In this document: positions 1 to 62,340 of the stretch, in pieces
Layout of the letters: the number at the start of each line of letters is the position of its first letter
How positions within the stretch are numbered: the first letter of the stretch is position 1
From: Fulvivirga sp.
GTDB taxonomy: Bacteria > Bacteroidota > Bacteroidia > Cytophagales > Cyclobacteriaceae
Length of the DNA stretch: 62,340 bases
Direction: 5' to 3'
Assembly: GCA_028280565.1 (NCBI GenBank)
Contig: JANQLQ010000318.1
Location: 1-62,340, forward strand
Translations under genes and position numbers: made by a program
The notes under the pieces: generated by a model
Seen by the model: only the letters and a program-made list of their open reading frames with translations
What the model was told of the DNA's origin: nothing
Databases searched by the model: none

Positions 1-89
1 GCTACGATTAAACAACACGAGCCGTATGAGCCGAGAGGCTCACGTACGGTTCTGTGAGAGGCTTAGGGGTGAAACTCCCCTTTGCCTAC
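1..89 (+). mobile_element. 3' end of a group II intron (domains V and VI)
   Basis: Positions 19-52 fold as a 34-nt group II domain V: a lower helix beginning GAGCCGTATG and closing with CGTACGGTTC, and an apical GAGA tetraloop at 33-36. A second hairpin follows at about 58-86 (GGCTTAGGGG...CTCCCCTTTGCC) and fits domain VI. The intron should end at the AC at 88-89, giving the usual 3' AY end. The reverse transcriptase/maturase gene and domains I-IV would lie to the left, outside the window. The family match is by recognition of the domain V sequence; the exact 3' splice site is inferred. It lies about 130 bp beyond the end of the cobalamin cluster. Confidence 0.85.
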
Positions 90-221
90 TCGGCGGCCTC
101 CTCAGCGTTCTTTGCGGTTAGACGTTGCACTACCTATCAAACAAACCAAGCCTGGAACAATTAATCCAGACATCAGCATGTTGCGGGTTGGGTCATACTA
201 CGTCATTCAAGACCAACGCTC

Positions 222-794
222 TTAAAAAAATAGGTTTCCTTCCCGGTCCAGCGCTTCAGGTGCTAGGTCCAGGTATTTTTTTCTCAAGTGATCCCACGGT
301 TCAAGTTTCGACCAGTCGGGCTGCTCATATTTTACAAACGGAGAATGCTGGTAAAAAGGCGACGGCAGAAAAATAGTCACCTGTTGAACCCCAACCCCGT
401 TAAACGTTCGGAATCCCCAACTGGTAGGGATCATCTCTTTATTGAGGCGGCGGTAAAATTCTGCACGGGACGTTCTGCGTTCTTGTTTCAAGGCTTCGGG
501 GGTAGGGTTTTTCTCGGTGCCTTTATTTTTCCCGATGCAAATATGAAAATGCCAGGGCCCGAAATCTACCGTCAGGTAGCCGTCGTACAGCGATACCCGG
601 GTAGGTTTATTCGGCGCTGCCACCTCCCATGCCGCCCCTTCGATCAAGGGACCGAAATGGATCTTATCGTAAAAATTCTGAAAGATGTCTTCGAAAATGG
701 TAAAAAGGGTTTCTTCCTGCGTGGACACCGGGAATATTTCTTCCTGGGCGCCGGACGTACCGGTTATGATCTCGCCCCTTTTAATTGCGCTCAT
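222..794 (-). CDS. Conserved protein of unknown function, last gene of the cobalamin cluster
   Basis: A 190-residue soluble protein without signal peptide or membrane segment. I do not recognise a named family with certainty. The sequence is well structured: a central segment reads GPWHFHICIG, with two histidines and a cysteine close together, followed by a basic stretch (KQERRTSRAEFYRRL) and a C-terminal half rich in aromatic residues. It begins 12 bp after the stop of the preceding substrate-binding lipoprotein, on the same strand, so it is probably co-transcribed with the cobalamin genes. A corrinoid- or cobalt-related role is inferred from position only. Confidence 0.75.
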   Translation of the reverse strand: MSAIKRGEIITGTSGAQEEIFPVSTQEETLFTIFEDIFQNFYDKIHFGPLIEGAAWEVAAPNKPTRVSLYDGYLTVDFGPWHFHICIGKNKGTEKNPTPEALKQERRTSRAEFYRRLNKEMIPTSWGFRTFNGVGVQQVTIFLPSPFYQHSPFVKYEQPDWSKLEPWDHLRKKYLDLAPEALDREGNLFF

Positions 795-806
795 CGTATA
801 TATGTT

Positions 807-1967
807 TTATTGAATGGATTGGAAATACTTCAGCTTATGATGGGGTAATACACCGGGATGGAAGACCCGGACCAGGTCGGCCAGCAAAATGTGCGGCTCT
901 ACCATGCCTTCCTCCCAGTAGTGATTGCGTCCTTCCTCGGAAAGCCATCGGTTATTATTATATACCCCTTGCTGCCTTACACTTTTAAAATCAAGATATC
1001 GCTCATCTTCCGCCAATAACGTTTCCAGTTCTTTGACCTGGTGGCCGGGGTTTAACCAAAAATCCGCCTGTTGGCCCTTGGTAAATGCATGTTCGAAGCT
1101 GATCCTATTTTCCTCGTATTGTGTGCTGTCTTCAAGGATGTAGCGTCCACCGGCGTCGTGGATGAGTTGGATAAAAAAGTTGCTTGATCCATGGGTAGAC
1201 CACATCCCCCGGCTACTGTGCCCTACGATAACCGTAGGCCTATGCTTGATGTCTTTTACGAGGTAGGCCAGCGAGTCATACCGGGAGGCTACGCTGTCGA
1301 ATACGACTTGGGCCAGCTCTTCTTTTTTGAGTAAAACACCAAAGTATTTGATCCACTCCGCTACCCCCAAAGGATGGTCTTCCAGGTGCACGCAATTCAT
1401 CATGGGGGTGAGCCCCAACTCGATGAGCTGCCGTGTGATATCGTACTTATTCCCGGAAGCATTCTCAAAAATGGCTTCGGGTTGTAGCTTCAAAACTAGC
1501 TCCGTATTGATCGTATTTCCCCTGCCGATCACACTTATCTCGCCGGAGGCTGCTTTTTCCAGCAGGTACGGGTTGGCGATCCATTTGGGGTCGGCAATGG
1601 CCACTACGTCGTGCAGGTTGCCCAATAAGCTGACCATAGCGGCTTCCACCGGGCTGCGGAGGGTGAAGCGTTGCAAGGGAATGGCCAACGCGTGTGCCCC
1701 GGGAAATGGGCCTGGCACGGGTGTACCTTTCTCAAAAAGCACATATTGATAGTCCACACCCTTTAGTTTCCCCTTCGGTTTGATGATCGAAAGGATCTTA
1801 TACGCTCCGCTATCGATGATATCGAACCTTGTGGCGTAACGGATGGACTTTCCCGGTGATTTAGAAGCTACTTTTTGATTTTCCTTTTCATCTTTACCCG
1901 GGTGACAACTTATGAAACATACACCCAGCAGAAACAACATAGCGAGACGATTCATTACTTGTTTCAT
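807..1967 (-). CDS. Periplasmic substrate-binding lipoprotein of an ABC transporter (BtuF/FepB-like), paralogue 1
   Basis: A 386-residue protein with an N-terminal signal ending in a lipobox (FISC), so it should be lipid-anchored and exported. The body resembles the Fe3+-siderophore/cobalamin binding fold (Peripla_BP_2): an early SPVEAAMVSLLG segment, DVVAIADP, and the second-lobe PLGVAEWIKYFGVLL helix. It is one of three such paralogues in this cluster; this one and its neighbour have no permease beside them. It starts 3 bp after the stop of paralogue 2. An alternative start at the fifth codon (1955) gives a tighter signal peptide. Ligand is inferred to be a corrinoid from context; a siderophore or haem-like ligand cannot be excluded. 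Confidence 0.85.
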   Translation of the reverse strand: MKQVMNRLAMLFLLGVCFISCHPGKDEKENQKVASKSPGKSIRYATRFDIIDSGAYKILSIIKPKGKLKGVDYQYVLFEKGTPVPGPFPGAHALAIPLQRFTLRSPVEAAMVSLLGNLHDVVAIADPKWIANPYLLEKAASGEISVIGRGNTINTELVLKLQPEAIFENASGNKYDITRQLIELGLTPMMNCVHLEDHPLGVAEWIKYFGVLLKKEELAQVVFDSVASRYDSLAYLVKDIKHRPTVIVGHSSRGMWSTHGSSNFFIQLIHDAGGRYILEDSTQYEENRISFEHAFTKGQQADFWLNPGHQVKELETLLAEDERYLDFKSVRQQGVYNNNRWLSEEGRNHYWEEGMVEPHILLADLVRVFHPGVLPHHKLKYFQSIQ

Positions 1968-1970
1968 CGA

Positions 1971-3143
1971 TCAAATAGGTTTTCTGAAATATACTAGTGA
2001 GTCAGTAAGGACCGAGCCAGTGTCTAAAGCCATGACCAGGTCTTTTAAGATCACATGTGGGGCTAAAAATCCTTTCCCCCAGTAATCGTTACCCCCTTGT
2101 GCGTTGATGGACCCATCGTTGCTGAATACATTTCCCTGCGTTACGCTTGGCCATTCGTTGATCAGCGGCTCTCTATCGCGGACTAATTCCCATTTAACAG
2201 GTCCCATGCTAATAAAAAATAAGTAGTCAGCCTGCTGACCTATCTCGTGGGCGCGCTCGAAGCTGAGGGTGATGTTCCCACTGTCACCATTTTCAGCAAA
2301 TACATAATCCGCCCCGGCGTCTTCCAGCAGCCGGGCAAAATAACTTTTGCCACCCGGGGCGATCCAGCTCCCTCTCCTGGCATAGCCAGCCATCACTTTT
2401 GGTTTGTCATGTCGGCGCTGATAACGCTCTTTGGTTTGCAGATAACTCGTTTCTATGCCCCGGAAAATAGAATCAGCCTTTGGCGCCCGGTCAAATAATA
2501 CCCCGAAAAACTTGAGCCATTCTGCCTTGCCCAAAGGATGGGCCTCTTGATGCGAGGTAATAGACAGAAGGGGTATGGACAATTCGATCAATTTATCGTG
2601 GAGGTCCAGCACTGCCTGGGTGTAAGGAACGAACAGGGCGCCGGGGTCCAGGGCCACCAGTTGCTCTTGATCAAGGTTTTTTGTACTTCCCAGGACAGTA
2701 ATATCCCCATTTTCGTTGAGATGGGTCAACGTGGCGTTGTATAGGTTCAATACGGACGAGACAGCACGTACAGACCGTGTTTCTCCCAGCGCTTCGATAA
2801 TGGCCAGGTAAGGGGTAGTCATTGCCACTGTATTTTGTAAAGGTGTTTCAAAACAGTCGCTGACGCCATGGCAGGAATAGGGCGGAGTAGTGGCCCAATA
2901 CTGTTGTAATACCTGCTGCCGGTCATCCATGACAGCCAGCAGGGTGGCAGTGTCGTAGTCGACCATGCGGAACCTTTCGGCATACGACAGCCGTAAGGTA
3001 TCTCCTGCAGAGGTGATAACATCACTTTCGCCCCGCTTACACCCTGCAAAGTGGATGATGATCAAGATGCTCCAAAATGAAATCAGCCCGTTGAAGGACC
3101 GGTACTTTTGGCATGACCACCACGCTGTATTGGTGTTTTTCAT
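1971..3143 (-). CDS. Periplasmic substrate-binding lipoprotein (BtuF/FepB-like), paralogue 2
   Basis: A 390-residue protein with a hydrophobic N-terminal segment (about residues 20-33) ending in the lipobox FAGC. It has the same architecture as the other two binding proteins of the cluster, including PLGKAEWLKFFGVLF in the second lobe and a C-terminal GNDYWGKGFLAPHVILKDL region that is closely echoed in the other two. The first ATG lies 107 bp inside the preceding AAA-kinase gene; the signal peptide requires this start or a non-ATG start slightly downstream, so the overlap appears real. Expected to bind a corrinoid or metal-chelate ligand in the periplasm and hand it to the FecCD permease of the cluster; this is inference from family and context. 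Confidence 0.85.
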   Translation of the reverse strand: MKNTNTAWWSCQKYRSFNGLISFWSILIIIHFAGCKRGESDVITSAGDTLRLSYAERFRMVDYDTATLLAVMDDRQQVLQQYWATTPPYSCHGVSDCFETPLQNTVAMTTPYLAIIEALGETRSVRAVSSVLNLYNATLTHLNENGDITVLGSTKNLDQEQLVALDPGALFVPYTQAVLDLHDKLIELSIPLLSITSHQEAHPLGKAEWLKFFGVLFDRAPKADSIFRGIETSYLQTKERYQRRHDKPKVMAGYARRGSWIAPGGKSYFARLLEDAGADYVFAENGDSGNITLSFERAHEIGQQADYLFFISMGPVKWELVRDREPLINEWPSVTQGNVFSNDGSINAQGGNDYWGKGFLAPHVILKDLVMALDTGSVLTDSLVYFRKPI

Positions 3144-3597
3144 ATACTTTCTTTAGTTCTGTTCCGAGTGCCTGCGCTTCCGGGAAGCGTTGGGGCCTTT
3201 CCGGGTCGTTCTTGTAGATCTCCTCCCATGGGGGGCACCAAAACACTACGGGATGGTATCGTTTCTGTGCAATAACCTCAAGCAGCTCCATATGGGGTTC
3301 GATATTTTTTAATTTGAGATAAGCGATAATGTCCGGTATGCCCCTGTCGTAGAATACCTTACCGCTACGATCGGCAGCCTTTTCCCAATCTTTGATCATT
3401 AACTTTAGGCATAGCCGGGCAAAACCGCTCATATCATTCCAAGGGAGTATTCCCCCGGGCTTTTGTTTTTCCTGTTGGATCAGCTGGCGGCTTACCTCGG
3501 GGCAGACATCGAAGTTTTTGGACATCATCACCTCGATCAAGCTGGTCTTGCCACTGCCCGGACCACCGGTCACTATGATCCTGCTTACCCTATCCAT
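3037..3597 (-). CDS. AAA-type nucleotide-binding protein, kinase-like (AAA_28 family)
   Basis: A 186-residue protein with a Walker A motif at residues 9-18 (VTGGPGSGKT), a DRGIPD motif near residue 105 and a C-terminal LQRADFILEHL that is characteristic of small AAA_28 ATPase/kinase proteins. It lacks the GGxRSGKS form seen in CobU/CobP, so it is not an obvious cobinamide kinase orthologue. It overlaps cbiB by 13 bp upstream and the next lipoprotein gene by 107 bp downstream. Its tight placement after cbiB, whose product is the substrate of cobinamide kinase, makes a nucleotide-dependent role in nucleotide-loop assembly conceivable, but this is inference only. Confidence 0.8.
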   Translation of the reverse strand: MDRVSRIIVTGGPGSGKTSLIEVMMSKNFDVCPEVSRQLIQQEKQKPGGILPWNDMSGFARLCLKLMIKDWEKAADRSGKVFYDRGIPDIIAYLKLKNIEPHMELLEVIAQKRYHPVVFWCPPWEEIYKNDPERPQRFPEAQALGTELKKVYEKHQYSVVVMPKVPVLQRADFILEHLDHHPLCRV

Positions 3598-4517
3598 AAC
3601 ACGATCAAGGTTACAGTGAGAATGAGCATTAGGGTACAGAGATGGTTAAGCCGTACTACCTTGGCAAGGTCCTGGTCGGTGATCCTTCGTTGCCCGTCCC
3701 CGATGTAGGGCTTTTCTATCAATACACCGCCATAATAGTTCGGTCCGCCAAAACGGCACCCCACGATACCAGCTACTGCCGCTTCAGGATACCCGGCATT
3801 GGGGCTTTTGTGGTAATGACCAAATTTCGCTGCATAGCGGATCGCTTTTCCACTCCACGAAGCTATGCCCAGCAGCAGCACCGTCAACCTTGCCGGGATA
3901 TAATTGGCCATGTCATCCAAACGAGCGGCAAACTTACCGAACTCTTCGTACCTTTCGTTGCGATACCCGATCATGGAGTCTAGCGTGCTGATCATTTTAA
4001 ACGCCATCATCCCGGGCACACCCAAAAGGGCGTAGTAGAAAATGGGAGCGATCACCCCGTCGCTAAGGTTTTCTGCCATAGTTTCCAGGGTGGCGATCCT
4101 GATCTCTTGCTCATTCAGCGCTTTGGTATCACGCCCAACGATCCGGGCAAGCTGTTGACGCCCTGCTTCTAATCCTTCCCCTAGTTTTTTAAAGACTTGT
4201 GAAGATTCGTTGATCAGTGATTGATTTGCCAGCCCCCAATAGGCAAAAAGAGTGGTGAAAGCCAGCCGACCCGGTGGGCTGAGCTGCCATAACCAGCGAT
4301 CGACAAAAAAGAAGATCAAAAAAGTACCTGCGACAAGGAACGTTGACAACAGTGCTCCTTTTAAAAAACGGTGTTTCCCCTGGTTCAAGGCGTTGTCTCC
4401 ATTGGCAATGGCCTTTCCAAACCATCTTACAGGGTGGGGCCAGTGCTCAGGATCCGCCAGCCATAGGTCCAGCAGGTAAGCGATGATCAAAGGCAGGATC
4501 AAGATCAGCTTTTCCAT
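3585..4517 (-). CDS. cbiB: Adenosylcobinamide-phosphate synthase CbiB/CobD
   Basis: A 310-residue multi-spanning membrane protein. It carries the family's N-terminal AYLLDLWLADPEHWPHPVRW signature, the central LSDGVIAPIFYYALLG block and the C-terminal SPNAGYPEAAVAG...GGPNYYGG block. CbiB (called CobD in the aerobic nomenclature) attaches (R)-1-amino-2-propanol O-phosphate to adenosylcobyric acid in the inner membrane. Length is normal for the family. It overlaps the upstream threonine-phosphate decarboxylase gene by 13 bp; that enzyme makes its aminopropanol substrate, so the two genes form a functional pair. Confidence 0.95.
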   Translation of the reverse strand: MEKLILILPLIIAYLLDLWLADPEHWPHPVRWFGKAIANGDNALNQGKHRFLKGALLSTFLVAGTFLIFFFVDRWLWQLSPPGRLAFTTLFAYWGLANQSLINESSQVFKKLGEGLEAGRQQLARIVGRDTKALNEQEIRIATLETMAENLSDGVIAPIFYYALLGVPGMMAFKMISTLDSMIGYRNERYEEFGKFAARLDDMANYIPARLTVLLLGIASWSGKAIRYAAKFGHYHKSPNAGYPEAAVAGIVGCRFGGPNYYGGVLIEKPYIGDGQRRITDQDLAKVVRLNHLCTLMLILTVTLIVLWIG

Positions 4518-5524
4518 AGGGCCAGGGCGTTGATGAGCAATTCATTTTTCGACCGGGTTTGCGTGGCCACCCGGAATACATTCGTGTCCAGTCCCCTGAA
4601 ATTATCGGCGTTCCTGGTCAACAATCGATGATGCTCGATCAAATACGCTTTCAGGTCCGCTGCGTTCCCTCGTTGGCCTTCAACCAGGAAAAAAGTGGTG
4701 TGCGAGGGTATGCATTGGTACCCGGGCAACTGATCTATTTGGTGGCACAGCCACCTGGTCTCTTCTAAAAGCTCATCAATCGGAGGGGTCAGCTCGGCAT
4801 AATGCTTTGTGATGTACAGACCGGCTTGCAAGGCCAATGCGTTGACCGACCAGGGTATCTTAAACGCCCGTAACTTTTTGATCATTGACCTGGAAGCGAT
4901 GATATATCCTAACCGTAAGCCGGGGATAGCGAATAATTTGGTGAGGGAACGGAGGATGACCAGGTTATCGTGCTTTTGCAGCAGGGGTAGAACACTTTGA
5001 GCCTCACGTGTAAAGGCGTAATAGGCCTCGTCAATGACGAAGGTGGTCCCGGGATTTTCAGTAAGCCAGTGATCGAAAGTGTCTTGGTTCAAAAGATCCC
5101 CCGTAGGGTTATTGGGATTACAGATGAAGGCTAGCCCAGTGGAAAAGGATAACGATTGTTTTATCTCGCGCCATGGAATGTAATGACAAGAGATACCATT
5201 GATCCGGGCAGCGTCCTCATATTCAGAGAAAGTAGGCACAATGATGGTAGCGCTGGTGTCTCGAAAGCATTGACAAATAAGATAGATAGATTCCGCAGTG
5301 CCATTACTGGCCATAAAGTGTTCTGCCATCAAACCATGATGAATGGCCAAGGATCGTTTTAAGGGTTCCGCATCCGGTTCGGGATAATTGGCAATACTAG
5401 CGGCACTATTGGCCACCGCTTCCACCAGTTTTTCATGGGGCCCTTCTCTCCAAACATTACTGCTAAAATTGGCTTTTAGCGTGTGTTTTACTGCGTGAAT
5501 ATCGTCACCGTGGCCATAGATCAT
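4505..5524 (-). CDS. cobC: L-threonine-O-3-phosphate decarboxylase-type PLP enzyme (CobC/CobD)
   Basis: A 339-residue fold-type I aminotransferase resembling HisC. The opening MIYGHGDD and the NFSSNVW segment are typical of the cobalamin branch. The PLP lysine lies in SLTKLFAIPGLRLGY, after the ICNPNNPTG and FVIDEAYYAF blocks. The enzyme decarboxylates threonine phosphate to aminopropanol phosphate for CbiB. The start ATG overlaps the TGA of cobQ in an ATGA arrangement (5521-5524), which suggests translational coupling. HisC is an alternative family assignment, but the gene context strongly favours cobalamin synthesis. Symbol follows the aerobic-pathway naming (Salmonella CobD). Confidence 0.9.
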   Translation of the reverse strand: MIYGHGDDIHAVKHTLKANFSSNVWREGPHEKLVEAVANSAASIANYPEPDAEPLKRSLAIHHGLMAEHFMASNGTAESIYLICQCFRDTSATIIVPTFSEYEDAARINGISCHYIPWREIKQSLSFSTGLAFICNPNNPTGDLLNQDTFDHWLTENPGTTFVIDEAYYAFTREAQSVLPLLQKHDNLVILRSLTKLFAIPGLRLGYIIASRSMIKKLRAFKIPWSVNALALQAGLYITKHYAELTPPIDELLEETRWLCHQIDQLPGYQCIPSHTTFFLVEGQRGNAADLKAYLIEHHRLLTRNADNFRGLDTNVFRVATQTRSKNELLINALALWKS

Positions 5525-6993
5525 GATCGTAAAAATTTGTATACGGCCGGGACATCTATTTTTTCTCTCACTAATGCGGCCAGCCGGTCATACTGCTGGG
5601 CTTTATAATGATGAAAATCAAAACCGGGCTCCTTAAGGTCAAAATCTTTTAAAAGGTCTTGCAATACGGCTTTGTTATCGAAAATACCATGCATATAAGA
5701 GCCCCAGCAGTGCGCTTTATGCCAGCAGCCTTCGGAACCCCCGTCTGTATAATGGTTCAGGGGTGAAAAGGCTTCTAAAGCATGGGTTTCCCCCATGTGT
5801 ATCTCATAGCCCTGGCAAACTTCCTCCCCGTGGTCTTTAAAAATGAATTTCCTTTGCAAGGTGGTTTTATCCTTTAAAATGCGTGTATGGATGGGAAAGA
5901 TCCCGAGCCCTTCGGTGGAGGGAACGGTCGATTCCACCCCGTCGGGATCCTCCACGCGCTCGCCCATCATCTGGTAGCCCCCACAGATCCCTATGATCCT
6001 TTTTTGGGCCCGGTAGGCTGCCAGCAAAGCTTCGGCTATGCCGTTTTTCCGGATCTCTATAAGGTCTTCTATGGTATTTTTGCTGCCCGGTAAGAGGATC
6101 ACATCGGCTTGCCTGATCAAGCCCGGTACATCGGAGTAGAAAAGGTTTACCCCTTTAATGTGTTCAAACACGCTGAAATCCGTGTAGTTAGCCATACGGG
6201 GTAGCCGCACCACACAGATATTGACCTTACCGGCCTGTGGGTGTTTGGCTTTGCTATCCACGGCAACGGAATCTTCTTCATCAATGGTGATGTCCGTGAA
6301 GTAGGGCATAACGCCGAGTACCGGTTTGCCCGTAATTTGCTGCAGGATCTCCTTTCCCTCGTCAAAAAGCCTCTCATCTCCCCGGAATTTGTTGATGATC
6401 ACTCCTTTTACCAGGGCTTGCTCTGCCGGGGGCAGGAGTTTTACCGAACCGTAAACGCTAGCAAAGACCCCGCCCCGGTCGATGTCTGCTACGAGTATTA
6501 CGCGCGCTCCGGCATGGGTCGCCATCCGCATATTGACGATATCCCGGCTTTTCAGGTTGAGCTCGGCAATGCTGCCGGCCCCTTCCATAACGATAGGGTT
6601 ATGGCGTTCTGACAGGCGGTTGTACGCCGATTTTACCTCGCCGAAAAGGTGCTCCCGGTTGGGATCGTTGAAATAACTGTAGGCAGACTGGTTTCCGTTG
6701 GGCTTCCCGTTGAGGACCACTTGCGACGAAGTATTGCCGGTGGGCTTGAGTAAAACAGGGTTCATATCCGTATGACAAGGGATACCGGCCGCCTCTGCCT
6801 GTACCGCCTGTGCGCGGCCAATTTCAAAGCCCCCCGGGGTAGCAAAGCTGTTGAGCGACATGTTCTGAGCTTTAAAGGGCGCCGGTGTATACCCGTCCTG
6901 CTTGAAAATGCGGCAAAATGCCGTGCAAAGGATACTTTTACCTACGTCCGAGGCCGTACCGACAAACATCAAAGGCTTTAACGACTGTATCAC
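5521..6993 (-). CDS. cobQ: Cobyric acid synthase CobQ/CbiP
   Basis: A glutamine-dependent amidotransferase of about 490 residues that amidates the b, d, e and g side chains of adenosylcobyrinic acid a,c-diamide. The N-terminal synthetase domain has FVGTASDVGKS (P-loop) and KAQNMSLNS; the C-terminal class I glutaminase domain has the nucleophile in IIGICGGYQMMG and a histidine in GSYMHGIFDN. I place the start at GTG 6993-6991 because it overlaps the stop of cobB as GTGA; an ATG at 6969 would remove eight residues, and the reading frame also runs further upstream within cobB. Length is normal. It acts in the cytoplasm between the adenosyltransferase and CbiB. Confidence 0.95.
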   Translation of the reverse strand: MIQSLKPLMFVGTASDVGKSILCTAFCRIFKQDGYTPAPFKAQNMSLNSFATPGGFEIGRAQAVQAEAAGIPCHTDMNPVLLKPTGNTSSQVVLNGKPNGNQSAYSYFNDPNREHLFGEVKSAYNRLSERHNPIVMEGAGSIAELNLKSRDIVNMRMATHAGARVILVADIDRGGVFASVYGSVKLLPPAEQALVKGVIINKFRGDERLFDEGKEILQQITGKPVLGVMPYFTDITIDEEDSVAVDSKAKHPQAGKVNICVVRLPRMANYTDFSVFEHIKGVNLFYSDVPGLIRQADVILLPGSKNTIEDLIEIRKNGIAEALLAAYRAQKRIIGICGGYQMMGERVEDPDGVESTVPSTEGLGIFPIHTRILKDKTTLQRKFIFKDHGEEVCQGYEIHMGETHALEAFSPLNHYTDGGSEGCWHKAHCWGSYMHGIFDNKAVLQDLLKDFDLKEPGFDFHHYKAQQYDRLAALVREKIDVPAVYKFLRS

Positions 6994-8318
6994 TCGTTTA
7001 CGGTTTCGGTGAAGATGAATTGCTGTAGAAAGTCCTCTTGTTCTGCCCAATAAAAGTGTACATACGAAGCCATCACATTGCCTTTGCGATAGACTTTCGA
7101 CCCCACAGGTTCTTGTTTCGCATTGAACAAGCCGCCAACGGAAGGTAAATTATCTGCCCCGGTCAGCGTGGAATAATGAAATTCGTGCCCCTTCCATGTA
7201 ATGTGTTCCCATGAAAACGCCCGGTAGCCCAGGGTTAGCTTTTTATCCACCATAGAAGTCGTGGAGGGAAAGAAATTGACCATTTCATGAGCCTGCCCTT
7301 CGGCATCGATAACTTGGCGGCCAAGATACATAAAACCGCCACACTCGGCCAAAAGATGCCCTCCTTGCAAGCAGTATTGACGAATGGCATGGAGCATGTC
7401 CTTGTTTTTGGCCAGGGCTCGTACGTGCAACTCCGGGTAGCCACCGGCCAAGTAGATGAAATCAGCCTTAGGAAGCTCTGTATCATGCATGGGACTAAAA
7501 TAAACGACCTGTCCCAGCCTTTTGAGCGTTTCTATATTCTCATGATAGGTGAAACGGAACGCTTCATCCCTGGCAATGGCAATGACCTTTTCCGGGTTAA
7601 CTGCTTCACTGTTGTGTTGCCCCAGCTTTCCCGGTAGCGGCCGCCTGGTGATCTTTGCCAATTGATCGAGATCAAGGTGTTGTTCCAGGTGATCAGCCGT
7701 TCGATCGATGATCATGTCAAAATCGATGGTAGCATCGATATTCAAGCCCAGGTAGCGGGAAGGGATCTTGATCTTTTCTTCGGGCGGAAGATAGCCCAAT
7801 GGGGTCACGCCTATTTTTTTGCAAGCGTCACGTAAGAAACGATAGTGAGAGGCTGACCTGACAAAGTTAAAGATCACCCCGGCCAGGTTGATCTCAGGGT
7901 CAAAGTGCTTAAAACCGTACACCAATGCCCCTGCCGAATACGCCATCGCCCGGGCGTCGACGACCAGGATAACAGGGAGTTGTAGCAATTTGGCGATTGC
8001 TGCGGAGCTGTCCCGGTCATCAACTGCGCCATCATAAAGACCCATGACACTTTCTACCACCACTACCTCTTTGTTCTCGCAATATTTTTGGTACAGGTAC
8101 TTTACATGGTGGGGTGAACTCATGAAAAGGTCAAGGTTGATGCCTTTTTGCCCGGCGGCTAATGTATGATGTGTTGTATCGAGATAATCCGGTCCACATT
8201 TAAAAGGTTGTACTGCCCTCCCTTTCCGCTGGAAAGCGCGGAGTAATCCCAGGGTAACGGTCGTTTTACCCGAGTGGCTGGAAGGCGCAGCTACCATAAA
8301 TTGCGGTGTTGAGATCAC
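6990..8318 (-). CDS. cobB: Cobyrinic/hydrogenobyrinic acid a,c-diamide synthase CobB/CbiA
   Basis: A protein of about 442 residues with an N-terminal dethiobiotin-synthetase-like P-loop domain (VAAPSSHSGKTT), the FKCGPDYLD and SVMGLYDG substrate blocks, and a C-terminal class I glutaminase domain with the catalytic cysteine in LLAECGGFMYLG. It amidates the a and c acetate groups of the corrin ring. With CobN present it probably acts on hydrogenobyrinic acid as in the aerobic route. The GTG at 8318-8316 overlaps the adenosyltransferase stop as GTGA and gives the family's normal N-terminus; an ATG at 8357 would add 13 lysine-rich residues. Confidence 0.95.
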   Translation of the reverse strand: MISTPQFMVAAPSSHSGKTTVTLGLLRAFQRKGRAVQPFKCGPDYLDTTHHTLAAGQKGINLDLFMSSPHHVKYLYQKYCENKEVVVVESVMGLYDGAVDDRDSSAAIAKLLQLPVILVVDARAMAYSAGALVYGFKHFDPEINLAGVIFNFVRSASHYRFLRDACKKIGVTPLGYLPPEEKIKIPSRYLGLNIDATIDFDMIIDRTADHLEQHLDLDQLAKITRRPLPGKLGQHNSEAVNPEKVIAIARDEAFRFTYHENIETLKRLGQVVYFSPMHDTELPKADFIYLAGGYPELHVRALAKNKDMLHAIRQYCLQGGHLLAECGGFMYLGRQVIDAEGQAHEMVNFFPSTTSMVDKKLTLGYRAFSWEHITWKGHEFHYSTLTGADNLPSVGGLFNAKQEPVGSKVYRKGNVMASYVHFYWAEQEDFLQQFIFTETVNE

Positions 8319-8899
8319 TTGTCTTTTTTTATTCTTTTGTAAAGGAACAGTTGCCATCGTTCTTCTTTCACCCCGGCATGGTGCATTTCATGGCGTGCCA
8401 GGATAAAGAAAAGGTCCGACAGCCGGTTAAGATAAGCCGCGATATAGTCTTCCACACAATCGGGATCTTCGTGGGCTAGCGATACTAGCCTGCGCTCTCC
8501 TCTCCGGACCTGGGTGCGGATCATGTGACACAGGGCCGAGATCTCTGTGCCCCCGGGCAACAGGAAATAATCGGAAGGCTCGTCGATCTCCGCTTCGAGC
8601 TGGTCCATCCACTGTTCGCAAAACTCAGCGCCGTCCACAGGCTTGGGGTTCTGGTTTTCTTTGTTGGAGTCGGAGGGCCGTGCCAGGTGTGACATCATGT
8701 CCATCAAATCTTTTTGGATACGATGCAGGTTAGGCTGCCAGGCATGGTCAACTCCTAGCTTGGCCCGTAGATAGCCGAGGGTGGAGTTAGCTTCGTCTAT
8801 GGCACCATTGCACTCAATGCGGGGGGAGTCTTTGTATTCCCGCTTTCCCCCGAACACCCCGGTTTTTCCCTGGTCTCCTTTACGTGTATATATTTTCAT
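8315..8899 (-). CDS. ATP:cob(I)alamin/cobyrinate adenosyltransferase, PduO type
   Basis: A 194-residue protein. The N-terminal YTRKGDQGKTG and the NGAIDEANSTLGYLRA block are diagnostic of PduO-type adenosyltransferases, as is the C-terminal NRLSDLFFILAR helix. It transfers the adenosyl group of ATP to Co(I) corrinoid, and here stands where CobO/CobA would act, between CobN and CobQ. It is therefore functionally CobO but belongs to an unrelated fold family. An insertion around residues 70-95 (LARPSDSNKENQ and following) is longer than in many homologues. It starts 39 bp after the cobN stop codon. Confidence 0.93.
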   Translation of the reverse strand: MKIYTRKGDQGKTGVFGGKREYKDSPRIECNGAIDEANSTLGYLRAKLGVDHAWQPNLHRIQKDLMDMMSHLARPSDSNKENQNPKPVDGAEFCEQWMDQLEAEIDEPSDYFLLPGGTEISALCHMIRTQVRRGERRLVSLAHEDPDCVEDYIAAYLNRLSDLFFILARHEMHHAGVKEERWQLFLYKRIKKDK

Positions 8900-8938
8900 A
8901 GTATATGTTTTGTGGTTATCATGAATTTCTACGTCCTA

Positions 8939-11900
8939 TTATTCTGCGGCTAAATAAATGGCTTCTAATTTTTCTCTTGTGGCGGGGTCAGGGTGTTTCC
9001 ACATTCCCCTTTGGATGGCTTCCAGGAGCCGCTCGCTCATGTCCCTTAATGCCCACGGGTTTACTTTGTCCAAGAATTCCCGGTTATCCGGGTTCATGAG
9101 GTATGACCGGGCAATGTTCTCGTACATGAAATCTTCCACTAAACCTGTGGTAGCATCATAAGCGAAAAGATAGTCCAAGGTGGCGGCCATTTCAAAAGCG
9201 CCTTTGTAGCCATGCCGTTTTACCCCTTCGATCCATTTAGGGTTAACTACCCGCGACCGGAATACTTTGAGTAGCTCTTGCTTTAAGGTTTTTACTTTCG
9301 GCTGATGAGGGCGTGAATGATCTCCAAAATAGGTAGCCGGCTGTTTTCCACTCACTGATTCTACGGCATTGGCTAACCCGCCTTGGAATTGGTAATAGTC
9401 ATCTGAGTCCAGTAGGTCATGCTCCCGGTTGTCCTGGTTTTGCACCACCATCTGTAGCTTGCCTACCCTGTGGCGGAACACATCGGGTACGGTCACTCCT
9501 TTGCCAGCGGCGTTATAGGCATAATGGCTCCATTGCAGGTAGGTTTCAGCAAGTTCATCGCGATGTTCCCATGATTGGCTTTCGATCAGCGCTTGCAAGC
9601 CTGCACCATAAGCCCCGGGTTTCGAACCAAAGACCCGGTACAGCGATTTATGTTCTGCTTCTTCAGCGGGCATTCCACCCGCTTCAAAACTCTTTTTGTC
9701 TTCCAAAAACCTTTTACGGATAAAGTTATCTGCGACTGGTTCTTCCAAATGCGCCAGTTTAGCTACGATAGCATTAAAAAGGCGAATGATATCTGGAAAA
9801 GCGTCCCGGAAAAACCCTGAGATCCGTAACGTGACATCGATCCGGGGTCTTGCTAATTGGAACAGGGGGATCACTTCAAAATCGACCATCCGCCGGCCGT
9901 TCTTTTGCCATACGGGCTTTACTCCCATCAGGGCCATGGCTTGGGCAAGGTCATCGCCGCCGGTGCGCATGGTAGCCGTGCCCCACACGGAGATGCCGAT
10001 ATTTTCCGGGTATTCCCCGTGCTCTTGCAGGTACAGGTCGATGAGGGCTGCGGCACTTTTTTGACCGACCTGGTAAGCGGTAGCAGTAGGAATGGTCCTC
10101 ACATCCACGGCATAGAAATTACGCCCGGTAGGTAAGATGTTGCGTTTCCCGCGGGTAGGTGCTCCCGATCCCCCGGCGGGTACATATTGCCCCTCTAACC
10201 CGGCTAATAAGTTGTGGATCTCTAATTGGGTGCCCTTCAATGCGGGAAGTGTATGATGAAGAATATGGGTGATTACGTTACTCGTGGCAGGTAGCTTTTG
10301 CCCGGTCTTTGGTACACTTTGAAGCTCAATGGCCAACTTTACCAACGCTTTGGCACGCTCTTCCAGGTGCTCAACCACATCACCGGTATGACGACAATGC
10401 ACTCCTTCAACCTGTTCACCGAAAGGTTGCTCATACGCCACCTCCAGCGGATCAAAGGGGAGTTCAAGGTCTTTGGCCAGGGCCTGTGTGATCCCCGGCA
10501 ACTCGTCGCCAGGCATGCGATGCAATGCGACAGTGAGGTCCACCAATGGTCCGTTGGCCGGGGTTTCCCCTAAAATGTGCAACCCGTCCCTGATCTGGGC
10601 CTCTTTCAGCTCACACAGGTATCCGTCAAGCTTCAGGAGCCATTCCTCCATTTCCACGGATTCGATCCCCAGGTCAACTTGCAGGTTTTGTTGCTCTATG
10701 GCTTCCCTGATCCGGGTTTCTAAAAGTTGGGTCCGTTTAGGGTCCAGGTTAGCGGCTTCGTAGTATTCATCGGCCAGGTTTTCAAGGTCCTCTAAGGCAC
10801 CATACGTTTCCGCGCGCGTCATCGGGGGCACCAGGTGGTCTATGATCACCGCCTGGTTCCTTCGTTTGGCCTGGGTACCTTCCCCCGGGTCATTGATGAT
10901 AAAAGGATAAAAGTGAGGTAGGGTGTCCAACACGGCCGCAGGGTAGCAGTTTTTTTCATCTAACGCAATACTCTTCCCGGGGAGCCATTCGAGATTCCCG
11001 TGTTTACCCAGGTGGATGACTGCATGGGCTTTGAATTTATGTTTCATCCAAAAGTAAAAAGCCAGGTAATAATAAGGAGGCGGCAGGTCGGGGGAATGGT
11101 ATGTTTGCTGGATATCGATATGGTAGCCCCGCGAAGGTTGGATGCTGACGAAGACATGACCAAAACAAAGGCCGGGAATAGCAAATACTTCTCCATCGAA
11201 ATAGGGATCGTTCTCTACAGCCCCCCATTGTTCCTCCATTTTCTTTTTGGCGGCTTCGCCTAATAATGAAAAGTGCCGGTCAAAAACCTCCCGGGATAAG
11301 GAAAACTGGTAAGGCCGGGCAAGCAAGGTGCCCGTTTCGTTAGTGATCCTGCTGGTGATGGCTTCCATCAGTTCACTGGAGTTGGTGGGATAACCTTTGC
11401 CAAGTTTGTAACCCTCGCCTTCCAGTGCGTGTAATATTTTTACGGCGCTTTCCGGGGTATCCAGTCCTACACCATTGGCCAGGCGGCTGTCTTTATTAGG
11501 GTAATTGGGGAGTAGCAAGGCAATTTTCTTATCACGGTTTTCCGATTCCTGCAATTGTACGAACTGGCGTGCAAGCCGGGCCACAAATTCACACCCAGGT
11601 GGGTAGGCCTTATACAGCGTGATCTTCGAGTCTGTTAAGGGGTCTTTTTCTCTTTCTTCTTTAAAGGAGATGATGCTCGTATTGATCCTTCCGTCCAGTT
11701 CGGGTAAGGCTATGTTCATAGCAACATCAGTAGGGGAGAGGCCGAAATCTCCCTCTGCCCAGGCCTCTTGGGTGGTGGAAGAATGGACAGCCTGTAACAC
11801 CGGTAGCCCAAGCCGGTTGAAAATGAAATTTTGATCCGTTTCGCGGAACTGCCGGATGGAAAAGCTCGTGGTGTTGATGATGATCTTTAGGGATTGCTTT

Positions 11901-12676
11901 TTCAACGCCTCCAGTTGCGTTGCCAGTTCGTCTACCTGGCCTTTTTCCCTCAGGCTGTGAACAAAAATGACCAGGGCAGGAATGTGCTGCTTTGTTAATT
12001 TCTGCTCCAGCATGACCAGGGGGTCCAGGTTATGAGACAGGTAGTGTGCCCGGTAAGCGATGATCACGGCCTGGGTCTTGCTTGTGAACGATTCTGCCGG
12101 GTTGATCTTCCCGGTACCCGGATGGTACCAAAAAATATCGGGCACTTTTTCGGGAGGGGCTATGGTGAATTCCCGGTGAAAAAAATGCTGTGCGATCAGC
12201 TGTAGTACGTTTTGGTAGTTCTTTACTCCACCGGCCAGGCAATATTCCCAAAGCCGTTGGACAAAGGATGGCGGAACATTGGAACGCTCTATAAGCTCGC
12301 GGTCCAACGTGTCGTACCCGGGCAATAGTATTATTTTTATCCCCTTTTCTTCGGCCAGCGCTGTGGCTTGCTGAATGAGATAGGGAAAATAGCTGAGCCC
12401 GCCCAAGGGCCGTATGATGCACACTTTGGCATGGGATAAAACCTCGTCTAGGTAGGTATCGATGGTAAGCTCTTGTTTGAAATAGACCAGGTTGGCCAAC
12501 CGGAGAGAGGGGAGATCTGGGTGCTCTTTTTGCAAAGACCGGTAGGCTTCAAAGACCGTAGCCAGTTCTGTATCAGCGGCAGAAAGGAATACAATATCTC
12601 CCGGCTGTTGCTCAATGTGGATCACGCCTTCCTGGTTGGGGTTCCATCCGCCAGGTATGGAGGCTATTAGATGCAT
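8939..12676 (-). CDS. cobN: Cobaltochelatase large subunit CobN
   Basis: A 1245-residue protein, close to the usual CobN length. The magnesium-chelatase H-like signature HLGKHGNLEWLPGKS lies near residue 550, and the C-terminal part carries GSKPGAYGAGLQ and YGDHSRPH-like segments. CobN binds hydrogenobyrinic acid a,c-diamide and inserts cobalt in an ATP-dependent reaction. The classical CobS and CobT partners are absent; the ChlI/ChlD fusion at 22763-24430 is the likely ATPase partner, a replacement known for other bacteria. ChlH/BchH is the alternative paralogue, but the cobalamin context and the absence of chlorophyll genes decide for CobN. Confidence 0.95.
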   Translation of the reverse strand: MHLIASIPGGWNPNQEGVIHIEQQPGDIVFLSAADTELATVFEAYRSLQKEHPDLPSLRLANLVYFKQELTIDTYLDEVLSHAKVCIIRPLGGLSYFPYLIQQATALAEEKGIKIILLPGYDTLDRELIERSNVPPSFVQRLWEYCLAGGVKNYQNVLQLIAQHFFHREFTIAPPEKVPDIFWYHPGTGKINPAESFTSKTQAVIIAYRAHYLSHNLDPLVMLEQKLTKQHIPALVIFVHSLREKGQVDELATQLEALKKQSLKIIINTTSFSIRQFRETDQNFIFNRLGLPVLQAVHSSTTQEAWAEGDFGLSPTDVAMNIALPELDGRINTSIISFKEEREKDPLTDSKITLYKAYPPGCEFVARLARQFVQLQESENRDKKIALLLPNYPNKDSRLANGVGLDTPESAVKILHALEGEGYKLGKGYPTNSSELMEAITSRITNETGTLLARPYQFSLSREVFDRHFSLLGEAAKKKMEEQWGAVENDPYFDGEVFAIPGLCFGHVFVSIQPSRGYHIDIQQTYHSPDLPPPYYYLAFYFWMKHKFKAHAVIHLGKHGNLEWLPGKSIALDEKNCYPAAVLDTLPHFYPFIINDPGEGTQAKRRNQAVIIDHLVPPMTRAETYGALEDLENLADEYYEAANLDPKRTQLLETRIREAIEQQNLQVDLGIESVEMEEWLLKLDGYLCELKEAQIRDGLHILGETPANGPLVDLTVALHRMPGDELPGITQALAKDLELPFDPLEVAYEQPFGEQVEGVHCRHTGDVVEHLEERAKALVKLAIELQSVPKTGQKLPATSNVITHILHHTLPALKGTQLEIHNLLAGLEGQYVPAGGSGAPTRGKRNILPTGRNFYAVDVRTIPTATAYQVGQKSAAALIDLYLQEHGEYPENIGISVWGTATMRTGGDDLAQAMALMGVKPVWQKNGRRMVDFEVIPLFQLARPRIDVTLRISGFFRDAFPDIIRLFNAIVAKLAHLEEPVADNFIRKRFLEDKKSFEAGGMPAEEAEHKSLYRVFGSKPGAYGAGLQALIESQSWEHRDELAETYLQWSHYAYNAAGKGVTVPDVFRHRVGKLQMVVQNQDNREHDLLDSDDYYQFQGGLANAVESVSGKQPATYFGDHSRPHQPKVKTLKQELLKVFRSRVVNPKWIEGVKRHGYKGAFEMAATLDYLFAYDATTGLVEDFMYENIARSYLMNPDNREFLDKVNPWALRDMSERLLEAIQRGMWKHPDPATREKLEAIYLAAE

Positions 12677-12738
12677 GGCCTTAGGTTTTTAATCTCCTAT
12701 CTTTTATTTTTCAACTTATGCGATGAGTAGCAAATTTC

Positions 12739-12771
12739 AGACGTACCAGGTTTCAAAAACCTGGTACGTCT
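12739..12771. repeat. Perfect 15-bp inverted repeat between the CobW-type gene and cobN
   Basis: Positions 12739-12753 (AGACGTACCAGGTTT) are exactly complementary to 12757-12771, leaving a 3-nt CAA loop. The hairpin lies in the 118-bp gap between the end of the COG0523 gene and the start of cobN. No T-run follows on the minus strand, so it is not a typical intrinsic terminator. It could attenuate readthrough or protect mRNA ends, or be a copy of a dispersed palindromic repeat. Confidence 0.85.
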
Positions 12772-12794
12772 TCTTGCTGTATCGATCACTTGGG

Positions 12795-13856
12795 TCAAAC
12801 CGCCAGCTTACTTTCCAGCTTTTGATGTATTCGAGAAGTAATGTTCTTGTCTTCTATATTGTTCCCGATCACTACGAGCTGGGTCGTTCGTTTTTCGCCT
12901 TCTTTCCATTGGCGATCGAAGTATTTGTCAAAACGGTCTCCTACGCCCTGGATGACCATACGCATAGGCTTGCCAGGAATATGAATGAACCCTTTGATTC
13001 GGTATATTTCTAATTCCTGTACCAGTTGATCCAGTGCCTGCACGAGCTGACCAGGGGTATGAGGCAGGTCTACTTCCAGCGAGATGGATTGAAAGCCTTC
13101 ATCGTGGTGATGGTGATGTGCCCCGCTCTCATGGGCGGCTTCATGATGTGAATACCGGGTGTCCAGGTCATCTTCAGCAGCTATTTCTAAGCCTAATAGC
13201 AGGTCTGCATCAACTTGCCCCTTGATCGAGGGGATGATCTTGATCGAATCGTTGCGGAGTTTGCTGGTAATGATGTCGTAAATGCCCTGGTAGGTGCCTT
13301 CTTCTACGAGGTCTTTTTTACTCATCACTACCAGGTCTGCCGCATTCAGTTGGTCCTCAAAAAGTTCTTCGATAGGGGTTTCATGATCCAGCGAATCGTC
13401 TGCTTCACGCTGCTGTTGTACCTTGGCGCGGTCACAGATCTCACCGGTGGCCTGTCCTACGGCATCTACTACGGTGATCACTGCATCGATCGTAAAGTGT
13501 GGTTTCAGGTCCGGCCAGTTGATGGCCCTAAGCAAAGGCTTGGGCAGGGCCAGCCCGGAGGTTTCGATAACAATATGATCTATGTTATCCTTTCTTTCCA
13601 GCATCTGTTGCAAGGTGGGGAGGAACTCTTCCTGCACGGTGCAGCAGAGGCAGCCATTGTTCAGCTCTATTAAGCCATCTTCATCGCAACCGCAGTCTGA
13701 AGATTTTAGTAATTCACCGTCTACACCTACTTCTCCGAATTCATTCATGATGACGGCGATCTTCCGCTGGCCGGGGTATTTGAGTAAATGATGCAATAGG
13801 GTGGTCTTCCCAGAACCTAGGAAGCCTGTAATGATAGTGATCGGTATTTTCTTCAT
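12795..13856 (-). CDS. COG0523/CobW-family metal-chaperone GTPase
   Basis: A 353-residue P-loop GTPase. Walker A is GFLGSGKTT (residues 11-19), the family metal-binding CLCC motif is at 69-72, ETSG at 98-101, and SKKD at 179-182 replaces the usual NKxD. A histidine-rich linker (about residues 237-251, five consecutive histidines) precedes the C-terminal CobW_C-like domain. The family delivers cobalt or zinc to client proteins. Being next to cobN it may supply cobalt, but the His-rich linker and a Fur/Zur-like palindrome 28 bp upstream of its start are equally consistent with a zinc-linked member. I therefore avoid the symbol cobW. Confidence 0.92.
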   Translation of the reverse strand: MKKIPITIITGFLGSGKTTLLHHLLKYPGQRKIAVIMNEFGEVGVDGELLKSSDCGCDEDGLIELNNGCLCCTVQEEFLPTLQQMLERKDNIDHIVIETSGLALPKPLLRAINWPDLKPHFTIDAVITVVDAVGQATGEICDRAKVQQQREADDSLDHETPIEELFEDQLNAADLVVMSKKDLVEEGTYQGIYDIITSKLRNDSIKIIPSIKGQVDADLLLGLEIAAEDDLDTRYSHHEAAHESGAHHHHHDEGFQSISLEVDLPHTPGQLVQALDQLVQELEIYRIKGFIHIPGKPMRMVIQGVGDRFDKYFDRQWKEGEKRTTQLVVIGNNIEDKNITSRIHQKLESKLAV

Positions 13857-13883
13857 TATTTATAGTTTGTTTTATTAAATTTT

Positions 13884-13898
13884 AGATAATCGTTATCA
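13884..13898. promoter_or_regulatory. Fur/Zur-like palindrome upstream of the COG0523 gene
   Basis: The minus strand reads TGATAACGATTATCT, an imperfect 7-1-7 palindrome that differs at two positions from the classical Fur box core TGATAATnATTATCA. It sits 28-42 bp upstream of the GTPase start codon, where an operator would be expected. The match is seen directly; regulator identity (Fur, Zur or another) is inference. Confidence 0.45.
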
Positions 13899-14083
13899 TT
13901 TTGAGCTGCATCAGTCGTATTTCTTACTTTCTAAGATGTGAATAAATGACTTCAAAATGAAGCTACCACATCCCTAACCAAAAAACGGTAATTCTGGATT
14001 AACATTTCTATTTTGGTTAAGGACGCGCTAGCTTTCATCGAATAACGTTATACAAGCCTCATAAAATACCTTGTCTAAAAGGT

Positions 14084-15529
14084 TTAAATTTCTATTATTT
14101 CAACAGGTATTTTGTTAAATACAACGTCACCATTGGGATATTCTAATCGAATAGCAACATGACTTGGAAATTCGATAGTCCCTACACCTGTTCCATCCCA
14201 AAAAACCGTTGCTTCTTGTGACATCCTTGTGTTCTGAAAGGATGACAATGAAGTGAATTGTGTAGTATTGACATTTCGATAAACCCACCCTGCACGTATA
14301 GATGCAATTTCGTTTTGAATAGCTGGGTTTATAGACAAGACATTGTTAAAAAAACCATTGTTAGTATACATGTGTAATTCAAACATAGGACTGTCTTCGG
14401 AAAATGGGGGGAAACTGGTTCTTCTGTAGTATACTTTCACTATTTCATTGTAATTCATTACACCCCATGGAATATCATTTAACGCTTTATATTGCCCCGA
14501 ATTGTTGGCAGTGTTGTCAAGATATACTGAAATAGTTCTTCGTGGGCTAGATAAAGTCATTGTTCCGGTTAAAGAAAAGGTCCCTTCCAATGAGATATTG
14601 TAACTAGGAGATTTCCCAGAACTTGTGAAACTCTTGATAATACCAGCGGCTCCAGCTGTAATTGCGAAAGGGTTCTTTTTCAGCGCTCCTAACACTACTT
14701 TAAAAACGCTACCTTTACCTAAGTCCGGTAGTTTGTCCCACAGTTTTGACGCGATGCTACCCACTTCGTAAATTGTGCCCAAAGGTTTTACATTTGGTTG
14801 GGCCTTTCCACTTAGGCTTATGTCCCCATTCCCCTTGATATCATAGTTAACTGCATCCATAACTTCAATGCGAAACCGAGCTTGTCTATTTATAACCGGA
14901 TCATAACCCTGGAGGTTGAATTCACCTACGATCCACTGCTGATCACCTGTTTCCGCTGTGGCGATCTGTTTGGTTACATCAGTAAATACAAAAGCATCAG
15001 GAGCGGCTACGGAGTTATCAAATGACAAGGAAATGCTTTGATGAGACGAGAGCAAGATTGCCGTTTTTAGTACACATACCCGCATAAGGCCTCTGTACCT
15101 ATTATAAAGCATGATCCAGGGATTTTTAGGTGCTGCGGTGGCAGTACCAAAATCTCTTGCCACTAGCATCCATCCATCGGCAGCCCTTATATCTATTTGA
15201 CTTGGATCTGCATGGCTAAATATCGGATCATTATTATAAAATGGACTTTCCGTGGGAATTGGCTGGCTCACAAACCCTGCATCATTAGAAAAATAAACTA
15301 TCCATTCAGAGCCTTCCCAGTTCCAGTTTGGATCTAAATTAGGATCACCGGGGTGTACAATTCTTGCATTTGTACGTTTACGATGTTCAGTAGTATTATC
15401 GTTAGGATCTAGTTGTTCTTCTATTTCACTTGCAGGGTCAGAGTACTCACAACTGTTGAATAAGAAAGTAACGAATGCGATCAAACAAATTCCTAGAAAG
15501 TGCTTGGTTCTTCTTACGGGATTTTTCAT
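14084..15529 (-). CDS. Lipoprotein of unknown function inserted in the cobalamin cluster
   Basis: A 481-residue protein with a signal sequence (hydrophobic about residues 11-25) ending at the lipobox FNSC. A polar, acidic linker follows, then a long beta-rich, asparagine- and aromatic-rich body with no motif I recognise. A glycine-rich hydrophobic stretch lies near residues 290-310. It starts 41 bp after the TonB receptor stop and is followed by a 227-bp gap before the COG0523 gene. Its DNA looks visibly richer in A+T than the flanking cobalamin genes, which suggests separate acquisition. It may be a surface-exposed partner of the TonB receptor or unrelated cargo; no function is assigned. Confidence 0.8.
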   Translation of the reverse strand: MKNPVRRTKHFLGICLIAFVTFLFNSCEYSDPASEIEEQLDPNDNTTEHRKRTNARIVHPGDPNLDPNWNWEGSEWIVYFSNDAGFVSQPIPTESPFYNNDPIFSHADPSQIDIRAADGWMLVARDFGTATAAPKNPWIMLYNRYRGLMRVCVLKTAILLSSHQSISLSFDNSVAAPDAFVFTDVTKQIATAETGDQQWIVGEFNLQGYDPVINRQARFRIEVMDAVNYDIKGNGDISLSGKAQPNVKPLGTIYEVGSIASKLWDKLPDLGKGSVFKVVLGALKKNPFAITAGAAGIIKSFTSSGKSPSYNISLEGTFSLTGTMTLSSPRRTISVYLDNTANNSGQYKALNDIPWGVMNYNEIVKVYYRRTSFPPFSEDSPMFELHMYTNNGFFNNVLSINPAIQNEIASIRAGWVYRNVNTTQFTSLSSFQNTRMSQEATVFWDGTGVGTIEFPSHVAIRLEYPNGDVVFNKIPVEIIEI

Positions 15530-15569
15530 TGATTTACTATTTAGTTGTTATAACATATTGGATTCATAT

Positions 15570-18053
15570 TTAAAAATTCAAAGCATATCTAACCATATAA
15601 TTCCTACCCATGAGGTTAAACCCTCTCTTTTCGTAGTAGTTTTCGTCTGTAATGTTGCCCACTTGAATTGATAATTGGCTGTTGCCTAGCTGTACTGTAC
15701 CTACAAAGTCCATAACCATGAATGATGGATAATGAACATCGGCATAGTCGCCCCGTCCTTCAATACCAAAACCATTATCAGGCCCCAAATAATACGACCA
15801 ATCCGTATCATACCGTCTCCCTACATACCGTCCTGTCAGTCTACTTGTAAACCATGAGGTAATTTGATAATCGACACCATAATTCAGTGTAAAGTCCGCC
15901 ACATTGTGCATGTCTAACCTTAGTCTTCTTTGTGTGGATTCAAAATCTTCAGTAAAGGCAAACACATCTCTAACTTCATCTGCCTGTAGGATGTAGACCC
16001 CATTTGCAAATAAATTAATACCTGATTCAAAAACGTAATTAACATCAAGTTCCAACCCACTAAGTGTCGTTTCTTCCGCATTGACGTACCGATTAAGGTT
16101 TCTAACGGCGATACCAGTGTTGGATAACTCACCAGGGAATTGCTGTACGCTAACGACTACATTATTCTCAAAATTTGTATTGAAATAAGTGATGTCAATA
16201 GAAAATCGATTGTTTGAGTTTGCATATCTAACCCCGACATCAAACGTGCTGCTTTCTTGGTTTTCCAGGTCTGGGTTACCGATCCATACATCTACTGTGT
16301 CCACGCCATCCCGCGTATTACTATCCACGAATCGTTCATCATATCCTGCAATCTGAAAGGCTCCAACGGGAGTAAAGGCCGTGCCGAATGTGGCGTGAAC
16401 GAAGAGATTAGGAACTACCTGGTAGTTTACTCCAACACTTGGGTTGATCACGTTATTGGATTCTGACCTGGAAGGGAATAGATCAGTGCCGGTGATATCG
16501 TAATCGATGATCTCGTTCCTGGCACCGGCCGTAATATTGAGTTGATCGTCAAACAAGTTTATTTCTGTTTGTAGGTAAAAGCCGATATTTTGCTGCACGA
16601 AATTCGGTCTTTGTGCAGAAGTTGGGTTGGCTTCCCCCCGGTCATTGAAAGACACGTTGTCCTGCTCTACCCTGTTGTAGTCAATACCTGCTGTAATGAA
16701 GTGGTTGCCAAGGCGGTAGCGGTCCATCAGTTGGCCCCCGATCCAATTGAGTTGGTTTTCACCACTTACGAAGCTGGTACGTACCGTTGTGGTATCATTT
16801 ACGCTTGTCCGGTAATTTGTATTGCTTTCACTGGCGGCAAAGAATTTGGCCGTTAATTCATTGTTTCTCCCGGTGGTTCCATTCAGGATGATGTCCCCTC
16901 CATAGCGATCTACATCTTTAATATTGGGACGTTGATCCCCATTTTCTATATCACCCGGTAAGTTCACATCTTCCGCGAAGAAACGGTCTGCTTTGGCGTC
17001 TATTCTCCAGTTGTCGTTGAGGTCATAGCCTAACCTAAAAGCCCCCGTGTACATGGAGTAGCTGGTATTTGGCCTAATGTCGCCATCTCCCCGGTCATCT
17101 GCTATGGTGACTTCTTCTTGCCCGGTGTCTGTCCATAAAATGCGTGTGGCATCGTCCCATCCAAATGCGTCCCTGGAAAGGTTATCTCCCCCCATTCGGA
17201 AATCATCTCCTTGTGTGAAACTTTTAAAGCTCAAGTCAAAATCCAGCCGATCGGTGATGTTTCCTCCAGTGTTGAACCCTCCTTCTACACGACCGAAATT
17301 ACCGATGCCGCCGAATACCTGGCCGCCCACACTGCCTTTGGTCTTTTTGGTGATCAGGTTGATCACACCGCCCATGGCTTGGGCACCGTATAATGCTGAC
17401 GCAGGCCCTTTTAGTACTTCCACGCGCTCCACGTTATTCATATCGATCGTGGCTAGGTTCGTAGCGCCTGCCGGGCGACCGTCTATCAACAGTAAGGTTC
17501 TTTGGTTGATCCCTGAAAACTGGGGCCGAAAACCCCGGATCCCTACTCCGGCTAGCAAGCCCGGGTACTGGATCACGTCTACGCCGGCTGTCTTTTTCAA
17601 TACGTCGGTCACATCGTTGGCGATGGTTTTGTCAATTTCTTTTCGGGAGATCACCTTAACTTGCTGGGGCACATTTTCGATATCACGGGCAGACCGGGTG
17701 GCGGTGATCACCATATTATCCAATTCCATGGTATTCTCTTTCATAGTAACCTCCAAGTCGGCAAGCCCCCTAGTCTCCACTTCTTGGGTATAAAACCCTT
17801 GATAGGAGATCCGTAGTTTTGCCCCGGGGTTTATCCTATTGATCGTGAATTTTCCATTCGCATCGGTGATCGTTCCATTCGAAGTACTTATCCCCAGACC
17901 CCCTATTTCCAGCACCGTAGCGCCAACCAGGGGATTACCATTTGCATCTTTGACCAGGCCGGTTAACGCTGACTGGGAGAAGACGCTTGTACTACATAAT
18001 ACCAGCGTGAGCATTAAAAGAATGGATCTTAAGCTAGTAAAGTTGTTTCTCAT
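15570..18053 (-). CDS. TonB-dependent outer-membrane receptor, probable corrinoid receptor (BtuB-like role)
   Basis: An 827-residue protein: signal peptide (residues 1-26), a carboxypeptidase-regulatory-like domain (about 30-105), the plug domain with the TonB-box-like region MVITATRSARDIENVP and RVEVLKGPASALYGAQAMGG, and a beta-barrel ending in YMVRYALNF with the terminal aromatic residue expected for barrel insertion. It sits in the riboswitch-headed cluster directly after the ABC transporter genes, so it should carry cobalamin or a precursor across the outer membrane. Sequence alone does not prove the ligand; siderophore receptors look alike. Confidence 0.9.
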   Translation of the reverse strand: MRNNFTSLRSILLMLTLVLCSTSVFSQSALTGLVKDANGNPLVGATVLEIGGLGISTSNGTITDANGKFTINRINPGAKLRISYQGFYTQEVETRGLADLEVTMKENTMELDNMVITATRSARDIENVPQQVKVISRKEIDKTIANDVTDVLKKTAGVDVIQYPGLLAGVGIRGFRPQFSGINQRTLLLIDGRPAGATNLATIDMNNVERVEVLKGPASALYGAQAMGGVINLITKKTKGSVGGQVFGGIGNFGRVEGGFNTGGNITDRLDFDLSFKSFTQGDDFRMGGDNLSRDAFGWDDATRILWTDTGQEEVTIADDRGDGDIRPNTSYSMYTGAFRLGYDLNDNWRIDAKADRFFAEDVNLPGDIENGDQRPNIKDVDRYGGDIILNGTTGRNNELTAKFFAASESNTNYRTSVNDTTTVRTSFVSGENQLNWIGGQLMDRYRLGNHFITAGIDYNRVEQDNVSFNDRGEANPTSAQRPNFVQQNIGFYLQTEINLFDDQLNITAGARNEIIDYDITGTDLFPSRSESNNVINPSVGVNYQVVPNLFVHATFGTAFTPVGAFQIAGYDERFVDSNTRDGVDTVDVWIGNPDLENQESSTFDVGVRYANSNNRFSIDITYFNTNFENNVVVSVQQFPGELSNTGIAVRNLNRYVNAEETTLSGLELDVNYVFESGINLFANGVYILQADEVRDVFAFTEDFESTQRRLRLDMHNVADFTLNYGVDYQITSWFTSRLTGRYVGRRYDTDWSYYLGPDNGFGIEGRGDYADVHYPSFMVMDFVGTVQLGNSQLSIQVGNITDENYYEKRGFNLMGRNYMVRYALNF

Positions 18054-18079
18054 GTTATTTAAAGGTTAATGATATAGTG

Positions 18080-18859
18080 TTAGCTACTTATTTTTGCATA
18101 GTTGTTGACCAGGTGCTCCCACAGCCCGTTACCTTTTTCCCAGTACACCTTTAAGATCACCCCGTCCTTGGGGTTGGAGAAATGTAGACCGAGCTGTTTT
18201 TCTCCTTCCGTATGAAATAGTTTGATCCCACTGATCTTATTAGGGAATTCTTTCGATTCCCGGTCGGCCTTCATTATAATTTCCAATGATATGTCTTTTG
18301 CAGGGTGATGGATAAACGCTTTGCCTTGCTGGTACTCTACCAAGAACTTTCCCTCAACGACTCCATACGCTTTGGTGAAAAGAGAAAGTCCTTCCCACCG
18401 CTGGGTAAAGCACTCTTTGAGTAGGGGATAGATATTAAACTCCCAGGGGTATATTTGAATGGCCTTGATCCGGCCAAGCGACGGGTCATCTTGCCATTGA
18501 AATTCACCACTGGTTTTTGGAGTAAGCACTTTAGCAGGTTGCATCCGTTCCCAACCTCTTTTAAAGAGCTCGTTGCTTTGCAAGGATATATCCGGGTTTA
18601 CTTGCAGGCTCACCAGCGCATCTATCGTATCGAGGGTCATTTTTTTATACCATGTATTGCTGCTTTCTACAAACATCACGGGAGCGTTCTCACATTGCCC
18701 CATACACAAGGTTTTGATGGTATGCGTAGTTTCGTGCAGTCCGGCCATTTTCAAAGCGCACCGGAGTTCTCTGACATTATCTTCAGCCGCCTGCTTTTTA
18801 CAAGACCCGCCATTGCAGATAAAAATGGTGTTGTTGACTTTTGTCAGATCTTTTCCCAT
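18080..18859 (-). CDS. [2Fe-2S] thioredoxin-fold ferredoxin with C-terminal domain of unknown function
   Basis: A 259-residue cytoplasmic protein. The first 90 residues match thioredoxin-like [2Fe-2S] ferredoxins, with cysteines at 15, 20, 52 and 56 (CNGGSC and CMGQC) as probable ligands. Residues about 115-259 form a second domain I do not recognise, with alternating polar/hydrophobic strands. The gene overlaps the end of the ABC ATPase gene by 16 bp. A role in reducing cobalt in imported or newly made corrinoid is plausible, since adenosylation needs Co(I), but this is inference from context. Confidence 0.8.
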   Translation of the reverse strand: MGKDLTKVNNTIFICNGGSCKKQAAEDNVRELRCALKMAGLHETTHTIKTLCMGQCENAPVMFVESSNTWYKKMTLDTIDALVSLQVNPDISLQSNELFKRGWERMQPAKVLTPKTSGEFQWQDDPSLGRIKAIQIYPWEFNIYPLLKECFTQRWEGLSLFTKAYGVVEGKFLVEYQQGKAFIHHPAKDISLEIIMKADRESKEFPNKISGIKLFHTEGEKQLGLHFSNPKDGVILKVYWEKGNGLWEHLVNNYAKISS

Positions 18860-19974
18860 GCTAATGTCTTGGTATAGTTGGTCTTGTTACTTGTAGTTAA
18901 TTTCCCATGATCCTTTTGTCGCAAAAATTTAATGACGTGCTCCAACAAGGCAAACTCATGTCTTTCTCCTCCATATTCGATCTGCCATCGTGTATGCGTT
19001 TTGTTCTCATGGATCATGATATGAAGATCTCCCCCGGGAGCCACGGCATATCCTTCTCGTTCCAGCGCCCTGGCCGTCCAGGTACGAGTGGTTTGCCCTC
19101 CTTCGAGGGTGACCGTTTTCTTTCCATCCCATTCATGGAATTTGAAGGTGCCCGACTGGCCGTCAAACTTCAGCCCCTCTTTTTGGAAGGCAGTGGCAAA
19201 GGTTCCATTGATCACTAAGTCCTCGGGAACGCCTGTTACCAGCGATTGATCCGGCATCATGAGCCAAATAACATCTGCAGCCTGTAGGGCAAGGTCCAGC
19301 TCGTGGGTGGAGAGTAAGATGGCTTTTCCCGTATCTTTTGCCATTTTTTTCAATAACCGCATGATCCCGATCCGGTTGGGCAGGTCCAGGTGGGCGGTAG
19401 GCTCGTCCAGGATAATTACGGGGGTTTCCTGTATCAATGCCCGGGCAACCATCACTTTTTGCTTTTCCCCATCACTCAGTTTATCGATGTGGCTATTGAT
19501 GAATGGAGCAATGCCCGTTTCCCGGATGGCCCATTTGATAATGCTTTTGTCTTTTTCTTGCAGCTGCCCAAACCAGTTTAAATAAGGGTACCTGCCTAGC
19601 GTTAGAATGCTGTAGACACTCAGGTTACCGGTATGTTTTCTTTCGGTAAGCACCAGGCTCATTTCTTTGGCCAGCTTTTTCTTGCTATATGCCGTTACAG
19701 GATGATTTTTGAGGAAAACTTGTCCATCTAATGAAGGTTGTATCCCTGCCAGTGTTCTCATCAGCGTGGATTTGCCCGACCCGTTAGGTCCCAGCAAGCA
19801 AACCAGCTCCCCCGGATGTAAGGCCAGGTCTATATGCCGGCCTATCACCTTGTGCTGCTTTTTACGCCGGTAGCCTATGGACAGGTCTTGTGTGCTGATC
19901 AATGGTTCTGCAAGGCTTTGCTTGCCGTGGTTTTTGAAGTCTTTTTCTTTTCGATTATCGCTGTTCATCATCAC
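18844..19974 (-). CDS. ABC transporter ATPase of the cobalamin/siderophore (BtuD/FepC) type with a C-terminal extension
   Basis: A 376-residue protein. The ATPase domain (about 25-265) has Walker A LLGPNGSGKST, signature LSDGEKQKV, Walker B VIILDEPTAHLD and the H-loop STHELD. It should energise the adjacent FecCD permease. Residues about 270-376 extend beyond the usual 250-260-residue length; this part includes a small beta-rich module (KTVTLEGG...) and an arginine/histidine-rich tail. The start at 19974 leaves a 9-bp gap to the permease stop codon; ATG codons at positions 2 and 3 are alternatives. Confidence 0.92.
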   Translation of the reverse strand: MMMNSDNRKEKDFKNHGKQSLAEPLISTQDLSIGYRRKKQHKVIGRHIDLALHPGELVCLLGPNGSGKSTLMRTLAGIQPSLDGQVFLKNHPVTAYSKKKLAKEMSLVLTERKHTGNLSVYSILTLGRYPYLNWFGQLQEKDKSIIKWAIRETGIAPFINSHIDKLSDGEKQKVMVARALIQETPVIILDEPTAHLDLPNRIGIMRLLKKMAKDTGKAILLSTHELDLALQAADVIWLMMPDQSLVTGVPEDLVINGTFATAFQKEGLKFDGQSGTFKFHEWDGKKTVTLEGGQTTRTWTARALEREGYAVAPGGDLHIMIHENKTHTRWQIEYGGERHEFALLEHVIKFLRQKDHGKLTTSNKTNYTKTLAWEKI

Positions 19975-19983
19975 TCCACGGGA

Positions 19984-21063
19984 TTAGAAGGCCGCTTTAA
20001 GGTTCCTATTTTTCAGGATCACCCAGATCACCACGGGGGAGCCGACCAACGAGGTGACGGAATTGATCGGCAGCATACTTTGGCTACCCGGTAATTGGGA
20101 GATGATATCACACCCCAGCATCAGTGCAGCGCCTACCAGGCAGCTCATGGGGATCAGCACGCGATGATCAGAGGTATTAAAAATAGACCGGCTGAGGTGA
20201 GGCACGGCGATGCCTATAAAGCCAATAGGGCCGCAAAACCCGGTAATGGCCCCGGCCATCAGGCTAGTGGAAAAAATGACGAGCGCTTTGACCAGCCGTA
20301 CGTTCAACCCCATGCTCCTGGCATAATTTTCACCCAGCAGCAAGAGATTAAGGTATTTCGAAGAGAGAAAGGTGAGTAAAATACCTGCCGAAACTGCTAT
20401 AGACATCACCTTAAGATGCTGGTGCGTTACCCCGCTAAGGCTACCGAACGTCCAGATCAAGTAATCTTGGATCTGTTCCGGCCCGCTGAAATATTGCCAG
20501 ATGCTAACCATCGCTATCGTGACATTGGCGATCATAATGCCTACGATCAGCAGCACTACGTTATCATGGATATGCATCGACACCCCTATAATGATGAGAA
20601 ATATCAATGCAGAACCTAAGGTTGAAGCAGTTATGATCAACCAGCTGCCATTAATGCCGAACTGCTGGAGGGCATAGCTCGTGGTGACGTAGCCTGAGCC
20701 GAGCATGACAATGGCTACCCCCAAGCTGGCCCCGGCGGTGATCCCGAGTACGGAAGGTCCGGCCAGGGGATTGCGGAACAAGGTCTGCATTTGCAAACCA
20801 CTCAAGGATAAGGCAATCCCGGCTAAGATGGCAGTCATAGCTTTCGGCAAGCGTATGCTTTCTACTATTTTCTGCCAGGCAATATTTTCAGACCCCTTAC
20901 CGGTCAAAATATTGAATACTTCATGGAACGGGATATGCACTGACCCTAGCGCCAAGTCGAGGATGAGCAAGACGAAAACCACCGCGATCAAGGCCACCAT
21001 TAAGGTGAGTTTAGGTAATAACCGGGGCAGTTTGATCTCTTCTATGGCGACGGCTTCCTGCAT
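19984..21063 (-). CDS. FecCD/BtuC-type ABC transporter permease
   Basis: About 359 residues with roughly ten hydrophobic membrane segments. Family landmarks are LAGPSVLGITAGASLG, the GFCGPIGFIGIAVPHLSR coupling region and the C-terminal LPINSVTSLVGSPVVIWVIL. It forms the inner-membrane channel for cobalamin or a related chelate. The frame is open further upstream, but I choose the ATG at 21063 (MQEAVAIEE) because it lies 1 bp after the stop of the substrate-binding protein and gives a normal N-terminus; the longer form would read cysteine-rich non-family sequence. Confidence 0.93.
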   Translation of the reverse strand: MQEAVAIEEIKLPRLLPKLTLMVALIAVVFVLLILDLALGSVHIPFHEVFNILTGKGSENIAWQKIVESIRLPKAMTAILAGIALSLSGLQMQTLFRNPLAGPSVLGITAGASLGVAIVMLGSGYVTTSYALQQFGINGSWLIITASTLGSALIFLIIIGVSMHIHDNVVLLIVGIMIANVTIAMVSIWQYFSGPEQIQDYLIWTFGSLSGVTHQHLKVMSIAVSAGILLTFLSSKYLNLLLLGENYARSMGLNVRLVKALVIFSTSLMAGAITGFCGPIGFIGIAVPHLSRSIFNTSDHRVLIPMSCLVGAALMLGCDIISQLPGSQSMLPINSVTSLVGSPVVIWVILKNRNLKAAF

Positions 21064-21064
21064 T

Positions 21065-22246
21065 TTATTCGATCTTTTGGTAAAAAAACAGGTCGTGCCC
21101 GGGCAAAAGCCCCGGGTGAAGAATATGGATGAGGTCCGCCAGCACGAGGTGGGGCATAACTGTGCCGGATTCCCAATAATCATTCCCTTTGCTTGGGTCC
21201 CAGCGTTTCGTATTTACATAGATCTCACCGGTTTTGTAGGGGTTGAAATCCACCAGTCGCCCATCTACAGCTACAATTTCTTCCTTGCTTTGGACTAACC
21301 CGGCATTGAGCCAGGTATCCGCCTTGATCCCAACGCGGTAGATCTCCTCGAAACCCATTGAAACGCTTCCCGTATTTTTGTCATCCGGCCAGGGGTATTG
21401 CCCACCGGCATCACGGATCAGCTCTACCACATAACTGTCTCCCCCGGGCACATACCAAGTGCCTCGCCGAGGAAGATTGTTGACCACCAGCGGTTTTTCG
21501 ATCACGCTGCTGGTAAGCTGTTTGAGCGAATCGTAGGTTTTTACGGTTTGACTGAAAAACGTTTCACACCTTTCTTCTTCATTGAGCAGAATGGCGGCTA
21601 CCTTTATCCATTCTGCCCGCCCTAAAATGGATCGCTCCTGCCATTCGGCATTGTAAATCACCGGGATGCCGGAATTTTCCAATATACCGTAGGCCTGGTA
21701 CTGTAATTCTGGAAAACCGACCGCCATGACCACATCCGGGTTTATCTTGAACATCTGCTCCAGGTTCAAATTATTTGCCCTGCCGACTTTTGCTATTTTA
21801 CCTTCTTTGACCAGGTCCTGTACTTTTTCGCTCCAGAGGTATTCGGGGTTAGGCAGCCCGGCAATCATATCTTCAGCACCCAACGTTTCAAAAAGGGCCA
21901 CCTGGGTAGTGGACATCAACACAACCTTTTGGACAGGGGTCCGAATTACCGGTAAATGATCATACTTGGCAGGGACTTCTCCCTGCTTGGGAAGAAGCAG
22001 GTAAGTAGCGGTATCTTTTTGAGGTTTGTAATGATAAAGGATATGTAGCAGCTTAAACCCGTCGTAATATTCAAAGGCAAATCCTAGGGCATAGGAACTC
22101 CTTAGTTTTTTTAATGGTTTGGAGGTACCGATCTCATGGGTAACTGGCTTTTCCTGCTCTTGTTTAATACAGGAGTACAGCCCAGCGAGAAGGCACAGGC
22201 ATATAGATACGGGTATGAGTTTATGGTGTTCTTGCATAGTACTCAC
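21065..22246 (-). CDS. Substrate-binding lipoprotein of the riboswitch-controlled ABC transporter (BtuF-like), paralogue 3
   Basis: A 393-residue protein with signal peptide and lipobox (LYSC near residue 26). It has the Peripla_BP_2 layout: VVLMSTTQVALFETLGAEDMIAG in lobe one, ILGRAEWIKVAAILL at the hinge and GNDYWESGTVMPHLVLADLIHILHPG at the C-terminus, shared with the two paralogues at the far end of the cluster. It is the first gene after the cobalamin riboswitch and is followed 1 bp later by the permease, so it is the cognate binding protein of this transporter, very probably for corrinoid. Confidence 0.92.
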   Translation of the reverse strand: MSTMQEHHKLIPVSICLCLLAGLYSCIKQEQEKPVTHEIGTSKPLKKLRSSYALGFAFEYYDGFKLLHILYHYKPQKDTATYLLLPKQGEVPAKYDHLPVIRTPVQKVVLMSTTQVALFETLGAEDMIAGLPNPEYLWSEKVQDLVKEGKIAKVGRANNLNLEQMFKINPDVVMAVGFPELQYQAYGILENSGIPVIYNAEWQERSILGRAEWIKVAAILLNEEERCETFFSQTVKTYDSLKQLTSSVIEKPLVVNNLPRRGTWYVPGGDSYVVELIRDAGGQYPWPDDKNTGSVSMGFEEIYRVGIKADTWLNAGLVQSKEEIVAVDGRLVDFNPYKTGEIYVNTKRWDPSKGNDYWESGTVMPHLVLADLIHILHPGLLPGHDLFFYQKIE

Positions 22247-22282
22247 TGCTTTTGATCCCGAAAGCGTTAAGTTTAATAATTA

Positions 22283-22495
22283 AGGCAGGTCTTCTGACTT
22301 TCCCGGTTTTCGAAAGCCTTCCCATCCCGATAATTACTAGGACAGTGGCTAAAAGAAGCTCGAAAACACTGTAGTTGTAAAGACAACTACGGGATTACAG
22401 CAGCGGGTACTGTTCCGGATTCTCACCGGATTCCCTTTTAACGTACCTTATACTCAAATGATAAGTATACGACCCTAATCTGCCGTGAAGGTATT
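22283..22495 (-). ncRNA. Cobalamin (B12) riboswitch
   Basis: On the minus strand the leader contains the core motifs of the cobalamin riboswitch (Rfam Cobalamin, RF00174) in order: an early ACGGCAGAT segment, GGGAATCCGGTGAGAATCC, the GCTGCTGTAATCCC region, GCCACTGTCC, and finally the B12 box AGTCAGAAGACCTGCC just before 22284. The last base lies about 36 bp upstream of the start codon of the binding-protein gene. Binding of adenosylcobalamin or related cobalamin normally lowers expression of downstream uptake and synthesis genes. No clear terminator hairpin with a U-run follows, so control may be translational. Confidence 0.96.
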
Positions 22496-22518
22496 TATTA
22501 AATGATCAAGATGACAAG

Positions 22519-22556
22519 GAAATGTAGAAAAAATATGTATCTATGACAATTGTCAT
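22519..22556 (-). promoter_or_regulatory. Putative promoter with overlapping palindromic operator ahead of the riboswitch
   Basis: On the minus strand a -7-like box TACATTTC (22519-22526; consensus TAnnTTTG) lies 20 nt after a TTG (-33-like). The TTG is part of a perfect 14-bp palindrome ATGACAATTGTCAT (22543-22556). Transcription would begin near 22512, just before the riboswitch. The palindrome overlapping the -33 element is suited to a dimeric repressor or activator. Boxes are read by eye. Confidence 0.45.
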
Positions 22557-22762
22557 GTTCAATACTATCCTGTTAAATAATTGATAATTAGTATGTTATA
22601 TTGATAAATATCTTCGTGGAGCTGCTAAAGGTCATAATGGCTACTTTTCTATTGTTTTGTCAATGGGCAAAATGGCAAAGCCTACACCAAGGTGATCTTT
22701 GCACTCCCGGCCCTGTCAATGACCCGGTAAGTCTTGGTGTTAATCAAAAAAGCTACTTAAGG

Positions 22763-24430
22763 TTATGGATGGATCACCCGGTACCTGGCATGGAGTTTAT
22801 TTGCTAATTCTTCTGCTTTACCCAGTTTCACAAAACCTTTTTCCGTGTCAATTACGCAGACGTCATCGAAGTTTTTGAGGTAGCGCCGAAAGTAAGTGGC
22901 GGCTTCTTCCATTGGGTCAAGCTGTTTATCTATGCTTTGGTTTATCCTGCCATCGGTCAGGATAAACAGGTTATAATGCTTTTCCCGGGATGGATGGTGT
23001 TTGAGGAGGTAGCTGACCTGCCGAAACCCATGGGTGAGGTTAGTCCTGCCCCCGGTACGAAATTCTTCCAGGGTCTGGATCAATTGATCGGTATTTTGGG
23101 TTTCTGGGTGTACGATCTCTGCCGAGCCGTTGATCATCCCGACAGCAGCAAAGGCGATATGCTTCCCTTTATTCCCAGAGATCGTGTTGCTGATAACTCC
23201 TTTAACAAAACTTACCTGGTGGTGTCGTGCCATGGAACCGCTGGAGTCCACCAGGAAGTAGATGGCCGTTTTTGATCTCTGCTCATGGGTTTTGTAGATC
23301 ACTTCGAACTCTTCTTTTACCAGGTAGTTTTTTATCGATGCCCGGTAATCGACTTCCCGAACGGGCCGGCCCGTGCTACCAGCCTTGACCTTACTACTTA
23401 TGACAGGAGCTTTTTGACCTTTACGACTGGGGCCACCTGTCTTTTTGTTAAAAAATTGTAAGCTTTGATCGGTTGAGTGGGTTTGAAAATGTCGGGCCTC
23501 GTTTGCGTTGCTTTCTATGTTTAATTCTTCCCGATCTTCTTGTGAGGGGTGATCATGGGAAGCATTTTCCTTAGGATCTGGGTCTTGTTCGCTGTTTGAA
23601 GGGTCCTGGCCATTGTTCATATCCCCGTGGGTTGGTGGGTCCTTAGCGCGATGCCTTAAAACCAACGGGGCTACTTTGTCAATGTCGGCTTGTTCGGGTT
23701 TGGTTTTTCCTTGCAATGCTGCATAGGCTTTACCAGCTTTTATAAGCAGGATATCTGCCCTCATTCCTTCTACCTGGTATTTTATGCTAAGCTTGCAGGC
23801 ATATTCGTAGAGTTCATCACTCGTCTCCATTTCCAATGCCTTGGTTTTGGCATTTATAATGCTTTCCCTGTACTGGGTTTCATTTTCCTGGTATTCGTCG
23901 TAGAATTTTTTTGGATCCCGGTCGAAAAGTACCCTCCTTTTCACGATCATTTTTCGCGAGGACAAGTCTCCCGGTGTTTCAATATCGACGCATAGTCCAA
24001 AGCGATCTAGCAACTGGGGACGAAGCTCACCTTCTTCCGGGTTCATCGTGCCCACGAGGCAGAACCGGCTGGGCTGCCATAATGAAAGCCCTTCCCGCTC
24101 CAGGTAGTAACCACCTGCGGCGGCGGCATCGAGTAGAATATCCGTCAAATAATCATTGAGCAGGTTGATCTCATCAATGTACAGGATACCTCCGTGTGCC
24201 TGGGCCAGCAACCCTTCCTGCACCTCCTGTTTTTTTTCGTTGATCAACTTTTCCAGGTCCACTGAGCCCAATACGCGGTCTTCCGAAGCGCCAATAGGTA
24301 AGTTAATAAAACGGAAACCTTCACCTGCTGTGGTCATTAATTGACTAAGTGAACGCACAATGGTCGTTTTCCCGGTCCCTTTATCGCCCAAAGCAAGTAC
24401 ACCCCCGATGCTTGGATCCACAAGGTTCAA
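22763..24430 (-). CDS. ChlI/ChlD-type fused AAA + VWA chelatase subunit (partner of CobN)
   Basis: At least 555 residues. The AAA domain has Walker [10 protein letters not shown] (15-23), [12 protein letters not shown] and the [19 protein letters not shown] block. An acidic/Asn-rich linker (about 275-320) leads to a VWA domain with the MIDAS motif DSSGSM near residue 395 and a second MIDAS-like TNLTHG. Such ChlI-ChlD fusions replace CobS/CobT as the ATPase of cobaltochelatase. 24430 is a TTG; the conserved family N-terminus ([18 protein letters not shown]) continues upstream in frame to about 24499 with no ATG, GTG or TTG before an in-frame TAG, so the true start is probably non-canonical (for example ATC at 24499 or 24496). 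Confidence 0.9.
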
Positions 24431-24665
24431 CTCAAGCGCTAGTTTAAGGTCTTCTTGCCCTACGGTAGCCGAATATGGAAAGATTATTTTGCTGATGATC
24501 GTTGTACTCTTAAAACTACTACTGCGAAGGCAAAACTATATAAAAAATACCAGCTATGCGGTTGCCCGCCCGGTGATTGAGGTTTACGCTATGTGTAAAG
24601 CTTTTTTAATGGAAGGGAGGTGTGAAGTTCAATGTTTTGATAATCAGTCATTAATGTCTATATAT

Positions 24666-25412
24666 TTACGGCCTAATCCTTACCAAAAGAGAAGTTGCCA
24701 GGTATTTGCTCCCACCCTTTCTTACCAGTGTCCAGCCTTGGTTCTTCAAATTTTTGACCAGGCTGCGGTTGAGAAGACCATGAGCCACCAATATTGCTTT
24801 CTTTTGTTTAGTAGCATGGTCTATTAGCTTTTGGGCGGCTTGTTGTGCACGCTGGTTGGCTTCTTTCTTACTTTCAATATCTTTTTTATTAGTTCCCATC
24901 AACCATAAAACACGTGAAGTCACTAGCCAAAATTTTAACGGCATTTTAAGGTTAGGAAAGCCGAATATTTTTCTTTCAAATTCCCTGAATAAGGGATCTT
25001 CTTGGTAATGGACCGCTGCCCCGAAAGCGAGCTTTCCTGTATACTTTGCACGATTTATAGTACTGGTATATACCGTGTCGATCTCACCGGGAGCTAATAG
25101 CACTGGTTGGTAGGGTAGGGGTTCAACCCCTACCGAGTCGTAGTCTTTGATGAATTGCATTGCCTCTTTCCGGGTAAACCATCCCCTTTTGTTGAGTGCA
25201 GGCTCTCCATGCCGGATAAGAATGATCTGTTCCAGCGTATCATAAGGATCGACTAAGTCCATGCCAGGCTGTACAAATGAAACCGAAAAAGGTTGCCCGG
25301 CTTTTTCGGCCTCTTCTTCCGCTAACTTGTAGAATGTCTTGATGTTTTTTACTTGGGCCGTGGCCACTTGGATAAAAAACATCCCTACTATAAAGACCAA
25401 AAATCGAGGCAT
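24666..25412 (-). CDS. Exported histidine phosphatase superfamily protein
   Basis: A 248-residue protein with an N-terminal signal peptide (cleavage near residue 19, VATAQ). The phosphohistidine motif LIRHGEP is at about residues 65-71, an arginine in [11 protein letters not shown] near 119 and a second catalytic histidine in [10 protein letters not shown] near 210. These are the key residues of the phosphoglycerate-mutase-like branch 1 fold. Export argues against the cytoplasmic alpha-ribazole phosphatase CobC, despite its closeness to the cobalamin genes. Substrate unknown. Confidence 0.8.
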
Positions 25413-25684
25413 TTCTCTTTTGTAATAAATGATATGTGAATTTACATAAGAGCCTCGTTACCTGGGCTTGATTGTCACAGATTATGGCCAGGTATACAGG
25501 GTTATTTAGCGAACCTGCATGTATTCGTACCTTAGCGTCAGATCATCATGAGTACCGTACCTGCCTAATGAAACAAAATGGCATATGCCTACTACTACTC
25601 GGTAAGGTTCTCAAGACTAAAGACTCACGACTCAATACTATTAACTGGTTATCGGGGACTTAAATCTGAAAAGAAGGACTACGA

Positions 25685-26512
25685 TCAGCCAAGCCTAAAC
25701 AAATTCAGTTGATACTGATCCAAGCGTTTGTGGTCAAACAGGCCCAACAGCTTGACCATTACCAAGTAGATCCAGGGTATTTTCTTTTTGAGCTGCTGTG
25801 GGGGATCTCTGAAGAAGTTAACGGTTTTGATCAGCTTATATTTTTCACTCCATTTTTCTACCTCTTGCGGAGTATTCACGCGCCATTTTATCCTAGCGTC
25901 AAAATACTTTAGCACATCATGTTTGTCTTGGTTTTCAATAAAGAAGTCCGTGGCAGTATCAAATATGTAGTGGCTTCCCGGGAAAAATTGGGAGATAATA
26001 GAGAATAGCGTCTTGTTATCTTCCTCGCCAAAATAGATGGTAGAAGCTTCGGAAACAAATATGTACGGGGGTTTAGCGGACTGGCTTACTATTTCGGCCC
26101 ATTTCTTGTCGAATGCGGAGTAAGGGAGGAACCTCCTTTGATCATTTTCTTCGAAAAAGTGCTGCCATAGTTTATAAACATCGGGCATATCGAGGTCAAA
26201 CCAAGTGATGCCGGACCGACCTACCCGGTCATAGCGTGTGTTGAGACCACAGCCTAGCTCTACTACTGTAGCGGTTTCATAGCGTTCCAAAAGTTCGTTT
26301 AAAAGAATGTCGTAGGCCAAAGTGCGCAGTGCAGCTCCTTTTAATGAGGGTTTTCCTTTGATCAAGGAAAAGTCATAATCAAGTCGCTCGACGATCTCTA
26401 CAGCCTTTGGATCAGAAATGATCCCTTTTTTTTGGGTTTCTTCGGCCCTGCCGAATAGGGGGATGAGTAAGGTTTTTTGTACCTCACCAAGATTTACGTT
26501 GATTGGGTTCAT
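25685..26512 (-). CDS. Class I SAM-dependent methyltransferase, leucine-carboxyl-methyltransferase-like family
   Basis: About 275 residues. The family pattern is clear: ISDPKAVEIVERLDYDF, LRTLAYDILLNELLERY, the SAM-binding TVVELGCGLNTRYDRVG, WFDLDMPDV and the later ISEASTIYF-like VSEASTIYFGEED. This group (LCM/PPM/TCMP-like O-methyltransferases) often methylates carboxylates of natural products, but many members have no known substrate. I prefer the ATG at 26512 (MNPINVNLGEVQ); an upstream ATG at 26539 would add nine lysine-rich residues. It stands alone with about 200-270 bp on either side. Confidence 0.82.
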   Translation of the reverse strand: MNPINVNLGEVQKTLLIPLFGRAEETQKKGIISDPKAVEIVERLDYDFSLIKGKPSLKGAALRTLAYDILLNELLERYETATVVELGCGLNTRYDRVGRSGITWFDLDMPDVYKLWQHFFEENDQRRFLPYSAFDKKWAEIVSQSAKPPYIFVSEASTIYFGEEDNKTLFSIISQFFPGSHYIFDTATDFFIENQDKHDVLKYFDARIKWRVNTPQEVEKWSEKYKLIKTVNFFRDPPQQLKKKIPWIYLVMVKLLGLFDHKRLDQYQLNLFRLG

Positions 26513-26742
26513 CTTTTTTTTAAGAGTTAGTGCCTGCACTCGCCCGTTTTATTCGTAACCTAATGAGCTGTATGAGTATGGGGGCTAAGTGCAGGACTTA
26601 AATTTTCAGATAGTTTCATTTATCAAAACACTTAAACTTTGATATTGTGTCTTGAAGGAGCCCTTATTTGATATTTTTTACTTTTCACGATATAGGGGTG
26701 CATCGATCTATACATGTTTTCTTGGAGACTATTTGCGCCTGG

Positions 26743-27213
26743 CTATTGAACTCTTTGAAGGGCAAAATCCCATTCTCCTTCTAAGGCCATAGCCCGCGCG
26801 CCGAGTACGTCATCGTCACTTGATAGGCGAAAGGTCAACTGCAACCTGTCATTGGTCATGGTCATCGAGGCGGTTTCTGTGCTAGATTCATTGAACACAA
26901 GCCGGAAATCATTCACATTTTCTCCCTCGATAGAAAAGGTGTTTAGGTCAAAGACCCCAGCCTCTTGGGGGCTGCCCTCGGTAACCACCTGCCCATTGTC
27001 CCGGAAATTGATCTCGAAACCGGACCAGTCACCGGGAGCATCTGCTCCATTTTGGTAAGTGACATCGGCGTCGCTATTCACCGCCCAGGTGCCTTGTAAG
27101 GCTTGCAACTGCTGCTCTGCCAAGGAGGGGCCATCATCATCGTTATTACAGCTGGCAAAAGTTATGATCGCCAGGGCTAAGGAAAAGCCCAGCAGTCTAA
27201 ACATATTTTTCAT
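26743..27213 (-). CDS. Small lipoprotein, lipocalin-like/unknown
   Basis: A 156-residue protein with a short signal peptide ending in the lipobox FASC, followed by the acidic linker NNDDDG typical of Bacteroidota surface lipoproteins. The body (LQALQGTWAVNSDADVTYQ..., EGEWDFALQRVQ) resembles small beta-barrel lipocalin-like or DUF5004-type proteins but I cannot assign it firmly. It follows the T9SS cargo gene by 24 bp on the same strand and may be co-transcribed with it. Confidence 0.75.
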   Translation of the reverse strand: MKNMFRLLGFSLALAIITFASCNNDDDGPSLAEQQLQALQGTWAVNSDADVTYQNGADAPGDWSGFEINFRDNGQVVTEGSPQEAGVFDLNTFSIEGENVNDFRLVFNESSTETASMTMTNDRLQLTFRLSSDDDVLGARAMALEGEWDFALQRVQ

Positions 27214-27237
27214 GATGTATGTGTTTGAGGTTCATTT

Positions 27238-28944
27238 TTATTGTTTGATCAATCGAAAGATCGCGCGCTCGTCACCCGAAGTTACCTCGATAAAATAAAT
27301 GCCGGGTTGGCCGTCGAGCTGGTAGGTAATCCTGTCCGTATGGGCTAGCTCCAGTTCATCGATCACTTTTCCCGCTGAAGAGGTGATGTTCACTTCTATT
27401 TGTGCGTAGGTTTCTCCCAGGTCAATGTGCACTTCCGAAGAAGTTGGATTAGGGTAGAGATACACCAAACGTGCGAAAGAGCTTTCTTCTATGCTTAGCA
27501 CCACATCAACCGTAGTACAGGCAGAGGTTTGGACACAACCCTGTGCAGTGGTGATCTCGACTGCATAGCTGCCCCCTGTGCCGGGTGTAAAAGATTGACT
27601 CGTGGCGCCCTCTACTGGGGCATTTGCATTATTACAATCCAGCCATTGGTAAGTAGCATTGTCTTGCTGGCTGGTGAGTGTACTCTCACTCTCTATTACC
27701 TCCGTATCAACGGTGTGAATGACAAGGTTTAACGTGAGCAGGCTATCGCAGCCCGCAGCATTGGGAATGGTCGCCGTGTACGTTCCCGATTCCGTATATT
27801 CTGTGCCCAACCAGGTGTAGCTATCGCAGGCCTCTGCCGTGGCGGTGGAAGAGGAGTTACAGGCTTCTACATCTACAAACGTACAAGCTGAGGTCACTTC
27901 GCAATCTTGGGTAGTGATAATTACGGCGTAGTTCCCGGTTGCCTGTGCTACAAAAGATCGTTCGTTAGCACCGTCAATGGGCGCATTTCCATTATCGCAG
28001 TCAACCCATTGGTAGGACCCCCCTTGTTCGGATACCCTGAGGGTTTTGTTGGTAAGCATAACGGTGTTGTCAATAGAGCCACACGGATCTACCCCAATGA
28101 TAAACATGGAAAGTTGATCTAGCGGACCTGTTTCAATCCAATTTTCATCCGTATTCCTGTCCATAATAGGTACATTTACCCATTCCATACCTTCTTGTTG
28201 GAAGACTGCCAAGGATGACTCTTCATTCCCATTGAGTTCGCCGTCGAAATAATAGAATCGCAGGGTGGCCTGTAGATCCGTATTGTTGTCCGGGTTTATT
28301 TCAAAGGTCCTAGTGATGCCTTCACTGCCATTGATAATCCCGGGGGCGTGTCTTCGAATTATCTCAGTGTCTCCCAAATTACTCATGGATGATATTTCTA
28401 CGCCAATATTGACAGGGTTTACAGCCACTGGTGCATCTAATGGCCCAAAGGTGAAGATGCTGCCATTTTCGCCTGTAACCCGGCTTTCTTCTGATTCTAT
28501 GAGGGCGGCGCCTGGCAAAAATTGAGCAATGGTGAATGTAGCTCCCTCTTCCAGCACTAAGAGACCCCCATTAAAAATAGCTTCGCCAAAAACGGTAATG
28601 TTTGCTTTTAAACTCACACCTCCCCCTGGTTTATTCATCAAGAAATCTGTGATGGGGATATCGGTTTGCCCTGAAAAACTGTGATTTTCAAAATCAGAGT
28701 TTCCATACACAGCCATTGTTTTGGGTTCAAAATCGAGAAAAATGATATCCCCATTGTTGACTAAGGACGCATCGTCAAATGTCAAGGATACCTCGCCGGT
28801 TAAATTTATTTGCGTGGATTCATTCACTAAGGCGGGTTGCCCTTTTGCAGCAGGGAAAGGCAACCCCCATAACATGTAGACCAGCAGCACTTTTCCGAAT
28901 AGTTTAGGAAAGAAGTCGCGTATATTGTTCTCCATAATTTTCAA
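27238..28944 (-). CDS. Secreted protein with type IX secretion C-terminal sorting domain
   Basis: A 568-residue exported protein. After the N-terminal signal, residues about 35-280 form a beta-rich region with a glycine/asparagine-rich scaffold. Two copies of an approximately 55-residue Ig-like repeat (YQWVDCDNGNAPIDGA... and YQWLDCNNANAPVEGA...), each ending in SACTxVDV, flank a CDSYTW...GCDSLLTLNL module. The last 80 residues (LVYLYPNPTSSEVHIDL...GIYFIEV...) are a type A T9SS sorting domain. The repeat and sorting regions are closely shared with the neighbouring protein at 30390-32024. Surface adhesion or matrix role is likely but unproven. Confidence 0.85.
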   Translation of the reverse strand: MKIMENNIRDFFPKLFGKVLLVYMLWGLPFPAAKGQPALVNESTQINLTGEVSLTFDDASLVNNGDIIFLDFEPKTMAVYGNSDFENHSFSGQTDIPITDFLMNKPGGGVSLKANITVFGEAIFNGGLLVLEEGATFTIAQFLPGAALIESEESRVTGENGSIFTFGPLDAPVAVNPVNIGVEISSMSNLGDTEIIRRHAPGIINGSEGITRTFEINPDNNTDLQATLRFYYFDGELNGNEESSLAVFQQEGMEWVNVPIMDRNTDENWIETGPLDQLSMFIIGVDPCGSIDNTVMLTNKTLRVSEQGGSYQWVDCDNGNAPIDGANERSFVAQATGNYAVIITTQDCEVTSACTFVDVEACNSSSTATAEACDSYTWLGTEYTESGTYTATIPNAAGCDSLLTLNLVIHTVDTEVIESESTLTSQQDNATYQWLDCNNANAPVEGATSQSFTPGTGGSYAVEITTAQGCVQTSACTTVDVVLSIEESSFARLVYLYPNPTSSEVHIDLGETYAQIEVNITSSAGKVIDELELAHTDRITYQLDGQPGIYFIEVTSGDERAIFRLIKQ

Positions 28945-28964
28945 TGTTTAGATACTCGAGCGCT

Positions 28965-30353
28965 TCAGTCCGGGGATGCAGTGGTGTTTTTAACATGGGC
29001 ATTCATCGATCTCCCGTTATGATTTTTTAAAGTTTCTACCTCGGCTTCCAGGGATATTATTTTCTCGTTTTGCCGATCGATCAATAGTTGTAGTTCCTGT
29101 ACGGCTTTTGTAAGCGGGACAACCATTTTTGCATAGCTGAGCGTGTAATAGTCATCCTTATTTTGAGGTGGATTTACCGCGTCAAATTCAAATGCACTAT
29201 CCCGGGCTGCTTTTTCAACTTCCTGTGCGATAAAACCGGTTTCTACTTTATCGGAGACACCACCGTTGGTATTATTAAATTTTTTGGAAAGCTTTGATTT
29301 ATCGACGTTGTAGGTGACCGGGCGCAGGCGCATGATGAAGTCGAGGCCGGGCACATCCTCGGCTACGTTTACTTTATACCGTCCGTCGGATAGGGTAGAC
29401 CAGTCTACCTGTCCCCCGATGCTGGTAACATCTGCATTACCAATACGCACTTGGTTATCTGCCGTGATGGTGGCTTGGTGGCCGATAGCAGTGCTGTTCG
29501 TGTACGAATTGACAGGGGCATCATTTTGAGCGAAAGCTCCTATGTAGGTGCAATTTTCGTTAGTTGTGCCGTTGAAGCCTGCGTCAAAGCCTATGGCCAC
29601 GTTTGCATTACCTACAGTGTTTTCCTGCAGTGAACGGAAACCGGCAGTTACATTTTTGGAACCTGAAGTATTCTTATTTAGGGCATAGCTGCCAATACTG
29701 GTGTTGTCTGCGCCGATCGTGTTTCTCTGGTTTGCCTGGTATCCCATTGTTACATTATGTGCGCCTGTGGTATTTTGCTCCAAGGTGCGTGCGCCAACAC
29801 TAACATTAGCGTAAGCAAGGAACGGAAATACGGACGGATTTCCCGGGGTATTTGGAGCCGAGAATGCTGCTTCGGTAGTTCGAGAAGCAGACCCCCACCC
29901 AACAGCTACATGGAATGCATTTCCACTTCCTGAAGCAGGCCCTTGAAAGTCTCTAAGAGCTTCAAAACCAATGGCTACATTAGCATTTCCTACAACTGTG
30001 TTATTTCCCATACTTTGGCCCGCACCTTCACCCGCGAGCACATTGCTCCCTGTAAATGATATTGGGAGCTCTTCGGCGGCTAAGTCATTCCATTCCGTAC
30101 CTGTGTAGAACCAAAAAGACCCGGTTTCATTATCAAATACTAATAGTCCCGTGGCCGGGTCAGTTATAGCTTCCCGCTGTGCAGTGTTCATCCTAGGTAC
30201 CAGCATCCCCTTGGTTGTTGAACTTACATCCAATATAGCAGAAGCATCTGCCGGCGAAGAGTCTTGATTGATGCCTACTCCCTGTCCAAAAGATAAATAG
30301 GCAAATCCTGTCAATAAGGCTATGATCGCATGAATTTTTAGTGTGGTTTTCAT
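28965..30353 (-). CDS. Tail-fibre-like surface protein with C-terminal S74 intramolecular chaperone domain
   Basis: A 462-residue exported protein. Residues about 105-290 contain repeats resembling YadA/trimeric-adhesin head units (NVAIGFEALRD, NVTMGYQANQR, NTSIGSYALNK, NVAIGFDAGFN). The C-terminal third carries the S74 endosialidase-type chaperone: SDGRYKVNVAED, LRPVTYNVDK and GFIAQEVEKA, then a coiled coil (LQLLIDRQNEKIISLEAEVETLKNH). Such domains promote trimerisation of beta-helical fibres and cut themselves off. It lies between two T9SS-type secreted proteins, so it probably forms a trimeric surface fibre. Confidence 0.83.
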   Translation of the reverse strand: MKTTLKIHAIIALLTGFAYLSFGQGVGINQDSSPADASAILDVSSTTKGMLVPRMNTAQREAITDPATGLLVFDNETGSFWFYTGTEWNDLAAEELPISFTGSNVLAGEGAGQSMGNNTVVGNANVAIGFEALRDFQGPASGSGNAFHVAVGWGSASRTTEAAFSAPNTPGNPSVFPFLAYANVSVGARTLEQNTTGAHNVTMGYQANQRNTIGADNTSIGSYALNKNTSGSKNVTAGFRSLQENTVGNANVAIGFDAGFNGTTNENCTYIGAFAQNDAPVNSYTNSTAIGHQATITADNQVRIGNADVTSIGGQVDWSTLSDGRYKVNVAEDVPGLDFIMRLRPVTYNVDKSKLSKKFNNTNGGVSDKVETGFIAQEVEKAARDSAFEFDAVNPPQNKDDYYTLSYAKMVVPLTKAVQELQLLIDRQNEKIISLEAEVETLKNHNGRSMNAHVKNTTASPD

Positions 30354-30389
30354 CGCATGTATAAATTTTTGATATATGAGTTATTAGTG

Positions 30390-32024
30390 TTATTGAATGA
30401 TCATCCTAGCATGTGCCGTAGGGCCGGTACTACTTTGGATGGTGACCAGGTAAGCACCAGGGGGAACATCCAATTGTAGGTTGGCCTGGCGCATGTTGTT
30501 TCTTGTCATTGTCCAGTGGACTTTCCCTGGGAGGTCACTTACCGTAACCTCAACCCTAGGGTATGTTTTGGCCAGGTCGATATTGATCCGCCCGTCACTT
30601 GGATTGGGGTAAATGGCCAAGTTGTGACCGAAGGTATTTTCTTCGATACCCAGTATTACCTCTACCGCAACACATTCTGTGGTTCTTGTACAGCCGTCAG
30701 CTGTGGTGATCTCAACGGCATAACGACCGCTGTTCCCTGGTGTAAAAGAGGAGGAGGTGGCACCGTTTACAGGTGCATCGTCATTATCACAATCCAACCA
30801 TTGGTAGGTGGAATTGGCCTGCTGGCTAGTAAGCGTACCCCCTGCTCGTGTGATCGCTGTATTTACGGTATCGATCGTCAAGTTAAGGGTTAATAGGCTA
30901 TCACAGCCTAAGCTATTGGGTAAAGTGGCCGTGTAGGTACCTGTTTCGCTGTAGGGATTGCCAAGCCAAGTGTATTCGAAACAGGCTTGTACATTTTGAG
31001 TGGACGAACTATTGCATGAGTTAATATCCACAAACGTACAAGCTGATGTTTCTGAGCAAGAGCCGTTCGTTATAATTACTGCATAGTTTCCGTTGTCTTC
31101 TGCGCTAAAGGTGCGTTCAGTAGCTCCTTCGACAGGCGTATTGCCATTGTCACAATCGATCCATTGATAGCTATCCGCATTTTCATCATTGCTTGAAATT
31201 ATCCGGGCGTTTATGCTAAGTGTATTGTCAATAGGTTCACAAAAGACAAATTCCACTTCATCCACATAGCTTTGGGCGTTGAAAAAGATGGGATTAGGAC
31301 TTACAAAATAGGGAGAGTTTGACAGCACAAAGATCATGCTATCAGGCATGACGTCCTCCATTTTAATTTCTATCTCCGCATTAAATGCGGTGTATTCCGA
31401 TACGTCATCGTAAACTTCGTTTACAAAGGCTATGGTATCTCTTTCACCGGAAATAACATTGTATTTAGTGAACAGTGCATAGACTGCAAAACCACCATCA
31501 AATGTTGTTTCTTGCTCTAAGGGTCCGTTTTCGGTACACGTGCCAGCGTCAAAAGTTTGAGAGGGACCGCTATTATGTTTATAGAAACCGGTTATTGCTA
31601 CAGGAATAGCATCAAAAGGATAAGGAGATGGAAGTGCTTCTTGCACAAGCTCTTCAATTTCAAAAATACCTATTACACTTACACCAAATCCAAAGCCCGG
31701 ATCATTAAGCGCCAGTGCGGAATTACCACTATAAACGTGTTCTGCTTCGGTCACTTGGGTTACAAATGAGGGTGGATTAAGAAAGAAAAAATCATCAAAT
31801 GTTTTAAAACCCAAGGGTCGGCCCTCGCCTGTAAATGAATTAAAAAATGATAAAGTGCCGCCTTCATTTTGGCACGTTCCAGGGTTTATAGAAGATGTCC
31901 TGCGATATATATTGACGTTTTGGCTTCCAAAATTCTCAAAATCGCCATTAACAAGCTCCTGGGCCTCGATAGAGGTATAACCAAGACCTGGAATGATCAA
32001 TAAATAGAGTATATACCTTTTCAT
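30390..32024 (-). CDS. Secreted protein with Ig-like repeats and T9SS sorting domain
   Basis: A 544-residue exported protein with a signal peptide (ends near residue 21). The N-terminal ~270 residues (LVNGDFENFG...) resemble a jelly-roll carbohydrate-binding-like domain. The remainder repeats the design of the protein at 27238-28944: two Ig-like units (SYQWIDCDNGNTPVEGA and TYQWLDCDNDDAPVNGA), an intervening ACFEYTWLG...GCDSLLTLNL module and a C-terminal T9SS sorting domain (LAIYPNPSDGRINIDL...GAYLVTIQS). The two genes are evident paralogues in their C-terminal halves. Confidence 0.85.
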   Translation of the reverse strand: MKRYILYLLIIPGLGYTSIEAQELVNGDFENFGSQNVNIYRRTSSINPGTCQNEGGTLSFFNSFTGEGRPLGFKTFDDFFFLNPPSFVTQVTEAEHVYSGNSALALNDPGFGFGVSVIGIFEIEELVQEALPSPYPFDAIPVAITGFYKHNSGPSQTFDAGTCTENGPLEQETTFDGGFAVYALFTKYNVISGERDTIAFVNEVYDDVSEYTAFNAEIEIKMEDVMPDSMIFVLSNSPYFVSPNPIFFNAQSYVDEVEFVFCEPIDNTLSINARIISSNDENADSYQWIDCDNGNTPVEGATERTFSAEDNGNYAVIITNGSCSETSACTFVDINSCNSSSTQNVQACFEYTWLGNPYSETGTYTATLPNSLGCDSLLTLNLTIDTVNTAITRAGGTLTSQQANSTYQWLDCDNDDAPVNGATSSSFTPGNSGRYAVEITTADGCTRTTECVAVEVILGIEENTFGHNLAIYPNPSDGRINIDLAKTYPRVEVTVSDLPGKVHWTMTRNNMRQANLQLDVPPGAYLVTIQSSTGPTAHARMIIQ

Positions 32025-32046
32025 GATTATGATTTTTATTCTTTTT

Positions 32047-33324
32047 CTAGTTCGTCTCTAGTATTTCATACAATCCATAAATAATACCTCCGGCTACTAC
32101 ATCAATGCGCTTTTCGGCAGTGTTGGTAGCAGGATCAGTTTCGTATATGGCATTAATGCCTTCCACTGAATTGTATACCGTCAGCTGAACTTTGTCATTG
32201 TAGTTGTAGGCCATACCCGCTGTTAACCCGGCATTCATAGGTATGCCTTCTACCAGTTCAGCAGTTTTGTTCACGAGGTCCAGCTTAGCCCATCGCATGA
32301 GTGGGAGGTTTACAAGATCAGCACCGTTGCTGGGTTCTTCCATCAAGACATTAGTGTAAGCGATACCGTCTCTTACATAAAGAAACCCGGCATTGATCAC
32401 TGGAGTATTGGCTGCGCCTTCGATAGCATACTGGGGGATAAACTCGTAGCTAGTATCCACTTCATCAGCACCTGCCAGTACCCGGACTATCTTGGCCGGG
32501 GTAAATTCATCAGGGCCTTCAAGACCAAGGCCGCCCTGGGTGGGAATATAGAGGTTTCCCTCCTCGTCAACTGTATTGGACTTAAAGCGCATGAAAGGTT
32601 GACCTGCATATTTAGTCCCCGGGATAATTATGTTCTTTTCGAATGTCCCTGTATTCAAGTCGATCACAGCTAAAATAGACCCACCTTCATTCTGGTAAAC
32701 AAAAGGTGGAAAGGTGAGGCCGGTGTAAAGGCAGGCAAACATCTTATCACCTCTTATGTACAAGTCATTATAATAGTTAGCCCCATTTTCCGGGATGGTC
32801 ATAGCTTCTGACATGTCGATCTCACCGGTACGGTTAAAGGTAGAAGGGTTAAATACTTGGATGTTAGTTGTATTGAAGTCCACATAGTAGCCCCTAGAAG
32901 CGCTCGCGAAAACTACACTAGAGCCACCACGAAACGTTTCGATAATACTGCCATCACTAGGTTGAAATCCATCCAACAAGGTGACCTTTTGATAACCCGG
33001 GCCACTGAAAAGCTTTTGTTGGTTAACTACATAGTCTTGGAAGGCCACTCCCCCTGAAATTGCCGGATAAGCAATAGTAGTTGGTAGAGCCGGGGCATCC
33101 ACAGTGGCCGGTGGAAATTCATCGAAGCCGGTTATAAACCCGTTAGATGAAGATCCACTTCGTGTGAATAACATATAATTGAACTCTTCACCGAGGTCAA
33201 CGGTCCTACCAGGGTTGATCGGAATAGGATCGTTTGTGGCACAACTTGCCAATAGGATGGCACCGGTTATGCATTTCATCATTCTACAGACCCATTTCAT
33301 ATTACCCATCTTATTGTAATGCAT
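32047..33324 (-). CDS. DUF4374-type lipoprotein, partner of the TonB receptor
   Basis: A 425-residue lipoprotein (lipobox LASC near residue 28) with a beta-propeller-like body. It matches the general pattern of DUF4374 proteins, which in Bacteroidota accompany TonB receptors for siderophore or metal-chelate uptake (IAYPAISGGVAFQDYVVNQQKLF, LYIPTQGG...). The start region overlaps the end of the receptor gene by 14 bp, indicating translational coupling. Several near ATGs make the exact start uncertain. It probably lies on the cell surface and helps capture the receptor's ligand. Confidence 0.75.
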   Translation of the reverse strand: MHYNKMGNMKWVCRMMKCITGAILLASCATNDPIPINPGRTVDLGEEFNYMLFTRSGSSSNGFITGFDEFPPATVDAPALPTTIAYPAISGGVAFQDYVVNQQKLFSGPGYQKVTLLDGFQPSDGSIIETFRGGSSVVFASASRGYYVDFNTTNIQVFNPSTFNRTGEIDMSEAMTIPENGANYYNDLYIRGDKMFACLYTGLTFPPFVYQNEGGSILAVIDLNTGTFEKNIIIPGTKYAGQPFMRFKSNTVDEEGNLYIPTQGGLGLEGPDEFTPAKIVRVLAGADEVDTSYEFIPQYAIEGAANTPVINAGFLYVRDGIAYTNVLMEEPSNGADLVNLPLMRWAKLDLVNKTAELVEGIPMNAGLTAGMAYNYNDKVQLTVYNSVEGINAIYETDPATNTAEKRIDVVAGGIIYGLYEILETN

Positions 33325-35698
33325 ACCTGAGTTTTATATTAAAATTTCTACCGGGTCGCTGTACACGCCAATTGTCGTAAACATCATCGTTGAAAGCATT
33401 GTTAAGTCGCCCGGAAAGGCTCCATTGGCCATCGCTGGCTGTGTAAGTCAACTCACAAGAATGAATATTTTGTACCGGTATGAAGTTCTCAATGTTCTTC
33501 CTCCCCCTTGCTTCACGGATGCTGGAAAAATCGTCGAAGAAATCGTAGTAATAGGTAAGAGCAAGCTTGTCGTTGGAAGCGATCAAATCTTTCAATTCAT
33601 AGGTCACATCTGCATTCATAAAAAAACTAGGAATGTTAGGTAACCGCTCACCTACCTGGTCTTGGTCCGCGAAGGTAACTGCGCTGCGCATGCGTATATC
33701 TTGGAAAGTAGTAGCAAGGTTGGCGCGGAGGTTTTTATGAGGTTCAATGGAAACATAGGCATCAGTACCCGCAATCTCTACTTCTTCCTCATTAAAATAC
33801 TGTGCTAGGTCAAAACCTGGTGCCAAAAGAATGATCCGGTCGCGTTGATAGCGATAGAAACCATTGAATTCAATAGCCATGGGCGTAGTGCCGAACAAAA
33901 GTGTTCGGTAAAAAAGACCTAGGTTATAGTTATCGCTTTGCTCTGGCCGTAAGTTTACATTTGACCGTATAGTGCTTTGATTTCCAAAAAGCTCAACTTC
34001 TTCCGGTAGCCGGTACGCATACTCGTAAGATGTACGGAGATAAAAATTGTTTGTAAAAGAATACTTTACTGCGGCGTTACCTCCGTTATAATTATTGTTG
34101 GCTGACCTTTTTTCAAAACCTTCTTCCCCTTGTCCCGGCTCTAGGCTTTCCAAACTGGTGGCATCAGCTTTTAAATGGTAGTTTTTGTAAGTAACCAGCG
34201 TTTCTAATTTTTTTTGCAGCCAGGTAGCTTTCCATTCCAGTCCAGCATAATTATGAAGCAGGTTGGCGGGAAAACGGAAAGGATCAAGCTCATTCTGTGG
34301 CACAAAGTCATTGCGGCCTTTGCGATCCTGGTTGATGATAAGATGACTGACCGTTAAAATATGGTCATCACTCATGGCATATTTAAGTGTAGTCCTGTTG
34401 AGTAGTATTTCCCGATCTAGGGCAATAGAAGCAGAACTGCCAAACAATTCGGCGCCGTTCGCATTTTCAACATCCACTCCATCACGTTGTACCGGTTCGC
34501 CATACCAATTGTAGAATACCCCGGTGGAATCCAGTACATTTTGTGTGTAATTGCCATAGTTGGATTTAAGTAGCACGCTAAGCTTATCATCCAATAGCGT
34601 TATTTTGTAGTCCAACATGGCTGTAAAGCCATTTTCTTCGTCTGTGGCTTCGCCAAAAGCAAAAATAGGATCGAAAGTGATGGGTGTTTGTATTTCACGA
34701 TATATATCATTGTATAAGGCTGTGAGTTTAAGTTCGTCCGCCCAGGGTTTGTCCCTGGCGCCAAAAGTGATGTCGCCATAGTAGGATTGATAAGCGCTGT
34801 GGAACCTTCTTACCTCGATGATTCTCTCTGCCCTGCTCGTTTCAGCGTTAAGCTCATGTGCATCTATTTTATAATTGTTATCAGAATAGTTGTGAAAGAA
34901 ATTACTACCTATAAAAAAGTCATTGTCGTTGATAAAGAAAAGATTGATAGATGGGCGGTGGGTATTAAAAGAACCATATTGATAGGTGACATCTACATAC
35001 GTTTTGTCATATTTTTTAGGAACAATATTGATACCCCCACCTAGTGCATCCGTACCTACCTCAAGCGGCGTTACCCCGCGGTATACATCGATACGCTCCA
35101 CTTGGTTAACAGGCATATTATTGACATCCAAACCACTGGACATGTATTTAATCGGTAAACCATCATAATACCTACGGATGGAAGTGCCCTGTGCACCTTG
35201 TATGGAGATATTAACATCACTGCCCAAACCGCCTGATTGCCTTACCCGCACACCACTCGTACGATTAAGCATTTCAACAGGGTCAGTGTTGATGGCTTGC
35301 ACAGTTTTGGCATTTATGGAGGTAATGGATAATGGCTCCCGGCTTATTACCAGTACTTCAGACTCTCCTTCGACTATCACCTCTTGAAGTGTTTCTACAG
35401 CCGGGTTCAATATGATTTTCAAATAAACATTTTCATTATTGGCTAGGTCTATGGTTTCTACGATGGTTTTATAGGATGATGCAGACACTTGAACTTGGTA
35501 TGCACGTTCGTTCAACCCTTCGAAGGTAAAGTGACCGTCTAAGTCTGTGGTGGTTGTGTATCCTGTAGATAACAACGCTATATTGGCAAAAGCTACGGGG
35601 TTTGCTGATCTATCTACCACAACCCCGGAGATCTCCTGTGAGTATGAGTAAGAACATATATTAACAATGGTTATGATAATAATTGATCTCAAATTCAA
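33311..35698 (-). CDS. TonB-dependent receptor (siderophore-type)
   Basis: A 795-residue outer-membrane protein: signal peptide, carboxypeptidase-regulatory-like domain (about 22-95), plug domain with TSGVRVRQSGGLGSDVNISIQGAQG-type sequence and RIDVYRGVTPLEVGTDALGGGINIV, and a long barrel ending RNFNIKLRYALQ. It pairs with the downstream DUF4374 lipoprotein and faces a divergent membrane-PAS-AraC regulator 517 bp away. This arrangement is common for iron-siderophore or copper chelate uptake in Bacteroidota; the ligand is not known. Confidence 0.88.
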   Translation of the reverse strand: MNLRSIIIITIVNICSYSYSQEISGVVVDRSANPVAFANIALLSTGYTTTTDLDGHFTFEGLNERAYQVQVSASSYKTIVETIDLANNENVYLKIILNPAVETLQEVIVEGESEVLVISREPLSITSINAKTVQAINTDPVEMLNRTSGVRVRQSGGLGSDVNISIQGAQGTSIRRYYDGLPIKYMSSGLDVNNMPVNQVERIDVYRGVTPLEVGTDALGGGINIVPKKYDKTYVDVTYQYGSFNTHRPSINLFFINDNDFFIGSNFFHNYSDNNYKIDAHELNAETSRAERIIEVRRFHSAYQSYYGDITFGARDKPWADELKLTALYNDIYREIQTPITFDPIFAFGEATDEENGFTAMLDYKITLLDDKLSVLLKSNYGNYTQNVLDSTGVFYNWYGEPVQRDGVDVENANGAELFGSSASIALDREILLNRTTLKYAMSDDHILTVSHLIINQDRKGRNDFVPQNELDPFRFPANLLHNYAGLEWKATWLQKKLETLVTYKNYHLKADATSLESLEPGQGEEGFEKRSANNNYNGGNAAVKYSFTNNFYLRTSYEYAYRLPEEVELFGNQSTIRSNVNLRPEQSDNYNLGLFYRTLLFGTTPMAIEFNGFYRYQRDRIILLAPGFDLAQYFNEEEVEIAGTDAYVSIEPHKNLRANLATTFQDIRMRSAVTFADQDQVGERLPNIPSFFMNADVTYELKDLIASNDKLALTYYYDFFDDFSSIREARGRKNIENFIPVQNIHSCELTYTASDGQWSLSGRLNNAFNDDVYDNWRVQRPGRNFNIKLRYALQ

Positions 35699-36215
35699 TT
35701 AAATTTTAGTATCGCTATTGAATTGGAAAATTTGTGAACATGCAAAAGGAGTCAATCGCTATCACTGGTGCTTTTGTGGCGCCCTGTAAACAACATTAGA
35801 AACTTCAAGGCTTTTTCTACGGGGATACAAGTGGCTGGTGATTTCCCGGTTATCCATCGATGCCCTAAAACCGGTATTTATTTTGTATCCAAAAGCACTC
35901 GAACTTGGTGAAGGAAGAGGATTATTCTGCCATAGACCCTGTCTATGATGTATTGCTAAGCAGGTCATTTCATAGGTTTTTTGAAAATAAGGCCATCCAA
36001 ATCCCCGGCAAACCGTTGAAGACATAAGACCTTATTACTATTTAGACTAATTCTAAATGCAATAATCGATACACAATTTGTGTTTGGAGTCCGAAAACAG
36101 GCACAATTCCGATTTTAGTACCTAGAGTTTATAGTAAACGGGAAGTTTTGAATGTAACGGTTACTAGCCAAGCTTCCTCCAGCGGATCAAGCTTTTGGAG
36201 GACTAAGAGATAAAA
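35699..36215. other. Intergenic region between divergent TonB receptor and AraC regulator
   Basis: A 517-bp gap. It must contain both divergent promoters. I see no convincing gene: a short open frame on the minus strand at 35762-36025 encodes a low-complexity mixture with no family likeness. No inverted repeat strong enough to call an operator was noticed. Confidence 0.5.
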
Positions 36216-37757
36216 ATGGATATATTACATTTAGTACTATTTGCCGCCGGCTTTCAATCTATAGTATTCGGTTTTTATCTCCTGTTACCGGGCAGAAAGG
36301 GCCAAAAGCAGAACTTTTTTTTAGCCATTTTTTTATTACAGTTGGGCATAGATCTTATCTACAGTTTTTTTGAACTGGAAAAGCTGTATTACAATGACCG
36401 CATTGTATTTTACCTTCCACTCTACATTACCACTCTGCCCACGGTGGCTTTTATGTTTTATTTTGTACAGGTTCTTGAACCTGGCGTATTAAAAAGGTGG
36501 CAGAAGATCTTTTTATGGTCTATTCCGGGTTTAGAGTTCTTTTCTTTGGCGATCATTTTGGTACTATTTCTCCATACAGGCGCCGACATGTGGTTGACGG
36601 GTGACCTGCGTTTTGCCAGGATTTTCAATGTGTATGCTATCCAATTGGTAAATATCATTTTAGGGATAATCGCTATACTCTTTATCTACAGGCTGATCCG
36701 AAAAACTTCGGATTACTTGGAAAGTAATGACAATTGGTCGATTGATGTTGTCAAAAGCTTACGTTCACTTAAAATATTCCTTACGGGTTTTTTTGTTTTT
36801 CATGTCTCTTGGTCAGTTATGACTGGACTAGACCTTTTCCTTAGAACGGATTTTGATGCTTATGACAATTTGCTCCCTTACGTTTATCTATTAGCAGCAT
36901 TTCTCACCCAATGGATAAGTTTTAAAGTGTTAACCATACCGAAAGTCGCTGTTTCTCCCTGGACCGCTAGCCAGGCATCAAAACGCAACGGTGGTTTTTA
37001 CGAAGCCATAAAAGAGCAGGAAATACCGCTTGTCATTGTTGATCATTGTTTAGCTATAATTTTTGCCAATCAAAAAATGCGTGACTTAGTGGGGTATTCT
37101 TTTAAGGAATTGGAAAGCAAGACGATTTCGGCTATTGTGAGTGCTGACGATTTGGATAGTATTACTAACGTTTTTTTACTTCAACAAAAGGAAGCAGCTA
37201 CTTTTAGAAGTGAATTTGTACTTAAAACGAAAAAGGGCGGCCAGGTATGGTCTGAAATAGAGGCTGTGACCAACAAAAACCGTGATAAAACTTTATCGGC
37301 CATCTTTTATTTGACCAATTACAAGATTTTATTAGAAAACGATCCAAATACCACCGACACGCAAAATGTAATTAAGCGGAGAATACAGGAAATGCTCTAC
37401 AATGATAAAGTCTATCTCGATCCTAACCTTTCTATACGATCCTTCGCAGATCGTTTGGAAATTTCGGACAGGTATGCTTCTATGATGATCAAGCAGCTCT
37501 TTGACAAAAATTTCAGAGAGATTGTCAACGAACTTAGAGTTAGTGCTGTAAAAGAGATGATGAACGATACGTCGTATTCAAATTACAGCATTTTATCGAT
37601 AGGCCTTGAAGCTGGTTTTAATTCAAAATCTACTTTCCATTCTGTTTTTAGAAAGCTTACCGGCATCACCCCGGCAGAGTATCAGAAAAAACTAAATCAA
37701 CTTGAAGATCCACACGAATATTTTGGGCTAAAACCTAATGATAGCTCTGAAATTTGA
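36216..37757 (+). CDS. Membrane-anchored sensor regulator: N-terminal multi-TM domain, PAS domain, AraC-type DNA-binding domain
   Basis: A 513-residue protein. Residues 1-245 contain about seven hydrophobic membrane spans. Residues about 265-385 form a PAS domain (IPLVIVDHCLAIIFANQKMRDLVGYS, then the WSEIEAVTNKN region). Residues about 395-500 are a two-helix-turn-helix AraC domain (LSIRSFADRLEISDRYASMMIKQLF and ILSIGLEAGFNSKSTFHSVFRKLTGITPAEYQK). Such one-protein transmembrane AraC regulators are frequent in Bacteroidota. It is transcribed away from the TonB/DUF4374 pair and is the natural candidate for their regulator. Confidence 0.87.
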   Translation: MDILHLVLFAAGFQSIVFGFYLLLPGRKGQKQNFFLAIFLLQLGIDLIYSFFELEKLYYNDRIVFYLPLYITTLPTVAFMFYFVQVLEPGVLKRWQKIFLWSIPGLEFFSLAIILVLFLHTGADMWLTGDLRFARIFNVYAIQLVNIILGIIAILFIYRLIRKTSDYLESNDNWSIDVVKSLRSLKIFLTGFFVFHVSWSVMTGLDLFLRTDFDAYDNLLPYVYLLAAFLTQWISFKVLTIPKVAVSPWTASQASKRNGGFYEAIKEQEIPLVIVDHCLAIIFANQKMRDLVGYSFKELESKTISAIVSADDLDSITNVFLLQQKEAATFRSEFVLKTKKGGQVWSEIEAVTNKNRDKTLSAIFYLTNYKILLENDPNTTDTQNVIKRRIQEMLYNDKVYLDPNLSIRSFADRLEISDRYASMMIKQLFDKNFREIVNELRVSAVKEMMNDTSYSNYSILSIGLEAGFNSKSTFHSVFRKLTGITPAEYQKKLNQLEDPHEYFGLKPNDSSEI

Positions 37758-37898
37758 TATGACACATAATAAACTACTTATCAAACAACTGGAAACATAG
37801 TTATTCATGAGAGAGCTCTATGACCTCATTGTGAGCTCAAGCAGGTTATGTGTTCTGATTGATACACCTATATTGTAATAGGAAATTAACGACTGCCC

Positions 37899-38879
37899 TT
37901 AATAATCCAGCGGCATAGTTTCCTTACGCGAAAGCTCGATCACCTTTTCGTATTCCTCGTTATCGAGATCCCGCTGGAAGAAATTGATCGGGTCTATGGC
38001 TTTGAACTTGTAAAGCACTTCGTAATGAAGGTGTGGTCCCTGTGACCGACCTGTATTTCCTACATAACCAATGACTTGCCCTCGCTTTACGGGCTCACCG
38101 TTGCGTATATTGAAATCATGGAGGTGTGCGTAGCGCGTTTGATATCCATACCCATGATTGATGAAGATAACATTGCCGTAAGTAGTGGACCGGTAAGCGG
38201 CAGTAACTGTACCATCACCGGTAGCATACACAGGGGTGCCAATATCTGCTGTAAAATCGATCCCTTCATGGGGCAGGATCTTTTTCAAAATGGGATGAAA
38301 ACGTTTAGGATTAAAGCCACCGGCAATACGCTTTAGCTCTTTATTATTTACAGGTTGTATCGCTGGCCGGGACGCCCATATTTTCTCTTTTTCAGTTAAT
38401 AGTTCCGATACCTGGTCGTAAGACTTACTTTGTATGTAGAGCTTCTTTTTTAGGTCATCGATCTTTTCGTAAGCAGTAAGCACCAAAGCAGGATCTTCCA
38501 GGTTTTGGTTCACCAAGGCGGCATATTGGTCATGACCCCCGGTACCTCCTTGCCGTATAGTGGAAGGGATGGGCTCGGTGTCTAGGATCACGCGGTAGAT
38601 GTGGTCGTCTTTAAATTGTAATTCTTCTACATGATCATAAGCGGTTTGGAGTTCTTGGTTCAAAATGCCCCAATTTAGCTTCAGTTCATGGTTTTCAGCG
38701 CGTAGTGCAGATTCTTTTATGGGGGTAAAATTCGATCGATATACGTAAATGATACCTAATGCCATCGCCAAAGAAATGACCACGAACCCGAAAACATTCA
38801 GGAACAAGGCCTTTTTAGTGGCGCGTATAGGCTCATACTTACACGTCTCCGTATTATAGTAATACTTTATTTTAGCCAT
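37899..38879 (-). CDS. M23-family peptidoglycan endopeptidase, membrane anchored (copy A)
   Basis: A 326-residue protein with a conserved cytoplasmic tip (MAKIKYYYNTETCKYEP), one transmembrane helix (about 27-48), a coiled-coil linker, and a C-terminal LytM/M23 domain from about residue 195. Zinc-binding motifs are HEGIDFTADIG and HLHYEV; both histidine motifs are intact, so it should be active. It cleaves peptidoglycan cross-links in the periplasm. The neighbouring gene is a clear tandem paralogue, 24 bp upstream. Confidence 0.92.
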   Translation of the reverse strand: MAKIKYYYNTETCKYEPIRATKKALFLNVFGFVVISLAMALGIIYVYRSNFTPIKESALRAENHELKLNWGILNQELQTAYDHVEELQFKDDHIYRVILDTEPIPSTIRQGGTGGHDQYAALVNQNLEDPALVLTAYEKIDDLKKKLYIQSKSYDQVSELLTEKEKIWASRPAIQPVNNKELKRIAGGFNPKRFHPILKKILPHEGIDFTADIGTPVYATGDGTVTAAYRSTTYGNVIFINHGYGYQTRYAHLHDFNIRNGEPVKRGQVIGYVGNTGRSQGPHLHYEVLYKFKAIDPINFFQRDLDNEEYEKVIELSRKETMPLDY

Positions 38880-38903
38880 AATGGGGTTTCAAGCTTAAAA
38901 AAT

Positions 38904-39890
38904 TTAATCGAATGATTGATTTTCTCGAGTAGCCAATTTCAACAGTTTTCTATAATCAGAATCATTCAATCCGTACATTAAAAAATTGATAGGGTCTATT
39001 TTTTGCCCATTTTTAATTACCTCATAATGAACATGGGGGGCTATCGATCCTCCGCTACTCCCTACCAGCGCAACCTGTTGTCCCCGTGTTACTTTATCTC
39101 CTTTTTTGACAAATATCTCGCCGAGGTGAGCATATTTGGTGATATATCCATAGCCATGATCTACCTCAATATAGTTGCCATACCCTGTTTCCAGGACACT
39201 ATTATTTTTTACCATTTTCACTACCCCGTTGCCGGTAACATACACAGGAGTATTCCTGGGCGCTGCGAAATCTATTCCCTCGTGCATCACCCGGGCCTTA
39301 TGGAATGGATTTATGCGCATCCCAAAGCCTGAAACCAATTTTGTCAATTCCGGGTTGTCGATCGGCTGAATAGCGGGTAATGATGTTAGCTCCATGTCTT
39401 TGTCCCTGGCAAGTTGCATGATCTTATCAAAAGATTGATTTAAGACCAACGCTTTTCTCGTCAGTTTGTCGATTTTATTTGCTATATATTCCACGAGGGG
39501 TCTACTATGTAAACCCTTTTCCATGATTTTTTTATACATTTCTGCTCCGCCGCGTCCCGGATCTCTTATTTCCAGCGGTAGAGGCTCGGCCTCGTAGATC
39601 TTCCGGTAGATGTTATTATCACGCTCCTCAAGGGCTTTAACCTCTCCCTGTACATCGTCTAATTCTTCCTGTAAGAGCTCATAATACTCTGCAAGTTCCT
39701 GGTTTTCTTTCTTCAGTTGTGTCTCTACAGGGGATTCAAAGTAGGTGTTATAAACAATTACGATCACTAAGGCCATGACCAGCGCCACAGACAAAAAACC
39801 AAGGAAATTGGTCAAAATGTCTGTTTTTGTCACCTTAGCACGTTCGTAGCGGCAAGTTTCAGTATCGTAGTAATATTTTATACGCGCCAT
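38904..39890 (-). CDS. M23-family peptidoglycan endopeptidase, membrane anchored (copy B)
   Basis: A 328-residue tandem paralogue of copy A with the same layout: N-terminal MARIKYYYDTETCRYE, a transmembrane helix at about 30-48, a long coiled coil rich in Glu (about 55-95), and the M23 domain with HEGIDFAAPRN and HVHYEV. Both zinc motifs are complete. The conserved YYYxTETCxYE tip recurs in many Bacteroidota M23 proteins. Gene order suggests an operon B-A; divergent from alaS. Confidence 0.92.
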   Translation of the reverse strand: MARIKYYYDTETCRYERAKVTKTDILTNFLGFLSVALVMALVIVIVYNTYFESPVETQLKKENQELAEYYELLQEELDDVQGEVKALEERDNNIYRKIYEAEPLPLEIRDPGRGGAEMYKKIMEKGLHSRPLVEYIANKIDKLTRKALVLNQSFDKIMQLARDKDMELTSLPAIQPIDNPELTKLVSGFGMRINPFHKARVMHEGIDFAAPRNTPVYVTGNGVVKMVKNNSVLETGYGNYIEVDHGYGYITKYAHLGEIFVKKGDKVTRGQQVALVGSSGGSIAPHVHYEVIKNGQKIDPINFLMYGLNDSDYRKLLKLATRENQSFD

Positions 39891-40053
39891 GAATGTACTA
39901 AATTAAAAACTGCTATTTTTGTGCTCTTGCATCGATTTAAGTCTAAAAAATTAGCGCATCAATCCGTTTTTAGGCATAGGACAGGATGCAATATATTAAA
40001 TTTCTGCAAAAAAACAGGTTTACCGCGAAATTATTAAATTTTTTCACAAGTAG

Positions 40054-42675
40054 ATGGATTCCAAGTCTATAAGGAACAAATTCCTCGATTTTTTCAAAGC
40101 CAAAGAACATCAAATTGTAAGCTCCGCTCCTTTGGTAAACAAAGATGACCCCACATTGTTGTTCACAAATGCCGGGATGAACCAATTCAAGGACTATTTC
40201 TTAGGCCATAAGACTGCCAAATCACCTCGCGTGGCAGATACCCAAAAGTGTTTAAGGGTCTCCGGTAAGCACAACGACTTGGAAGAGGTGGGGATGGATA
40301 CGTATCACCATACGCTATTTGAAATGCTGGGCAACTGGTCCTTTGGCGATTATTTCAAGAAAGAAGCGATCGCTTGGGCATGGGAGCTTTTAGTGCACGA
40401 ATATAAGCTCCCGGCGGACCGGCTATATGTCACCGTTTTTGGCGGAGACCAAGGGGATGGCCTTCCTGTAGATCAAGAAGCGTATGACCATTGGAAAAGC
40501 ATTATCGAGGAAGACCGGATATTGTACGGTTCTAAAAAAGATAACTTTTGGGAGATGGGAGATACCGGTCCTTGTGGACCATGCTCCGAGATACATATCG
40601 ATTTAAGGCCGGAAGAAGAAGTCAATGACCTGCCTGGAAAAGCGTTGGTCAACCAGGATCATCCGCTGGTAGTAGAGGTATGGAACTTGGTTTTTATGGA
40701 GTTTAACCGCCTAGCCTCCGGTAAGCTGGAAAGCCTCCCTGCCAAACATGTGGACACGGGTATGGGCTTTGAGCGGTTATGTATGGCGGTCCAAAACAAA
40801 AGCTCCAATTATGATACCGACGTTTTCACCCCATTGATCGCTTTTATTGCGGATCATACGCGCAAAGTGTACGGGCAAGACGAAAAAACAAGCATAGCCA
40901 TGCGGGTAATTGCGGACCACTGCCGGGCAATAGCATTTGCCATTACCGACGGGCAGCTACCTTCCAATACCGGGGCAGGGTATGTGATCAGGCGTATCCT
41001 GCGGCGAGGGGTTCGTTATGCGTTTACTTTTTTGGACATTAAGGAACCGTTCATTTACAAGCTGATCCCTCTTTTGACCGAACAGTTTGAAGAAGTTTTC
41101 CCGGAGATAAAAGCCCAGCAGGACTTTGTGATGAAGGTTATAGAACAAGAAGAGGCTTCTTTTTTACGCACATTAGATAAGGGGCTTCGTATCTTGAGCT
41201 CCATCAAGAAAGATCTCGATCATCGGGGAGAAAAAACTATTCCCGGGTCAGTAGCTTTTGAACTCTACGATACGTATGGTTTTCCATTGGACCTCACTTC
41301 GTTGATTGCGCGTGAAAGTGGTTTTGAGGTAGATGAAAAAGCTTTCCAAGAGGAAATGGAAAAGCAAAAAAGTCGCTCGAAGGCGGATGCGGCCAAAGAA
41401 ACCGGCGATTGGAACATAGTAGTAGCGGCGGAGGAAACCGAGTTTATTGGGTATGACTCTTTACAGTCCCAATCCAACATACTTAAGTACCGGGGGCTAA
41501 AACAGAAAGGAAAAGAAGTGTTCCAAGTGGTGCTGGATCGCACTCCTTTTTATGCGGAAAGTGGCGGCCAAGTGGGCGATACGGGCACCCTAACTTCCGG
41601 GGAAGAGGAGATATATGTGCTGGATACGAAGAAGGAAAATAACCTAATTGTACATTTCGTTAATAAATTGCCTCAAAATAGGGAGTCCACTTTCACAGCA
41701 AAGGTGAATGCCGGCAGGCGATCCCTAACGATGAATAACCACACTGCTACCCACCTGCTACACGCGGCGCTGAGACAAGTGCTGGGAGAGCATGTGGAGC
41801 AAAAGGGGTCGTTGGTGAACGACAAACTTTTACGGTTTGACTTTTCTCACTTCCAAAAAATGACCCAACAAGAGATATCGGAGGTAGAAAAGATCGTAAA
41901 TGGTAAGATCCGTGAAAATATTGCACTGGACGAGCAGCGTAATGTACCCATAGAGCAGGCTAAAAAAATGGGCGCTATGGCACTTTTTGGAGAAAAGTAC
42001 GGAGATTTTGTTAGGGTGATCATATTTGATCGTGATTATTCCGTGGAGCTTTGCGGTGGAACGCATGTCCCTGCTACGGGAAACATCGGCTGGTTCAAGA
42101 TCATTTCCGAAAGCTCCATAGCCGCCGGGGTGAGGAGGATCGAAGCGGTAACGGCTCAAACGGCAGAAGATTATATGAATGGCCACCAGGCGCTGGTGGA
42201 GGAGCTCAAGGAGCTTTTAAAAAAGCCCAAAGACCTCAAAAGCGCGGTAAGCACTCTCTTAGAACAGAAAACCACGCTTGAAAAGGAACTCGAAACTTTG
42301 CATAACGCTCAGGCGCAGGACTTAAAAAAAGACCTGATCGCTGCTGCCGTGGCGGATAATGGTGTGAAACGTATTATTGGTAAAGTAAAACTGCCGGGCA
42401 CAGACGCCTTAAAACAACTTTCATTTGCCTTGAAAAACGAAGTAGAGGATCTTTTCATGGTACTGGCGGCCGACATAGGAGGTAAGCCCCAGATCGCCGT
42501 GGCTATTGCAGATAACGTTGTCAAAAACAAAGGGCTTAACGCAGGTAACATTGTGAAGGACCTGGCCAAAGAGATCCAGGGCGGCGGTGGCGGTCAGCCT
42601 TTCTTTGCCACGGCAGGGGGTAAAGATGTCAGTGGCTTGGACCGGGTGATTGAGAAGGCAAAAAATATCCTCTAA
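40054..42675 (+). CDS. alaS: Alanyl-tRNA synthetase
   Basis: An 873-residue enzyme of normal length. Class II core: FLDFFKAKEHQIVSSAPLVNKDDPTLLFTNAGMNQFKDYFLG at the N-terminus, then the HTLFEMLGNWSFGDYFKKEAI block and motif 3 with YVIRRILRRGVRY. The editing domain has the zinc motif HTATHLLHAALR and CGGTHV; the C-terminal DHHA1 domain ends in GGGGGQPFFATAGGKD. It charges tRNA-Ala in the cytoplasm. Start at 40054 agrees with the family N-terminus. gatB follows after 3 bp. Confidence 0.98.
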   Translation: MDSKSIRNKFLDFFKAKEHQIVSSAPLVNKDDPTLLFTNAGMNQFKDYFLGHKTAKSPRVADTQKCLRVSGKHNDLEEVGMDTYHHTLFEMLGNWSFGDYFKKEAIAWAWELLVHEYKLPADRLYVTVFGGDQGDGLPVDQEAYDHWKSIIEEDRILYGSKKDNFWEMGDTGPCGPCSEIHIDLRPEEEVNDLPGKALVNQDHPLVVEVWNLVFMEFNRLASGKLESLPAKHVDTGMGFERLCMAVQNKSSNYDTDVFTPLIAFIADHTRKVYGQDEKTSIAMRVIADHCRAIAFAITDGQLPSNTGAGYVIRRILRRGVRYAFTFLDIKEPFIYKLIPLLTEQFEEVFPEIKAQQDFVMKVIEQEEASFLRTLDKGLRILSSIKKDLDHRGEKTIPGSVAFELYDTYGFPLDLTSLIARESGFEVDEKAFQEEMEKQKSRSKADAAKETGDWNIVVAAEETEFIGYDSLQSQSNILKYRGLKQKGKEVFQVVLDRTPFYAESGGQVGDTGTLTSGEEEIYVLDTKKENNLIVHFVNKLPQNRESTFTAKVNAGRRSLTMNNHTATHLLHAALRQVLGEHVEQKGSLVNDKLLRFDFSHFQKMTQQEISEVEKIVNGKIRENIALDEQRNVPIEQAKKMGAMALFGEKYGDFVRVIIFDRDYSVELCGGTHVPATGNIGWFKIISESSIAAGVRRIEAVTAQTAEDYMNGHQALVEELKELLKKPKDLKSAVSTLLEQKTTLEKELETLHNAQAQDLKKDLIAAAVADNGVKRIIGKVKLPGTDALKQLSFALKNEVEDLFMVLAADIGGKPQIAVAIADNVVKNKGLNAGNIVKDLAKEIQGGGGGQPFFATAGGKDVSGLDRVIEKAKNIL

Positions 42676-42678
42676 CTT

Positions 42679-44133
42679 ATGGATCCGTCGACCAGGGATA
42701 AATATGAAGTGGTCATTGGGCTGGAGGTGCATGCCCAATTGCTGACACAATCGAAAATCTATGCGCCGGACTCCACGCTTTTCGGCGAGCGACCGAATAC
42801 TAACGTCAGTGTGATCTCGCTGGCGCACCCCGGTACGTTGCCCAAACTCAACAAAAAGGTAGTGGAACTCGCCATAAAAATGGGACTGGCCTGCGGGTCT
42901 GAGATCTCCCGTGCGCAGATATTTGATCGAAAAAACTATTTTTATCCCGACCTTCCGAAAGGGTACCAACTTACCCAAGACCGTACCCCCATTTGTGTAG
43001 GAGGACAAGTAGTAGTGCAAACCGAGGCAGGTGAAGAGAAATCGATCCCTTTAAATCGAGTACATATCGAAGAAGATGCAGGGAAGTCCATCCATACGGA
43101 TGGTGAAGGGGATACTCTGGTGGACCTGAATAGGGCAGGGGTTCCCTTGATCGAGATTGTGACCGAGCCGGCGATACGTTCTGCTGCCGAGGCAGGGTCT
43201 TTTCTCACCGAGGTAAGGAGGCTGGTGCGCTACTTGGAAATTTGCGATGGCAATATGGAAGAAGGTTCGCTGCGTTGCGATGCCAACGTTTCCATGATGC
43301 TAGTAGGCTCCAAGGTGTACGGTAAAAAAGTGGAGATCAAAAACCTGAACTCTATTAAAAACGTTCAAAAGGCTATTTATGCCGAAGTGGACCGCCAAGT
43401 AGCGCTTCTTGAAGAGGGGCAAGAAGTGCTTTCTGAGACCCGGCTTTTCAACGTAGATGCAGGAAAAACGTATGCCATGCGTACAAAAGAAGAGCTGAAT
43501 GACTACCGTTACTTCCCGGACCCTGACCTGAGCCCCCTGCATATCACGGAAAAATGGTTACAGCAGATCCGTGATGAAATGCCTCAATTGCCTTGGGAAG
43601 TGTATGAAACCCTGACCTCAAAATACGGTCTTCCGAGCTATGACGCAGGTGTTTTAACAGAAACCAAGGCGCTAGTGGTATTCTTCGAAGAGGTATGCCA
43701 ACATACGGACCAGTATAAGGCAGTCTCAAATTGGATTATGGGGCCCGTCAAGTCTTACCTCAATGAAAAGGAGCAGGCACAACTTCCGCTTGAAGCTGGG
43801 CAACTTGCGGGTATCATCGAGCTAGTAGCTGGGGAGAAGCTAAGCTTTTCAATGGCTTCACAAGAGCTATTCCCCGCGCTGATCCATAAACCCGGGCTGG
43901 ATCCCGGGGTCCTGGCGAAGGAGTTAGGGCTGGTTCAAGATTCAAACGAAGACTCCATCGCTGAACTCATCGACCAAGTGCTGATGGATTTCCCGGATAA
44001 GGTAAAAGAATACCGGTCCAGTAAAAAAGCCAAAGGCTTGATCGGGATGTTCATGGGAGAATTGATGAAAAGGAGCAAAGGCAAAGCTGATCCTAAGAAA
44101 GCGAATGAACTTTTATTGACTAAACTAGGTTGA
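42679..44133 (+). CDS. gatB: Aspartyl/glutamyl-tRNA amidotransferase subunit B
   Basis: A 484-residue protein matching GatB throughout: YEVVIGLEVHAQLLTQSKIYAPD, AHPGTLPKLNKKVVE, RKNYFYPDLPKGYQLTQ, RCDANVSM, EIKNLNSIKNVQKAI and RYFPDPDLSPLHI, followed by the tail YqeY-like domain that ends GIFMGELMK-like (GMFMGELMKRSKGKADPKKANELL). With GatA and GatC it transamidates Glu-tRNA-Gln (and Asp-tRNA-Asn). GatA and GatC are not in the window. It starts 3 bp after alaS and is probably co-transcribed. Confidence 0.97.
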   Translation: MDPSTRDKYEVVIGLEVHAQLLTQSKIYAPDSTLFGERPNTNVSVISLAHPGTLPKLNKKVVELAIKMGLACGSEISRAQIFDRKNYFYPDLPKGYQLTQDRTPICVGGQVVVQTEAGEEKSIPLNRVHIEEDAGKSIHTDGEGDTLVDLNRAGVPLIEIVTEPAIRSAAEAGSFLTEVRRLVRYLEICDGNMEEGSLRCDANVSMMLVGSKVYGKKVEIKNLNSIKNVQKAIYAEVDRQVALLEEGQEVLSETRLFNVDAGKTYAMRTKEELNDYRYFPDPDLSPLHITEKWLQQIRDEMPQLPWEVYETLTSKYGLPSYDAGVLTETKALVVFFEEVCQHTDQYKAVSNWIMGPVKSYLNEKEQAQLPLEAGQLAGIIELVAGEKLSFSMASQELFPALIHKPGLDPGVLAKELGLVQDSNEDSIAELIDQVLMDFPDKVKEYRSSKKAKGLIGMFMGELMKRSKGKADPKKANELLLTKLG

Positions 44134-44283
44134 AAAATGAACTTTGAGGGATCAGATCAGTTATTCGATCAAAGGAGGAGGAAATGAACGATGAGAATGA
44201 TCCCGGGTGAAATGAAGACAGCCTTTGCCGGGATATGACGAGTTTATCCTTAAATTGCGCATGAGAACAAACTTGAAAATTAG

Positions 44284-45441
44284 ATGAAAACCATTATTTT
44301 GTTTCTTATATCTGCCGTTATGGTAGCTTCTTGCGGGCCCGGGCAAGCATCCAATGACTCACAAGGCTCCCCTGGAAACTATATTACAATATCGGGGACG
44401 GTTGGCTTTCCACAACAAGGGCTGATCCTGCTGGAAGAGTACCAGGGCTCTGAAAACATCACTACGGTTATAGATACTTTTGCACTGGACGATGAAAACT
44501 ATACTTTTTCCGAGAAGGTAAAAATAGAGCGCCCTGGGTACTACAAGCTGAACTTTTATCACAAGCAAGCAGTGAACTTGATCTTGCATAAAGACGATAT
44601 CCAAGTGAATGTGGACGGGAATGCGCCTAATGGCTATGCTCAAATCACCGGTTCTTCAGATATTGATTTTATCCGGGAGATCCAAGAATTGAATCAATCC
44701 TTCCAGTCGTCCGAAGAGATCCGGTCGCTCAATGATGAATTTATGCAGGCGAATCAATCCGGGGATAGCGAAAAAATGGATGAGCTTCGAGCAAAATACA
44801 TGCAATTGGAAAAAGAGATGAAACAAGAGATGGTGTCTAAAATAGAAGCCATGGGAGTATCCCTAGGGGTACTGGAAGTACTTCGAGGAGGCCGCATCTT
44901 AGACAAGGACCAATACTTCAGTGTGTACGAACGTTTTGCGGAGTCTTTAAAGAAAGAAATGCCCAACGTAGGGGTGGCCAAAGAGTTCATAACCGAGGTA
45001 GAACAGATGAAGAAACTGGCGATAGGGCAGCTGGCTCCCGATATTTCACTTCCTAATCCCGAAGGTGAGGTGGTCAGTCTTTCCTCGTTAAGAGGTAATT
45101 ATGTGCTGGTAGACTTTTGGGCGAAATGGTGTAAACCTTGTCGCATGGAAAATCCCAATGTGGTCAAAATGTATCAAAAATACAATGACCAGGGATTTGA
45201 AGTATTTGGTGTATCGTTAGACCGCCGCAGGGAAGATTGGCTTCAAGCCATAGAAGAAGATGAACTTCACTGGACACAAGTATCCGACTTGAAATACTGG
45301 AAGAGTGAAGCGGCCCGGCTCTACAATATCAATGCCATTCCGTTTGCCCTATTGCTTGATCCCGATGGGAGGATCATCGGTAAGAATCTTCGCGGCAGGC
45401 AGCTAGAAAATAAACTTGAGGAGATCTTTGGGAAGGGGTAA
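44284..45441 (+). CDS. TlpA-like thiol-disulfide oxidoreductase lipoprotein
   Basis: A 385-residue lipoprotein (lipobox VASC near residue 17). Residues about 30-130 resemble the DUF4369 domain common in Bacteroidota redox lipoproteins; a helical linker follows (about 140-245). The C-terminal thioredoxin-like domain (about 250-385) has LVDFWAKWCKPCRMENP with the active CKPC near residue 283 and a cis-proline in NAIPFALLLDPDG. It should reduce or oxidise periplasmic disulfides. A strong terminator follows at 45473. Confidence 0.92.
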   Translation: MKTIILFLISAVMVASCGPGQASNDSQGSPGNYITISGTVGFPQQGLILLEEYQGSENITTVIDTFALDDENYTFSEKVKIERPGYYKLNFYHKQAVNLILHKDDIQVNVDGNAPNGYAQITGSSDIDFIREIQELNQSFQSSEEIRSLNDEFMQANQSGDSEKMDELRAKYMQLEKEMKQEMVSKIEAMGVSLGVLEVLRGGRILDKDQYFSVYERFAESLKKEMPNVGVAKEFITEVEQMKKLAIGQLAPDISLPNPEGEVVSLSSLRGNYVLVDFWAKWCKPCRMENPNVVKMYQKYNDQGFEVFGVSLDRRREDWLQAIEEDELHWTQVSDLKYWKSEAARLYNINAIPFALLLDPDGRIIGKNLRGRQLENKLEEIFGKG

Positions 45442-45472
45442 GGCATAGAAGGTGAAGATCTTATACAAAAAC

Positions 45473-45505
45473 AAAAAGCTGTCTTATTGAAGGACGGCTT
45501 TTTTT
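45473..45505 (+). terminator. Intrinsic terminator after the TlpA-like gene
   Basis: A stem AAAAGCTGTC / GACGGCTTTT with one G-U pair and a 9-nt loop, followed directly by a run of T on the plus strand. It lies about 30 bp after the stop codon of the TlpA-like gene. Confidence 0.88.
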
Positions 45506-45630
45506 CATTAAAAAGTGGCAGCTGCCAGGGTGGACACACCTTTCTGTATGGAGATTGAGTATCTACTCGAAAACTGGTTTGGTTTTTATCCAGGTGGAAT
45601 TCAAGTAGTGTAGTATTTACATAGGAAGAT

Positions 45631-46323
45631 ATGAAAAACTCAATGCTACTTTTCATTCAAACCCTTATGGCCATGTCGTCTTGTACTTCGCAGCCCGGGC
45701 CTTTGACCACACAGCTACATCCCGGGATCTACCAGGTCAATAATCAATATTTTTATAGTGAGCCTGTGCGGACGTATTTGATAGAGCTGGAGGACAAGTT
45801 ACTATTGTTTGATATACCGAGATATTCTGAAGAGTTGAAAGCGGTCATTTTGGATTTTGAAAAACCGGTTTTCGCAATCCTATCGCATGGATCTTGTGGT
45901 ATAGCGGATGGAAGCAAATGGCAGGAAACGATCGGCCTCAAGGTCTATGCCCATAAGGCGGATGAAGATCATCCGTGGATCAGGATGCGTCCAGGTGTAT
46001 TGTTCACGAGTGTACCACACTTTGCTGACAATATTGAGGTTATCCATACGCCGGGACATAGTGCGGGCAGCATTTGTGTGCTGGAAAAGACATCAAGATC
46101 CCTGTTTACAGGAGATACCTTTTATGCCGATGCAACGGGAAACGTTCGTGATTTTACCCAAGAGCGCCAGTCAGACTATGAAAACCTGGAGGAGCGTATC
46201 CGCAGCTGCTATAAATTGCTTGACTATGATTTTGAAAATGTATACCCGTTTCATTACGAGGTGATCACAGGGAATGCCAAAAACAGGTTAAGTGTTTTTT
46301 TAAAAGACCTGGAAAGCAGGTAA
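45631..46323 (+). CDS. Metallo-beta-lactamase-fold lipoprotein with a degenerate metal site
   Basis: A 230-residue lipoprotein (lipobox MSSC near residue 18). The MBL fold is recognisable from LIELEDKLLLFDIPR, HTPGHSAGSICV (139-150) and LFTGDTFY with Asp at 162, and a late histidine in PFHYE. The canonical HxHxDH is replaced by SHGSCGIAD (85-93): only the first histidine remains. Metal binding and hydrolase activity are therefore doubtful or altered. It stands alone after the terminator of the preceding gene. Confidence 0.8.
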   Translation: MKNSMLLFIQTLMAMSSCTSQPGPLTTQLHPGIYQVNNQYFYSEPVRTYLIELEDKLLLFDIPRYSEELKAVILDFEKPVFAILSHGSCGIADGSKWQETIGLKVYAHKADEDHPWIRMRPGVLFTSVPHFADNIEVIHTPGHSAGSICVLEKTSRSLFTGDTFYADATGNVRDFTQERQSDYENLEERIRSCYKLLDYDFENVYPFHYEVITGNAKNRLSVFLKDLESR

Positions 46324-46332
46324 AATGAAGTC

Positions 46333-46377
46333 TCAATATCGTAGGGGCGATTCATGAATTTGCACCTACGATATTGA
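46333..46377. repeat. Perfect 13-bp inverted repeat after the MBL-fold gene
   Basis: TCAATATCGTAGG (46333-46345) is exactly complementary to 46365-46377, with a 19-nt loop (GGCGATTCATGAATTTGCA) that itself is partly palindromic. It begins 10 bp after the stop codon of the MBL-fold gene. No T-run follows, so it may be a dispersed palindromic repeat or an mRNA-stabilising hairpin rather than a terminator. The remaining sequence to 46616 shows no gene. Confidence 0.75.
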
Positions 46378-46616
46378 TGAGTTTATGATGGTTAAGTCGA
46401 CAATCTACGACAAGTACACCTTGCCGATCGCCCTTTGCCTACTGCCTACTCTTTGAGAGCTGCCCAACATCTAAGATAATGCATCACCTACACCTCCGTA
46501 CGTTATTTCAAGCATGATACCAGGTTGGTTTCACTATATTTTACAGTAATTGGTGAAAAAAAATCGACCTTTTTATGGAAAATGAAAATCTCCTGCATCT
46601 CATTAAAAAAAACCTT

Positions 46617-48497
46617 ATGAAATACATTACCTTTTTAGCGCTCTTCCTCTGCCAACAAGCTATTTCACAGCATTTTGTTGAACGTGAATTGGAAACTTCA
46701 ATTTCCGAGGTCACTATTTATCTCCAAGGCGGATTGGTTACTCGAACTTCAAAAACTGGGATCCCCCAGGGTAAATCGATCTTTAAGGTCAAGTCCCTGT
46801 CTCCCTATATTGATCAAAAAAGTGTTCAAGTCAAAGCCACCGGGGACTTTACTATTTTGTCCGTTAATCCTACGCTTAATTATTTGAACAGGCTCAAGAA
46901 GGACCAAAAAATCGATAGCTTGGGCGAACAGGTAAAAGCTTTGGCATTTGAAATTTCTACTTATGAATCCCGGCTCCAGATCCTTTCAGAAAAACAAAGC
47001 TTGTTAGATGTCAATAAGAAGCTAGGTGGTGAGGCATCAGGGGCATCCTTAACACAGGTAAAGCAAGCCATTGAATTCTATGATAAGGAGTTGACCTCCA
47101 TCAAATCTGAAGAAATTAGCATCGACCTCAAGATCAAAGATTTAAAGGAAAGAAGCCGCAGGATAGAGCAAGAGATCTCGGATGTGCGTGGACGAGATGA
47201 ATTACCCACAGGTGAGATAGAAATAAGAATTGAATCTAACCAGCAAACTAGTGGGGAGTTCAAAATTTCGTACCTGGTGGCTAATACGGGTTGGTATCCG
47301 AAATATGATGCCCGGGTGGCTAGTATTGAGCGGCCGCTGGAATTGAAATACAAAGCCGATGTTTACCAAAACACCGGGGTGGACTGGGAAAATGTGAAGC
47401 TTAAACTTTCCAATGGGGACCCCAACCAAAGCGGCGTGGCCCCTGGATTGGCAACTTGGTATTTAAACTATGCCCGGAATACCTTTTTCAACCAGTTAGC
47501 CAATAGAGCTGTTTCCAGCGGTATTCGCAATGTATCAGGAAAGGTCTTGGATGAAAATGGCGAGCCCGTAATGGGCGCAACCGTTGTGGTGAAAGGCACC
47601 GCCGTTGGCACAGTTACCGACCTGGACGGAAATTACTCCCTGACCCTTCCCAATGGCGCCACTCATTTGACCGTTTCATTTATTGGATACAACCAGCAAG
47701 AACTCCCCATAAGTTCTCCGAATATTAGCACAAGGCTAGTACCCAGCATCGAGCAATTGCAAGAAGTAGTGGTGGCGCATGGTAGCGCAGCTAAAAAACT
47801 GCAAGGTAAGGCAGCCGGTGTAAGGATTCGTGGCGTAAGCACCATTAGGAACGAAGCTAACCGGGTCGCTACCACCACCGTTGAAAATCAAACTACGGTC
47901 GAATTTGAAGTGGATGACCCTTATTCGATCAAATCAAATGGGGAGAAGCTTTCCATTGACTTAAACAGTTTTGAAATAGAGACACTTTACCAGTATTACG
48001 CTGTACCTAAGCTAGATAAGGATGCTTTCTTAATGGCCAGGATCATCAATTGGGACCAATATAACCTCTTGGAAGGAGAGGTAAACCTTTATTTTGAAGA
48101 AGCATATGTGGGCCGTTCGATCTTGGATGCCCGGTCTTTAGAAGATACCTTGAATATCTCACTTGGAAGGGATAAGAGTCTTGTGATCGGCCGGGAAAAA
48201 ATTGATGAGTATTCGAAACGAAAAACAATCGGTGGCAGTAAAATGGAAAGCCGGGGGTTTAAGATCATGGCCAGGAACAAGAAATCCGAGACCATTAAAC
48301 TTATCCTATTTGACCAAATCCCCGTGGCAGCGATCAGTGATATCACGGTGACACCCACGGAACTTTCTAACGGAAAACTTACGAAAAAGACCGGTGAAAT
48401 AGTTTGGGAACTGGAGCTAAAACCCCAACAACAAACAGAACTTAACCTGAACTACGAGGTGAAATACCCCAAAAATGAAAAGATTAATTTAGAATAG
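46617..48497 (+). CDS. DUF4139/DUF4140 (MuiA-like) envelope protein with an inserted carboxypeptidase-regulatory-like domain
   Basis: About 626 residues from the ATG at 46617, chosen because MKYITFLALFLCQQAISQ is a proper signal peptide; an ATG 42 bp upstream would spoil it. The N-terminal DUF4140 region (ISEVTIYLQGGLVTR) and a coiled coil precede the DUF4139 barrel, which is split by a carboxypeptidase-regulatory-like domain (NVSGKVLDENGEPVMGATVVVKGT...) and a stretch like the start of a SusC-type plug (LQEVVVAHGSAAKKLQGKAAGVRIRG). The insertion is the unusual feature. Periplasmic or outer-membrane facing; function unknown. Confidence 0.87.
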   Translation: MKYITFLALFLCQQAISQHFVERELETSISEVTIYLQGGLVTRTSKTGIPQGKSIFKVKSLSPYIDQKSVQVKATGDFTILSVNPTLNYLNRLKKDQKIDSLGEQVKALAFEISTYESRLQILSEKQSLLDVNKKLGGEASGASLTQVKQAIEFYDKELTSIKSEEISIDLKIKDLKERSRRIEQEISDVRGRDELPTGEIEIRIESNQQTSGEFKISYLVANTGWYPKYDARVASIERPLELKYKADVYQNTGVDWENVKLKLSNGDPNQSGVAPGLATWYLNYARNTFFNQLANRAVSSGIRNVSGKVLDENGEPVMGATVVVKGTAVGTVTDLDGNYSLTLPNGATHLTVSFIGYNQQELPISSPNISTRLVPSIEQLQEVVVAHGSAAKKLQGKAAGVRIRGVSTIRNEANRVATTTVENQTTVEFEVDDPYSIKSNGEKLSIDLNSFEIETLYQYYAVPKLDKDAFLMARIINWDQYNLLEGEVNLYFEEAYVGRSILDARSLEDTLNISLGRDKSLVIGREKIDEYSKRKTIGGSKMESRGFKIMARNKKSETIKLILFDQIPVAAISDITVTPTELSNGKLTKKTGEIVWELELKPQQQTELNLNYEVKYPKNEKINLE

Positions 48498-48509
48498 ACC
48501 AACACAATC

Positions 48510-49277
48510 ATGAAACAGCACTTTTTAATCATGGCTTTATGCTTCCTGTGTACACTTTCCAGTTTGGCGCAGGTCGATAGTATCGACGTTACAACGAACC
48601 GGTTGAGGTTTAACCAATTAAAAGAGCAGACGAACACGTATATGGTTTATACCCAAGATTCCATGGACGCTCCTAAACGTAATATGGAGATATGGGAAAG
48701 GAGGATGACTAAAACCCGGGTAAATAACAAAGACGTATACAAATTTAACTGGGGTCGGTTTTTCTCCGACGGTTCAAATTATCATTATGAGATTTTAGCG
48801 GACGTTGGAAACTTCAGCCCAATAAGTGAAAAGATCCTGGCAAATCGCATACAGGCTGACTCTTTAGTGACCCATAAAATACACTATATCTATGACGGGA
48901 ATTCCATGTACTCTAACCCGGAGGTGAACGAGCATCAAAGTGCGCCATTTAAACTGGATAGCTTAAAGAATTCCTTTGATTGGGAAATGGATATGGAAAC
49001 TTTCAGCATGTTGCCTTTTGAGAAAGGAAAGAGTTTTGCCATCAGTTTTTACCACCCGGGATCAAAAACGCTTCCAAACTATTACACGTACACGGTGGAC
49101 AGAAGTGAAAAAATTCGTTTTAACGAGGCTGAACACAAGTGTTGGATCTTAAAAATAACCTATCCGGGGTTTGGATACTCGGAGTGGTGGATCGATAAAA
49201 AAACATTTGTCACCCTTAAAATGCGGGAAGTATACGAAGGTAAGCTGAGGTACAAGGTGTTGGTAATTGAAGCTTAG
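48510..49277 (+). CDS. Exported protein of unknown function, DUF3108-like
   Basis: A 255-residue protein with a signal peptide (ends near residue 21, LSSLAQ). The body is beta-rich with regularly spaced aromatic residues; the C-terminal part (ECKCWILKITYPG-like EHKCWILKITYPGFGYSEWWIDKKTFVTLKMREVYEG) resembles lipid-binding DUF3108/LolA-like folds. It starts 13 bp after the MuiA-like gene and is probably in the same operon. The resemblance is weak, so no function is assigned. Confidence 0.75.
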   Translation: MKQHFLIMALCFLCTLSSLAQVDSIDVTTNRLRFNQLKEQTNTYMVYTQDSMDAPKRNMEIWERRMTKTRVNNKDVYKFNWGRFFSDGSNYHYEILADVGNFSPISEKILANRIQADSLVTHKIHYIYDGNSMYSNPEVNEHQSAPFKLDSLKNSFDWEMDMETFSMLPFEKGKSFAISFYHPGSKTLPNYYTYTVDRSEKIRFNEAEHKCWILKITYPGFGYSEWWIDKKTFVTLKMREVYEGKLRYKVLVIEA

Positions 49278-49845
49278 TTCAGCTTTTTCAAATTTAAGGA
49301 ATTGATAATGAGGTTTGTATTTTTAAACCTAATGTCAGCGAGTTGCAAGGATCGGTGATCAACTTCTTGTTCTATATCCATGCAAAACCTATATTTAGAA
49401 ACGTCATCCTTACTTTCTAACATCGCCATTCCTTGTCACGCCTAGCTCACCCTGCAAAGCCGGCAGAATGACGGTAAAGAAGTTTTTTTTCGTTTCTGAT
49501 GAAGGTATCTCAAGGGTTCCCTTATCGTTAAATGACGGTCTATCAAATAATTGAATGTGAAAAAGTAACACCAGGGTGATGTAGTGTACCCAATACCCTT
49601 CAAAAAGAAAACAAATTTCTGCATTTGTCTGTGACCCTAGTCAAGACCCAGGGCTCAAGGCTATGCATTACATGTTGAACGGTCGGGTAAGATTTAATTA
49701 TTGTATAAAATGACAGCCATTTGCATAGTAGTGGTTGTTTGAATATGCAAGGTAAACCCGGTATTTTAGTAGGGATGAAGAGCATTCGAGATATGCTTAC
49801 CGTGATTGTTAACTTCCACAATTGGTTTCACAAGGACCGTGAGAA
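49278..49845. other. Long intergenic region with a partial dispersed repeat
   Basis: 568 bp without a gene that I can support. It contains a segment (49402-49474) with near-complementary ends CGTCATCCT and AGAATGACG, of the same style as the structured repeat at 50751-50907. A shorter inverted repeat (TTGCATA...TATGCAA) lies near 49720-49750, ahead of the next gene. Nothing else recognisable. Confidence 0.5.
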
Positions 49846-50709
49846 ATGGATACTGCTTTACAACTAAAAATAGAGTCTGGGCATGGGAAAACCTTTTCCG
49901 CTAACGAGGTCGCGGAAAGACTAGGCAAGTCAGTCCTAGTCAAAGAATTGACCTCTGATTTTCCCGAAAAACCGTTGGCGTTGGTTTGGCGATTGATTTG
50001 TTTGAGTGAAATACATTCGAGCAAGGTTATGGAGTATACTCAACGGTTAATCAGTAGGGTATATGAAAAACTCTCGACGCCTTTTGGTTTTTCTCTAAGT
50101 GGAGATGAGAAAATGTTTTTGCCGTGCTATAATGCAATGATCGTTTCCGCATTATGCAGGTTAGGCCGTGCCAATGACCCACAAGTGAAAAGTGCTCTCG
50201 AATGGATCCATGAGTTCCAACCGATGCAACGTGGTATAGAAGTTAAGTTGCCTAAATTCTCATTCGACCGTTATGGAGGATGTTTTAAGCAAACCCCTTG
50301 TTACATAGGGTTGGCAAAATCCGTTATTGCGTTGCATTACTATCAACGTACGACCCATGATCAAACTTACAATGAAAAATTACAAGCTGGGATCGACTAT
50401 ATGCTGGAGCATAGGCTGTTTAAACGTTTGAGTAAGGATGAGCCTATCAATAAGCACATTACCGACATTTCATTCCCTGAAACGTACCATTTAAATGTAG
50501 TTGAGTTGATCCGGTTTGCGGGAAGTGCAGGCTTACTGCAGGATGATCGAACAAAAGACCTGGTAGATCATCTAAAAAAGCGAAGGTTGAAAAACGGGAA
50601 TTGGCGCATCAGTTTTCGTTATAAGGCAGACGGGTATACCGTGTTTGATAAAGAGCGTACCCATGGGGAGTGGGTAACAGATATTATAAGCGGTGCGCTC
50701 GATACATAA
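49846..50709 (+). CDS. Orphan alpha/alpha-toroid-like protein of unknown function
   Basis: A 287-residue soluble protein. The pattern of helix pairs with motifs such as CYIGLAKSVIALHYYQ, GIDYMLEHRLFKR and LKKRRLKNGNWRIS is similar to the toroid repeats of squalene/prenyl-cyclase-like proteins (the QW-type GNWR near residue 248). The catalytic DxDD of terpene cyclases is absent, so an enzymatic role of that kind is unlikely. It stands alone between two repeat-bearing intergenic regions. Function unknown. Confidence 0.72.
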   Translation: MDTALQLKIESGHGKTFSANEVAERLGKSVLVKELTSDFPEKPLALVWRLICLSEIHSSKVMEYTQRLISRVYEKLSTPFGFSLSGDEKMFLPCYNAMIVSALCRLGRANDPQVKSALEWIHEFQPMQRGIEVKLPKFSFDRYGGCFKQTPCYIGLAKSVIALHYYQRTTHDQTYNEKLQAGIDYMLEHRLFKRLSKDEPINKHITDISFPETYHLNVVELIRFAGSAGLLQDDRTKDLVDHLKKRRLKNGNWRISFRYKADGYTVFDKERTHGEWVTDIISGALDT

Positions 50710-50750
50710 CTTCCCGGGCGGGGTAAGAGTGCTTAAATGAAATCAAAACA

Positions 50751-50907
50751 ATGTACTCTACCGTCATTGCGATGACGACAATAGGGGGAAGAATCAATCC
50801 CCCAGTCCGGTGAACGCGAATAGAGTACATGTCTCGCACTACTAGTAGCGGATGGCTTCACGGCTACCGCCCCCTACAATCCTGCCCTGGCGTTCTCAAT
50901 GACGGTA
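50751..50907. repeat. Structured intergenic repeat with terminal inverted repeats
   Basis: An 11-bp perfect terminal inverted repeat TACCGTCATTG (50759-50769) / CAATGACGGTA (50897-50907) encloses further hairpins: GGGGGA...TCCCCC near 50774-50793 and GTAGC...GCTAC near 50846-50868. In addition ATGTACTCTA (50751-50760) pairs exactly with 50821-50830. The style (GTCATTGCGA...CAATGACG with an internal GGATGGCTTCACGGCTAC) is that of dispersed bacterial intergenic palindromic elements. No coding potential. Confidence 0.75.
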
Positions 50908-50955
50908 AACAATGATCTTTTTATTCCTTCTTATCCCGAACCTCGGTAACTATGT

Positions 50956-50990
50956 AAAAAAAGAGGCTTGCCCTTATTGGACAGCCTCTT
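50956..50990 (-). terminator. Intrinsic terminator of the bacilliredoxin gene
   Basis: On the minus strand the hairpin AAGAGGCT...AGCCTCTT (50961-50990) is followed by a run of T (complement of AAAAA at 50956-50960). It lies about 35 bp after the bacilliredoxin stop codon. Confidence 0.85.
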
Positions 50991-51024
50991 CATTTCTATT
51001 CTTAGTGAAAGACCTGGCCAGTGT

Positions 51025-51441
51025 TTAGCAGTATTCTTTGAAGACTTCTGCCAAGTGATTGCCGATCATTTCAGCTGACCTGCCTTCGATGTGATGTCTT
51101 TCTATAAAGTGTACCAGCTCGCCTTCTTTGAATAAAGCGATGGATGGCGAAGATGGAGGATAAGGCAAAGTATATTCCCTTGCTTTGGCCACAGCCTCTT
51201 GGTCAACCCCGGCGAATACCGTGGCCAATTCATCCGGTTTTTTCTCGCTGTTTTGTACTGCCCACTTCACCCCGGGCCTGGCAGCACCTGCTGCACATCC
51301 GCATACCGAATTGATCACCACCAAGGTAGTGCCTTTGTGATCTTTTAAATGATTATCTACTTCTTCCCCTGTCTTAAACTCAGTGAATCCCACTGATGTA
51401 AGATCAGTTCTCATGGGTGCTACTAGTTCTTCTGGATACAT
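51025..51441 (-). CDS. BrxA/BrxB-family bacilliredoxin
   Basis: A 138-residue protein matching the YphP/YqiW family: MYPEELVAPMRTDLTSVGF at the N-terminus, the active site SVCGCAAGAARPGVK with CGC at residues 47-49, and PSSPSIALFKEGELVHFIERHHIEGR. These proteins remove bacillithiol from protein cysteines or act as related thiol oxidoreductases. Located 249 bp downstream of the suf genes on the same strand, which fits a role in thiol and Fe-S homeostasis. Length is typical. Confidence 0.95.
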   Translation of the reverse strand: MYPEELVAPMRTDLTSVGFTEFKTGEEVDNHLKDHKGTTLVVINSVCGCAAGAARPGVKWAVQNSEKKPDELATVFAGVDQEAVAKAREYTLPYPPSSPSIALFKEGELVHFIERHHIEGRSAEMIGNHLAEVFKEYC

Positions 51442-51690
51442 AACTTATTCAAATAACAATTTCAAATGACAAATAATAATGTTTAAACAACAATAGCCAA
51501 ATTATAAAAAGAGTTCCTGGCTTTGGTACTTATTGAAGAAAATGTTTTTAATGACACTAAGAACCCTTTGATCCATCCTAATTTTGCGCTTCTATCCCAT
51601 CTACGCGATCTCCATTCAACTTCACGCATCCTTTCTTTAAGATCGTAGAGAAAAGGCATAGAATCGTTGTTGTTTATTTTGGAGTTTAAA

Positions 51691-52020
51691 TTAAAGGAAT
51701 CCCAATTCCAGCTTAGCGGCTTCAGACATCATATCCTGTGAATAGGGAGGATCAAAGGTGATCTCTACATTCACATCGTTGACCCCTTCTATGCTTTTTA
51801 CATTTTGCTCTACCTCGGCCGGTATGGTTTCCGCAGCCGGACAGTTAGGCGAGGTCAGGGTCATTAAGATATAAACATTATTGACGGGAAATACGCTGAT
51901 CTCATAAATAAGGCCTAACTCGTAAATATCCACTGGGATTTCCGGATCGTATACCATTTTCAAGGCATCTACCACCTGGTCCTTCAAGGTGGCCTCTGCT
52001 TCTTTAACCTCTTCGCTCAT
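51691..52020 (-). CDS. sufT: SufT/MIP18-family Fe-S assembly protein
   Basis: A 109-residue protein of the MIP18 (DUF59) family: VYDPEIPVDIYELGLIYEI, then MTLTSPNCPAAETIPAEVE with the conserved cysteine, and ITFDPPYSQDMMSEAAKLELGFL. This is the SufT-type protein found at the end of suf operons and needed for efficient Fe-S cluster maturation. It lies 52 bp after sufE on the same strand. Assignment to SufT rather than PaaD rests on operon context. Confidence 0.92.
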   Translation of the reverse strand: MSEEVKEAEATLKDQVVDALKMVYDPEIPVDIYELGLIYEISVFPVNNVYILMTLTSPNCPAAETIPAEVEQNVKSIEGVNDVNVEITFDPPYSQDMMSEAAKLELGFL

Positions 52021-52072
52021 AGTCTTTTCTGATTCAAACTATTGTTAGTATAATTTGCTTACCAATGCGTAA

Positions 52073-52507
52073 CTACCCATTCACCACCTTGGCTTGCAAT
52101 GCTAACGCGTATAATTTCATTTGCTTGATCATAGCCGCAAATCCGTTGGATCGCTGGGTTCCGATGAACCTCTCCATGCCGATCTGGGCAGGGAAATTGA
52201 TCTCTGCCGTTACGATATCACTGGGTTTTTGCCCGGATAACACCCTGACTAACAGGCTTACAAGTCCTTTTGTTATCGCCGTGTTACTGTCGGCCTCGAA
52301 TATGATCTTTTCACCGTCCAATGCAGCCGTGAGCCATACCTTGGACTGGCAGCCTTTTACAATATTTTCGTCTGTTTTTTTTGTTTCATCCATAGCGGGG
52401 AGTTTTTGGCCCAACTCCATGATATAAAAATTGGTCATCTCCTGGTCACCATCCAAAATGGCAAACTCGTTGACGATGTCCTCTTGTATTTCAGCTATGG
52501 ATGTCAT
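52073..52507 (-). CDS. sufE: Cysteine desulfuration protein SufE
   Basis: A 144-residue protein with the SufE core: IVNEFAILDGDQEMTNFYIMELGQKLP and the sulfur-accepting cysteine in VKGCQSKVWLTA (Cys 53), then the VSLLVRVLSGQKPSDI region. SufE takes persulfide sulfur from SufS and passes it to SufB. The start codon overlaps the SufS stop by 4 bp (ATGA-type), so the pair is translationally coupled. Confidence 0.96.
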   Translation of the reverse strand: MTSIAEIQEDIVNEFAILDGDQEMTNFYIMELGQKLPAMDETKKTDENIVKGCQSKVWLTAALDGEKIIFEADSNTAITKGLVSLLVRVLSGQKPSDIVTAEINFPAQIGMERFIGTQRSNGFAAMIKQMKLYALALQAKVVNG

Positions 52508-53751
52508 GGCTTCATAAATTTCACGATACGTTCAAGGCCTTCTACCATATTGTCAATTTCATCCTTCGTATTGTAAATGGCAAAGGAAGCTCTCACTGTT
52601 CCCTCTATTCCAAAGCGGTCCATCAAAGGCTCCGTACAGTGATGCCCCGTCCTGACGGCCACTCCGCGGGCATCCAGCATTTGTCCTACATCGAAAGGAT
52701 GGATACCCTCAATAATAAACGATAAAACGCTTACCTTGTTTGCAGCGGTACCTATTAGCCTAACATCTTGGACCCCACCTACCTTTTGCGTAGCGTAACG
52801 CAGCAGTTCGTTCTCGTAGGCTGCCATCACGGGCTTACCCAGGTCATTCACAAACTCCAGTGCGCTCCCAAAGGCAATTACATCGGCGATGTTTGGTGTA
52901 CCTGCCTCGAATTTGTAGGGGAGATCGTTGTAAGTGGTTTTCTCAAAAGAAACATTTTTGATCATTTCACCCCCTCCCTGGTAAGGAGGCATAGCTTCTA
53001 GTAACTCCCTTTTACCGTATAAAGCGCCTGTACCTGTAGGGCCATATACTTTGTGGGCAGATATGGCATAGAAGTCGCAATCTAAAGCCTGTACATCAAT
53101 CTCTAAATGTGCTGATGCCTGTGCACCGTCGATCAGTACTTTAGCGCCTGCTTTGTGGGCAAGCGCTACAATTTCGCTTACAGGATTGATGGTGCCTAAG
53201 CTATTCGAAGCATGGTTTACGGCTACTATCCTGGTTTTTTCACTTAGCAGGTCTTCGAACGCCTTAATATCCAATGAACCGTCTTCTAAAACAGGGATCA
53301 CTTTGATGCTGGCCCCCTTTTCTTCTGCTAAGATCTGCCAGGGCACGATGTTAGAATGATGATCCAGCCCCGAGACGATTATTTCATCTCCTGGTCCAAC
53401 GTTTTGCCGCCCATACGTAGCCGCTACCAAGTTTATTCCTTCGGAAGTACCTTTGGTAAAGATAATCTCTTCTACCTCGTTGGCGTTGACAAACTCCTGC
53501 ACCACCTTCCTGCTATCTTCATAAGCTTTTGTCGCTTTTTCCGCGAGGGTGTGGATGCCACGGTGAATATTTGCATTGTACCCCTTATAATAGTCTACTA
53601 AGGCATCAATGACCACCAGCGGTTTTTGCGTGGTGGCCGCATTATCAAAATAGGCCAAGGGTTTCCCGTTTACCTTTTGATCAAGTATGGGGAATTGCTC
53701 CCGGATCTTTTGAATATCAATAGAAGAAGTAGCAGTGTTTAGATCAGCCAT
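52504..53751 (-). CDS. sufS: Cysteine desulfurase SufS
   Basis: A 415-residue group II cysteine desulfurase. Landmarks are PILDQKVNGKPLAYFDNAATTQKP, the PLP lysine in FYAISAHKVYGPTGTG, and the catalytic cysteine in AVRTGHHCTEPLMDRFGI near residue 370. It releases sulfur from cysteine as a protein-bound persulfide for SufE. The gene begins 3 bp after sufD and overlaps sufE. Confidence 0.97.
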   Translation of the reverse strand: MADLNTATSSIDIQKIREQFPILDQKVNGKPLAYFDNAATTQKPLVVIDALVDYYKGYNANIHRGIHTLAEKATKAYEDSRKVVQEFVNANEVEEIIFTKGTSEGINLVAATYGRQNVGPGDEIIVSGLDHHSNIVPWQILAEEKGASIKVIPVLEDGSLDIKAFEDLLSEKTRIVAVNHASNSLGTINPVSEIVALAHKAGAKVLIDGAQASAHLEIDVQALDCDFYAISAHKVYGPTGTGALYGKRELLEAMPPYQGGGEMIKNVSFEKTTYNDLPYKFEAGTPNIADVIAFGSALEFVNDLGKPVMAAYENELLRYATQKVGGVQDVRLIGTAANKVSVLSFIIEGIHPFDVGQMLDARGVAVRTGHHCTEPLMDRFGIEGTVRASFAIYNTKDEIDNMVEGLERIVKFMKP

Positions 53752-53754
53752 ATG

Positions 53755-55086
53755 TTAAAAGTCCTTGCGGAGACGCTCGGAAATTAGGTCTTCCAAATAC
53801 TTCCTCACCGGCTCCAGTTTTACATTTTCCAATACTTCTATCGCAAAAGCATACAATAATAAAGCTCTTGCATTGTCTTTTCCTAAGCCCCTCGACTGTA
53901 AATAAAACAAAGCTTCTTCGTCTAGCTGACCCGTAGTACATCCATGAGAGCATTTGACATCGTCTGCCCAGATCTCTAGTTGTGGCTTCGTGTTTACCGT
54001 GGCCTGGTCTGAAAGCAAGATGTTCTTGTTAGACTGGAAAGCATTCGTTTTTTGGGCATCTTGCCTTACGAATATCTTACCATTGAAAACACCTCTAGAC
54101 TTGTCTTCCAAGATGCCTTTGTAAAGCTCGTTACTAAAAGAGTTCGGTTTTTGATGGTCGACGGCCGTATGATTATCTACATGTGTCTTGCCATTTAAGA
54201 GGTATAGCCCGTACATATGGCTTTCGCAACCTTCATCTTCCAGGTCAATATTGAGATTATTCCTGGTGATCGCTCCGTTTGTCGTAAAGGTATACGCTGC
54301 AAAATAGCTATTCTTTGCCTGTTGTACCTGCGTTGTGCCTACATGGTAGACATTTTCCTTGTCATTTTGGAGTTTGTAGTAGTCTACCCTTGCGCTCTGA
54401 CCTATCACGATCTCCGTAACAGAATTGGTTAAGCTTTCGTGCTCTCCCACGTCGGAGAAAGATTCGATGAAGGTAGCATGACTATTTTCTCCTACCACCA
54501 CCAAATTTCTTGGGTGATTATGCACCTGGCCATCCTTTACTACATTTATGTAATGCAAGACCACTGGCTTTTCGATGATGCTATTGGCTTTCACGGTAAT
54601 GAATGACCCATCTTTGCTGAAACCAGTGTTTAAGGCTACATAAGCATCACGATTGTAGTCCGCATATTTTGCGAAATGTTTAGAGATGGCTTCACTATCT
54701 TCTTTCAACGCGGTGGGTAGATCAATGATCTCCAAACCGGCCTCTGCCTCCCAACGCGAAAGAGACGGGTCCAGGACACCATTTAGAAAAACCAAAATAT
54801 GGGCATCAAGGCCGGGGATAAGGAATTCTTCAATTTCCTGGGGCTCTATTTGGGTCGAAGTGTTTTCCGTATCAAAGGAAAAGGTCTTTTCGATGGCCTT
54901 GGTGATGTTAGTATACTTATATTCTTCGTGTTTGGTGCTGGGCAGCCCGGCGAGGTCTAATGATTCCAATGCCTTTTTGCGCAGGGAATGTACGGAACCT
55001 GTGGCCCCGTTCAACTGGGATTCAAACTTTTGAAAACCTGCTAACAGCTGACCTACCAAGTCGTTTTGATTCGTTGCTTGTGTCAT
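53755..55086 (-). CDS. sufD: Fe-S cluster assembly protein SufD
   Basis: A 443-residue protein with the SufBD core: beta-helical middle with NLVVVGENSHATFIESFSDVGEHESLTNSVTEIVIG and the C-terminal HVDNHTAVDHQKPNSFSNELYKGIL...GRGVFNGKIFVRQDAQKTNAFQSNKNILLS-type blocks, ending with SHGCTTGQLDEEALFYLQSRG. With SufB and SufC it forms the scaffold complex. It lies 11 bp after sufC. Length is typical. Confidence 0.97.
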   Translation of the reverse strand: MTQATNQNDLVGQLLAGFQKFESQLNGATGSVHSLRKKALESLDLAGLPSTKHEEYKYTNITKAIEKTFSFDTENTSTQIEPQEIEEFLIPGLDAHILVFLNGVLDPSLSRWEAEAGLEIIDLPTALKEDSEAISKHFAKYADYNRDAYVALNTGFSKDGSFITVKANSIIEKPVVLHYINVVKDGQVHNHPRNLVVVGENSHATFIESFSDVGEHESLTNSVTEIVIGQSARVDYYKLQNDKENVYHVGTTQVQQAKNSYFAAYTFTTNGAITRNNLNIDLEDEGCESHMYGLYLLNGKTHVDNHTAVDHQKPNSFSNELYKGILEDKSRGVFNGKIFVRQDAQKTNAFQSNKNILLSDQATVNTKPQLEIWADDVKCSHGCTTGQLDEEALFYLQSRGLGKDNARALLLYAFAIEVLENVKLEPVRKYLEDLISERLRKDF

Positions 55087-55097
55087 AATGCTAAAGG

Positions 55098-55859
55098 TTA
55101 CGCTGTAGCTGCGTCAGCTTCTTCCTTGATCCAATCGTATCCTTTTTCTTCTAGCTCGAGGGCAAGGTCTTTTGTGCCACTTTTCACGATCCTACCTTTA
55201 TATAATACATGAACGTAGTCCGGCACGATGTAGTCCAGTAGTCGCTGGTAGTGCGTTACCACGATGGTGGCGTTATCTTTGCCTTTGAGTTTATTTACAC
55301 CATTCGCTACAATCTTCAAAGCATCGATGTCCAGGCCAGAGTCGGTCTCGTCTAATATTGCCAGCTTGGGTTCAAGCATGGCCATTTGAAATATCTCGTT
55401 TCTCTTTTTCTCACCCCCGGAAAAGCCTTCGTTCAAGCTTCGGCTTAAGAGTGACTGGTCAATGTCTACCAGTTTCATTTTCTCTTTCATCAAAGTAAGG
55501 AAGGATACAGCGTCCAAAGGCTCTTGCCCTCTATATTCTCTCACTTGGTTAATAGCCGTTTTCATGAAGTTGGTCGTGCTTACCCCCGGGATCTCCACGG
55601 GGTATTGGAAAGCAAGGAATACACCCTCCCTGGCCCGCTCTTCAGGGGCCATTTCCAACAGGTCATTGCCTAAAAAAGTAGCCTCTCCTTCAGAAACTTC
55701 ATAATCCTCTCTTCCAGCCAGTACAGAAGCTAATGTACTTTTCCCTGAACCATTAGGCCCCATGATGGCATGCACTTCACCGGCTTTTACTTCTAGGTTT
55801 ATACCTCTCAGGATATCTTTGTCTTCGATCGAGGCATGTAGATTTTGTATTTTGAGCAT
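55098..55859 (-). CDS. sufC: Fe-S assembly ATPase SufC
   Basis: A 253-residue ABC-type ATPase: Walker A IMGPNGSGKSTLAS, the Q-loop region FLAFQYPVEIPGVS that is specific to SufC, signature FSGGEKKRNEI and Walker B LAILDETDSGLDIDALK. It powers conformational change of the SufBCD scaffold. It follows sufB after a 185-bp gap that contains no gene; a short inverted repeat TCTTG/CAAGA lies in the gap, near 55992-56005. Confidence 0.97.
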   Translation of the reverse strand: MLKIQNLHASIEDKDILRGINLEVKAGEVHAIMGPNGSGKSTLASVLAGREDYEVSEGEATFLGNDLLEMAPEERAREGVFLAFQYPVEIPGVSTTNFMKTAINQVREYRGQEPLDAVSFLTLMKEKMKLVDIDQSLLSRSLNEGFSGGEKKRNEIFQMAMLEPKLAILDETDSGLDIDALKIVANGVNKLKGKDNATIVVTHYQRLLDYIVPDYVHVLYKGRIVKSGTKDLALELEEKGYDWIKEEADAATA

Positions 55860-56044
55860 TTCTTTATTCTTATTGATCTCTACGTTAAGTTCCGAACAGA
55901 ACCTAAATTTTTCTTTTAATCTATGCGTTGGTAATGGACGTTCCTCAATGTACGCTAACCGCTTAAAACTTTTCGCACAAGACTTTAACCAATCTTGTAT
56001 TCAAGATAATTACGAGTCCTTTACATTATGCAAGTATTATGTTA

Positions 56045-57490
56045 TTAACCTACGGAACCTTCCAGGGTCAGGGCCAACAGTTTCTGCGCCTCCACGGCAA
56101 ATTCCATCGGGAGCTGGTTAAGTACTTCTTTGCAATACCCATTTACGATGAGTGCCACTGCGCTTTCTTCATCAATTCCTCGCTGCGTACAATAAAAGAT
56201 CTGGTCCTCGCCAATTTTCGAAGTTGTGGCTTCGTGCTCTACCTGCGCTGATTTGTTTTCAATATCGATGTAGGGGAAAGTATGAGCTCCACAGTTATTT
56301 CCCATAAGCAATGAATCACACTGTGAAAAATTACGGGATCCTTCTGCGCGTTTCATAACGTGGACCTGCCCGCGGTAGCTGTTCTGTGATTTACCGGCAG
56401 AAACTCCTTTCGATACGATCCGGGACTTTGTATTTTTCCCGATGTGGATCATTTTAGTACCGGTATCTGCCTGTTGGTAGTTATTAGTTACCGCTACAGA
56501 ATAGAATTCACCACTGGAATTATCCCCTTTGAGGATACATGAGGGATATTTCCAAGTTACGGCTGATCCTGTTTCCACCTGTGTCCATGAGAGCTTGGCG
56601 TTATCACCGGCGCATATCCCTCGTTTCGTTACCAAGTTATAGATGCCGCCTTTTCCTTCTTTATCTCCCGGGTACCAATTCTGTACGGTAGAATATTTTA
56701 CTTCCGCATCGGCCTTCACATAGATCTCGACCACGGCAGCATGGAGTTGGTTCTCATCTCGCATGGGGGCGGTACAACCCTCCAAGTAGCTGACATACGA
56801 ACCTTCTTCAGCTACAATCAGGGTCCGCTCAAATTGTCCTGTATTGGCTGCATTGATACGGAAATAGGTGGAAAGCTCCATTGGGCATCGCACTCCCTTA
56901 GGAATGTAGCAAAATGAACCGTCCGAAAATACGGCCGAATTCAATGCGGCGTAGTAATTGTCAGAAACCGGTACTACCGAGCCGATGTATTTTTTCACCA
57001 GTTCAGGGTGTTCTTTCACCGCTTCGCTAAAAGAACAAAAGATGATACCCAGCTCGGCCAGTTTATCCTTAAAGGTAGTAGCTACTGAAACACTATCTAT
57101 TACTGCATCTACTGCTACACCGGTCAGCCTTTTTTGCTCTTCTAAGGATATCCCCAGCTTTTTGAAAGTATCTAACAGCTCAGGGTCTACTTCATCTAAG
57201 CTTTTCGGCGTAGCTTTTTGCTTGGGAGCGGAGTAGTAGATGATATCCTGATAGTTGATGGATGGGAAAGAAACATTTGCCCATAGGGGCTCTTTCATTT
57301 CCGACCAAGTCCTGAAGGCATTTAACCTCCATTCCAAAAGCCATTCCGGTTCTTCTTTCTTAGCAGATATAAATCGTATAATATCTTCATTGAGCCCTTT
57401 AGGTGCCTGCTCCGATTCTATATCGATAGTCCACCCGTGCTCATATTCTTTCGAAGTAAATTCTTCTAAAATTTGATCGTCTTTGCTCAT
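56045..57490 (-). CDS. sufB: Fe-S cluster assembly protein SufB
   Basis: A 481-residue protein of normal length: [44 protein letters not shown] at the start, the [43 protein letters not shown] block with the conserved cysteine, and [43 protein letters not shown] near the end. First gene of the suf operon. A -7-type box lies just upstream (57524-57531). Confidence 0.98.
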
Positions 57491-57523
57491 TGCTATTATT
57501 TAGACTCATTTCAAATAAGTATG

Positions 57524-57531
57524 CAAAAATA
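57524..57531 (-). promoter_or_regulatory. -7-type promoter box of the suf operon
   Basis: The minus strand reads TATTTTTG, an exact fit to the Bacteroidota -7 consensus TAnnTTTG, 34 bp upstream of the sufB ATG. Transcription would start near 57517, giving a leader of about 27 nt. Confidence 0.6.
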
Positions 57532-57666
57532 CAACAAAATAACTTCTTGAATGTTCCATAATTCCTTTTTTAATCCCTCGGTCCCGATCATATTTAGCAA
57601 TGTACTGATAGCCTTTGCCTATTATTTTCCAGGGGGTTACACTTTATTAAAAATAACTGGGATAGT

Positions 57667-58134
57667 TTAAATTTCCAGGTGCATATTTCTGCTTATGCTT
57701 TCTTCCAGTGATATCATGGTATCAGTCCTGACTATCCCGTCGATGCCTTGGATCTTATCGTAAAGGACATCCTTCAGATGGTTGGTATCTCTGCAGTAGA
57801 TCTTGGCGAACATGCTGTAGTTACCGGTAGTATAATGGACGCTAACAATTTCCGGGACTAGCTTTAGCCTAGCGATCACCTCGTCATATAGGGCACTTTT
57901 TGAAAGGAAAATGCCGATGAAAGCTGTAATGTCGTACCCCAGTTTGGAATAATCGATATTCAGGGTAGTGCCTTCTACTATGCCCATATCCTCTAATTTT
58001 TTCATACGTACATGAACGGTACCCCCGGACACAAAGACCTGTTTAGCCACTTCTGTATAGGGTTTTTTAGCGTTTTTGGTAAGTACCTCTAATATTTTGA
58101 GGTCGACATTATCAATTTCATAATTTGCAGGCAT
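57667..58134 (-). CDS. Lrp/AsnC-family transcriptional regulator
   Basis: A 155-residue regulator. The N-terminal helix-turn-helix is IDNVDLKILEVLTKNAKKPYTEVAKQVFVSGGTVHVRMKKLEDMGIVEG; the C-terminal RAM/AsnC ligand domain includes VPEIVSVHYTTGNYSMFAKIYCRDTNHL. Members respond to amino acids and often regulate themselves and adjacent genes. It is transcribed away from the tRNA-like RNA array, with 134 bp of very A+T-rich DNA between the two start points. Confidence 0.95.
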   Translation of the reverse strand: MPANYEIDNVDLKILEVLTKNAKKPYTEVAKQVFVSGGTVHVRMKKLEDMGIVEGTTLNIDYSKLGYDITAFIGIFLSKSALYDEVIARLKLVPEIVSVHYTTGNYSMFAKIYCRDTNHLKDVLYDKIQGIDGIVRTDTMISLEESISRNMHLEI

Positions 58135-58243
58135 ATTTGATATTGTTTGTTTTGATAATTTTAATCATTTCGCTAATTAATTAAAAATTGATCAAATATT
58201 TACCATAATCAGTGTGAAATTTTTAACAAATGGATCGTTTTGT

Positions 58244-58251
58244 TAACTTTG
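58244..58251 (+). promoter_or_regulatory. -7-type promoter box of the tRNA-like array
   Basis: TAACTTTG matches TAnnTTTG exactly. It lies 17 bp upstream of the first tRNA-like acceptor stem, so transcription should begin near 58258, about 10 nt before the RNA. A -33 element is not clear. The A+T-rich spacer is shared with the divergent Lrp/AsnC gene. Confidence 0.6.
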
Positions 58252-58268
58252 ATTCAACAATGTAACAC

Positions 58269-58411
58269 TGTAGGGTGTTGAAACTGGCAGACAAGCCCTC
58301 CGGTCTCGGGGGTGGAGATCCCGGTAGTGTCCGGGTAGGATAAATTTCTGACGGCATCCAATAGCAACAGGAACTAACTACTCCGTGGAGGTTCGAATCC
58401 TTCCCCTACAG
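58269..58411 (+). ncRNA. tRNA-like RNA with ~74-nt branched variable region, copy 1
   Basis: The 143-nt unit folds as a class II tRNA: acceptor TGTAGGG (58269-58275) with CCCTACA (58404-58410) and discriminator G; U8-G9; D arm TTG/CAA around an 11-nt loop containing GG (58278-58294), as in tRNA-Leu; anticodon-like arm CCCTC/GGGGG (58296-58312) with loop CGGTCTC; T arm GGAGG/CCTTC with loop TTCGAAT (58387-58403). The variable region 58313-58386 has closing stem GGAG/CTCC and two internal hairpins (CCCGG/CCGGG and TTTCTG/CAGGAA). CCA is not encoded. Position 33 is G, not U, so decoding is doubtful; anticodon position would read GUC. Not identified as a known family. Confidence 0.8.
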
Positions 58412-58439
58412 CTAAAGGTAAGATAAATAATCGTAACAC

Positions 58440-58584
58440 TGTAGGGTGTTGAAATTGGCAGACAAGCCCTCCGGTCTCGAGGGTGGAGATCCCGGTAATG
58501 TCCGGGTAGGATAAATTCCCGGTAGCTTCTAAGGTGGCAACGGGAACTAACTACTCCGTGGAGGTTCGAGTCCTTCTCCTACAG
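58440..58584 (+). ncRNA. tRNA-like RNA with ~76-nt branched variable region, copy 2
   Basis: A 145-nt copy with the same architecture, 28 nt after copy 1. Changes keep the fold: the anticodon-like stem becomes CCCTC/GAGGG (U-G to U-A), the acceptor 3' strand is TCCTACA (G-C to G-U), and the second variable-region hairpin becomes TCCCG/CGGGA (U-A to C-G and U-G to C-G relative to copy 1) with an apical loop two nt longer. The D loop (AAATTGGCAGA) and T loop (TTCGAGT) each differ by one transition. Confidence 0.8.
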
Positions 58585-58612
58585 CTAAATTGAGACAAAT
58601 AATTATGAACAC

Positions 58613-58755
58613 TGTAGGGTGTTGAAACTGGCAGACAAGCCCTCCGGTCTCGGGGGTGGAGATCCCGGTAGTGTCCGGGTAGGATAAATTCCTGGCGTCA
58701 TCCAATAACAACAGGAACTAACTACTCCGTGGAGGTTCGAATCCTTCCCCTACAG
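58613..58755 (+). ncRNA. tRNA-like RNA with ~74-nt branched variable region, copy 3
   Basis: A 143-nt copy almost identical to copy 1, 28 nt after copy 2. The second variable-region hairpin is TCCTG/CAGGA, intermediate between copies 1 and 2. As in the others, AACAC directly precedes the acceptor stem and GCTAA follows the 3' strand. The three copies repeat with a period of 171-173 bp including their spacers, so the array arose by tandem duplication. Confidence 0.8.
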
Positions 58756-58775
58756 CTAAGGTTTAGTTTAATAGA

Positions 58776-58893
58776 GTAGGGAGCAGGATTTTGGTTTAGT
58801 TTCGTATCGTTTTTGAGCGTGGTTGCCCGGTTGTGTTCCTCGGGTACCGGTTTATTAGGAGGAACCACCGTAATGATGAAAGAGTATCCCTAC
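58776..58893 (+). other. Possible structured tail of the tRNA-like array
   Basis: Between the third RNA and the terminator, nested complementary segments occur: GTAGGGA (58776-58782) with TCCCTAC (58887-58893), GTGGTT (58819-58824) with AACCAC (58863-58868), and CCCG/CGGG inside (58826-58844). The outer pair resembles the acceptor stems of the array. It could be a diverged relative or an unrelated RNA element; there is no gene here. Confidence 0.35.
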
Positions 58894-58896
58894 GAT

Positions 58897-58932
58897 AAAG
58901 GCTGTGAAGATTTCGTTTGCAGCCTTATTTTA
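58897..58932 (+). terminator. Terminator of the tRNA-like array
   Basis: AAGGCTG (58898-58904) pairs exactly with CAGCCTT (58920-58926), followed by ATTTT. It ends a transcription unit that would start near 58258 and contain all three RNAs, and lies about 50 bp before the acyl-CoA ligase gene. Confidence 0.7.
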
Positions 58933-58983
58933 ATTGCTCATTTTTTGTAATATTTGGATATATAACAAATCTAAACCGAAATA

Positions 58984-60666
58984 ATGAGCGTATTTCCATG
59001 GGTGGAAAGATACCCACAAGGCATCCCTGATTCTATTGGTAATCTTGAATACGATAATCTTTTAGAGTTATTCGATACCATTTTCAGCCAGTATTCTTCA
59101 AAAGAGGCCTATGAGAATATGGGTAAAATCATGACGTTTAAGGATGTTGACGAGCAGTCGAAGCACTTTGCAGCCTTCCTTCAAAATAGGTTTGGTTTGA
59201 AAAAAGGAGACACGATCGCTCTTCAAATGCCTAATTTACTTCAATATCCTATTGCGTTGATCGGGGCGCTACGCGCGGGGCTCATCGTCGTGAATACGAA
59301 TCCTCTTTATACGCCACGGGAAATGAAACATCAATTCCTGGACTCCGGGGCAAAGGCCATTGTCATAGTGGCCAATTTCGCTTCTAATTTAGAGAAGATC
59401 AAGGAAGAGACCGGTATTGACAAGATCATTGTCACAGAGTTGGGAGATTTGCTGGGCGGATTCAAAAGTTGGTTGGTCAATTTCGTGGTAAAAAAGGTGA
59501 AGAAGATGGTGCCTCCGTACTCTCTTCCCACGGCGGTCAGCTTTAAACAAGCCCTGGCCGAGGGCGCCGGGCTGGAATACAAAAAGCCCACGATGAGCGG
59601 GGATGACCTGGCCTTTCTTCAATATACGGGAGGTACTACCGGGGTATCCAAAGGGGCCAAACTATCACATCGTAACATTATCGCCCATACCCAGCAAACT
59701 ACCCACTGGTTCAAACCCCTGCTGGACCAGAGCAAAGAACATATCATGATCACGGCGATTCCCTTATACCATATTTTTGCGTTAACGGTAAACGGGATGC
59801 TCATGTTAAGTGCCGGGGCTAAGAATGTCCTGATCACTAACCCTAGGGATATGAAGGGGTTCATCAAAGAGCTAAAAAAGCACCGCTTTACGCTTATGAC
59901 TGGGGTAAATACGCTCTTTAACGGGCTTTTGAACCAGGACGGATTCAAAGATCTTGATTTTTCCAAGCTTTACGGCACCATTGGCGGGGGCATGGCGGTG
60001 CAGGATTTTGTAGCGAAGAAATGGGAAGAGATGACCGGCAAGCCGCTTGTGGAAGGGTATGGCTTAAGTGAAACCTCACCCGTGTTGTCATGCAACCCGT
60101 TAGACGGCACTCACAAACTGGGTACGATCGGTATTCCAACACCAAGCACTGAAATGGTGATCCTTGACGAGCAAGGAAATCCTCTTAAAACCGGTGAGGT
60201 GGGCGAAATATGTGCGCGGGGCCCACAAGTCATGAGTGGCTATTGGAACAAAGAAGACGAGGATACTTTCTTTGAAGGCGGCTGGTTCAGGACCGGGGAT
60301 ATGGGCTTTATGGATGAAGATGGCTTTTTCAAAATTGTAGATAGGAAAAAGGATATGATCAATGTCTCCGGCTTTAACGTTTATCCTAACGAAGTCGAGA
60401 ATGTGGTCGCTAATCATCCGAAAGTGCTGGAGGTAGCCGCTATTGGGGTGCCGGATGCCAAGTCTACCGAGTGTGTCAAGGTATTTGTGATCAAATCAGA
60501 CGCGTCGCTCACGGAGGAAGAACTTTCGGAATATTGTCATGAGAATCTAACGGCTTACAAAAGGCCGAAACATATTGAATTCAGGGAGAGCCTGCCTAAA
60601 TCGAACGTGGGTAAGATCATCAGGAGAGAGCTGCGCGACGAAGAAATGGAAAAGGTAGGGGCTTAG
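58984..60666 (+). CDS. fadD: Long-chain fatty acid-CoA ligase (FadD-like)
   Basis: A 560-residue AMP-forming ligase. The nucleotide-binding loop is LQYTGGTTGVSKGAKLSHRN, followed by EGYGLSETSPVLSCNP, GWFRTGDMG, VDRKKDMINVSGFNVYPNEVE and the catalytic lysine in LPKSNVGKIIRRELRD. It activates fatty acids to acyl-CoA for beta-oxidation or lipid synthesis. Length and N-terminus (PWVERYPQGIPDSIG) agree with FadD. Monocistronic as far as the window shows. Confidence 0.95.
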   Translation: MSVFPWVERYPQGIPDSIGNLEYDNLLELFDTIFSQYSSKEAYENMGKIMTFKDVDEQSKHFAAFLQNRFGLKKGDTIALQMPNLLQYPIALIGALRAGLIVVNTNPLYTPREMKHQFLDSGAKAIVIVANFASNLEKIKEETGIDKIIVTELGDLLGGFKSWLVNFVVKKVKKMVPPYSLPTAVSFKQALAEGAGLEYKKPTMSGDDLAFLQYTGGTTGVSKGAKLSHRNIIAHTQQTTHWFKPLLDQSKEHIMITAIPLYHIFALTVNGMLMLSAGAKNVLITNPRDMKGFIKELKKHRFTLMTGVNTLFNGLLNQDGFKDLDFSKLYGTIGGGMAVQDFVAKKWEEMTGKPLVEGYGLSETSPVLSCNPLDGTHKLGTIGIPTPSTEMVILDEQGNPLKTGEVGEICARGPQVMSGYWNKEDEDTFFEGGWFRTGDMGFMDEDGFFKIVDRKKDMINVSGFNVYPNEVENVVANHPKVLEVAAIGVPDAKSTECVKVFVIKSDASLTEEELSEYCHENLTAYKRPKHIEFRESLPKSNVGKIIRRELRDEEMEKVGA

Positions 60667-60685
60667 CACCAGTAATACAGGGGTG

Positions 60686-61462
60686 TCACTGGATAAAACT
60701 TGTTCTCCAGGCAAACCCAAAGCTTGCGAAAAAATCCGGGGTATTATCATTTAGCCCGATGCCAAAAGAAGCGTCAAGCTGTATATCGGTGGTGAGTAAG
60801 TACAGGATGCCTGCGTTGGCACCATGTGTAGTGAGGATTCCATTCCCAAAGGTACCGTATATCTCGATAAAAGTGCCCCAGTTTTGTGCAAACGATGTGC
60901 CCAGTGCTGAAGAATAAGACCACGAGGCATCGGTGTCATCATCCCAATCCGTGCCTATGCCGTGTGACCAGTTCAATGAGCCAAAGTTGTTTTCCAGCAA
61001 CAGCCGGTATCCAACATTGAGATGATCGTTTTGAAACTCTTCAGCCCCGGTACTGGGTAAAATGAAGTTCGTAGATAAGGTGACGTTAGTCAGCCAACTT
61101 TCGGTTTCAAGCAGCCTGACCTTTGGGCTTATCGCAATGGGAGTAAGCCCGGAGGCTTCAATTTCACCGGCCGGGGTGTCGGCGTTTGAATTCAGATAAT
61201 TGGTGAGCACCCTGAGCTCTATCCATTCGGTTAGCCCATATTTGATATTGATATTGGGAGAGGTACGGTTCACCAGGTCACCATCGTTACTGGATTCTCT
61301 AAAGTATCCTAATTCCACCTGGAAAGTACCTGTGGGTAGTAAGGCTACGGCATCGGTGACGTTGGGACGGTCGGTAAATATGCTGTTTTGTGCCACAGCG
61401 GCATAAGTAAGCAGGGAAGCAGAAAAGACGAGTAGGCTCTTTAGTTTTAGGTTTTTCTTCAT
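60686..61462 (-). CDS. Outer-membrane beta-barrel 'transporter' family protein
   Basis: A 258-residue protein with a signal peptide (ends near residue 24, AAVAQ) and an otherwise beta-rich sequence of alternating strands: IFTDRPNVTDAVALLPTGTFQVELGY at the start and IQLDASFGIGLNDNTPDFFASFGFAWR at the end. This resembles the phenol-degradation MetA-type transporter/outer-membrane family that is common in Bacteroidota. It converges on fadD with a 19-bp gap. Substrate unknown. Confidence 0.85.
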   Translation of the reverse strand: MKKNLKLKSLLVFSASLLTYAAVAQNSIFTDRPNVTDAVALLPTGTFQVELGYFRESSNDGDLVNRTSPNINIKYGLTEWIELRVLTNYLNSNADTPAGEIEASGLTPIAISPKVRLLETESWLTNVTLSTNFILPSTGAEEFQNDHLNVGYRLLLENNFGSLNWSHGIGTDWDDDTDASWSYSSALGTSFAQNWGTFIEIYGTFGNGILTTHGANAGILYLLTTDIQLDASFGIGLNDNTPDFFASFGFAWRTSFIQ

Positions 61463-61559
61463 TTACACGAGATTGGAAGTGGTGATCATTTTTAAGGTTA
61501 CGAATTTTTAGTATTTTAACATGAATATACACTAAAAATCCACCTTTAGATCTTACACT

Positions 61560-61994
61560 ATGATTGGCTTTTTTGAGCACCAGTACTTGTCCTTCAAAAA
61601 GGACCACCTGCGCAATCTCATCGCCCTGGCTAAGGCAGATGGTCATTTGCACGCGGAAGAAGAAAAAATGCTTTATAAAATAGGCGAAAAATATGGCCTT
61701 AAAGACCGGCAAATTGCCACATTAATACAAAATGAGCAGGCCACTTCTTTGAAGGTGCCGAATACTCATGACCAAAAAATGGATCAACTCTATGACCTGG
61801 TGCAAATGATCTATGCTGATGAGGTAGTGGAGAAGAAAGAGATCTCATTTTGTGAAGAATTGATGGACCGGTTCGGCTTTAAGAAGGAGATTGTCACTTG
61901 GCTTATCGATAATATGGGGAAAGGGAATCCTCCGACGCCTGAAGCTTGGGAACAGTTAAAAGCAGAGGCTGCTGAGCGATTTACGATGGGATAG
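61560..61994 (+). CDS. TerB-like helical protein
   Basis: A 144-residue all-helical acidic protein. The patterns NLIALAKADGHLHAEEEKMLYKIGEKYGL and LVQMIYADEVVEKKEISFCEELMDRFGF are the duplicated metal-binding-like helices of TerB/tellurite-resistance-type domains (acidic D/E residues in each). No signal peptide. Divergent from the outer-membrane protein gene. Such stand-alone members have no clear function. Confidence 0.83.
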   Translation: MIGFFEHQYLSFKKDHLRNLIALAKADGHLHAEEEKMLYKIGEKYGLKDRQIATLIQNEQATSLKVPNTHDQKMDQLYDLVQMIYADEVVEKKEISFCEELMDRFGFKKEIVTWLIDNMGKGNPPTPEAWEQLKAEAAERFTMG

Positions 61995-62340
61995 TCGCGT
62001 TGCCGTGTAATGCAGCAGTTAAAGTTTTAGATGCCTGGTCCTTTTCGGAACCTAGTCAAGTAACAAGCTTAGAAGTGAGATACCTACCCGTGGCCTTAAC
62101 CTGGGCTCGATTAAACAAGTGACCTTCATTCGCGCTGGTAGTTGTGGGAGGGCTCATTGCGAGAGCCGGGACCAGCTTTGTCGTAGCACGGAAGCTACTC
62201 CCCAGTTCAAAGACTATGAAAGTATTCAAAACCTCATTTTAAGCCTAGTGTCGTGTCATACCTCAACTGACGTGTAGGATTAAACAATGAACTCTATTTG
62301 CCAAGTTGGGAAGTTCTCGACAAGTTAGCAATAGGCAAAG
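61995..62340. other. Terminal intergenic region with a dispersed-repeat fragment
   Basis: 346 bp with no supportable gene. Positions about 62145-62203 (CTCATTGCGAGAGC... to GGAAGCTACTCCCC) resemble the dispersed intergenic repeat style seen at 50751-50907. The rest shows nothing recognisable. Confidence 0.45.

Follow-up and report, generated by a model that had tools for sequence, protein, structure and literature searches.

A tandem array of three tRNA-like units, found in a 62,340-nt stretch of a Fulvivirga sp. genome (the whole stretch analyzed, hereafter the window), belongs to an RNA family that, judging from sequence comparison, is real, occurs in many Bacteroidota, and is distributed more widely than the Cytophagales. 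In Rfam, nothing scored close to a gathering threshold, and a limited literature search gave no description of the family. We propose, with a probability of roughly 55%, that its members are stable RNAs derived from tRNA-Leu, tRNA-processed and non-decoding, whose anticodon loop and variable (V) arm domain would bind a conserved partner. There are no data on transcript, processing, charging, or binding.

The array and its tRNA frame

The features of the array and its surroundings are the following (bit scores are from R1, a covariance model built from 25 relatives; those of units 2 and 3 are not independent, both units being among its 25 rows):

57667-58134, minus strand: Lrp/AsnC regulator (Pfam PF01037), divergent neighbor and syntenic marker; in 60 loci a similar ORF lies close to the unit
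58244-58251, plus strand: putative promoter -7 element TAACTTTG, from sequence; motif recurrent in the leaders of relatives
58269-58411, plus strand: unit 1 of the tRNA-mimic RNA, 143 nt, with C74 at 58412; 128.3 bits
58301-58307, plus strand: anticodon-like loop of unit 1, CGGTCTC (G33, U37), from sequence and comparison
58313-58386, plus strand: V region of unit 1, 74 nt, with GGAG/CTCC stem, hairpin CCCGG/CCGGG, TAG/CTA helix, GATAAA/CTAA internal loop, and distal hairpin
58440-58584, plus strand: unit 2, 145 nt, with a 76-nt V region at 58484-58559; 126.6 bits
58613-58755, plus strand: unit 3, 143 nt, with a 74-nt V region at 58657-58730; 128.4 bits
58757-58780, plus strand: 3′ trailer with GGTTTAGTTTAAT, by eye similar to the motif found in the trailers of other arrays
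58898-58926, plus strand: possible intrinsic terminator of the array, weak (1 found vs 1.0 expected by shuffle, no better than chance)
58984-60666, plus strand: AMP-binding enzyme of acyl-CoA ligase type (Pfam PF00501), downstream, syntenic marker

The tRNA frame of the units is complete, with a 7-bp acceptor and D, anticodon, and T arms, on the basis of alignment and covariation. In the window, the acceptor is TGTAGGG/YCCTACA and is followed by TG, the D arm has the stem TTG/CAA and the 11-nt loop AAAYTGGCAGA, the anticodon stem CCCTC/GRGGG closes the 7-nt loop CGGTCTC in all three units, and the T arm is GGAGG TTCGART CCTTC, followed by G73 and C. These measurements agree with what the initial annotation had read from the window alone: three tandem units of 143-145 nt (143, 145, and 143 nt) with a class II tRNA frame, a constant 28-nt spacing (both gaps are of 28 nt), a Leu-type D arm with a 3-bp stem and an 11-nt GG loop, a T arm with a TTCRANT loop, and a variable region of 74-76 nt (74, 76, and 74 nt) between T-GGAG and CTCC-GT. 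Its anticodon-like arm is also present as a 5-bp stem with a 7-nt loop, but this loop looks unusable for codon reading. In the 9.05-Mb host assembly, the three window copies were the only full-length BLASTN matches and the only ones to which the covariance model gave more than 57 bits (150 of the 2,143 candidates were scored); the next five model matches were four ordinary tRNA-Leu and one tRNA-Tyr.

The units resemble tRNA-Leu in the 3-bp D stem, the 11-nt GG loop, the T-stem-GT boundary of the V region, and the elbow motifs, and C74 is encoded as in the host tRNA genes; by eye, the T arm of the host tRNA-Leu(GAG) is also similar. They differ from it in G73 instead of A73 (G73 followed by C in 188/189 distinct units, while all five host tRNA-Leu isoacceptors have A73), in U37, in a V region of 48-98 nt (range over 39 units), and in the absence of U33 from the window copies.

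Minimum free energy folding of single units gave no support to the fold (z of -0.06, -0.52, and -1.28) and did not recover the cloverleaf; the support comes from the comparison of relatives. In the alignment of 25 relatives, 93.4% of the cells were paired, and 12 of the 30 pairs changed on both sides, a number expected to be 7.0 and reached by none of 500 shuffles; the distal V stem was poorly paired there (68.8%). Among 231 distinct units, most varying columns paired above shuffles, for instance D position 10 (87.9% vs 48.8%), acceptor pair 7 (100% vs 85.4%), and V pairs 2 and 3 (95.7% and 93.9% vs ~70%). The excess was small at V pair 1 (92.2% vs 89.6%) and null at V pair 4 (95.2% vs 95.2%). 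On this comparative evidence, the tRNA-mimic fold is under selection, and its loss in homologues, which had been indicated as an outcome able to refute the reading, is not what we observed: relatives keep the fold with covariation.

Known RNA families were compared with the array. Rfam 15 gave no gathering-level match over it, RF00005 (tRNA) did not match at gathering, and the only tRNA-type matches at E ≤ 10 were tRNA-Sec on unit 2 (17.3 bits vs 47, E 1.7) and tRNA on a phage unit (12.6 vs 29). ARAGORN called no tRNA in the window and none in 60 unit-bearing loci (60 of the 119 stretches fetched were scanned). The original remark that no described family of this shape is known was supported in Rfam, where no family came near the gathering score. 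No description of the RNA was found in the literature covered by the search, which left out most subscription papers and bioRxiv preprints, nor in passages of the review PMC13191261. The unit shares with tmRNA the nature of a tRNA-ended bacterial RNA, but it shows no sign of a tag region, its tRNA frame is complete, RF00023 does not match the array, and the host carries its own tmRNA elsewhere, as well as five separate tRNA-Leu isoacceptors. GGAUAAA, GCCUAAC, and GUGGAGG also occur in the twister ribozyme; this candidate was rejected, with no Rfam twister match at E ≤ 10 and a hairpin joining GGAUAAA and GCCUAAC in the units. Elsewhere in the window, Rfam identified a cobalamin riboswitch (22267-22492, minus strand, 95.6 bits) and, at the window edge, a group II intron domain (17-94, plus strand, 59.6 bits).

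Matches to unit 2 were obtained by BLASTN in 128/148 genomes of the host's GTDB family (E ≤ 0.1). Using R1 at E ≤ 1e-14, the unit was found in at least 123 of these 148 genomes (at least 116 of the 135 good ones) and, with the strict cut-off applied to the class, in at least 69/395 genomes (at least 62 of the 339 good ones). Both counts are lower bounds, since only 8 or 22 candidates per genome were scored. A broader tally (339/395 class genomes at E ≤ 0.001) was not used because most of its matches under ~65 bits have a length of 82-86 nt, as ordinary class II tRNAs do. Three genomes of a family outside the class (f48) carry the unit with 98-99 bits. An exact-pattern scan of 84,980 species, one genome per species, returned at least 119 stretches, and the 80 loci among the matches listed all carry names of Bacteroidota. 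The relatives that the initial annotation had suggested looking for in other Cytophagales genomes are common there and beyond.

Anticodon loop, decoding, and charging

The consensus of the anticodon-like loop in the family is C/U-N-N-U-C-U-C. Among 189 distinct units (183 bacterial and 6 viral), position 37 is U in all and a purine in none, position 34 is G in 183 (U, C, and A are found in two each), and position 33 is U in 146, G in 42, including all the window copies, and C in one; the loop is CTGTCTC in 135 units. In the host, 37/37 parsed ordinary tRNAs (38 were called, one was unparsed) combine U33 with a purine at position 37. It must be considered that relatives were gathered with patterns or models containing the loop, which favors an invariant UCUC; the collection of 189 units allowed five mismatches. 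Selection seems to hold the sequence of the loop more than that of the stem, because in a 636-kb phage record the stem is TCTCC/GGAGA, against the bacterial consensus CCCTC/GRGGG, while the loop CTGTCTC stays unchanged. With U at position 37 and U33 often lost, codon reading by this putative RNA is unlikely.

Two explanations of the loop were dropped. The first was a pairing of its UCUC with the D-loop AGAC or with the 5′ V strand, as the loop remains constant when these partners change; the second was a mimicry of the 16S anti-Shine-Dalgarno sequence by CCCUCCUGUCUC, as the anticodon stem changes as a pair (CCCGC/GCGGG, TCTCC/GGAGA).

A charged role is not excluded because G34-U35-C36, C38, and G73 resemble tRNA-Asp, whose identity set is G34, U35, C36, C38, G73, G10, and G2-C71. 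The main rival to our reading, which we hold to be a minority possibility that deserves attention, is that AspRS charges the RNA and Asp is then donated to a non-ribosomal reaction, in the manner of the staphylococcal non-proteogenic tRNA-Gly, which serves peptidoglycan and is multi-copy and out of translation. The window copies have the loop GUC with C38, G73, and G2-C71, and the loop found in most units, CTGTCTC, is close to that of the host tRNA-Asp, CTGTCAC, which also has G73 and G2-C71. G2-C71 is kept in 231/231 units, within an acceptor whose pairs 1-3 are near constant (U-A in 227/231, G-C in 231/231, U-A in 226/231) and whose pairs 4-7 vary. The remaining element of the set, G10, is not met (U10 in the window, and U or A in 222/231 units), position 34 departs from G in six of the 189 units, the body is of Leu type with a large V domain, and no donor enzyme appears among the recurrent gene neighborhoods described below. 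The likeness to the staphylococcal tRNA-Gly lies in being multi-copy tRNA-like RNAs out of translation; the Leu-type frame, the extra V-arm domain, and the occurrence in viral contigs set the unit apart.

We consider it improbable that the units are ordinary decoding tRNAs with an oversized variable arm. Such a tRNA would account for the complete frame, for the position beside tRNA genes in viral contigs, and for U33 where it is kept, but it would not be expected to have U37 in every unit or to lack U33 in 43/189, all window copies included, and a separate tRNA-Asp is present both in the host and in a viral contig (L074).

Gene context and the variable-arm domain

The assignment of TAACTTTG as a -7 element rests on what we take to be the Bacteroidetes consensus, TAnnTTTG; a sigma-70 promoter scan of the window is not applicable to promoters of this type. 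Among 162 distinct bacterial leaders, 106 contain TAnnTTTG (vs 5.6% by shuffle), and 48 of these 106 also have TTG at the expected position of the -33 box. The trailers of last units hold a terminator-like hairpin followed by a run of T in 151/161 cases (14.7% in shuffled trailers). In the absence of RNA-seq data, these promoter and terminator signals suggest transcription. Synthesis and maturation of the RNA probably follow the tRNA route, with cleavage by RNase P and tRNase Z and the addition of CCA being inferred only: the evidence is indirect and consists of the short gaps to upstream tRNAs in viral contigs (4 nt in 14 of them) and of C74, encoded after the discriminator in 37/37 parsed host tRNA genes as well.

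Some further elements were observed around the units. Among the matches listed, several genera have a conserved trailer, GGTTATTTTGGGTTTATTGTTAATTGACTAA, between the last unit and the terminator (L088, L101, L108, L147, L152, and others), and other lineages have TTTGGGTTAATGTTGTT as trailer. In one genome (G128, locus L425), a trailer-like stretch and terminator seem to be kept without the unit. Just upstream of the unit at 5244 in L095 and in an inter-unit gap of L189 (2662-2888, minus strand), degenerate copies of the unit are interrupted, in the D loop or the anticodon arm, by the palindrome TCCCGATAGCTATCGGGA, which looks like a dispersed repeat.

Gene neighborhoods were analyzed as clusters of similar ORFs over at most 168 partly redundant loci, with Pfam names taken from the window proteins. 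The first recurrent type has a divergent Lrp/AsnC regulator (60 loci), SufB beyond it (44), and the AMP-binding enzyme downstream (38), and the window is of the same type. The second has a pseudouridine synthase upstream (37 loci) and a large protein downstream (40), without Pfam match in the one example analyzed. This recurrence points to vertical inheritance rather than mobility of the predicted gene. In genomes G010, G049, and G113, the Lrp and AMP-binding genes are side by side without the unit (the downstream gene was assigned by eye); as the neighborhood is kept and the site is empty, the unit is not essential there. G049 and G113 belong to the same genus as G147, which has 11 tandem copies, and in G042 only a truncated relic with trailer was found (26.9 bits). 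A mobile or selfish tRNA-derived repeat, or a set of tRNA pseudogenes, could produce tandem copies such as these 11 in one array, but it is already hard to sustain in front of the recurrent neighborhood, the promoter and terminator, and the compensatory changes.

In the longer members, alignment and RNAalifold depict the V arm as a GGRG/CYCC stem, a 3-bp helix, an asymmetric internal loop RANAAA/CUAA, a distal stem, and a tip. Over the 177/189 units in which both strands of the internal loop were found, the three pairs of the helix beside it are formed in 95, 89, and 80% of cases vs 85, 69, and 53% in shuffled data (0/500). In the window, this core takes the form of a TAG/CTA helix around GATAAA/CTAA. 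Toward the 3′ end of the V region, 169/189 units contain CTAAC. From these comparisons, the conserved core of the V arm is the RANAAA/CUAA internal loop between covarying helices. At the tip, GACCAC, in the context GGRUWGACCAC, is kept in 41/189 units (35 of them bacterial) and is absent from the window copies; held by many members, the GGRUWGACCAC tip looks like the ancestral state. The initial annotation had described two extra hairpins forming a three-way junction. Both hairpins exist in the window copies, but the arrangement is not general in the family: the hairpin CCCGG/CCGGG, which the junction needs, falls in a gap in 13/25 aligned units, and the three-way junction is, on the alignment, a local addition in the window copies.

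The variation in V-region length could recall a tRNA gene with an intron, of group I or other type, in the variable arm. This seems very improbable, since no intron or ribozyme family matched over the scanned units, motifs in the insert are conserved and its helices covary, and the tRNA left after its removal would still lack a purine at 37 and, in the window, U33. The exclusion of a group I intron in the first reading holds, with no Rfam intron match over the array and a 7-nt anticodon loop closed by its stem. Bacterial Y RNAs (YrlA) are tRNA mimics that occur in phages, as the unit does, and UUGACC is in the tip of the longer members; a Ro60-bound Y RNA with a tRNA-like module was nevertheless rejected and is largely refuted for the window's host, because TROVE (Ro60) proteins are found in 11/148 family genomes, not including the window's, vs at least 123/148 with the unit, and no Rfam match was obtained.

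Viral copies and proposed role

The unit was detected by model matches in 63 viral contigs (in L077 and L278 the stretch ends inside the copy). A tRNA or tmRNA call is no more than 1 kb away in 40 of them, and in 22 the unit is directly behind a tRNA (≤60 nt), which is a tRNA-Ser in 17. In the 14 viral contigs mentioned above the gap is of only 4 nt, so that cutting would be needed. ARAGORN made a tmRNA call on 9/63 of the viral loci with the unit. Five BLASTN searches against phages and plasmids, in which units of the window or of relatives were the queries, yielded a single phage match. As separate observations, in the 287-kb viral contig L076 the unit (1316-1484) is 26 nt before a tmRNA call (1511-1856), and an extra hairpin-like stretch is present inside the D loop of phage copies L084, L079, L076, L072, L254, L256, L263, L264, and L270.

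Perfect V-tip palindromes of at least 10 nt were found in 33/48 phage units, with 12 different sequences, and of at least 8 nt in 41/48 vs 21% by shuffle. Among the bacterial units, palindromes of at least 8 nt are present in 56/183 (one is a run of N) vs 15.6% by shuffle, and GAGCTC in 65/183. It speaks against a general role of the palindromes that the window copies have none at the V tip and that those of at least 6 nt are in 99/183 bacterial units vs 47.5% by shuffle. Because palindromes of at least 8 nt exceed shuffles in phage and some bacterial units, they suggest that the RNA may form loop-loop dimers in those lineages.

A second set of phage RNAs came out of a search with the 3′ part of a tRNA-Leu-type shell as pattern. 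The shell, AGTCAGGTGGCG...ACAGGTTCGAATCCTGTCCTGACTA, is constant, and its interior, of ~15-140 nt, is different in nearly every copy (113 of the longer interiors fall into 90 clusters). These loci (L300-L419, L073, L074, L078, L308, L314, L330, and L416) have up to 7 copies per stretch. The function of these hypervariable tRNA-shell RNAs is unknown, and they may be a more surprising object than the unit family itself.

In the reading we prefer, a non-decoding tRNA mimic, RNase P and the tRNA 3′ pathway would cut the units out of the array precursor and CCA would be completed from the encoded C74, both steps being inferred. The mimic would not decode; its fixed loop NNUCUC and its V-arm domain would instead be the binding site for a conserved partner that probably acts in translation or tRNA metabolism, which is also an inference. 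Large phages would need the same partner (the hosts of the viral contigs are unknown), and we propose that this is why they have a copy of the gene alongside their tRNAs. The palindromic tip of the phage form suggests that two molecules pair. A wider idea, which remains tentative and which we would not expect to hold in full, is that, next to tRNA and tmRNA, these RNAs make up another class of stable RNA with a tRNA end: a non-decoding, CCA-tailed mimic whose V arm docks a protein or the ribosome, dimerizing by its palindromic tip at least in the phage form, brought along by large phages, some of which would extend the principle to the hypervariable tRNA-shell RNAs.

Stable bacterial RNAs known to mimic tRNA are few, and one of them, tmRNA, marks a process as central as ribosome rescue. 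Since the gene is small, absent in some genomes, and multi-copy in others, it lends itself to deletion and pull-down tests. A conserved mimic present in many Bacteroidota and in viral genomes, which the tRNA and RNA-family searches applied here did not detect, would open a new way into translation or tRNA metabolism in a major phylum and into what phages need from it.
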